Assembly: GCA_005779305.1 (NCBI GenBank)
Contig: SXJR01000118.1
Location: 1 to 39,616, forward strand
Direction: 5' to 3'
Source of the DNA: Myxococcales bacterium
GTDB taxonomy: Bacteria > Myxococcota_A > Polyangia > Haliangiales > Haliangiaceae
Length of the DNA: 39,616 nt
Shown: in pieces, positions 1 to 39,616 of the stretch
Layout: every line of letters begins with the position of its first letter
Position numbering within the stretch: position 1 is the stretch's first letter
Made by a program: the position numbers and the translations under genes
Notes under the pieces: generated by a model
What the model saw: the letters and a program-made list of their open reading frames with translations, nothing else
The model's database searches: none
What the model was told of the DNA's origin: nothing

Positions 1-831
<831 letters not shown>

Positions 832-908
832 CCCGCGGCTGGAGTGAGGTGGACCACGTTCGACCGCGCGTCCACGGGCGCGATGGGCGCGGGTGGGAGG
901 GGGCGCGG

Positions 909-920
909 GTGGGTGACACC
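909..920 (-). repeat. Dispersed 12-mer GGTGTCACCCAC, exact copy (intergenic)
   Basis: This exact copy, read on the minus strand, lies between clpX and the APC transporter and 20 bp before the transporter start. It occupies the place where a -35 box would be expected. Confidence 0.8.
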
Positions 921-925
921 TCGGG

Positions 926-931
926 CATACT
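926..931 (+). promoter_or_regulatory. Possible -10 element (CATACT) of the APC transporter gene
   Basis: CATACT ends 9 nt before the ATG at 941, and no Shine-Dalgarno sequence is visible. This arrangement would give a leaderless or nearly leaderless mRNA. No good -35 box is seen, because the dispersed 12-mer occupies that position. It is a pattern match only. Confidence 0.3.
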
Positions 932-940
932 CGCCGCCAG

Positions 941-2308
941 ATGAGTGAGGGCAAGCAGCCCGAGCTGGTGCGCGCGCTCGGGGCCTGGCAGGCGGCGGCG
1001 ATCGTGGTCGGTACCATCATCGGGACCGGCGTGTTCCTCAAGGCCGCGCCGATGGCGCAGCTCTGCGGGTCACCGGGCTGGGTGCTGGCGGCGTGGGCGG
1101 TCGGCGGTGGGTTGTCGTTGCTCGGCGCGCTGAGCTACGCCGAGCTGGGCGCGGCGTTTCCGCGGGCCGGCGGCGAGTACGTCTTCTTGCGTGAGGGCTA
1201 CGGACCGTTCGTCGGCTACCTTTACGGTTGGGCGCGGTTCTGGATCGGGACGCCAGCGTCGATCGCCGCGTACGCCGTCGGCGCGGCGACGTTCCTGCGC
1301 GGGCTGGTCCCGATCAACGAGGTGGGCGGGGTGGTGCCGGTGGCCATCTCGCTGATCGTCGTCTTCACGGCGCTGAACTGCCTGAGCGTGAACGCCGGCG
1401 GCTGGCTGCAAACCGTGCTCACCGCGCTCAAGGTGGTGCTCATCCTCGGGTTCGCGGGCGGCGCGTTCCTGTTCGCCGACGGTGGCGACTGGGCGCGGCT
1501 GTCGGGCGGCGGCTGGTCGGGCGGCGGGTTCCCGGGCTGGGGGCCGTTCGGCCTGGCGGTGCTGGCCGCGCTGTGGGCGTACGACGGGTGGAACAACCTA
1601 CCGATGGCGGCCGGTGAGGTGCGCGACCCGGGAAGGAATCTGCCGCGCGCGATCGTGCTGGGCACGCTGGTGGTGCTTGCCGTGTACGCGCTGATCAACG
1701 TCGCGTACTTCTACGCGCTCGGCTTCGACGACGTGGCGACGTCGCGCTCGGACACGTACTCGGAGGCGCCGGCGGTCGCGGCGCGCGCCGCCGGCACGTT
1801 CCTGGGTGACACCGCTCAGGGGTTCCTGGCCTTCGCGCTGACAGCGTCGGCGCTTTCGGCGATGACCGGCTCCATGCTGACGGGCGCGCGTGTGCCCTTC
1901 GCGATGGCGCGCGACGGGCTCGCCCCTGGACGCCTGGCCCACGTCAGCCCGGGCGCGCGCGCGCCGGTGGTAGCGGTCCTGATCCAGGGCATGTGGGCCA
2001 GCCTGCTCGCCACCAGCGGCCGCTTCGATCAGCTGACCAACTACGTGGTGTTCTCGTCCTGGCTCTTCTACGCGCTCAACGCCGGCGGGGTCCTCCGCCT
2101 CCGCCGCTCGCGCCCGGACCTCGCCCGCCCCTATCGCGTCCCGGGCTACCCGCTGGTCCCGCTCAGCTTCCTCATCCTCTCGTCCCTGCTGCTCCTCAAC
2201 ACCGTGGTGTCAGCCCCCGACCAGAGCCTCACCGGCATCGCCTTCATGGCCATGGCTATCCCCGTGTATCTGCTGTTCCATCGCCAGCCGCGCGCCGCCG
2301 GTGGGTGA
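941..2308 (+). CDS. APC-family amino acid permease
   Basis: This is a 455-residue inner-membrane transporter of the amino acid-polyamine-organocation (APC) family, probably taking up or exchanging an amino acid. The family signature in TM1, VVGTIIGTGVFL (about residues 22-33), contains the helix-breaking glycine stretch that binds the substrate backbone. About twelve hydrophobic segments follow. The first intracellular region carries SYAELGAAFPRAGGEY, which is typical of the LAT/SteT-like branch. The length is normal for the family. The exact substrate cannot be read from the sequence. The stop codon lies inside a copy of the dispersed 12-mer (2301-2312), which pairs with a second copy to make a hairpin just after the gene. 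No operon partner is evident, since the downstream gene is unrelated. Confidence 0.88.
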   Translation: MSEGKQPELVRALGAWQAAAIVVGTIIGTGVFLKAAPMAQLCGSPGWVLAAWAVGGGLSLLGALSYAELGAAFPRAGGEYVFLREGYGPFVGYLYGWARFWIGTPASIAAYAVGAATFLRGLVPINEVGGVVPVAISLIVVFTALNCLSVNAGGWLQTVLTALKVVLILGFAGGAFLFADGGDWARLSGGGWSGGGFPGWGPFGLAVLAALWAYDGWNNLPMAAGEVRDPGRNLPRAIVLGTLVVLAVYALINVAYFYALGFDDVATSRSDTYSEAPAVAARAAGTFLGDTAQGFLAFALTASALSAMTGSMLTGARVPFAMARDGLAPGRLAHVSPGARAPVVAVLIQGMWASLLATSGRFDQLTNYVVFSSWLFYALNAGGVLRLRRSRPDLARPYRVPGYPLVPLSFLILSSLLLLNTVVSAPDQSLTGIAFMAMAIPVYLLFHRQPRAAGG

Positions 2309-2335
2309 CACCATGCCCTCGAAGGTGTCACCCAC
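2301..2335. repeat. Inverted pair of the 12-mer: 12-bp stem, 11-nt loop, overlapping the APC stop codon
   Basis: GTGGGTGACACC (2301-2312) and GGTGTCACCCAC (2324-2335) are perfect reverse complements separated by 11 nt. This is the geometry of a REP/BIME-type palindrome. The transporter stop codon TGA (2306-2308) is inside the left arm. In RNA the hairpin could stop transcription or protect the 3' end, but no U-tract follows. Confidence 0.75.
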
Positions 2336-3029
2336 ATTCGTGCCAACGCCCCCGACGGTGTCACCCACATTCGTGTTCGCGCCCACGAGGGTGTCATCCA
2401 CACTCGTGCTCGTGGCCCCGAAGGTGGCCCCGAAGGTGTCACCCACTTGGCTTGCACCCACCTGGCTTGCACTGGCCGCCATCTTCCAGGGCTGCGGCTC
2501 CGGCGGTGGCGCAACCAGCGCGCGGGCACCTGGCCCAGCGTGCCGCGATGTGGCCCTGGCCGCCGAGCACGTGATCGGACGGACCCCGGCCGCCGAGCGC
2601 TTGGTGGCCATCCACTTCTACGGCGAGGTCATCGACCTGTGCCAGCAGCCGGGGCTCGCCCAGCGCGCCCGTGGCTGCCTGGCGCAGGCCACCACGCTCG
2701 CCGCCGCACGCGCCTGCCCGTCTCTGCCCGCGCTGGGTGACGGCCGCCGCCAGACCGGCCGAGCCCCGGCACCGACGTGCAAGGAGGTCGTCGCCCACGC
2801 CATGGAGCTCTTGACCCGTGGCCCCGATGCACCTGACCCCGCTGCCATGCTCGAGGAGGAGCGCATCTTCCAGCGCGACTGCGGCGCGTCAACACCCGAC
2901 GGGCGGCGCTGCGCCATCCGCGCCCCCAGCGTCGACGCCCTCGACGAATGCCTCAGCATGCTGACCGGGGGCGAGGGCGACGACGACCTCGACGACCTCG
3001 ACGACCTCGACGACCCGTTCGGGCCGTGA
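2313..3029 (+). CDS. Lipoprotein-like hypothetical protein with repeat-built N-terminus and duplicated four-cysteine domain
   Basis: The family is not recognised. From the ATG at 2313 the first 40 or so residues are encoded by tandem copies of the dispersed 12-mer (VSPTF-type units). A hydrophobic stretch, TWLALAAIFQGC, follows and resembles a lipoprotein signal, although FQGC is a poor lipobox. Each repeat supplies an in-frame GTG, so a later start (for example 2412 or 2436) would give a signal peptide of ordinary length. The mature part contains two related units of about 60 residues, each with four cysteines in a similar spacing (ACRDVA...LCQQ...GCLA...AC and TCKEVV...DCGA...RCAI...EC), probably disulphide-bonded outside the cytoplasm. 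The tail is acidic, with DDLDDLDDLDD encoded by a 9-bp repeat. The start codon is the main uncertainty. The gene is convergent with the HEAT protein, 22 bp away. Confidence 0.6.
   Translation: MPSKVSPTFVPTPPTVSPTFVFAPTRVSSTLVLVAPKVAPKVSPTWLAPTWLALAAIFQGCGSGGGATSARAPGPACRDVALAAEHVIGRTPAAERLVAIHFYGEVIDLCQQPGLAQRARGCLAQATTLAAARACPSLPALGDGRRQTGRAPAPTCKEVVAHAMELLTRGPDAPDPAAMLEEERIFQRDCGASTPDGRRCAIRAPSVDALDECLSMLTGGEGDDDLDDLDDLDDPFGP
2324..2446 (+). repeat. Tandem array of the 12-mer, 33-bp period
   Basis: Copies of GGTGTCACCCAC (one with a mismatch, ATCCAC) start at 2324, 2357, 2390 and 2435. The first three are exactly 33 bp apart. The last interval is 45 bp, which is 33 plus a duplicated 12-bp CCCGAAGGTGGC-type unit. 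The flanks are also alike: the first three copies are followed by ATTCGTG or ACTCGTG, so the unit is larger than the 12-mer. The array is in frame with the lipoprotein gene (11 codons per unit). Confidence 0.85.
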
Positions 3030-3051
3030 CTGACCTGCCTCGCTCTTGCCG

Positions 3052-5424
3052 TCACTCGCCGTCGTAGTGGGACGGATAGTACCCACCGTACCCGTAACCA
3101 CCGTAGCCATAACCACCGCTCTGCCCGAGCAGGTCGTCGAGCTTCTGGCGGGTGGCGTCGTCGACGTCCATGCCGCGCGCCCGGATCTGCTGCGCGGCCG
3201 CGATCCGGACCGAGTCCGAGGAGGTCACGCCGAAAGTGCGCAGCAGGGCGCGGTCGACCTCGTCGCCTCCGTTGTACGCCGCCCAGATGGCCGCGGCCGC
3301 CACCTGCTCGTCGCCGTCCTCGATGAGCCGCGACAGGGCCTGACTCGCCCGGGGGTCGTCGACGGCGCCGAGGCTCGACACCGCCGCCATCCGCTGGCCG
3401 GCGTCGCCCGAACTCGAGGCCGACACCAGGGCGTCCACGGCGCGTGCCGAGCCGGTCTGGCCCAACGCCGCCAGCGCCTGCTGCTTCACGCCCGGGTCGC
3501 TGTCGCGCGAAAGCTGGAGGAGCGCGTCGATGCTGGCGTCGTCGCCGGCCTGGGCCAGCGCGCCCGCAACCGCCGCGCGCACGCTGACGTCCGACGAGCT
3601 CACTGCCTGCCGTAGCACCCGGTGGGCGTCGGCCGAACCGAGCCCCTGCAGCGCCCACGCCGCGTTGCGCGCCAGCTCGACGTCGGAGCCCGACAGCACC
3701 TGCGCGGCCAGCTGGAGGCCTTCCGGCGAACCGCTGTTGATGAGCTGACCGAGCGCCTGGCCGCGCAGCTCGGGCTTGCCGTTGCGGGCGAGATCGACGA
3801 GCGCCTCGCGCACGACAGCGGCCGACCCGGTCTGCGTGAGCGCACCGAGCGCCGCCTGGGCCAGCGCGGTGTCATCGCCCTTGAGGGCGGCGAGCAAGGC
3901 CGTCCGGGCGTCGTCGTGACCGAGGCGCCCGAGGATCCACGCCGCCTGCTGCGCTTCGTCGGCGCGCCCCGAGAACAGCGCGTCGGAGAGCATCTGGGTC
4001 ACCGCCGGGTCGTCCGGGGTCGCCTGGGCCAGCACGTCGAGAGCGAAGGTGCGGCTCTGCCCACTCGAGGTCTCGGCGATATGGAGCAACGCCGCGCGGG
4101 CCTCGGGCGCGCTGGTGTCACCCAGCATGCGGATCGCCTCCTGCTTGTCCTGGCGGCTGCCCCGCTCGGCCAGCTCGATCGCGAGCGCCACCGCTTCCGG
4201 GTTGCCGGCCTTGACCAGGCTCGGCAGCACGGCGCGGCGGTCGGCCGCGCGGCCATGGCGGGCGATCTCGAGCAGCGCGGTGGTGACGTCCGGGCTCCGC
4301 AGCTGCTGGAGGACCTGGATCACCATCGAGCTGGTGGCACCTTCCGCGAGCGCCACCTCGATGAGGACCTCGCGCGCGTCGTCGCCGCCGAGGTTCACCA
4401 GCATCTGTGCGATCTGGCCGGCCATGTTCCGGTCGCCGCTACGCAGGAGCTCGCCGAGGGCCGCGACCGCCTCGGCGCCGCCGATCTCGCCGATGGCGGT
4501 GACGGCGTTCCAGCGCGCGAACTGAGGGCCGCTGGTGGCGGCGGCGACCAGCAACGGCAGGACGCTCGGGTCGCCGCTCTTGCCCAGCGCGCCGAGCGCG
4601 GGGCCAAGTATCGTGGGGTCGCCGGACTTCACCATCTCGGCGAGGAGCGCGATCGTCGCGTCATCCTGCGGCTGGATGTTCTGGACCGCCAGCGCGCGAA
4701 TGCGGGTGTCACCCGATCGCGCGATGGCGACCAGCGTGGCCTGGCCCTCGCCACCGGCGATCTGGCCGAGCGCGTACACCGCGGCCGAAGCGGCGTCGTA
4801 GTCGCCGGCGCGGGCGATGGCCCCGAGCACCGTCACCACCTCGTCGCCGCCAGCCTCGCCCAGGGCGTAGATCGCCGAGGTCCGCAGCGGGTCGCCGCGA
4901 TCCTTTGCCAACGCCACAAGTCGGGTCCGGCCGCGGGCATCGCCGCTCGCGGCGAGGCCGGTGATGGACGCGCCGCGAATGCGCGGGCGGGCGTCGGTCT
5001 CCAGATCCAGGAGCAGGTCGACGGCGCGGGTGGTGCCGATGCGGCCCATCGCGGCGATGACGGTCTCGGGCACGCCCGGCCGCGGATCGTCGACCAAGCC
5101 GGCCAGGGCGGCTACGGCGTCGTCGGTGCCGACCGTGCCCAGCTTGTCTGCGATGATCTGGACCTGCTGCGGGGTGCGGGCGGCGAGCAGCTGGTCGATG
5201 AGCGCGTGCTCGGACAGGCCCACCGCCGCAGCGTCGATGCGGAGCGGACGACGCAGGGCGCTGACGTCACCCTTGCGGGCCTTGGCCGTGACGACGGAGC
5301 TCTGCGAGCGAGGGTCGGGGCGCGACCACGCTGTGTAGCCGGCAAACGCTGTGGTGAGGGCAAAGAAGGCGGCGGCGAGGCGATAGCGGCTAAGGGAGGT
5401 CACGCTGGCTCCTGGGGCGGGCAT
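3052..5424 (-). CDS. Exported HEAT-repeat protein
   Basis: This 790-residue protein is made almost entirely of HEAT/PBS-lyase-type helical repeats of about 30 residues. Phrases such as ALGALGKSGDPSVLPLL, AVTAIGEIGGAEAVAAL and ALGQTGSARAVDALV recur, giving an estimated twenty or more repeats. No catalytic motif is visible, so its role is probably as a protein-binding scaffold. The N-terminus (RYRLAAAFFALTTAFAGYTAWS) is a signal peptide or membrane anchor, so the repeats should lie outside the cytoplasm. The C-terminus is Gly/Tyr-rich (GGYGYGGYGYGGYYPS). A GTG at 5403 (VTSLSRYRL...) is an equally good start and would place the hydrophobic segment nearer the N-terminus. Long antisense open frames across it are codon-bias shadows. 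Confidence 0.85.
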   Translation of the reverse strand: MPAPGASVTSLSRYRLAAAFFALTTAFAGYTAWSRPDPRSQSSVVTAKARKGDVSALRRPLRIDAAAVGLSEHALIDQLLAARTPQQVQIIADKLGTVGTDDAVAALAGLVDDPRPGVPETVIAAMGRIGTTRAVDLLLDLETDARPRIRGASITGLAASGDARGRTRLVALAKDRGDPLRTSAIYALGEAGGDEVVTVLGAIARAGDYDAASAAVYALGQIAGGEGQATLVAIARSGDTRIRALAVQNIQPQDDATIALLAEMVKSGDPTILGPALGALGKSGDPSVLPLLVAAATSGPQFARWNAVTAIGEIGGAEAVAALGELLRSGDRNMAGQIAQMLVNLGGDDAREVLIEVALAEGATSSMVIQVLQQLRSPDVTTALLEIARHGRAADRRAVLPSLVKAGNPEAVALAIELAERGSRQDKQEAIRMLGDTSAPEARAALLHIAETSSGQSRTFALDVLAQATPDDPAVTQMLSDALFSGRADEAQQAAWILGRLGHDDARTALLAALKGDDTALAQAALGALTQTGSAAVVREALVDLARNGKPELRGQALGQLINSGSPEGLQLAAQVLSGSDVELARNAAWALQGLGSADAHRVLRQAVSSSDVSVRAAVAGALAQAGDDASIDALLQLSRDSDPGVKQQALAALGQTGSARAVDALVSASSSGDAGQRMAAVSSLGAVDDPRASQALSRLIEDGDEQVAAAAIWAAYNGGDEVDRALLRTFGVTSSDSVRIAAAQQIRARGMDVDDATRQKLDDLLGQSGGYGYGGYGYGGYYPSHYDGE

Positions 5425-5539
5425 CTATCTGATCGACGCCCATAAGAACGAACGGTCGCATCCGGGGGTTCATTTCCCGGCGGCGTCAAGAGGGTGTAAG
5501 GGTGCGGCGCGCGGGTCGCAGAACTCCGGAACGCGTGCA

Positions 5540-5569
5540 TTGACGCGTCCTTGCGCCGGTACCTAGACT
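5540..5569 (+). promoter_or_regulatory. Sigma-70-type promoter TTGACG-N18-TAGACT
   Basis: TTGACG at 5540-5545, an 18-bp spacer and TAGACT at 5564-5569 form a good vegetative promoter. The predicted transcription start (about 5576-5577) coincides with the ATG at 5577, so the mRNA would be leaderless. This is the best promoter match in the window. Confidence 0.6.
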
Positions 5570-5576
5570 CGATCCC

Positions 5577-5951
5577 ATGCTCACGGCCTCTGAGACAGAT
5601 GAGCTCAAGCGGCGCCTCGAGGCCGATCTGAGCCGCCTGGTCGCCAACGCGCACGCCGCCATCGGGTTCACGATGGACCGCGACCGCGACCGCATCGGAC
5701 GCGACTCCATGGACGAGTCCACCGAGGAGGAGCTCTATTCCACCCAGCTCCGTCTCCACGACCGCGAGAACTTCCTCATCGCCAAGATCCAGGACGCCCT
5801 CAAGCGCCTCCAGGCCGGCGAGGTCGACGAGTGCGAGGAGTGCAGCGAGCCGATCGGGTTCAAGCGCCTGATGGCCCGCCCGGTCACTACCCTGTGCTTC
5901 GAGTGCAAGACGGCGCGGGAGCAGGTCGAGGCGGACGAGGCAGCGGAATAG
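5577..5951 (+). CDS. DksA/TraR-family C4 zinc-finger regulator
   Basis: At 124 residues this is a short DksA/TraR-type protein, a family that binds the secondary channel of RNA polymerase and changes promoter choice, in E. coli together with ppGpp. The zinc ligands C86, C89, C107 and C110 form the C4 finger (CEECSEPIG...TLCFEC), followed by a helix. The acidic tip of the coiled coil, D-x-x-D-x-A in DksA, reads D43-S-M-D46-E-S48, so both aspartates are kept and the alanine is a serine. The next segment, STEEELYSTQLRLHDRENFLIAKI, matches the DksA coiled coil. A promoter ends 7 nt before the ATG, so translation is probably leaderless. Whether it is the housekeeping DksA or a paralogue cannot be decided here. 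Confidence 0.88.
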   Translation: MLTASETDELKRRLEADLSRLVANAHAAIGFTMDRDRDRIGRDSMDESTEEELYSTQLRLHDRENFLIAKIQDALKRLQAGEVDECEECSEPIGFKRLMARPVTTLCFECKTAREQVEADEAAE

Positions 5952-6001
5952 GCGGAATCCGCCCGGGGATCCGCCCAGGAATCCGCCCAGGTGTCACCCA
6001 C
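5952..6001. repeat. Direct ATCCGCCC repeats ending in an exact 12-mer copy
   Basis: Three near-identical units of the form ATCCGCCC(A/G)GG follow one another from about 5956 and run into an exact GGTGTCACCCAC (5990-6001). The stretch lies in the 110-bp gap between the DksA-like and kinase genes. Confidence 0.7.
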
Positions 6002-6017
6002 CTGGCCGCGCGCCAAT

Positions 6018-6047
6018 TTGCTAACCCTCGAAAACGTCTGGTAGGAT
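6018..6047 (+). promoter_or_regulatory. Possible promoter TTGCTA-N18-TAGGAT of the kinase gene
   Basis: TTGCTA (6018-6023) and TAGGAT (6042-6047) are 18 bp apart. The kinase ATG is at 6062, so the leader would be only about 8 nt. The spacing equals that of the promoter at 5540. Confidence 0.45.
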
Positions 6048-6061
6048 CCCGGTGGTCCCGG

Positions 6062-7422
<1,361 letters not shown>

Positions 7423-7426
<4 letters not shown>

Positions 7427-9978
7427 CCGCTCGCGGCGGACGGGGCGAAAGGCGATGTGCCGCTGTCGGGGCCGCGGCCACGGTGGTCCTCGGTGCCGCG
7501 TTCGCCGCCACAGCGTGCGGCGACGACCCGGTGCGCGCGCCGGTGGTCATCACGCAGGGTGTGATCGAGGTGCGGGTGACCGACGCCCCGGCCGAGATCT
7601 CCGTCCTGCGTGGCGGCGAGGTCGTGTGGCGCACGCTGCGCGGCGACGACGGGGAAGACCGTGCGCCTCACGTGTTCGCCGCCACGCGCACAACCCAGCC
7701 GATCCTCGATGGCGTCGCGGGCGGCGTGCAGATGCAGTTTGGCTCGTTCCGCTTCGGCGTCGACGACGAGACCCCCTGGCGTTCGGCGTCGACGCTGCGT
7801 CAGGTCCTCGTCGGTCCCGACCGGGTGGACTTCGTCATGCACGATCGGGCCGGCCAGCCAATTGCCCGCGGCCAGGTGCTGGTGGCGGCGAGCGCGGGCG
7901 GGGGTGAGGTCGTCATCGATCTCGACACCAGCCCCAGCGAGGGTAACCGCTCGTCCCTCGCCTTCGAGTGTGCGGAGGGAGAGCACTTTCTGGGGCTCGG
8001 CGGCCAATCGTGGGCGATCGATCATCGTGGGCAGACCGTCCCGCTCTGGGTCCAGGAAGACGGCATCGGCAAGCCGGATACTCGTGACGACGTCTACGAG
8101 GGCATCTGGGCCTTGCAGGGACGTCGCCACTCGACCCACACCCCCATGCCGATGATGCTCTCTTCTCGCGGCTGGGCACTCGCGGTCGACACCCCCACCC
8201 GCAGCATCTTCGACCTCTGTGACCAGGATCCGGACACCGCCCGACTTGAGGTCTGGCAGGACCGCCTGTCCTTGCACCTCTTCGTCGGCTCGACGCCGCG
8301 CGACGCGGTCGCGCGCATGACCGCCTGGGTCGGACGCCCTGCGGTCCCACCCACCTTCGTGTTCGCCCCCTGGCTGGATGCCATCTACGGAGAGGACAAC
8401 GTGCGCCGGGTGGCTGACACCTTGAGGGCCGCCGACATCCCGATAAGCGTCATCTGGACCGAAGACTGGCGCGGCGGTAACGACGAGAACGGAGCCGCCG
8501 GCGGCTACGTCCTGGAGGAGGACTGGCGAGTAGACCGCCGCCTCTACCCGAACTTCGAGACGCTGGCCGGGCACCTGCATCAGTCGGGGTTCAAGTTCCT
8601 CACGTACTCGAACACGTTCATCGACAGCGACGCGGATGTGTTCCCCGAAGCCATCCAACTCGGCCACGCGATCAGACGAGACGACGGAAGTCCGTATCTC
8701 TTCACTGGCGTGAAGTTCCGCGATTCCACGATGCTAGACCTCACGAGCCCGGGCGCGGTTGCGTGGGCCCGTGACCTTTACGAAGACGTCGTCGCCATCG
8801 GCGCGGACGGCTGGATGGCGGATTTCGCCGAGTGGCTGCCGACCGACGCGCGCCTGGCCTCGGGTGAGGACGCGCTCGCATACCACAACAAGTACGCAGT
8901 CGACTGGGCGCGGCTCAACTGGGAGATCCTGGCCGACGCCGAAGCGCGCGACGGCGTCGAGCGCATCTACTTCGCGCGAGCCGCGCATCTCGGGTCGCAG
9001 CCTTACATGCACGTGCTGTGGGCAGGCGACCAGCAGACCGACTTCACGAATGGCGATGGCCTCCCGTCGGTCATCCCGATGGGCATCGGCCTGGGCATCA
9101 CAGGCTTTCCGTATTTCGGCCACGACATCGCCGGTTACATGAGCCAGACCACGATCCCTGCGACGAAGGAGTTGTGGTTCAGGTGGGTGACACTTGGCGC
9201 GCTATCCCCCGTGATGCGCACCCACCATGGGCGCAGCGCTCGCGCCAACTGGAACTGGGAGAGCGACGCCGCCTCCACCGCGCATCTGCGTCGATGGGCC
9301 AAGTTGCACATGCAACTGGTGCCCTACCAACGCGCGATGGCCGACCAAGCATCCAACAGCGGCGCACCGCTCTTTCGTGCTTTCGCACTGGACTGGCCGC
9401 AATGGGACCCTGGCTGGTCGATTGTAGACCAGTACATGCTCGGCGATCGCATCACCGTGGCGCCGGTCATCCAGGCAGGCGCCACCGAGCGGACCCTGTT
9501 CCTGCCACCCGGCACGTGGTACGGCCTCCTCGACGGGCGGCCCGTGGTCAGCGACGGCAGCACGCCCATCGCCGCCACGGCCACCATCGACGAGATCCCG
9601 TCATTCGTCGCCGACTGTGGGCTGCTCGCCCTCTATCCAGCAGAGCTCGACACCGTGGTGGACGCGCGCGTCGGAATCGTCGATGTAGCTGACACCAAGG
9701 ACGACCGCGAACTCTGGATCTACCCATGCGCCGGACAAGCTGGCGCTGTGAGCCTGCTGAACGAGCCGGACGGCCTTGGCTACGTCCGATCGGCGGCCGC
9801 GGTGGATCTCGAGGGTTCAACGTGGAACGGAGTCGCAGTCGCCTTCACCGAGGCAAACGGCTGGGCTTCGGCGACCGTTACCGGCCCAGGCAGGCTCCTT
9901 GTGGGCGACACCGAGGTCCTGCGGGCTCAAGGCGGCGCGAACGATCGACGACTGGTCTTGCGCTTCGCCATGCCCTGA
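7423..9978 (+). CDS. GH31-family glycoside hydrolase lipoprotein (YihQ-like clade)
   Basis: This 851-residue enzyme resembles GH31 alpha-glycosidases, retaining enzymes that remove alpha-linked terminal sugars. The start is GTG, overlapping the kinase stop by 4 bp. The N-terminal segment ends in ATAC, a lipobox, so the protein is probably a lipoprotein facing the periplasm or outside. The nucleophile is D467 in GWMADF and the acid/base is D536 in WAGDQ. The GGQSWAIDHRGQTVPLW segment and the WxxDW motif place it nearer YihQ-type enzymes than classic alpha-glucosidases. The sulfoquinovose-binding residues cannot be confirmed by eye, so the substrate is open. RWVTLGALSPVMR is the usual GH31 motif; its DNA happens to contain one 12-mer-like site. 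A C-terminal beta domain follows the barrel. Confidence 0.85.
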
Positions 9979-9979
9979 T

Positions 9980-10035
9980 GTCCGGATCCCGGACGATTGC
10001 CGTCCGCTATCCGGACGAACCCGGACACGCCGGAC
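9980..10035. repeat. Tandem small hairpins built on GTCC-N-CGGAC, before the transposase gene
   Basis: GTCCGG-ATC-CCGGAC (9980-9994) and GTCCG-CTATC-CGGAC (10002-10016) are two small palindromes 22 bp apart. Two further CCGGAC copies follow at 10021-10026 and 10030-10035. They lie between the GH31 stop and the RAYT start, where such genes often carry their own REP sequences. A terminator for the GH31 gene is another possibility, but no U-tract is present. Confidence 0.6.
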
Positions 10036-10096
10036 AGCCTCGGCCGATGAAGATCAGGGGGTTCCGAGTGGCACGACCCGTGCTCTGACGACGCGC

Positions 10097-11092
10097 GTGG
10101 GTCATCCGCTGCGCTGGTACCTCCCGAACGTCATGTACGAGGTGACGAACCGAACCATCCAAGAGCGCTTCTTGTTGCGCCCCGGGACGGCGTCGCGCGA
10201 ACAGATTCACGGGGTCATCGGTCGCGGACAAGAGCTCTATTCCGGGGTTCGGGTACACGCGTACACGGTCCTCTCGAACCAACTACACATGCTCATCTCC
10301 TCGAACGACGCCTCCCAGCTTGCGCGGTTCATCGGCTACGTTCTTGGAAACATCGCGAGGCGCATCGGCAAGCTGCATGGATGGCGCGGTCCGTTCTGGG
10401 CAGGCCGCGCTCGCGTCATCCCCATCGTCGACAGTGCAAGCCACGAGGCGCGGCTCCGGTACATTCTCGCGCACGGGGTGAAGGAACGGCTGGTTGCGCG
10501 ACCCGAACAGTGGCCAGGAGCGTCGTCGACACCCGGACTCCTCGGCGGGAAACTCACGGGGACCTGGAGGCTCGCAACGGCATGCAGAGACGCTCGCGAT
10601 CAACGCCAGGAGGTTGGCGATGAAGACCGGTACGACATCTCACTCGATCCGATTCCGTCATGGCGCCACCTCACGGCCGCTGCCCGCATCACGCGCGTGC
10701 AAACGATGATCGCCGAGATCGTCTCCGAATTCCGAAGCCGGTGCGGCCCTGGCGTCGCTGGCCGCGCCGCGGTGCTGAGGCAGGATCCGCTCGGTCGACC
10801 CGAGCGTCCGGCACGGAAGCGCGCACCGATCTGCCACGCCGCCACGGTCGAAGCGCGCGAGGCATATCTCGCCGCCTATGACGCGTTCGTCGAGACGTTC
10901 CGGTGCGCCACACGATCGACCGAACGCAACGAACCGGCAGCCTCCCGCCGTTTCCCAGAGGGAAGCCACCCAAGGGCCGGCGCGTTCGTTCAACCGAGAA
11001 CCCTTGACCTGCCGTGGTCGAGCACCCCGGCTCCGCCGGCGGCGGACCTCACGCCGAAGTCACGAGCCACAGCAACAGACACAGCGCTGTAA
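10097..11092 (+). CDS. REP-associated tyrosine transposase (RAYT, Y1_Tnp) with altered HUH motif
   Basis: This is a 331-residue protein of the IS200-like Y1 family, single-strand DNA transposases domesticated to act on REP palindromes. The whole sequence fits the long myxobacterial/deltaproteobacterial RAYT form: PLRWYLPNVMYEVTNRTIQERFLLRP at the start, RIGKLHGWRGPFW in the middle, LRYILAHGVKERLVARPEQWPG with the likely catalytic tyrosine Y122, and a C-terminal FPEG segment. The metal-binding HUH motif, usually NHYHLL, reads N-Q62-L-H64-M-L, so the first histidine is glutamine. The protein is otherwise full length and not frameshifted. The GTG at 10097 is chosen because family similarity begins just after it; the open frame continues upstream into the GH31 gene without similarity. 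Its 3' end overlaps the convergent FHA gene by 44 bp. Confidence 0.85.
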   Translation: MGHPLRWYLPNVMYEVTNRTIQERFLLRPGTASREQIHGVIGRGQELYSGVRVHAYTVLSNQLHMLISSNDASQLARFIGYVLGNIARRIGKLHGWRGPFWAGRARVIPIVDSASHEARLRYILAHGVKERLVARPEQWPGASSTPGLLGGKLTGTWRLATACRDARDQRQEVGDEDRYDISLDPIPSWRHLTAAARITRVQTMIAEIVSEFRSRCGPGVAGRAAVLRQDPLGRPERPARKRAPICHAATVEAREAYLAAYDAFVETFRCATRSTERNEPAASRRFPEGSHPRAGAFVQPRTLDLPWSSTPAPPAADLTPKSRATATDTAL

Positions 11093-11975
11093 GGGCCACC
11101 AGCACCGCTACCGCGATCGCCGCCACGGTCCCCCGACCCAGGTGGCCCCCCGATCGGTCGTGCGACTCCAGCGCCTCTCGCGCACGCCCATGACCCGCCT
11201 TGGTCTGGGTGATCGCGCCTGGAACACCTCGGGCGGCCGCATCGAGGCCCGCCTCGAGCTCGGCCAGCAAGTGGGCCGCTGGGTCAATGTAGCGAAGGCG
11301 AGTGTCACCCAGCGTGATGATCGCGCCGTCCTCGAGCAGCACACCCGGCGGGCCGATACTCACCGGGCGGCCGTTCACCTTGGTCCCGTTCTTGGAGCCA
11401 ACGTCGTAGACACGGACGCCATCGTCGCGGCATTCGATCGTTGCGTGGCTACGTGACAGATCCGGATCCAGGAGGATCCAGGTCGCAGTCTCACCGCGCC
11501 CGATGATCAATCGACGCTCGAGCCGAGAGACAGCCTTGCGCTGTCCCTTCGCCGGACCGCCCTCGACGACAAACTCCGGCCGCGGGCCCACGCCGGCAGG
11601 GCCTTCCAACATCCCTCGCATCAGCTCTCTTGCGAGTGAATCCGTGCGCTGTTGCGACGTCTCGACGGGATCGCTAGTGACACCGTCGATGCTGGCAGTG
11701 ATCTGCACGCAACCGATCTCCAGAGTTCGTCCGCCGACGGCGTACGACTCGTCGATATCGAGCTCTTCACCCTCGAGCAGGACTCCGGACGCGAGCGGGA
11801 TCGCGTTGATCGCTTTCCCCATGCGTGTGAGTCGAAGGTGTGCAGGCGCGAGCGTCGGATCGGGCACTCGGAGGTCGGCAGCGCGACCTGATCCGACAAG
11901 AGCGGAGCCCGCAAACTCGACCGTTCGCACGGCACCTCCATTCAAGACCAGCGTGATCTTCAGGTTGTCGTCCAT
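11049..11975 (-). CDS. FHA-domain membrane protein (two FHA domains)
   Basis: This is a 308-residue protein. Residues about 5-90 look like a divergent FHA fold (ALVGSGRAADLRVPDPTLAPAHLRL). Residues about 150-235 form a canonical FHA domain, which binds phosphothreonine: LIIGRGETATWIL, SRSHATIE and DVGSKNGTKVNG carry the conserved G-R, S-x-x-H and N-G residues. One transmembrane helix (VAAIAVAVLVALTALCLLLWLV) ends the protein, so the FHA domains are cytoplasmic and held at the membrane. It is a plausible reader of Ser/Thr kinases such as that at 6062, but this is inferred only from the domain type. GATACA lies 9 nt before the ATG as a possible -10 box. Confidence 0.88.
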   Translation of the reverse strand: MDDNLKITLVLNGGAVRTVEFAGSALVGSGRAADLRVPDPTLAPAHLRLTRMGKAINAIPLASGVLLEGEELDIDESYAVGGRTLEIGCVQITASIDGVTSDPVETSQQRTDSLARELMRGMLEGPAGVGPRPEFVVEGGPAKGQRKAVSRLERRLIIGRGETATWILLDPDLSRSHATIECRDDGVRVYDVGSKNGTKVNGRPVSIGPPGVLLEDGAIITLGDTRLRYIDPAAHLLAELEAGLDAAARGVPGAITQTKAGHGRAREALESHDRSGGHLGRGTVAAIAVAVLVALTALCLLLWLVTSA

Positions 11976-12039
11976 CGTGCCACCTGTATCGTGCCTTGCC
12001 CGCGTCGGTTGCGTCTTGGCGAACTCGAGGGATTGCGCC

Positions 12040-12046
12040 AGGATAG
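12040..12046 (+). promoter_or_regulatory. Possible -10 region (AGGATAG) just before the metallophosphoesterase start
   Basis: AGGATA/GGATAG ends about 5 nt before the ATG at 12051. TTGGCG at 12016-12021 lies 18 bp upstream as a weak -35. No Shine-Dalgarno sequence is seen. Confidence 0.3.
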
Positions 12047-12050
12047 AGGC

Positions 12051-14660
12051 ATGGTCAGGCGATGGGTCGGCGCTTTGACGGTCGCGGCACTGCTAGGTGC
12101 CACCCACGTTGCGTGTGCGGCCACCATCACCGGCACGGTCTTCGTCGATCGAAACGGCGATCGTATCCGACAGGCCGACGAGCCAGGAGTGCCCAACGCG
12201 ATCGTGGCCGTGGACCGGGGGGCGTTCACGACGGCTGACAGTAACGGTGAGTACCGTCTCGATGTCGCTTCGGGCGGCGAGATTGTCTGGGTTCGCGTAC
12301 CGGATGGGTTCCGCCCGGGGCCAGTCTGGAAGCGCGTCGGTCCTGGCGAGCTCGACCTGGGCGTCACCCCGCTGACGGTCGACGAAGCCGCGGCCCCGCT
12401 CACGTTCGTGATCGCGGCGGATTCCCACATGACCAACAATCCCGCCGACCCCTGGGATGGCGGTGACCTTGGCGACGCCATCGACCAGGCGACCTCGTTG
12501 CCCTATCCACCGCGGTTCCTCGCAATCGTTGGAGACGTGACCCAAGGCAACCGCTCCGAGGAGTTTGAACGTGTGGACCAGGCGCTGGCCGGCAATGAGA
12601 CCCCCTGGGTACCTGTGGCCGGAAACCATGATTGGTACGACGGGGGGGTTACCTGGCGATCGCACTGGGGCCCCGACAACTACAGCTTCGACATCGGCAA
12701 CGTACACTTCGTCGTCTGGGACACGAACCTGTCTGAAACCGATCAGGTCGCCTTCTTCGCCGCGGAGCTCGCCCTGGTGCCACCCACCCGTACGGTGGTG
12801 GGACTTGGCCACGCCTCGCCTCGCGACACGGTTGCCGATCAGCTGGCCGCGCTTGGGGTCGACTTCCTCTTCACAGGCCACTGGCACGCCAATCGCCGCG
12901 TCGAACGTGCCGGCCTAGTCGAATGGGGAACACAGACGTTCCTTATGGGCTCCATCGACCAATCGCCGTCGGGGTACCGGATCGTGACGTTCGAGGGGGA
13001 CGTGCCCGTGGTCGAGCACCGAGCACGGCTCGTGGAACCCCACCTCGCGGTGACCTCCCCACATGCCGGGAGCTGCGCCCGGAGTCAGGGTGAGCTCCTG
13101 GTTGCAGCCGCGCTCGACGCGTCGACACCGGTGGTGACCGCGCGCGTCGATTGCGGGCCCGAGATCCAGCTCGAACCGCGCGGCGGATGGGATTTCGCGA
13201 CTCAGCTTCCGACGCTCGCGACCGGTACGCACTCGATCACGCTCACAGCCGACTCGGCCAACGGACGCCGTCTGCAACGCACGATGGCCTTCAACGTCTG
13301 CGATTCGGGGGCCTCGCAACCGCGCCTCGGCGATTGGCCCCAGCTCGGCGGCGGACCTGCGCACACCGGTGCAACCCCAGCTCCCCTTTTGCCCCCGCTC
13401 CAGCAGGCCTGGGCTACCTCCATCGGAGGAAACGTCGTCCTCGGCTCCCCTGTGGTTCACGACGGGACCGTGGTGGTGTCGGTCACCGACTTCGGCGGCG
13501 GCGATGAAGGCGGGATCGTAGCCTTGGACCTCGTCGCTGGCGCCGAGCGTTGGCGATACACGACGCCCTACCAGGTCCGCAACGCCCCGGCGATCGAGGG
13601 TGACACGGTCGTGGTCGCCCTTGGTAACGGCGAAGTGCACGCCGTGGCCCTCGCTGACGGGTCCCAGCGCTGGATCTACGACGCCGCCGACGGTCTGCCC
13701 ACGTACCAGTCGTCCTTGTGGGCGGCACCGACGATCTCCGGAGGCGCCGTCTTTGTCGCCGTGCAGGGCCGCATGGCTGCGATCGACCTGGCCACCGGCG
13801 ATGAGCGGTGGGTCCAGGAGCTCACGCCGGTCTATCCGTGGCTCGGCAGCCTTGCCGCTGTCACCGTGGCCGACGGCGTGGCCGTCGCCAACTACTCACG
13901 CGATGACGGCATGACCGGCTGGAGCGCGGCCACCGGCACGAAGCTCTGGGAGATCAAGACCGGAAAGTCCCTCGCCATCAATGCCAGCCCGGTCGCGGCT
14001 GACGGCGAGCTCTACTTCGCCAATTCCATCGGGATCGTTACGTCGGTCGACGTGGCGTCGTCCACGCAGGTGTGGTCGAACGGCTTCACGCCGGGTGGGT
14101 TCGATTGGGGCTATTCAATCACCGCTGCGCCCGCCATCGCCGACGGGCGACTTTTCGTCCCGACGCAGTGGAAAGATCTGGTGGCCATCGACGCCGCCAC
14201 GGGGGTCGAGCTCTGGCGCGCGACCACGCCGCGCGGCCCGCTCAACTTCGCGCACTACAGGTCGGGAGAGCCTGGCTTCCCGGCGAGCCCGGTGGTGACA
14301 GGCGACATCGTATGGGTGCCGCGGCCGGACGGAAAGCTGGTCGCGCTTGCGGCGGTTGACGGCAGCGAGCTCTGGTCGACCGATCTGGGAGCGCCGATCG
14401 TGAGCGCGCCGGCACCGGCCGGCGACTACCTGGTGGTCGCCACGTTCGATGGCACTGTCCGGGCGATGATCCCGGCGACCGTGGCACAGGTGCCGGGGGA
14501 CGTTGAGCCGTGCGATGAGTTGCAGGAGCCGCCAGGCCCCGGCGACGCTGGGTGCTGCGGCACCGGCGTGAACCGGGACCCTCGCGGGGCGATCGCGGCG
14601 TCCGTGCTGATCCTGCTGCTGCTGCGACGTCGGCGATCCCTCTCCGCTAGATTCCAGTGA
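12051..14660 (+). CDS. Secreted metallophosphoesterase fused to PQQ-type beta-propeller, MYXO-CTERM-like end
   Basis: The ATG at 12051 gives an 869-residue protein with a clear signal peptide (MVRRWVGALTVAALLGATHVACA). Domains in order: a short SdrD-B/prealbumin-like fold (ITGTVFVDRNGD...DSNGEYRL); a calcineurin-like phosphoesterase with ADSH, VGDVTQ, GNHDW, GHAS and GHWH, the complete two-metal set; a beta-sandwich linker; and a propeller of about seven PQQ-like repeats (such as GGIVALDLVAGAERWRY, GEVHAVALADGSQRWIY, GRMAAIDLATGDERWVQ). The end has a CCGTG segment, a hydrophobic helix and RRRR, which looks like the MYXO-CTERM sorting signal. It should therefore be exposed on the cell surface. 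The substrate is unknown; the propeller may bind a ligand rather than PQQ. Its 3' end overlaps the next, convergent gene by 14 bp. Confidence 0.85.
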   Translation: MVRRWVGALTVAALLGATHVACAATITGTVFVDRNGDRIRQADEPGVPNAIVAVDRGAFTTADSNGEYRLDVASGGEIVWVRVPDGFRPGPVWKRVGPGELDLGVTPLTVDEAAAPLTFVIAADSHMTNNPADPWDGGDLGDAIDQATSLPYPPRFLAIVGDVTQGNRSEEFERVDQALAGNETPWVPVAGNHDWYDGGVTWRSHWGPDNYSFDIGNVHFVVWDTNLSETDQVAFFAAELALVPPTRTVVGLGHASPRDTVADQLAALGVDFLFTGHWHANRRVERAGLVEWGTQTFLMGSIDQSPSGYRIVTFEGDVPVVEHRARLVEPHLAVTSPHAGSCARSQGELLVAAALDASTPVVTARVDCGPEIQLEPRGGWDFATQLPTLATGTHSITLTADSANGRRLQRTMAFNVCDSGASQPRLGDWPQLGGGPAHTGATPAPLLPPLQQAWATSIGGNVVLGSPVVHDGTVVVSVTDFGGGDEGGIVALDLVAGAERWRYTTPYQVRNAPAIEGDTVVVALGNGEVHAVALADGSQRWIYDAADGLPTYQSSLWAAPTISGGAVFVAVQGRMAAIDLATGDERWVQELTPVYPWLGSLAAVTVADGVAVANYSRDDGMTGWSAATGTKLWEIKTGKSLAINASPVAADGELYFANSIGIVTSVDVASSTQVWSNGFTPGGFDWGYSITAAPAIADGRLFVPTQWKDLVAIDAATGVELWRATTPRGPLNFAHYRSGEPGFPASPVVTGDIVWVPRPDGKLVALAAVDGSELWSTDLGAPIVSAPAPAGDYLVVATFDGTVRAMIPATVAQVPGDVEPCDELQEPPGPGDAGCCGTGVNRDPRGAIAASVLILLLLRRRRSLSARFQ
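12096..12107 (+). repeat. 12-mer variant GGTGCCACCCAC inside the signal-peptide coding region
   Basis: This copy has one mismatch and encodes G-A-T-H of the metallophosphoesterase signal peptide, a position that tolerates change. Confidence 0.55.
12776..12787 (+). repeat. 12-mer variant GGTGCCACCCAC in the phosphoesterase domain
   Basis: This copy has one mismatch and is read V-P-P-T, a different frame from the copy at 12096. Confidence 0.5.
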
Positions 14661-16668
14661 AGCGCAACGCCCCGATCGCGACACCGGCGGGGCCGGGTGG
14701 AACGAATTCGCCCGCAACCCCCATCGGTGCGCTGACGGCGGCCTCGATCGAGAGCTCGTTGAGGCCGACGTCACCCTGAATGGTCCACTCGATCGTCCGG
14801 GTGGGTGACACCGGGGCCAGCGTGGTCCGCACCACGACGCGACCATTCCAGCGGACGATGATCGGGACTGGTGCGGCACCCTCCGCGGCGTTAGGTGCCA
14901 CCCACCATGTCAGGCGCTGGGGTGTGGGAACCAGGTTGGGGACGAGGACCGCGCCGACGCGGGCGGTGGTCCAGCGGACGGCGCGTCCGGGTCCGGGACG
15001 CGGAGGGCCGATGCCACCGAGCAGATAAGGGGTGGCGCCGCCGCCGCCGAGATCCCAGTTCGCACCCTGACCGCGGATCGACTCGCGGGTGTGATCGATG
15101 GGGGGCATCCACGGGTACTCGCCGACCACGTCGTCCCAACGCTGCAGTGGCAGCCCGTACCGGATCGAGAGGACGGCGCTGGCCGGGAGTGCGAAGGGGT
15201 TGCCGACTGTTCGGTATACCGGACGTGCGATGGCGGCCAGCGGCGCTGGCACGTCCTTGCAGCAGATCCGGCCAGCGCGGCGTTCGGGAGCGCGGCCGCT
15301 CTTGAAACGTGTCACCCACCCGAGGTTCCAGATCACGAACCACCCCAGAATCATGACCGCCGCGGCATGCCAGACCAGACGGGGCGCTCGTAGCCTCGCC
15401 GCCGCGCGGCCGAGCACGTGGATCAAGGTGGCGAGCCCGACGACAAGGGGCAAGGTCATCGAGCACAGGCGACGCGCGCCGTAGCTCGCCTGCCCCCACC
15501 AGTCGAGAATGATGCTGTTGGCGTAGACCTGGATCGCCACCGCAGCGAGCAACCCGAGTGCAACCAGGCGCGCTCGCTGAGTCAGCCGTGTGCCGGCGAC
15601 GGCCAGGACGACCAGCCCGAGAACGCCGGCGTAGGCGATCGGAGTGGTCGAAAACCACCCGTTCCGGGACGCGAAGAGCAACTCGGCGACCATCGGATAC
15701 GAAGGGCGCGTGTAGTTGGGTCCCTGCGGGAGCCCTGTCCAGGTTCCATACACCGCGTCCCACGCGACGAACTGAGGAATGAGCGCAACCAGCGCAACAC
15801 CGGCGACCAGGAGTCCCCGCCCGATCACCCCCGCGCGCCATCGCCATGGTGAACGTGCCCCTGAAGGTGTCACCCACATCAGGGCCAGCACCTCAACCGC
15901 GACGACCACTCCGAGTCCGAGCTCCTGGGTCCGCACTAGCGACGCCAGGCCGAGCAGCGCGCCGAGCCACCACCAGCGCCGCCAGCGAAAATCGCCGACG
16001 GAAATCGCCCAGAACCCGAGGAACATCGCCGCCGTGCCGGCGTCCATGGCGTGGCTGTAGCTCGGCATGTACGCCGCGTAGTAGGTGACGGACGTGCCCA
16101 GGAGCACGGCGACGGCCGCCCACGCGGGAGCCCAGGTGCCACCCACCTGTTTGCGGAACACCCAGACTCCGAGCACGACCGCCAGGCACGCGAACAACAC
16201 GCTCGACGCGAAGACAATGCGTTGGTGCCAGAGGGTGTAGCCGTGGAGCTGGATGTCGGCACCGCCGGCGTTCGCCACAACCGCTCCTCCTTGGGCGGTT
16301 GCTAACATCGGTGCCCAGATCAGCGCGGGCCCGATCGGGTGGGGGATGCCCTTGCGTCCGGTCTTGGTCCGCGCCTGGGTCCACGGGTCGCCGAAGCGCG
16401 CGAGGTCGTTGTCGAACACCAGGTCCTGGTCGAAGACCAGCGACCTGGACATGAGGTACAGCATGTGACCATCGCCGCGCGCGAGGACGGGCCGGTACCG
16501 ACCGTCGCCGCGCGGCGAATTCGGGTCGCCGCCCATGTCGTCGTTGGTGCAGTACATGAGCCCCAGGACCAGGCAGGCTGCGACGATCACCAGCCGCGGA
16601 GCATGTCCGAGCTCGGCCCCCACCTGGGCGAGCGCGCGCAACCGCCGCCAGCGAGGAGAGGTGCTCAC
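14647..16668 (-). CDS. GT-C-like polytopic membrane protein with C-terminal beta domain
   Basis: This is a 673-residue inner-membrane protein with a GTG start. About eleven or twelve hydrophobic helices follow a first loop with acidic residues (GDGHMLYLMSRSLVFDQDLVFDND). This layout is typical of GT-C glycosyltransferases, which use lipid-linked sugar donors and have their acidic catalytic loop after TM1. The last 200 residues are soluble and beta-rich (RLTWWVAPN...VVVRTTLAPVSPT...GLNELSIEAAV) and look like a carbohydrate-binding or jelly-roll fold outside the cell. No named subfamily is recognised. Four or five 12-mer copies are embedded in the gene, in more than one frame. It is divergent from the alkaline-phosphatase-like gene, whose start is 61 bp away. 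Confidence 0.65.
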   Translation of the reverse strand: MSTSPRWRRLRALAQVGAELGHAPRLVIVAACLVLGLMYCTNDDMGGDPNSPRGDGRYRPVLARGDGHMLYLMSRSLVFDQDLVFDNDLARFGDPWTQARTKTGRKGIPHPIGPALIWAPMLATAQGGAVVANAGGADIQLHGYTLWHQRIVFASSVLFACLAVVLGVWVFRKQVGGTWAPAWAAVAVLLGTSVTYYAAYMPSYSHAMDAGTAAMFLGFWAISVGDFRWRRWWWLGALLGLASLVRTQELGLGVVVAVEVLALMWVTPSGARSPWRWRAGVIGRGLLVAGVALVALIPQFVAWDAVYGTWTGLPQGPNYTRPSYPMVAELLFASRNGWFSTTPIAYAGVLGLVVLAVAGTRLTQRARLVALGLLAAVAIQVYANSIILDWWGQASYGARRLCSMTLPLVVGLATLIHVLGRAAARLRAPRLVWHAAAVMILGWFVIWNLGWVTRFKSGRAPERRAGRICCKDVPAPLAAIARPVYRTVGNPFALPASAVLSIRYGLPLQRWDDVVGEYPWMPPIDHTRESIRGQGANWDLGGGGATPYLLGGIGPPRPGPGRAVRWTTARVGAVLVPNLVPTPQRLTWWVAPNAAEGAAPVPIIVRWNGRVVVRTTLAPVSPTRTIEWTIQGDVGLNELSIEAAVSAPMGVAGEFVPPGPAGVAIGALRFTGI
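14801..14812 (-). repeat. 12-mer, exact copy in GT-C gene
   Basis: Read in the gene's direction it is GGTGTCACCCAC, encoding V-S-P-T of the C-terminal beta domain. Confidence 0.75.
14894..14905 (+). repeat. 12-mer variant GGTGCCACCCAC in GT-C gene
   Basis: This copy has one mismatch and lies 82 bp from the previous copy in opposite orientation. The gene reads it as W-V-A-P. Confidence 0.6.
15308..15319 (+). repeat. 12-mer variant CGTGTCACCCAC in GT-C gene
   Basis: This copy has one mismatch at the first base. The gene reads it as W-V-T-R in the loop after a late transmembrane helix. Confidence 0.6.
15866..15877 (+). repeat. 12-mer, exact copy in GT-C gene
   Basis: This exact copy, preceded by the same CTGAA/CGAA-type flank and followed by AT, resembles the units at 2324. 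The gene reads it as W-V-T-P in a loop between helices. Confidence 0.75.
16135..16146 (+). repeat. 12-mer variant GGTGCCACCCAC in GT-C gene
   Basis: This copy has one mismatch and is bounded by CCAG and CTG, giving a longer palindrome (CAGGTGCCACCCACCTG). The gene reads it as V-G-G-T, another frame. Confidence 0.6.
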
Positions 16669-16715
16669 CGGGCCATCCTACTGGCCACGCCTCGCCCCCG
16701 CACCGGGGTCGCAGG

Positions 16716-16721
16716 TACTAT
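16716..16721 (+). promoter_or_regulatory. Possible -10 element TACTAT of the alkaline-phosphatase-like gene
   Basis: TACTAT lies 8 nt before the GTG at 16730, with no convincing -35 and no Shine-Dalgarno. It fits the short-leader pattern of neighbouring genes. Confidence 0.35.
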
Positions 16722-16729
16722 CTATCCAC

Positions 16730-18793
16730 GTGATCGGCCCTCCCGGACGGGAGACAGTGAGGCGCGCGCTGGGTCGCGCTGCCGCCTGGGCTACCCCGAG
16801 CATCGCGGCCGCTGCGGTGTCAACCACCATGGCGGGGCTCCATGACGCGGCGACCAGCTACGAGGGTGTCACCCGTCTTGCGGCGAGCGCAGGATTCGCC
16901 ATCCTCGTCGCGTGGCCAGCCGCAGCGGTCAGCTCGCTGTGCGCGCGCGTATTCGTGCACGTCTGGCAGCCGCGCGCGCTGGCCGGGTCGCTGACCGAGC
17001 CAGACGGGAGTGCGCCGCGGCTAGCGGGCTGGTTGTTCGCGCTGATGCTCGGGGCGGCGCTACTCGCCGTGCTGACGCATCAGGTCGTGTGGATCTTCTG
17101 GCGGGCCACGGCCTTCAAGCCGCGGACGATGTCCCTGGCACTGGGCCCTGTGATGATCGTGGTGGTCGCGGTCGTCGTGCTGGCAACTCGCGTGTTTGCG
17201 GCGGCGCTAGGCGCAGGGTTGGCGCGACTCGAGGCGCGCAGGAGCGACAGGTCGGGCCCAGGGTGGGTGACACCTCGCCGGGTCCTCACCCTGGCAGCCG
17301 CAGTCGCCACCGTCGCCGCCTGGCTGACATGGCGCCTGGCTGTCCGGCCGCGGTTCGCGAACGTTTCGTTGTCGGGTCTCGAGTTCCCGCTCCTGGTGCT
17401 GGCGCTGCTCGCGGCGGCGCACGTTTGCTGGGGAGCCCTGGCCCGCCGGTCGCGCGCCCGGATGGTGTCAGCCACATTCGCGGTTGTCATCGCCGCCGGC
17501 CTTGCCGGCTCGGCCCTCTGGGCGCGGCAGAGCCGGCCGGCGATGGTCCTCGGGCTGTGGGGGGCGGACGGCTTCGCGGCTGACTCGATCGACCTGATCT
17601 ACGACCTTTACGCGATCCGAGACGACGTGCCGATGTCAGATCTGACCCCGGCGGCGCGGCCAGGTGTCACCCACCGTGCCGTCACCCACCGTGACGTCCT
17701 GTTGATCACGGTCGACACCTTCCGCCCTGATCGCATCAAGCCCTACGGCGGGCCGCTGGCCACGCCGGCGCTGGCGGCGCTGGCTGGCAAGGGCATGGTG
17801 TTCGAGTGGGCGTTCGCCCCGGCGAACGTGACGCGGCGATCGATGCCGGCGCTCGCGACCGGCCTCGCCACCACGCGCATCCGTGGCCGAGTGAGCGGCT
17901 TGGCGCTGCGCATGGACCCGCGCCACGTCACGCTCGCCGAGCGGCTGCGCGCCGGCGGCTATCACACCGTCGGCCTGGTCTGCTGCGACGGCTTCTGGGA
18001 GCGCAGCCGGCGCCTCGGCCTCGATCGCGGCATCGACGATCTCTTCATCCGCCACGATGGTCAGGATCTGGTCGCCGCCTACCGCGCCCGCGTCGCCGCC
18101 CGTCGCCCCGACGGGCCACCTACGTTCACCTGGATCCACTTCATCGAGCTCGACGAGTGGGCCGGCGGAAACCCCGACCTCTCCCCCGACCGCCGCCGTA
18201 TCTACGACGAGCTCGTCGACCAGATCGACCGCTGGATCGGCGAGCTCGTCGAGAGCACGGCCGCCCTGCCCGCCGATCGCCAGCCCGTCGTCATCGTCAC
18301 CGGCGACCACAGCGAGGCTTTCGGCGACCACGGTCAGCCGTTCCACGCGTCCGACCTGTACAACTCGCAGATCCGCGTGCCCCTGCTGGTCGCTGGCCCC
18401 GGCATCGTCCAGGTCCGCGTGCACGAGCCGGTGAGCCTCGTCGATCTCGCCCCCACCATCCTCGAGCTCGCCGGCTTCGTCGCCCCGCCTTTCCCCCACA
18501 TGGACGGCCGCTCGCTCGCCGATCTCCTCACCGGCGCGCGCCAGGCCAACCCCGATGGCGGCGGCGCCTACGCCGCGACCGTCGTCGACGGCCGCACCCG
18601 CGATCGCCGCAGCGCGCTGATCTCCGGCCGCTGGAAGCTCATCCACCAGCTCGGCCGCTACGAGCTCTACGACCTGCGCACCGACGCCAACGAGCGGCGC
18701 GATCTGGCCCTCGGCAATCCGGCCCGCCTGGCCGAGCTGCAGGTGCTCATGAACGCCCGCAGGGAGCGCGATCGGGTGACACCCTTCCGCTGA
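16730..18793 (+). CDS. Membrane-anchored alkaline-phosphatase-superfamily (sulfatase-like) enzyme with Thr nucleophile
   Basis: This is a 687-residue protein. About six hydrophobic segments fill the first 260 residues; a sulfatase-fold catalytic domain (PF00884 type) follows outside the membrane. VLLITVDTFRPD holds the first metal-binding aspartates, TGDHSEAFGDHGQ holds the later D-H pairs, and SLVDLAPTILELAG is typical of the family. In formylglycine sulfatases the nucleophile motif is C/S-x-P-x-R; here the aligned segment is T-R-R-S-M-P-A-L-A-T-G, so threonine takes that place and formylglycine cannot form. Threonine is the nucleophile of LtaS- and EptA-type phosphotransferases, so a phosphotransferase or phosphodiesterase acting on an envelope polymer is more likely than a sulfatase. 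GTG 16730 is chosen because earlier codons run into the divergent gene. It ends 13 bp from the next convergent gene. Confidence 0.75.
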   Translation: MIGPPGRETVRRALGRAAAWATPSIAAAAVSTTMAGLHDAATSYEGVTRLAASAGFAILVAWPAAAVSSLCARVFVHVWQPRALAGSLTEPDGSAPRLAGWLFALMLGAALLAVLTHQVVWIFWRATAFKPRTMSLALGPVMIVVVAVVVLATRVFAAALGAGLARLEARRSDRSGPGWVTPRRVLTLAAAVATVAAWLTWRLAVRPRFANVSLSGLEFPLLVLALLAAAHVCWGALARRSRARMVSATFAVVIAAGLAGSALWARQSRPAMVLGLWGADGFAADSIDLIYDLYAIRDDVPMSDLTPAARPGVTHRAVTHRDVLLITVDTFRPDRIKPYGGPLATPALAALAGKGMVFEWAFAPANVTRRSMPALATGLATTRIRGRVSGLALRMDPRHVTLAERLRAGGYHTVGLVCCDGFWERSRRLGLDRGIDDLFIRHDGQDLVAAYRARVAARRPDGPPTFTWIHFIELDEWAGGNPDLSPDRRRIYDELVDQIDRWIGELVESTAALPADRQPVVIVTGDHSEAFGDHGQPFHASDLYNSQIRVPLLVAGPGIVQVRVHEPVSLVDLAPTILELAGFVAPPFPHMDGRSLADLLTGARQANPDGGGAYAATVVDGRTRDRRSALISGRWKLIHQLGRYELYDLRTDANERRDLALGNPARLAELQVLMNARRERDRVTPFR
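17263..17274 (-). repeat. 12-mer, exact copy in the phosphatase-like gene
   Basis: The gene reads this copy as W-V-T-P in a loop between predicted transmembrane segments. Confidence 0.75.
17464..17475 (+). repeat. 12-mer variant GGTGTCAGCCAC
   Basis: This copy has one mismatch but the downstream flank ATTCG is shared with the tandem units at 2324 and 2357, which supports common descent. The gene reads it as V-S-A-T. Confidence 0.65.
17663..17698 (+). repeat. 12-mer, exact copy followed by a partial duplicate
   Basis: GGTGTCACCCAC (17663-17674) is followed by a second CACCCACCGTG-type unit 15 bp on. The gene reads the pair as GVTHRAVTHRDV, just before the catalytic domain. The frame differs from the VSPT and WVTP copies. 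Confidence 0.7.
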
Positions 18794-18806
18794 CCACCGC
18801 CGCCGG

Positions 18807-21020
18807 CTACCGCCGCGGCCGCAGCTCGGCGTAGTCGAGGAAGAGCACCTGCCCCTTCCTCCCCGCCGGCATCGACAGCTCGACCCAGTGCCGCCCCGGC
18901 CGGAGCGTCACCGCCGCCTCGCGCACCCCCAGCTCCCACGCCGGCGCCGCCGTGTCGTGGCTCGCCACCACCTCGACGCCGTCGACGCGCACGGCCACCA
19001 CCGCGCCGGCGGGATGATGAGCGAACGCCAGCGCCAGCGTCATGTCGCCGGCGTCGCCGGCCAGCGCCCACACCGGGAACCCGAACCGCGCCGGCCGGTC
19101 GACGTCGAAGCGCAGCGCCTCGCCGCCCGACAGCGGCAGGTTGCCCACGTGCGGCGCCGGCACCCGTTGGCCGAAGCCGCCCCGCGCCCGCTCGAGCGGG
19201 TAAAGCGCACCTCCCTCGTGCCGCATCGGCGCATCGGCGGCGAACGCGAGCGGCACCAACCGCCGGCCGACCAGACGCACCGGCCGCCGCTCGGGGTAGA
19301 TGCGCGCGAAGCCAGCGTCGGCGGCGTCGCCGAGGTCCTTCACCACCAGCGGCCGGTTGCGCCCGATCTCGGCCGGATGCGCGGTCACCGCCGCCGGGAT
19401 CTTCATCGAGTCGACGAACACCAGCGCGTCGCGCAGCGCCGGCTGATCGAGCACGTCGACCAGCGCGCCGTCGGCGAGCGCAGGCCGCTTGCCGCAGTGC
19501 TTCTCCACCGCGTTGCGATCGGCGCGCATGCCCATCACGATCAGCGCCGGCAGCGCCAGCCCGAGCGCCCCCGCGGCGACGACGCCCGCGCGCTCACCGC
19601 GGCCGCGCCCGCGCGTGACCCGCGCGATCAGCGCACCCACGTCGGCGCACGCGGCCGCGCCGAGGAGCCCGGCGAACGGCAACGCGACGTAGTAGAAGCG
19701 CGCCCCGTACGCGACCCCGTGATAGAAGAATAGCCCGTAGCCACCGACGGTGACGGCGAACACCGCGCCGCAGAGCGCACGCCGCCGCGCCGCCCGTCCG
19801 CCGAGCACCGCGCCGCCGGCCAGCCCGAGCACCGGCAAGAGCGCCAGCGGCACCCAGCCGAACGACCACCGCGCCCACGCGTCGAGCCGCCGGCGCGTGT
19901 TGGCCACGGCGTGCTTGGGCTGGAAGCCGTCGCGCCCGAAGCTGGTGTTCTGCGTGATCGGACACTCGCCGACCCCCGGACCGAACCCGAGCCGGAAGCA
20001 GTCGCCGCGCCGCTCCTTGAGTTGCATGTAGCGCTGCTGCGGCGGCAGAAACGCGTCGCCGGTGAGCGCGTGGTTGTAGGCGAGGTACCCGGCGGTGATC
20101 GGCAACGCGCACACCACGGCGACGATCAACCGCCGCACCGCCGACTCGCGATCCCGCACCAGCGCCCACGCGATCGCCGGCGTCAGCGCCACCGCGATCA
20201 CCACCGCGTCGAGCTGCCGGGTCGCGCCCAGGTACGCCAGCGCCGCGCCGCCGCCGCCCGCCCACCAGAGAGCGCGCGCACCACCGTCGCGCCGCACCAC
20301 GCCGCGCCACAACCCGAGCACCGCCAGCGCCGCGAAGAGGGCCGCGGTCGGATGCGACATGAAGCTGCCCGCGTTCATCAGCCGGAACCACGAGCCGACG
20401 TGGAGCAGCGCCGCCAGCCGCGCCGCGGCGCCGTCGCCGCCGAACAGCTCGCGGGCCAGGAGCCACACCACCAGCGCCAGGAGCGCACTCAGGATGGGGT
20501 TGACGACGCCGGGCGCGCCCGCACCCTCGCCGATCGCCAGGAACACGCCGTATCCGGGCGGGAACACCGCGTACCACTGACCGTCGTCGTGCGTGCCCCA
20601 CGACACGTAATGGAACTCCGGCGCCGGCGGCGATGGCGCGACCACGTGACCGTCAGCGAACGTCCGGGCCTGGTGCAGGTAGCCCATCTCGTCGGGCACC
20701 TCGGGCACGCCCTTGTGAACCGACCCGTGGGCCCACATCGCGCTCGCCAGCGCGATCACGAACACGACGCCGGCGAAGACCCGCGCCGGCACCCGCGCCA
20801 GCAAGCGCGCCGGACCATGGCCGAGCCAGGCCAGCAAGCCGCCGCCGATCATGGTGATCGCCACCACCGTGATCGCCGGCGCCGTGGCCAGCGCGTCGAA
20901 CCCGTCGGCCAGCGTGCCGCGCGCCCCCCAGCTCAGGCCGACCACGCAGGCCACCGCCAGCAGCGCGACGAAGCCGCGGGCGACGGCGGTGACGACCCGT
21001 TCGAGCATCCTCGCCGGCAT
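18807..21020 (-). CDS. GT-C-like glycosyltransferase-type membrane protein with C-terminal beta domain
   Basis: This is a 737-residue protein with about ten or eleven transmembrane helices. The first large extracytoplasmic loop carries VPDEMGYLHQARTFADG; the P-D-E and following tyrosine match the catalytic loop of ArnT/PMT-like GT-C enzymes that take sugars from polyprenyl phosphate. GARFYYVALPFAGLLGA later is also usual in this group. The last 180 residues are soluble and beta-rich (GFPVWALAGDAGDMTLALAF...LRPGRHWVELSMPAG), the same general layout as the protein at 14647. An ATG at 21008 is an alternative start. It is the last gene of a minus-strand operon beginning with the lytic transglycosylase and follows the PHP gene after 48 bp. 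A role in building a surface polysaccharide or glycoprotein is inferred. Confidence 0.7.
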   Translation of the reverse strand: MPARMLERVVTAVARGFVALLAVACVVGLSWGARGTLADGFDALATAPAITVVAITMIGGGLLAWLGHGPARLLARVPARVFAGVVFVIALASAMWAHGSVHKGVPEVPDEMGYLHQARTFADGHVVAPSPPAPEFHYVSWGTHDDGQWYAVFPPGYGVFLAIGEGAGAPGVVNPILSALLALVVWLLARELFGGDGAAARLAALLHVGSWFRLMNAGSFMSHPTAALFAALAVLGLWRGVVRRDGGARALWWAGGGGAALAYLGATRQLDAVVIAVALTPAIAWALVRDRESAVRRLIVAVVCALPITAGYLAYNHALTGDAFLPPQQRYMQLKERRGDCFRLGFGPGVGECPITQNTSFGRDGFQPKHAVANTRRRLDAWARWSFGWVPLALLPVLGLAGGAVLGGRAARRRALCGAVFAVTVGGYGLFFYHGVAYGARFYYVALPFAGLLGAAACADVGALIARVTRGRGRGERAGVVAAGALGLALPALIVMGMRADRNAVEKHCGKRPALADGALVDVLDQPALRDALVFVDSMKIPAAVTAHPAEIGRNRPLVVKDLGDAADAGFARIYPERRPVRLVGRRLVPLAFAADAPMRHEGGALYPLERARGGFGQRVPAPHVGNLPLSGGEALRFDVDRPARFGFPVWALAGDAGDMTLALAFAHHPAGAVVAVRVDGVEVVASHDTAAPAWELGVREAAVTLRPGRHWVELSMPAGRKGQVLFLDYAELRPRR

Positions 21021-21068
21021 CCTCGCACGACGCGGCAGGGCGCGGCACGGCGCGCCCTGCGTCGATCG

Positions 21069-22619
21069 CTACTCGATCCAGATCGGGTTGATCACCGCGA
21101 ACGGCACCACGCCCGGGCGCTGCTTCTCCTGCTGGTAGGTCCCCGTCATCTCCACCGGCAGTGGGTCGTCGCCGCCAGCGTCGACGGCGATCCAGGTCGG
21201 CGCCGTCACCGGCGCCTCCACCACCAGCCGATGGCGCCGCGCGCCGGGCGCCACCGTCTCCACCTTCACCACCACGCCGCCGACGAGCACGCGCACCCGC
21301 GCCACCCGCATCCAGCGGGCCTGGGCCAGCTCGACGTCGATCCTCACGTTGCCCGACGGCGCGCGCAGCACCTGCCCCGGCCCCGCCGGTGTGCCGCCGC
21401 CGGCGTCGACGATCTCGACGTCGAGCCACGGCCCGGTCGTCGCCACCGCGCGCCGCGCCCGCACCGCCTCGGTGAACCCGACCTCGTCGAGCGGCGCCAG
21501 CCCGGCGTCGTCGACGAAGACGTAGGTCCGCGCCACGCCGTCGAGCACGCCGTTGAGGTGGTGGGTGTCGCTGGAGCCGACGCCGGTGACTCGCACGCCG
21601 TGCGCCGCCAGCGTGTAGAAGTCGCGCACGCTGTCGTCGGTACGCCGATCGCCGGGCGTATTGAACGCGGTGTGGCCGGCGAGCACCTCGACGGCGTCGA
21701 ACTCGAGCGGAAACGGCGGCGGCCAGCTCACGCCGTTCCAGCGCTGGGTATCGAACAGCGAATACATGCGGAAGCGCGGATGGTTGATCTGGACGATCGG
21801 ACGCAGGCCGCCCTGCTTCGCGGCCAGGCCGTGTCCCCACGCCATCATCGCCGCCGGCGTCCACGTCCCCATCTCGTCCGGGCCCGGGCTGCCGCCGCGC
21901 AGCGCCGCGGGCTCGACCGGCACCGGATACACGCCCATGTGCATCGCGTCGTTGCCGGCCTCGTTCGATGCCACCGACGCCACCACGCCGACCAGGCCGG
22001 CCTGCTCGATGCCGTGGTCGAGATCGCCGTTCACGGCGTGATCGGAGAGCACGACGACCTCCACCCCGGCCGCCGCCTGCGCCATCGCCCGCCAGCGATC
22101 GGGCAGGCCCGAGTCGTTCGACGCCGCCGCGTGCACGTGCATGTCGGCGACCAGCGTCCCCTCGGCACGCCACGCCCGCTCGAGCGGGATCTCGAGCGCG
22201 GCGTCGCCGGCCCCGAGCGTGACCTCGCCCTCCCAGCGCTCGTGTTCGAAGCCGCGCCACGCCCACACCCGGTAGCGCCCGGCCGGCAGCGGATCGCATC
22301 CGCCCGCCGCCGCGCCGACCGGGATCGTGCCCTGCCCGTTGCCCAGCACCAGGCCGTTCCAGGTGCCGAGCACGCCCGGGCCGGGCTCGCATGCACCCCT
22401 CACCTGGCGCACGCCGCCGTAGAGATCGTTGTCGCCCCACCGCACCGGCGTATCGCCGTCCCACAGCAACACCCGCGCCGGCACCAGCGGTCCGCCGGGG
22501 CCATCGGTGACGCGGATCGAGAGCGTGCCGATCCTGGGCGCGCGCGGCTCCTGCTTGCATCCCACCATCGCGCCACTCGCGGCGACGACGAGCGCGGCCC
22601 GCGCGCTACTTCGCACCAC
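21069..22619 (-). CDS. CehA/McbA-like PHP-domain metallohydrolase lipoprotein
   Basis: This is a 516-residue protein. The first 21 residues end in GAMVGC, a lipobox, so it is probably a lipoprotein. A beta-rich N-terminal domain (TLSIRVTDGPGGPLVPARVLLWDGD) is followed by a PHP metallohydrolase domain with the ordered metal ligands DMHVHAA, LSDHAV, INHPR and SSDTHH. Proteins of this type are annotated as CehA/McbA-family hydrolases, after a carbaryl hydrolase; the natural substrate of most is unknown, and phosphoester or ester cleavage is possible. A C-terminal beta domain ends the protein. Its start overlaps the end of the lytic transglycosylase gene by 14 bp, so the two are coupled. Confidence 0.82.
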   Translation of the reverse strand: MVRSSARAALVVAASGAMVGCKQEPRAPRIGTLSIRVTDGPGGPLVPARVLLWDGDTPVRWGDNDLYGGVRQVRGACEPGPGVLGTWNGLVLGNGQGTIPVGAAAGGCDPLPAGRYRVWAWRGFEHERWEGEVTLGAGDAALEIPLERAWRAEGTLVADMHVHAAASNDSGLPDRWRAMAQAAAGVEVVVLSDHAVNGDLDHGIEQAGLVGVVASVASNEAGNDAMHMGVYPVPVEPAALRGGSPGPDEMGTWTPAAMMAWGHGLAAKQGGLRPIVQINHPRFRMYSLFDTQRWNGVSWPPPFPLEFDAVEVLAGHTAFNTPGDRRTDDSVRDFYTLAAHGVRVTGVGSSDTHHLNGVLDGVARTYVFVDDAGLAPLDEVGFTEAVRARRAVATTGPWLDVEIVDAGGGTPAGPGQVLRAPSGNVRIDVELAQARWMRVARVRVLVGGVVVKVETVAPGARRHRLVVEAPVTAPTWIAVDAGGDDPLPVEMTGTYQQEKQRPGVVPFAVINPIWIE

Positions 22620-23334
22620 GCTCGGCGGCCGCCTTGTACTGGTAGTAGCGGTCGAGCACCATGCGCAGGTACTTGCGGGTGTTGGTGTACGGCGGCACCT
22701 GGTTGCCGTAGCGGGCGAGCGAGCCAGGACCGGCGTGATAGGCGGCGATGGTCAGCACCAGATCGCCTTCGTACCGGTTGGCAAGCACCCGCAGCAGCCG
22801 CGCGCCACCGAGGATGTTCTCGCGCGGCTCGAACACGTTGCCGACTCGCATGTCCTTCTCGACCGCCGGCATGAGCTGCATGAGCCCGCGCGCGCCCGCC
22901 GACGACACCACCCGCGGATCGTAGTCGCTCTCGACGTGGATCACGGCGCGGATCAGTGGCGGCGGCAGGCGGTAGAGCTCGGCCGCCTCGGCGATGAACG
23001 CGTCGTAGCGTTGGTAGCGATCGGGGGAGTTGTCGCGCGCAGGCACCACGTCGCAGCGGGTGCAGCCGCCGCGGGCGGCCGCCGCCTTGCTGCCGCGATC
23101 GGGGTTCTCGACCAGGACCTTCTTCCAGCCGCCGCCCTTGCCCTTGGGCTTGATGTTGGTGAAGTGCACGACGCCGTCGGCGTCGGTGTACGTGTAGATG
23201 TCGGCGCGGGCCGCGGACGGGCGCAACAGACCCACCACGGCCGCCGCGCACAGCGCCGCGCCCAGCACCGCGGCGACGACCAATGGCGCACGCGTACGGC
23301 GTGAACGACGCGAGCGACGGCGGCGGCCGGCCAT
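22606..23334 (-). CDS. Lytic murein transglycosylase (SLT domain) with DUF4124-like N-terminus
   Basis: This is a 242-residue protein. The Arg-rich start and hydrophobic helix (APLVVAAVLGAALCAAAVVGLL) send it across the membrane. A short DUF4124-like motif (ADIYTYTDADGVVHFTNIKP) comes before the SLT domain, which cuts peptidoglycan and leaves 1,6-anhydromuramic ends. The catalytic glutamate is E135 in HVESDYDP, followed by GARGLMQLMP and AAYHAGPGSL, the three SLT motifs. A CTRC pair lies in the linker. The ATG at 23334 is preferred over 23352 because TAGCAT, a possible -10 box, lies 8 nt before it. It is the first gene of a three-gene minus-strand operon and is divergent from nadB. Confidence 0.88.
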   Translation of the reverse strand: MAGRRRRSRRSRRTRAPLVVAAVLGAALCAAAVVGLLRPSAARADIYTYTDADGVVHFTNIKPKGKGGGWKKVLVENPDRGSKAAAARGGCTRCDVVPARDNSPDRYQRYDAFIAEAAELYRLPPPLIRAVIHVESDYDPRVVSSAGARGLMQLMPAVEKDMRVGNVFEPRENILGGARLLRVLANRYEGDLVLTIAAYHAGPGSLARYGNQVPPYTNTRKYLRMVLDRYYQYKAAAERGAK

Positions 23335-23395
23335 GGACCGAAATGCTAGCACTACCGCGCCGGATCCCGCTCTCGATCGGCGTTATGGTCCCGCC

Positions 23396-24985
23396 ATGGC
23401 CGACGTGGTCGAGACCGACTACCTGGTACTGGGCTCCGGGATCGCCGGGCTGTCGTTCGCGATCGACGCCGCCACCCACGGCCGGGTCGTCATCGTCACC
23501 AAGAAGGCCGAGTCCGACACCAACACCAACTGGGCCCAGGGCGGCGTCGCTGCCGTGCTGGCCAACGACGATTCCTTCGAGCAGCACGTGGCCGACACCC
23601 TCACCGTCGGCGAGGGCCTGTGCGATCGCGCGGTGGTCGAGAGCGTGGTCGCCGAGGGCCCGGCCGCGGTCGAGAAGCTCCTCTCGCTCGGCACCCACCT
23701 CGATCGCGGCCCCGACGGCGAGCTCGATCTGACCCGCGAAGGCGGCCACAGCCGGCGCCGCGTCGTCCACCACGAGGACATCAGCGGCCGCGAGATCCAG
23801 CGCGCGCTCCTGGCCGCGGTCCACGCCAACCCCAACATCACCATTCTGCAGGACCACATCGCGGTCGACCTGCTCAGCATGGCCAAGTACGGCGGCGACG
23901 CCGCGTGTTTCGGCGCCTACGTGCTCGACCGGGCCAGCGGCCAGGTCAAGACCGTGGTGGCGCGCGCCACCGTGCTCGCCACCGGCGGCGCCGGCAAGGT
24001 CTACGTCTACACCTCCAACCCTGACGTCGCGACCGGCGACGGTATCGCCATGGCCTACCGCATCGGCGCGGTGGTCTCGAACCTCGAATTCGTCCAGTTC
24101 CACCCGACCGTGCTCTACCACCCGCATGCCAAGAGCTTCCTCATCTCCGAGGCGCTGCGCTGCGAGGGCGGCAAGCTGCGGCTGTCGACGGGCGAGCGCT
24201 TCATGGACGGCTACCACGAGCGCGCCGAGCTCGGGCCGCGCGACGTGGTGGCCCGCGCCATCGACAACGAGCTCAAGAAGTCGGGCGCCGACTCGGTGTT
24301 CCTCGACATGACCCACCTCCCAGCCGACTTCGTTCGCAACCGGTTCCCCAACATCGGCGATCGCTGTCTGCAGCTCGGCATCGACATCACCAAGCAGCCC
24401 ATCCCGGTGGTGCCGGCGGCCCACTACATGTGCGGCGGCATCAGGACCGACGAGCACGGCCAGACCACGGTCCGCAACCTGTACGCGATCGGCGAATGCT
24501 CGATGACCGGGCTCCACGGAGCGTGCCGCCTGGCGTCCAACTCGCTGCTCGAGGGCATGGTCTACGCCCGGCGCGCGGCCCAGCACGTGCGCAACACCAC
24601 CGGGCTGCGCCCGACCACGGTCATCCCGTGGCAGTCGGGCGAGGCCACCGACTCCAACGACGCCATCGTGGTGGCCCTCAACTGGGACGAGATCCGCCGC
24701 TTCATGTGGTCGTACGTCGGGATCGTGCGCTCCGACAAGCGCATCGACCGCGCCCGCCGCCGTATCGAGCTCCTGCGCGAGGAGCTCCGCGAGTACTACT
24801 GGAACTTCCGCATCACGCCCGACATGATCGAGCTGCGGAACCTGGCCCTGGTCGCGCACCTCATCATCGAGAGCGCGCGCCGACGGAAGGAGTCGCGCGG
24901 CCTGCACTACACCGTCGACTACCCGTCGAAGTCAGACGTCGTGCGCGACACCGAGATTCACCTGACCAACGGCCCGGCCGCGTAG
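23396..24985 (+). CDS. nadB: L-aspartate oxidase NadB
   Basis: NadB oxidises L-aspartate to iminoaspartate with FAD, the first step of NAD synthesis from aspartate. The 529-residue protein has the FAD-binding motif VLGSGIAGLSFA near the N-terminus, TNTNWAQGGVAAV, the HHEDISGREI segment, the active-site region HPTVLYHP...ALRCEGG, and the family signature AHYMCGGIRTDEHGQT followed by NLYAIGECSMTGLHGACRLASNS. A C-terminal helical domain follows (DMIELRNLALVAHLII). The length is normal. ATG 23396 is preferred because similarity begins eight residues after it, although the frame is open upstream. The gene stands alone; nadA and nadC are not in the window. It is the only clear amino acid/NAD pathway gene here. 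Confidence 0.95.
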   Translation: MADVVETDYLVLGSGIAGLSFAIDAATHGRVVIVTKKAESDTNTNWAQGGVAAVLANDDSFEQHVADTLTVGEGLCDRAVVESVVAEGPAAVEKLLSLGTHLDRGPDGELDLTREGGHSRRRVVHHEDISGREIQRALLAAVHANPNITILQDHIAVDLLSMAKYGGDAACFGAYVLDRASGQVKTVVARATVLATGGAGKVYVYTSNPDVATGDGIAMAYRIGAVVSNLEFVQFHPTVLYHPHAKSFLISEALRCEGGKLRLSTGERFMDGYHERAELGPRDVVARAIDNELKKSGADSVFLDMTHLPADFVRNRFPNIGDRCLQLGIDITKQPIPVVPAAHYMCGGIRTDEHGQTTVRNLYAIGECSMTGLHGACRLASNSLLEGMVYARRAAQHVRNTTGLRPTTVIPWQSGEATDSNDAIVVALNWDEIRRFMWSYVGIVRSDKRIDRARRRIELLREELREYYWNFRITPDMIELRNLALVAHLIIESARRRKESRGLHYTVDYPSKSDVVRDTEIHLTNGPAA

Positions 24986-25063
24986 CGCGCGCGGACGGCG
25001 CGCAGAGGCGACGCAGGTTTTCACACTCGCCCCAGTCAACGCGGGTTCACGCGCCCGCCACGG

Positions 25064-25075
25064 GTGGGTGACACC
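25064..25075 (-). repeat. 12-mer, exact copy (intergenic, isolated)
   Basis: This is the last copy in the window. No other copy, exact or with one mismatch, was seen from here to the end. Confidence 0.75.
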
Positions 25076-25181
25076 TGCGACGCAATCTATTGAAATCACC
25101 GGGCTCATTCGCGCAGGGCCCGTGCCGGGATCACCCGGATCCAGGCAACCCGCGGCTGGCATCGCGGTCGCAATACCGCTG

Positions 25182-25266
25182 ACCGTCACTCCACGAGGCA
25201 GATCATGACGGACGGCCACGCGTCGTGGAGGGCCGCCGGGGCATACCGCCCCGGCGGCTGTTTTTT
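25182..25266 (+). ncRNA. Candidate small RNA of two stem-loops
   Basis: CTCCACGA (25189-25196) pairs perfectly with TCGTGGAG (25223-25230), and the terminator hairpin follows at once. About 12 nt before the proposed start lies TGGCATCGCGGTCGCA (25157-25172), which keeps the GG/GC spacing of a sigma-54 promoter but has a C in the usual TTGC. The boundaries are guessed from these two signals, and no known RNA family is recognised. A 23-codon open frame inside it (from 25205) has no support. Confidence 0.3.
25232..25266 (+). terminator. Rho-independent terminator
   Basis: A GC-rich stem (GCCGCCGGGG paired with CCCCGGCGGC) with a short loop is followed by TGTTTTTTC. It is by far the best intrinsic terminator in the window and could end nadB transcripts or a small RNA. 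Confidence 0.8.
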
Positions 25267-25463
25267 CGGCGTCTGAACCGACGCCGCCGCCTCGCCGTCG
25301 CGCCAGCGCACAACGTCGGTGAAGCCGACGCTGGTGTCAGAGAAGCCAGGCCCGTTTCAGCTCGATCAAGGAGGCCTCGAGCACCACGCCCTCGAGCGCG
25401 TCGCGTTCACCGGCCACGGCCGCGCGCACCAGCCAACGCCCTCGCAACCGTGTGCTTCCGCGG

Positions 25464-25469
25464 TATCTT
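25464..25469 (+). promoter_or_regulatory. Possible -10 element TATCTT
   Basis: TATCTT lies 9 nt before the ATG of the lipoprotein gene, with no clear -35 and no Shine-Dalgarno. Confidence 0.3.
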
Positions 25470-25478
25470 CAATCGCGA

Positions 25479-26210
25479 ATGCACCGCACGCAGCCTGTCG
25501 CGCCCGCCGCCGTCGCCCTCGCCGCCGCGCTGGCCGTCGCGGCCTGCGGCTCGGTCATCGGCAAGGCGCCGCCGGCGGAGGACGGGGTGGCTGCGCTGGT
25601 GCGCGCGCTGGAATCCGACGATCCACGAGCCGCCTACGCACTGCTGGCCAAGGACGCCCGCCGCAAGGTCAGCTACGAGGAGTTCGCGGTGCAGTGGAAG
25701 GCGAGCCAGGCCGAGCGCGCGTGGCAGGCCAAGCGCCTGGCCGACGCGCTCCAGGGTGACCCCGACGTCGGCGAGCGGGCCGCGGTCACCTACCCCGACG
25801 GCAAGTCGGTGACGCTCGAGCGCGAGGGAAAACGCTGGCGGCTCGAGGCCGCGCTGGTCTCGCGGGTGCGCGCCGGTCGCCCGCGCGACGCGGTCCGCAT
25901 GTTCGCCGACGCCATGCGCCACAACGACCTCGAGGGGGTGCTGCGCACGCTCACGATGCGCCGCCGCGAGGGGCTGCAGCGCCAGATCGGCGGCTTCCTG
26001 GCCGGCATCGATCGCAAGGTCGACGGCAAGCTCGAGGAGATCGGCACCGATCGGGCCGAACTGCGCTGGGACGAGAACGGCGTGCGTTTCCGAATCGTCC
26101 TGCGCCGCGAGGACGACGAGTGGCGCATCGACGACATCCACATCCACCCCGTACCCAAGACCCCCGACGAGGGCGTCGAGGACAGCGGCAACGACCTGCC
26201 GCGGTTCTGA
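25479..26210 (+). CDS. Putative lipoprotein of unknown function
   Basis: The family is not recognised. The 243-residue product starts with MHRTQPVAPAAVALAAALAVAAC, a lipoprotein signal ending in VAAC. The mature part has two similar alpha/beta sections: DGVAALVRALESDDPRAAYALLAKDARRKVSYEEF followed by beta-strand pairs, and PRDAVRMFADAMRHNDLEGVLRTLTMRR followed by strands ending in DDEWRIDDIHI. This duplicated helix-then-sheet pattern resembles NTF2/DUF4878-like folds, but that is only an impression. Nine extra codons upstream are open but lack a signal-like character. It converges with the AhpD-like operon, 17 bp away. Confidence 0.65.
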   Translation: MHRTQPVAPAAVALAAALAVAACGSVIGKAPPAEDGVAALVRALESDDPRAAYALLAKDARRKVSYEEFAVQWKASQAERAWQAKRLADALQGDPDVGERAAVTYPDGKSVTLEREGKRWRLEAALVSRVRAGRPRDAVRMFADAMRHNDLEGVLRTLTMRRREGLQRQIGGFLAGIDRKVDGKLEEIGTDRAELRWDENGVRFRIVLRREDDEWRIDDIHIHPVPKTPDEGVEDSGNDLPRF

Positions 26211-26227
26211 GCGCGCCCGCGGGCCGG

Positions 26228-26812
26228 CTACTTGTAGCCGCGATCGAGCAGCATCCTGGCGCCGACCTCGAACGACGACGGCGGACCGACCTCGAACTCG
26301 AAGGCGTCGGCCAGCCGCGTGATCACGTTGAAGGCCCAGGCGACGTCGAGGGCCTCGATCACCGCCTGCCGGGAGACGCCGGCGGCCAGCACCGGCGCCA
26401 GGTCGGCGGCGGTGAGCCCGCGGTGATCCTTGGTCACCTTGGTGAGCATGCGCAGCGTGACCCTCACCTTCTCGGGCAGATCGGCGCGATCGGGATCGTC
26501 GAGCGCCGCCGCCACCGCCGCTTCACCGAGCACCTTCGACGCGACCGCGCCGTGGGCCTTCGTTCAAAACTCGCATTCGTTCTGCTTCGACACCCAGGCC
26601 GCGAACAGCTCGCGCTCGCCCACCGACCACTCCGACGGGCCCCGCATCGCGGTCTGGAAGACCTCGTTCATCGGCGCGCCGAACAGGTGCCGCTCGAAGC
26701 GCAGGGTCCGCACCACGTCGGGCGCGCGGTGCTTGCTCATGACGCGGATGAGCGCGAACAGCGCCTTGTTGCCGAGGCCACGGCCGCGCTCGATCGCAGG
26801 CAGCCGCATCAA
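26228..26812 (-). CDS. AhpD/CMD-family peroxidase-like protein, probable selenoprotein (CxxU; in-frame TGA)
   Basis: Read through one TGA, this is a 194-residue member of the AhpD/carboxymuconolactone decarboxylase family, helical proteins that reduce peroxides with a C-x-x-C pair and a nearby histidine. The active-site segment is N-E79-C80-E-F-[TGA]83-T-K-A-H87, so the TGA (26564-26566) takes the place of the second, attacking cysteine. The frame is the same on both sides and both sides match the family: WSVGERELFAAWVSKQ before, and EKVRVTLRMLTKVTK...AIEALDVAWAFNVITRLADAF-like helices after. A hairpin with a GGUC loop follows the TGA at SECIS distance. Translated conventionally it would appear as an 82-residue fragment and a separate fragment of about 100 residues. 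Its ATG overlaps the stop of the preceding gene. A nonsense mutation or sequencing error is the alternative, but the exact position argues for selenocysteine. Confidence 0.82.
26538..26551 (-). promoter_or_regulatory. SECIS-like hairpin for selenocysteine insertion
   Basis: On the minus strand, 5-bp arms GGCGC and GCGUC (one G-U pair) enclose the loop GGUC. A looser outer stem (CAC with GUG) is possible. The GU of the loop is 19-20 nt after the TGA. In E. coli fdhF, SelB recognises a loop containing GGUC with GU at 20-21 nt. The match in loop and spacing is close, though function is untested. Confidence 0.65.
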
Positions 26813-27147
26813 CCGGCTCCCGTGCCGCCGCCGTCGCGCGCAGCCAGCGCGGCGTCGAGCGCCGCCACCGCCGCGTCGTACTGACGCGTGGCCTGGCCGA
26901 TCGCGGTCGCGACGCTGAGCTCGAAGATGTGGTCGTCGTCGAGCCCGGCCGCGCGCAGGGCCGCGACGTCGTCATCGGTTACCTTGTACGCGGTGTCGCG
27001 GACCTTGACCACGTAGGCCGCCACCGCCGCCGGCGCCCCCGGCTCGGATTCACCATCGAACGCCGCCTTCCGCGCCGCGGGGCGCGAACGACCCCGTCCC
27101 TCGAGGATCGCGCGGCGCGCCACCGCCTTTAGCTCGTTGGTCGCCAT
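26809..27147 (-). CDS. Small AhpD/CMD-like helical protein without active-site cysteines
   Basis: This is a 112-residue protein. KVTDDDVAALRAAGLDDDHIFELSVATAIGQATRQYDAAVAAL matches the C-terminal helices seen in many AhpD/CMD proteins (V-T-D-x-D-V-x-x-L, then I-F-E-L), but the protein has no cysteine at all, so it cannot be an AhpD-type peroxidase alone. It overlaps the start of the selenoprotein candidate by 4 bp and follows the MshEN-REC-TPR gene by 9 bp, so the three should be made from one mRNA. A non-catalytic partner of the Sec-containing protein is a reasonable inference. ATG 27147 is preferred over the TTG just before it. Confidence 0.7.
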   Translation of the reverse strand: MATNELKAVARRAILEGRGRSRPAARKAAFDGESEPGAPAAVAAYVVKVRDTAYKVTDDDVAALRAAGLDDDHIFELSVATAIGQATRQYDAAVAALDAALAARDGGGTGAG

Positions 27148-27156
27148 CAACCCACG

Positions 27157-28767
27157 CTACCGCGCCGCCAGCGAATCCTGCGCCAGCTTGCGCACAAACA
27201 GCTCGATGTTGCGGCGCAGCGCCGGATCCTCGCAGTGGGGCAGCGCCCGCCGCCAGGTCTCGACCGCGCGCAGGGTGTGGCCCTTCTTGTAGTAGAGGTA
27301 CGCCAGCCGGGTCAGCGCCGGGAAGTAGCGCGGCTCGAGCTCGACCACCGACTCGTACTCGTCGATGGCCTCCTCGATGCGCGCCTCTTTCTGCAACAGG
27401 TTGGCGAGCGCGAACCGGACCTTCGACGCCGCCGGATCGAGCGCGACGCCGTCGCGCAGCATCTCGATGGCGCCGTCGACGTCGCCGGCCGGGTAGCGCG
27501 CGATCGCCGCGTCGAAGGCGTCGTCGTCGTTGCGGGTGCGGGCGCGGCGGCGGCCGACCAGCTCGCGCACGATGCGGAGGAGGCGCGTGGTGTCGAGCGG
27601 CTTGGCGGCGTAGCCGTCGGCGCCGTACTTCTCGAGCACCTCGGCGGTGACTCGCCCCGAGTCGATCACCGCCGACATCAGGATCACGCCCACGCCCTCG
27701 AGCCGCCGGGTGCGCTTGATGGCGCGGCACAGGCGGAAGCCGTCGACGCCGGGCAGGAGGATGTCGGCGATGACCACGTCGGGCGCGGCCTGGCGCAGCG
27801 CATCGAGCGCGTCGGTGCCGGACGCCGCGGTGTCGACCTGGTAGCCGCGCGGCTCGATCTCCTTGACCAGTAGGTGACGGGTCGCGAAGTCGTCGTCGAC
27901 GATGAGCAGGCGCGGCGGGCCGGTCGCGTCCACCTCCGGCCCGCGCTCGAGGCCGCGGGCCAGCTCGCCGACCTCGTCGTCGCCGGGCCCGCCGTCGGGT
28001 GCCGGCTCGCGGCCGGGCGAGCTGCCCACGCCGGTCACCGGCCACGGGGTGTCGGCGCCCGCGGTCGCCGCGCGCGGGGCCAGGAATGTCTCGCGGCTGT
28101 TGACCTCGACCTCCGAGGTCTCGTGGAAGAGGTTCTTGACCTGGATCTCCTTGGTGACGTCCTCGATGACCGCCTGCTGCGCCCGCTCGCCGAGCAGGGC
28201 GTCGTCGAGGGTATCGTCAGGGGACACCATGGCCAGCCGCGGATGCCGCGCCGGACCGTCGCTGGCCGCGACCGGCCCGGCCCAGCGCAACTCGTCGCGG
28301 CCGCGGGCCGCGATCACCGCCCGCACCGTGCGCGCCACCGTGACCGACAGCGCCACGCACAGGGTCACGCTCCAGCCTCGGCGCGCGAACAGCGCATTGG
28401 CGTGGCCGGCGACCTCGTCGGGGCGCGAGGCGGCCACGATCACCGTGCCCGCCTCGGCGAAGACCGGCAGCATCTGCATGCGGCGCAGCAGGTCGGGCGC
28501 GATGCCGTCGATGAGCGACGTGTCGATCACGCACTCGTCCAGGACGATGGCCGGGCGGCCGCTCTGGATCGAGAGGGCCTCGGCTAGCTCGCGCTCGCCG
28601 GCGTGACCGAGCACGTAGCAGATCGAGCCGATCGGAAGGCGTTCGCTCTGCCGAGCCAGGGCGTCGGCGAGGGTCGCCTCGTCCGGGAGCACCCCCATTT
28701 CGAGGAGGAGTCTCCCGAGCGGCGCGGCCACGCCCCAACGTAACACGTTCGCCAGCGGGCCTGACAA
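27157..28767 (-). CDS. Response regulator with N-terminal MshEN-like domain and C-terminal TPRs
   Basis: This is a protein of up to 536 residues. Residues about 15-135 resemble the MshEN/GspE N-terminal domain (LGRLLLEMGVLPDEATLADAL...PVFAEAGTVIVAASRP), which in some ATPases binds cyclic di-GMP. A long acidic linker follows. The receiver domain starts at LLIVDDDFATRH, with the phosphoacceptor aspartate in VVIADILLPG and the conserved lysine in YAAKPLD. The end has two or three TPR-like helical pairs (IEEAIDEYESVVELEPRYFPALTRLAYLYYKKG). There is no DNA-binding domain, so output is probably through protein contacts. The given start is a TTG that lies inside a palindrome; GTG codons at 28746 or 28731 are more likely. 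It heads the operon with the two AhpD-like genes. No partner histidine kinase is nearby. Confidence 0.78.
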   Translation of the reverse strand: MSGPLANVLRWGVAAPLGRLLLEMGVLPDEATLADALARQSERLPIGSICYVLGHAGERELAEALSIQSGRPAIVLDECVIDTSLIDGIAPDLLRRMQMLPVFAEAGTVIVAASRPDEVAGHANALFARRGWSVTLCVALSVTVARTVRAVIAARGRDELRWAGPVAASDGPARHPRLAMVSPDDTLDDALLGERAQQAVIEDVTKEIQVKNLFHETSEVEVNSRETFLAPRAATAGADTPWPVTGVGSSPGREPAPDGGPGDDEVGELARGLERGPEVDATGPPRLLIVDDDFATRHLLVKEIEPRGYQVDTAASGTDALDALRQAAPDVVIADILLPGVDGFRLCRAIKRTRRLEGVGVILMSAVIDSGRVTAEVLEKYGADGYAAKPLDTTRLLRIVRELVGRRRARTRNDDDAFDAAIARYPAGDVDGAIEMLRDGVALDPAASKVRFALANLLQKEARIEEAIDEYESVVELEPRYFPALTRLAYLYYKKGHTLRAVETWRRALPHCEDPALRRNIELFVRKLAQDSLAAR

Positions 28768-28824
28768 CCGGTCAGTAGGTGCGATAAGCGCCCAGGATCT
28801 CCGAGGTTTGTCAGCATCGCTGAC
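28761..28824. promoter_or_regulatory. Two TGAC/GTCA palindromes, possible operators
   Basis: CTGAC-AACCG-GTCAG (28761-28775) and GTCAGC-ATC-GCTGAC (28810-28824) are perfect inverted repeats with the same half-site in opposite order, about 49 bp apart. They lie before the response regulator gene. Several single TGTCA copies follow in the same 325-bp gap. No regulator can be named. Confidence 0.3.
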
Positions 28825-29092
28825 CAGGCGGGTAGCCAGTCAAAACGCCCCACCGCACCGCCAGCGACTCGCTCGCGCCAAGCTGCCGGTACTTATCCGC
28901 AATCCTGTCAAAATCCGTCCGAACTGCACGCCGCGGCTGTGACAGCCTGGCGCATCGAGCAGTAGCCCCGCTCCCGCGTTTGTGAGGCAAAGACGCGCCA
29001 ATCCTGAAGCTTCTGTCATGATCTCCCCCCTGCCCACGCGGCACCCACCTTGCTACACCGGACACGATCCTCCCCGGGAGTCACAGCACGAC
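28825..29092. other. Rest of the intergenic region before cdnL
   Basis: Together with 28761-28824 this makes a gene-free gap of more than 300 bp between divergent genes. It is less GC-rich than the genes (for example AGTCAAAACG, TGTCAAAATC) and should hold promoters for both sides, but no convincing -35/-10 pair was found. No RNA gene or ORF is supported. Confidence 0.5.
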
Positions 29093-29578
<486 letters not shown>

Positions 29579-29646
29579 TCCCCTTGGGGGACGCGGAGCA
29601 CGGCTCCCGACCCCCCATCCGGGAACTCGGCGACGCCCCCACACGA

Positions 29647-29676
29647 TTGAATCGCCGATCGGGCGCGTGTTAGCGT
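29647..29676 (+). promoter_or_regulatory. Possible promoter TTGAAT-N18-TAGCGT of the macro-domain gene
   Basis: TTGAAT (29647-29652) and TAGCGT (29671-29676) are 18 bp apart, as in the promoters at 5540 and 6018. The ATG follows 10 nt after the -10 box. Confidence 0.45.
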
Positions 29677-29686
29677 GCCCGCGCGA

Positions 29687-30196
29687 ATGCAGGTTCACGT
29701 CGCTCGTGCGGAGCTCGGCACCCTTCCCGTCGACGCCATCGTCAATCCCACCAGCTCGCTCGGCATCATGGGCGGTGGGGTGAGCGGCGCCCTGCGCCGC
29801 ATGGGCGGCGACATCATCCAGCAGGAAGCCATGGCCGCCGCCCCGATCGCCGTCGGGGCCGCCATCATCACCAGCCCCGGCTCGCTGCCGTGCCGGTTCG
29901 TCATCCACGCGCCGACGATGGAAGACCCCGGCATGAAGATCCCGGCCGAGAACGTGCGCCGGGCCGCCCGCGCCGCCCTCATCGCCGCCGACGTGAAGCA
30001 GTTCAAGGTCATCGCCTTCGCCGGCATGGGTACCGATCTGGGCGACGTCCCCATGGACGAGGCCGCCCGTGCCATCGTCGAGGAGATCCGCGCCCACAAG
30101 CGCGCCTGCCCCGAGACCATCTACCTGGTCGACACCAACCAGGAGATGGTCGAGGCGTTCGAAGACGCCCTCCGAAACGCAGTCCAGAACCTCTAG
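29687..30196 (+). CDS. Macro-domain protein (ADP-ribose binding)
   Basis: This is a single macro domain of 169 residues, a fold that binds ADP-ribose or removes it from proteins or O-acetyl-ADP-ribose. VDAIVNPTSSLGIMGGGVSGALRRMGG is the N-terminal signature, with the asparagine of the usual V-N-A-A kept and the glycine loop intact. FVIHAPTMEDPG and AFAGMGTDLGDVPMDEAA correspond to the second binding loop. Whether it hydrolyses or only binds the ligand cannot be told. ATG 29687 is preferred to the GTG at 29675. Its stop codon is at the left edge of the MITE-like element, so the last codons may have been altered by that insertion. Confidence 0.88.
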   Translation: MQVHVARAELGTLPVDAIVNPTSSLGIMGGGVSGALRRMGGDIIQQEAMAAAPIAVGAAIITSPGSLPCRFVIHAPTMEDPGMKIPAENVRRAARAALIAADVKQFKVIAFAGMGTDLGDVPMDEAARAIVEEIRAHKRACPETIYLVDTNQEMVEAFEDALRNAVQNL

Positions 30197-30375
30197 AGCG
30201 CATCTCAACAACCGGCGCCAGCTGCGACCGACGCGCTGCGGGCGCCTCGGGTCGTACGTCCGATGCTCGCGCGTTTCGAGGGGCCGCCACGCGCCTCCCT
30301 GGGCTTCGGGCGTGCGCCCCGATCGGCCTCGGATCGCTCGGTCTCGCTCGACGCTGGTTATTGAGATGCGCTCTA
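30194..30375. mobile_element. MITE-like element, 178 bp, with ~25-bp inverted ends and TA flanks
   Basis: CTAGAGCGCATCTCAA (30193-30208) is repeated exactly in inverse at 30361-30376. Allowing two mismatches the ends match for 25 bp (GAGCGC...AACC-GCG). If the element is 30196-30373, it is flanked by TA on both sides, as in Tc1/IS630-type insertions. No transposase is encoded inside. The inside is GC-rich with a small GGGCG-TG-CGCCC palindrome. It fills the gap between the macro-domain gene and nuoA. Confidence 0.75.
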
Positions 30376-30412
30376 GCTTTCAAGGGCCTGGAGCGTTAAT
30401 ACTCGGCCCGCT

Positions 30413-30796
30413 TTGCAGCTCCAGGCCTATCTGCCAGCCGGGTTCGCCATCCTCTGCGCGCTCGGGTTCTGCGGCCTCTTCACCGCCCTGGCGGTGATGG
30501 TCGGCCCCCACGCCACCAGCCCCGACAAGCTCAAGCCGTTCGAGTGCGGCTCGGAGCCCATCGGCAGCCCTCGCGGCCGCTACTCCGTGAAGTTCTACCA
30601 GGTCGCAATCCTGTTCCTGGTCTTCGACATCGAAGCTGCGTTCATGTACCCGTGGGCCCAGCTGTTCGCCAAGCTGTCCCTGACCCCGGCCGGCGGCATC
30701 AGCATCTTCGGCTTCGCCGAGATGCTCGTGTTCGTCGCCATCCTGGTCGTGGCCCTGGCCTACGTCTGGCGCAAAAAAGCCATCGGTTGGGACTGA
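30413..30796 (+). CDS. nuoA: NADH-quinone oxidoreductase subunit A
   Basis: NuoA is a small membrane subunit of respiratory complex I, at the junction of the peripheral and membrane arms. The 127-residue protein has three transmembrane helices and the conserved loop KLKPFECGSEPIGSPRGRYSVKFYQVAILFLVFDIEAAFMYPW. The start appears to be TTG (30413), since no ATG or GTG occurs before TM1 and the length fits the family. A GGAG lies 20 nt upstream, too far for a good ribosome site. It is the first gene of nuoABCDGHI and starts 39 bp after the MITE-like element. Confidence 0.93.
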   Translation: MQLQAYLPAGFAILCALGFCGLFTALAVMVGPHATSPDKLKPFECGSEPIGSPRGRYSVKFYQVAILFLVFDIEAAFMYPWAQLFAKLSLTPAGGISIFGFAEMLVFVAILVVALAYVWRKKAIGWD

Positions 30797-30814
30797 CCGG
30801 GCGCGGAGATCCAA

Positions 30815-31327
30815 ATGCTGGAGCTCGTCACCACCAAGCTCGAGGACGTGGCCAACTGGGGCCGCAAGTTCTCGCTGTTCAGCTACCCGTTCGTCACCGC
30901 GTGCTGTGGCATGGAGTTCATGTCCGTGGCCGCGCCCAAGTACGACATCGCGCGCTTCGGCGCCGAGTTCCCACGCTTCTCGCCGCGCCAGTCGGACCTG
31001 CTCATGATCGTCGGCACGATCACCGAGAAGCAGGGTCCGGCCCTCAAGCGCATCTACGACCAGATGGCCGAGCCCAAGTGGGTCATCGCCTTCGGCGTGT
31101 GCGCGTCGACCGGCGGGTTCTACCAGAACTACCACGCCATGCCCGGCGCCGATCAGGTCATCCCCGTCGACGTCTATATCCCCGGCTGCCCGCCCCGCCC
31201 CGAGCAGGTCCTCGACGCGCTGATCCTCCTGCAGGACCGCGTCGCCCGCAAGGACGGCCACAGCCAGCTCCGGCTCAAGCGCGAGAAGATCGTGCTCGAG
31301 CAGAGCCGGGCCCTCGAGGACGACTGA
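30815..31327 (+). CDS. nuoB: NADH-quinone oxidoreductase subunit B
   Basis: NuoB carries the last iron-sulphur cluster, N2, which passes electrons to quinone. The 170-residue protein has the paired cysteines in FVTACCGMEFM, the third in FGVCAS and the fourth in YIPGCPPRPE, a full N2 set. A GGAG lies 8 nt before the ATG. It follows nuoA after 18 bp and nuoC starts 2 bp after its stop codon. Confidence 0.96.
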   Translation: MLELVTTKLEDVANWGRKFSLFSYPFVTACCGMEFMSVAAPKYDIARFGAEFPRFSPRQSDLLMIVGTITEKQGPALKRIYDQMAEPKWVIAFGVCASTGGFYQNYHAMPGADQVIPVDVYIPGCPPRPEQVLDALILLQDRVARKDGHSQLRLKREKIVLEQSRALEDD

Positions 31328-31329
31328 CC

Positions 31330-31893
31330 ATGTCGCAGAAGGTACTCGACGCTCTCAAGGCCAAGTTCGGCGACGCCATCATCGCCACCGAGTCGCAGCA
31401 CGGCGACGAGGTCGCGCTGGTCAAGCGCGAGAAGCTGAAGGACATCGCCACCTGGCTGCGCGACGACGCCGCCATGGCCTTCGACATGCCGGTCTTCTGC
31501 ACCTGCATCGACCTGCTCGACTGGCGCCCGGTCAAGGCGCCGGGCACGGCCTCGTCGGCGCGGCCGGCCTGGGATCCCACCGGCGACGGTAAGAGCCCAC
31601 GCTTCGAGGTGTGCTGGCAGCTCCGCTCGGTGCCCCATCGCCATCGCATCCGCCTCAAGGTCGCGCTCCACGAGAACGACGTGAAGGTGCCCAGCCTGGC
31701 GCTGCTCTGGCTCGGGTTCGACTGGCAGGAGCGCGAGACCTTCGACATGTACGGGATCGACTTCCAGGGTCACCCCGATCAGCGCCGGATCTACCTGTAC
31801 GACGAGTTCATCGGGCATCCGCTGCGCAAGGACTACCCCAAGGAGAAGCGCCAGCCGCTGGTGCGCCGCTCCGATCTGGTCGGAGACCACTGA
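31330..31893 (+). CDS. nuoC: NADH-quinone oxidoreductase subunit C
   Basis: This is the 30-kDa-type subunit of the peripheral arm, which supports NuoD. The 187-residue protein contains FRVCWQL-like strands (FEVCWQLRSVPHRHRIRLKV), then the family signature WQERETFDMYGIDFQGHPDQRRIYLYDEFIGHPLRKDYP. It is a separate protein, not fused to NuoD as in E. coli. The ATG at 31330 directly follows the nuoB stop; the open frame continuing upstream through nuoB is a shadow. Confidence 0.94.
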   Translation: MSQKVLDALKAKFGDAIIATESQHGDEVALVKREKLKDIATWLRDDAAMAFDMPVFCTCIDLLDWRPVKAPGTASSARPAWDPTGDGKSPRFEVCWQLRSVPHRHRIRLKVALHENDVKVPSLALLWLGFDWQERETFDMYGIDFQGHPDQRRIYLYDEFIGHPLRKDYPKEKRQPLVRRSDLVGDH

Positions 31894-31894
31894 C

Positions 31895-33154
<1,260 letters not shown>

Positions 33155-33166
33155 AGGCCCGCTGCC

Positions 33167-34765
<1,599 letters not shown>

Positions 34766-34783
34766 GGCCAAAGGCACAAGCGA

Positions 34784-36007
<1,224 letters not shown>

Positions 36008-36023
36008 TCTCCGGAGAACGCCC

Positions 36024-36713
<690 letters not shown>

Positions 36714-36729
36714 GCGCGGCCGCTCGCGC

Positions 36730-37518
36730 TCAGGGCGCGGCGGTCAGGCACACCTCGTAGAGCACCACCCAGGGGCCGGCCGCCATCGGGCCCTCGAAGC
36801 AGCCGTCGCCGACGCTGCGGGTGTCGACCGTGCCGATCGGGTTGCCGCCATCCTCGTACGAGATGACCAGGCGATCGGGCGCGGTGAAGGTCCAGGTGCC
36901 GGTCACGGTGGGCTCGATGGGCACCGACACGGTGCCGTTGGCCTCGAGCACCGAGGCGAAGCCCGAGATCGACGACGGGAAGAGCGTGCACTCGAAGTAC
37001 GAGGTGAGGTTGGTGCCAGTGCAATGCTGGTTGGTGGCGGTGTAGCGACCGGCCACGGTGGTCGGCACGGTGACCGGCGCGAGCGTCCTGCTGGCGCTGT
37101 TGTTGGCCGGGTTGAGCTCGTTGGTGGTGGTGGTCGCGGTCGCGGTCATGGTCAGCGGCGCCGTCGAGTACGGCAGCGCCAGATCGAACCCGATCACGGT
37201 CGTGCCCGGACGGGTGACGGTGTTCAGGTTGCAGACCAGGCGAGTGCCGCTCACCGCGCAGCGGTTGTCGAGGCCGCTGACCACGCCCATGATGTGGACG
37301 GTCGGGCTGGTGTTGGTGACCGGCAGCTGGATGGTCAGGTTGACCGCGCTGGCGTTGCGATTGCCCAGGTTGCGGACCGTGACCGTGTGGCGACCGCTGT
37401 CGTAGACCGGCACGCCGCTGGGCGCGGTGATCGAGACCACCAGATCAGCGCCGGGCGCGGCGAGCGCGGCCGAGGAGGCGAGCAGGACGGGGAGTGCGAC
37501 GAGATGGATGAGCTTCAT
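36730..37518 (-). CDS. Secreted protein with a DUF11/CARDB-like domain
   Basis: This is a 262-residue exported protein. MKLIHLVALPVLLASSAALA is a clear signal peptide ending in ALA. Residues about 22-130 resemble a DUF11/CARDB-type beta sandwich (DLVVSITAPSGVPVYDSGRHTVTVRNLGNRNASAVNLTIQLP), which occurs in surface adhesins and envelope proteins. The rest is Thr-rich and ends in a beta-rich section with four cysteines (QHC, FEC, GCFE, EVC) likely to form disulphides. No enzyme motif is seen. ATG 37518 is chosen for the signal peptide; 18 extra codons upstream are open but not signal-like. It converges with nuoI, 16 bp away. Confidence 0.75.
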   Translation of the reverse strand: MKLIHLVALPVLLASSAALAAPGADLVVSITAPSGVPVYDSGRHTVTVRNLGNRNASAVNLTIQLPVTNTSPTVHIMGVVSGLDNRCAVSGTRLVCNLNTVTRPGTTVIGFDLALPYSTAPLTMTATATTTTNELNPANNSASRTLAPVTVPTTVAGRYTATNQHCTGTNLTSYFECTLFPSSISGFASVLEANGTVSVPIEPTVTGTWTFTAPDRLVISYEDGGNPIGTVDTRSVGDGCFEGPMAAGPWVVLYEVCLTAAP

Positions 37519-37612
37519 ATGCTCTCCACGATGCGGCCCCGCCGACGCGCCTGCATCACACGCGCCTCTCACGCCTGTCCTACATCGTGCGCGTCACCGC
37601 AACTGCCCTACA

Positions 37613-38500
37613 TCACGACCGATCCTCGACGGTGTCGCCCTCGTACAGCTCGAGCGCGAGCTGGCCGGTGCCATCGGCGCGGACCAGCTCGCGAATCCCG
37701 GCGTTGCGCAGGCGAGCGCGCAGGCGGCTGAGCGCGACGTCCCATCGATGACGGAGCGGGAGCGCCTCGACCTCGTCGGGCCAGATCTCGCGAGCCAGGA
37801 TCTCCCAGTGAGTCGGACCACCGTGGGCGACGAGCTCGCTGAGGATGCGGGCGCCGGTGCCGCCGATGGTGTGGACCTTCTGGCCGCGCTGGTAGATCTG
37901 CACCGACTCGTAGAACGCGACCAGGCGCAGCGGCACCGCCGACGCGATCGCGCCCTCGGTCGAGGCCGCACCGGCGTCGCCGATGGGCACGACGGTGACG
38001 ACGAAGTGGTGCCCGTCGACGGCGAAGGCGTCGCCCGGCTCCACGCGCGCGACCTTGGCGCCGATCCTGACCCGCCACTCGTCACCGGTCGACCAGATCG
38101 CCGCCGGCGCGTCGGGCAGGAGCTTCGAGTGCAGGCGCACCGGCGCGGTGGTGAGGCTGGCGACCTGGGGCAGGACCAGGACCTCGCCCGACGGCAGGGT
38201 CAGGCCGAGCACGGCGCGGGGCGTGACCACCTCGGCGACGGTGACCACGACCTCATCGGCGAGCTCGATCACCAGCCCGGGCGCGAGCACGACGTCGGCG
38301 ACCGGCGCGCCGCCGACCTTGACCATGCGCCGCAGCGACAGGAGATGGAGCTCGCCCTTGCGCAGGCTGACCATGGCGTGGGCCTCGGACACCCTGGGGT
38401 CGTCGATCACCACCGCCGCGGTCGGGGTCCGGCCGATGAGATCGCCATGACCGACCACGTGGTCGACCTCGAGCCCGGTCAGGATCGCGAAGGCGCGCAT
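37613..38500 (-). CDS. FHA-domain protein with C-terminal winged helix
   Basis: This is a 295-residue protein with FHA-type segments in the N-terminal half (VGHGDLIGRTPTAAVVIDDPRVSEAHAMVSLRKGELHLLSL), in which the arginine and S-x-x-H are kept but the N-G end is weak (KVGGAPV). A second FHA-like or beta section follows. Residues about 205-285 look like an OmpR/PhoB-type winged helix (GARILSELVAHGGPTHWEILAREIWPDEVEAL...DVALSRLRARLRNAG), so it could bind DNA. It starts 25 bp from the divergent kinase gene, and a regulator read-out of that kinase is plausible. ATG 38500 is preferred over 38533. Confidence 0.75.
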   Translation of the reverse strand: MRAFAILTGLEVDHVVGHGDLIGRTPTAAVVIDDPRVSEAHAMVSLRKGELHLLSLRRMVKVGGAPVADVVLAPGLVIELADEVVVTVAEVVTPRAVLGLTLPSGEVLVLPQVASLTTAPVRLHSKLLPDAPAAIWSTGDEWRVRIGAKVARVEPGDAFAVDGHHFVVTVVPIGDAGAASTEGAIASAVPLRLVAFYESVQIYQRGQKVHTIGGTGARILSELVAHGGPTHWEILAREIWPDEVEALPLRHRWDVALSRLRARLRNAGIRELVRADGTGQLALELYEGDTVEDRS

Positions 38501-38512
38501 CGGCGATGACGG

Positions 38513-38518
38513 TAACAT
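38513..38518 (+). promoter_or_regulatory. Possible -10 element TAACAT of the kinase gene
   Basis: TAACAT ends 7 nt before the ATG at 38526, so the mRNA would be leaderless. No -35 match is seen. Confidence 0.3.
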
Positions 38519-38525
38519 CCATGCG

Positions 38526-39616
38526 ATGAGCACGACATCGCTGGTCGGGCTGAGCGAGGCCGGTTCCGCCGCAGAGGTGGGCGCAGGCGGCTCGGCCGAT
38601 CCCGGCTTCGCATCCAGCGACGACGAGCGCTACCGCGAGGTGAGCGTGGTCGGCAGCGGCGGCCTCGGCACGGTGCTGCTCGCCCACGATCAGCGCCTGG
38701 ATCGCGAGGTCGCGCTCAAGCGCATCGGCCCGGGCGCCGACGAGCGCACCGCCTCCGCCCGCTTCGCGCGCGAGGCCCGCATCACCGCCCGCCTCGATCA
38801 TCCCGGCATCGTGCCCATCCACGACGCCGGCACCACCGGCGACGGCCGACTCTTCTACACGATGCGCCTCATCCGCGGCCGCTCGCTGGGCGAGCTGGCC
38901 GGCGCGGCCCGCGATCTCGAGGCGCGACTCGCGCTCGTCCCCGCGTTGACCGCCGCCTGCCACGCGGTCGGGCACGCCCACCGTCGCGGCATCGTCCACC
39001 GCGATCTCAAGCCGGCCAACGTCATGGTCGGCGAGCTGGGCGAGACCCAGGTCGTCGACTGGGGCCTCGCCGACGAGCTGGCGGTGCTGGCGGCGACCCC
39101 CGACGCGCCCGTGGTCGGCACGCCGGCGTACCTGAGCCCGGAGGCGGCGCGCGGCCGCGCCAACAGCATCGCCGCCGACGTGTGGGCACTGGGCACGATG
39201 CTCCACGAGATCCTGGACGGGCAGCGCCGGCTCGACGGCGATCGCGAGCAGGTGCTGGCCGCGCTGCGCGGTGGGCCGCCGCCGCCGCGATGGGACGAGG
39301 CCGTCCCCGCCGAGCTGCGCGCGATCGCGGAACAGGCCATGGCCCTCGATCCGGGGGCGCGTTACGCCGACGGCGAGGCCATGGCCGCCGACCTCGAGGC
39401 CTACCGCGACGGGCGGCGTGTGCGCGCCCACCGCTACTCCACCGCCGAGCTAGCCTGGCGCGCCGCGGTCGCGCTGCGCTGGCCGCTGGCGCTGGTGACG
39501 GTGCTGGTAGTCGCCGTCGTGGCCTCGCTCGCGCTCACCGCCCATCGCACCGAACGGCAACGCCAGCGCGCGGTGAGCGCCGAGGCGACCGCCACCGCCG
39601 CCCGCGATCGCTCGGA
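38526..39616 (+). CDS. Hanks-type Ser/Thr protein kinase (3' end beyond window)
   Basis: At least 363 residues lie in the window, with the frame open to the last base. A short Ala/Gly-rich N-terminus precedes the kinase domain, which starts near YREVSVVGSGGLGTVLLAHD (glycine loop) and VALKRI (ATP lysine). HRDLKPAN is the catalytic loop. The usual DFG is replaced by DWG (VVDWGLADEL), common in one branch of bacterial kinases. GTPAYLSPEAA is the activation-segment end. A transmembrane helix (WPLALVTVLVVAVVASLALTA) follows, then the start of a coiled, Arg/Ala-rich region on the far side, where such kinases often carry TPRs or sensors. It was identified by direct reading of the frame, since no stop codon occurs before the window ends. 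Confidence 0.9.
   Translation, partial: MSTTSLVGLSEAGSAAEVGAGGSADPGFASSDDERYREVSVVGSGGLGTVLLAHDQRLDREVALKRIGPGADERTASARFAREARITARLDHPGIVPIHDAGTTGDGRLFYTMRLIRGRSLGELAGAARDLEARLALVPALTAACHAVGHAHRRGIVHRDLKPANVMVGELGETQVVDWGLADELAVLAATPDAPVVGTPAYLSPEAARGRANSIAADVWALGTMLHEILDGQRRLDGDREQVLAALRGGPPPPRWDEAVPAELRAIAEQAMALDPGARYADGEAMAADLEAYRDGRRVRAHRYSTAELAWRAAVALRWPLALVTVLVVAVVASLALTAHRTERQRQRAVSAEATATAARDRS

Follow-up and report, generated by a model that had tools for sequence, protein, structure and literature searches.

A two-gene unit with an in-frame UGA

The window, by which we mean the whole 39,616-nucleotide stretch of DNA analysed here, belongs to a genome assembly (G000) of 8.08 Mb in 611 contigs that is 75% complete. 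Its minus strand carries two overlapping genes with the following features.

26809..27147, minus strand: AhpD-fold partner protein, 112 aa, without CxxC and, in the window's copy, without any Cys
26228..26809, minus strand: predicted AhpD/CMD-like selenoprotein gene (putative catalytic subunit), 193 aa with Sec82, stop TAG 26230-26228
26564..26566, minus strand: in-frame UGA, predicted from conservation among homologues to be read as selenocysteine, residue 82 of CxxU
26537..26552, minus strand: predicted apical hairpin of a SECIS, with a stem of 6 bp and, after a gap of 17 nt from the UGA, a GGUC loop at 26546-26543

The selenoprotein gene is a single frame from ATG 26809-26807 to TAG 26230-26228, with coding sequence ending at 26231. 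Around the TGA (26566-26564) it reads E-C-E-F-[TGA]-T-K-A-H, and both flanks are open. A first-pass annotation of this DNA had set the TGA at the second Cys of the AhpD/CMD motif and numbered it residue 83. Re-reading the sequence, we agree with the motif position, but the residue is number 82, because the orthologues begin at ATG or GTG, one codon after TTG 26812-26810. At the position of ATG 26809, 21 of 30 aligned loci (the window's included) have ATG and 8 have GTG, while L045 has neither.

Across the six frames of the window, we counted 61 TGA triplets flanked on each side by at least 80 open codons, 11 of them also with a hairpin, and 219 of the 815 TGA triplets in the window are followed by a hairpin meeting loose SECIS rules. 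In a window this rich in GC, long open frames around a single TGA are nothing unusual, which makes the single-sequence case weak. The abundance of such open frames would equally suit a pseudogene or a sequencing error, in which the TGA is a point mutation or a misread TGC or TGT. Likewise, a GTG-to-stop ORF at 26228-26533 would suit two genes, the first ending at the TGA and the second beginning at GTG 26533. What lifts this TGA beyond chance is that the same codon is kept across relatives, together with protein similarity on both flanks.

Conservation of the UGA codon

A search of 144 genomes, counting the window's own, gave matches in 51; we aligned the 30 best places, one of them the window itself, with both strands read. 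The site carries TGA in 28 of the 29 orthologues from related genomes (29 of 30 with the window counted). The sole exception, L039 in genome G093, has TGC, with Thr replacing the first active-site Cys. A scan of named genomes, from which the best 80 of 320 relatives were kept (L050-L129; forms outside these could add Sec/Cys changes), gave TGA in 38, TGC in 35, TGT in 7 and nothing else. The two sets overlap, and their counts are not summed. TGA carriers among the 80 named loci include five Nannocystis records, and Cys carriers include Kribbella, Nonomuraea, Actinomadura, Chitinophaga and Acidicapsa; the nearest named rows on the tree are Myxococcota assemblies, one labelled Kofleriaceae. The first-pass reading implied TGA or Cys in relatives and no ordinary residue, and this is what both the 29 orthologues and the 80 named relatives hold. 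The in-frame UGA thus takes part in the Sec/Cys alternation that marks a bacterial selenoprotein.

Protein similarity on either side of the TGA persists down to 42% identity in the 30 aligned rows, in keeping with the earlier claim that frame and family similarity continue unbroken across the codon. Between the window and its four nearest relatives, dN/dS is 0.11-0.28 upstream of the TGA and 0.28-0.44 downstream, which indicates purifying selection on both sides. Over all 406 pairs the medians are 0.58 and 0.74, with some values above 1, and we ascribe these high ratios to saturated dS. The same TGA in 38 named records from other genomes makes a misread TGC or TGT untenable. Its recurrence in these and in 28 of 29 other relatives (the sets overlap), the conserved protein on both sides and the low dN/dS of close pairs all argue against a pseudogene or error, to which we give next to no credence.

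Two separate genes are, in our view, hardly credible either. According to the structure model, the UGA would split one helical CMD domain within its catalytic motif, the 42 named Cys relatives run through without an internal stop, and codon choice is conserved right after the UGA, as described below.

A SECIS hairpin downstream of the UGA

A 6-bp stem with a GGUC loop, 17 nt past the UGA, can form in all 29 TGA-bearing rows of the alignment, with 174 of 174 cells paired. Stem pair 2 is G-C in 27 rows and A-U in 2, and pair 3 is G-U in 23, C-G in 5 and A-U in 1. Two stem pairs are thus changed on both sides, a compensatory covariation. Pairing was lost when the partner strand was slid by 1-3 columns, and RNAalifold recovers the same helix. 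The named genes show the same association: every one of the 38 TGA genes can form the six pairs and has GGUC, compared with six pairs in none of the 42 Cys genes, five pairs in 6 and GGUC in 4. One Cys gene, L082 from a Hyphomicrobiales bin, keeps five of the six pairs and GGUC, possibly as a relic of a selenoprotein ancestor.

Codons in the hairpin stretch are also fixed beyond amino-acid need. Val89 is encoded by GTC in all 29 TGA rows (background 0.44), as Ala88 and Ala90 are by GCG (background 0.63). Just before the UGA, codon 81 (Phe, window 26569-26567) shows a striking preference of its own, being TTT in 22 of the 28 Phe-bearing rows (background 0.04 among the other Phe codons of these genes).

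When the 51 nt starting at the UGA are folded, the lowest-energy structure contains the whole hairpin in 25 of the 29 rows, L028, L040, L041 and L042 being the others. In the window the hairpin alone has an energy of -8.1 and the 49-nt SECIS region one of -17.7 kcal/mol, the latter no better than shuffled sequences (z -0.34), and the lower stem varies across rows and is not conserved. An Rfam search of the locus returned two sub-threshold matches, neither of them a SECIS. As set out in the accessible part of PMC13188914, the bacterial SECIS model has a loop of 3-9 nt, a stem of 4-16 bp, a distance of 16-37 nt from the UGA, G in the first two loop positions and a minimum free energy of at most -7.5. 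The window's hairpin fits this model, with its 4-nt GGUC loop, 6-bp stem and spacing of 17.

Selenocysteine machinery in the genomes

The first-pass annotation had pointed to selA, selB, selC (tRNA-Sec) and selD as genes that a selenoprotein would need in the same genome, and we found all four in the window's assembly. The selA match scored 530.9 bits and selD 305.5 bits; selB scored 293.9 bits (cut-off 242.25) over profile positions 2-352 of 581, within an open frame of length 685. tRNA-Sec scored 70.7 bits (gathering threshold 47) and was called by ARAGORN as tRNA-SeC with anticodon TCA. No tRNA genes were found within the window itself. SelD of this genome (L048) is itself read through one TGA, in a GGGU motif.

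Machinery and TGA occur together across genomes. Of 34 genomes that carry a TGA orthologue (E < 1e-17, the window's own among them), 33 have selA over cut-off or tRNA-Sec and 28 have both, compared with selA or tRNA-Sec in 55 of the 110 other genomes (Fisher p 1.3e-7). In the named genomes, selA exceeds its cut-off in 33 of 38 with TGA vs. 21 of 42 with Cys (p 7e-4); the relatedness of the genomes, which are not independent samples, makes both p values too small. Neither selA nor tRNA-Sec is present in G093, which carries the lone Cys orthologue. The one TGA genome that lacks both, G027, has an assembly of 1550 contigs with 73% completeness, and the five of 38 named TGA genomes without a selA match over cut-off are mostly draft assemblies, with L090 among them showing a partial match.

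A frame that continues past a UGA could also reflect plain read-through or a general change of code (UGA = Trp) rather than Sec insertion. However, the genome encodes a tRNA-Sec whose anticodon is TCA, the relatives we examined show Cys at the site and never Trp, and the full SECIS hairpin tracks the TGA. Moreover, 9 of the 29 TGA-bearing rows end in TGA, as does the window's partner gene. We therefore regard read-through or recoding as very improbable. The machinery, the Sec/Cys alternation and the covarying hairpin together uphold the earlier proposal of a selenoprotein, and, judged from sequence comparison, the protein is almost certainly one.

Fold, active site and family of the enzyme

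The active site is E67-x11-C79-xx-U82-xxx-H86, in which none of E67, Sec/Cys82 and H86 varies across the 30 aligned proteins and C79 hardly does. This is the spacing that we take to be that of Mycobacterium tuberculosis AhpD, Glu-x11-Cys-x2-Cys-x3-His. The first active-site Cys is kept in all 38 named Sec forms; in the 42 named Cys forms this position is Cys in 21, Ser in 15 and Thr in 6. The structure model of the selenoprotein has a pLDDT of 93.4, and its best PDB matches are the AhpD-like proteins 3c1l and 6k40 (TM 0.74-0.77), with 6k40 also the best sequence-profile match (E 7.8e-24). The M. tuberculosis AhpD structures (1knc, 1gu9, 1lw1) share the active-site spacing and match the fold at a TM of 0.41-0.49 of the query, with E above 0.4. 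They have two thiols where our protein would have Cys and Sec, and 3c1l, 6k40 and 2pfx are structurally closer. The modelled AhpD-like/CMD fold and the Glu-Cys-Cys(Sec)-His active site are thus found together, and we consider a redox enzyme of AhpD type likely.

Curated family models capture this protein poorly. With Cys in place of Sec, it just reaches the Pfam CMD gathering threshold (PF02627, 23.2 bits vs. 23), and its relatives range around that value (L039 at 33.6 bits, L046 at only 11.3). It matches five NCBIfam models, every one below its cut-off, the best being the TIGR01926 peroxidase-related enzyme at 67 bits vs. a cut-off of 81.8, so the “peroxidase-related” label denotes resemblance. 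Because none of the matched NCBIfam models was reached at its cut-off by any of six scanned subfamily members, a pipeline built on curated models is likely to break the gene in two or drop it.

The first-pass annotation had called CxxU AhpD-like proteins a known class of selenoprotein, and the literature from 2005 on bears this out. In the accessible parts of these sources, AhpD-like CxxU selenoproteins are reported from the Sargasso Sea in 2005 (PMC1088965) and from an ocean survey in 2008 (PMC2398784), and AhpD-like or CMD-like selenoproteins appear in two reviews (PMC9312934 and PMC13188914, the latter with TIGR01926 and PF02627 rows). Our protein is a member of this class, sharing, as far as the accessible text of PMC1088965, PMC2398784 and PMC13188914 describes it, the AhpD/CMD domain, Sec as the second active-site residue and a downstream SECIS-like hairpin. 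It differs from the known set in that scores of the four scanned Sec forms lie at 58-67 bits, under the TIGR01926 cut-off of 81.8, and in that its gene is tied to a partner gene. A catalogue example such as MCB9421940.1 might belong to the same subfamily. Searches for selenoproteins or selenocysteine in myxobacteria, Nannocystis and Kofleriaceae found no literature, and those for Myxococcota found none that was relevant.

Other families share parts of this arrangement. NF041238 (AhpD_rel_CFYUT, Sargasso Sea hypothetical protein 1) also has CxxU on an AhpD-like domain, and residues 60-171 of our protein match its profile positions 216-331. However, the score is 38.3 bits vs. a cut-off of 175, and NF041238 spans 357 positions vs. 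193 aa here. A second AhpD-like CxxU family from the same class of bacteria (L133-L140, L145) shares CxxU, but its motif is C-x-Y-U, only 1-3 of the 6 pairs of the window-type hairpin form at that place, and the two members scanned exceed the TIGR01926 cut-off (140 and 135 bits). We found no separate partner gene for these loci. This candidate family occurs in some of the same genomes (e.g., G136 and G140). TIGR04030 and TIGR04029 (perox_Avi_7169, CMD_Avi_7170) are, judging from the locus-tag numbers in their names, also a neighbouring AhpD/CMD-like pair. By contrast, our selenoprotein scores 30.3 vs. a cut-off of 233.15, and the scanned partners score at most 19.4 vs. 100.75.

The upstream partner protein

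The overlapping upstream gene was absent from the first-pass annotation. Its stop codon, TGA 26811-26809, shares one base with the selenoprotein ATG. The protein matches part of the second half of TIGR01926 at 23.6 bits, below cut-off, and has no meaningful match in Pfam (best E 0.084). Its structure model (pLDDT 94.2) matches the same AhpD-like structures as the enzyme, with the best 13 at a TM of 0.65-0.71 of the query and weak Foldseek E-values (best 0.028).

Using a profile built from 21 partners (the window's and 20 of the 30-locus set), we located the partner immediately upstream of the enzyme gene in 78 of the 80 named loci and in all 30 other loci, of which those 20 and the window had entered the profile. 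In the two exceptions, the partner lies 255 bases upstream (L076) or is cut by a contig end (L097). It stands beside Sec and Cys forms alike. A Cys is present in 9 of the 21 aligned partners and 54 of the 79 named ones. One partner in each set has CAAC, the named one being L067, and CxxC is absent from the other 78 named partners.

Two more distant relatives encode natural fusions, with the partner joined to the selenoprotein's C-terminus: L131 (genome G101, 319 aa; partner score 69.5 bits at 212-309) and L132 (G035, 318 aa; 61.8 bits at 214-317). No separate upstream copy was found for either locus. Because of these fusions, we argue for a joint function of enzyme and partner. Made by coupled translation, the partner would probably serve a mixed complex as a subunit with a structural or substrate-binding role, and a physical complex of the two proteins is, on balance, what we favour.

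Apart from the partner, a crude ORF scan of the 80 named loci revealed no neighbour recurring widely enough to suggest another function. The widest cluster, of minus-strand upstream frames at 32 loci, had the look of antisense frames, and on inspection by eye the upstream ORFs at ten loci proved unrelated in kind.

Proposed chemistry

The best explanation of the locus as a whole is, with high probability, that its two genes form a unit for a selenium-dependent AhpD-like redox enzyme. SelB would bind the GGUC hairpin and bring Sec-tRNA-Sec to the UGA, yielding the 193-residue protein. With Glu67 and His86 activating it in the manner of AhpD, Sec82 would then attack a hydroperoxide or another oxidised substrate. 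The resulting selenenic acid would be resolved by Cys79 to a selenenylsulfide, which a thiol donor would reduce. We infer these roles, Sec82 attacking and Cys79 resolving, and see an even chance that peroxide is the true substrate.

The selenoprotein could instead act other than as a peroxidase, e.g., as a peroxiredoxin-reducing adaptor, decarboxylase, dehalogenase or disulfide reductase on the AhpD fold. AhpD-fold chemistry is varied, the PDB matches include the debrominase Bmp8 (6ohi, 6ohj), and the 1knc entry describes AhpD as “a novel enzyme with thioredoxin-like activity”. In addition, Ser or Thr replaces the first Cys in 21 of the 42 named Cys forms, so the chemistry may vary within the family. 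Still, the AhpD Glu-Cys-Cys-His spacing is kept, and in the crude ORF scan no neighbour besides the partner recurs widely enough to point elsewhere. We take a non-peroxidase role as a serious contender, though we lean somewhat against it.

Evolution of the Sec/Cys site

In an unrooted tree of 81 rows built with the Sec/Cys site masked, a single branch (100/97) splits the 39 Sec rows from the 42 Cys rows, so the site changes once, compared with a mean of about 27 changes after shuffling. For a rooted tree, we used 13 distant relatives as the root, added 7 Sec rows and dropped 8 Cys rows, which were actinobacterial and mostly near-identical to others. The 34 remaining Cys rows form one clade (99/96) nested within Sec rows. 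With the outgroup included there are three Sec/Cys changes, of which one is inside the ingroup, and the ingroup and outgroup join between long branches. The simplest reading of these trees is that one Sec-to-Cys replacement occurred and then spread among phyla, as seen in the 80 relatives nearest a Sec protein, with long root branches and with phylum labels of assembled genomes that may err.

The partner changes alongside the enzyme. In an alignment of 79 named partners, the column of the window's Ala80 holds Cys in 40 of 42 Cys modules vs. 9 of 37 Sec modules. Where Ser or Thr replaces the enzyme's first Cys, 20 of 21 Cys modules have the partner Cys. This pattern is confined to a single region of the tree, and its instances do not count as independent evidence. 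Because the nine Sec modules with a partner Cys (L059-L061, L063, L065, L067, L072, L091 and L094) adjoin the Cys clade, the partner Cys may have come before the Sec-to-Cys change.

Taken jointly, these patterns are consistent with a two-subunit AhpD-fold selenoenzyme, its CxxU catalytic subunit working with a degenerate partner, in which Sec is ancestral. A partner Cys would have been gained in one Sec lineage, and one later Sec-to-Cys replacement would have allowed the two-gene unit to reach lineages without Sec, with the enzyme's resolving Cys lost in half of the sampled Cys forms. We advance this sequence of events tentatively, as slightly short of an even bet. That the partner Cys took over as the resolving thiol, hence the loss of the enzyme's first Cys to Ser or Thr, seems rather doubtful. 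If the two-subunit reading is true, the locus encodes a selenoenzyme with a pseudo-enzyme partner. It would also offer a clean test case of Sec-to-Cys change, because nature supplies Sec and Cys versions of the unit to compare, some having the resolving Cys or the partner thiol and others lacking them.

Bacterial thiol-redox selenoproteins are mostly thought to have gone from Cys to Sec. In the accessible part of their study, Zhang and colleagues (PMC1794560) counted 33 Cys-to-Sec vs. 15 Sec-to-Cys events, and for AhpD-like proteins (COG2128) two Cys-to-Sec and no Sec-to-Cys, with the order of the columns read from their totals. We found no description of the tied partner, the fusions, the partner Cys or the Sec-to-Cys direction in the accessible text of the AhpD/CMD selenoprotein literature, including PMC13188914, PMC2398784, PMC9312934, PMC1088965, PMC1794560, PMC1242214 and PMC12013277, with subscription journals mostly outside this coverage.

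Other features of the window

A dispersed 12-base element, GTGGGTGACACC, has 24 copies with at most one mismatch vs. 0.24 expected. The copies lie between 909 and 25075, with several at 2301-2446, and the element is possibly a dispersed short repeat of the genome. A macro-domain protein (29675-30193) lies beside a CarD-like regulator (29093-29575), and respiratory complex I genes occupy 30413-36004, with four subunits checked by Pfam.
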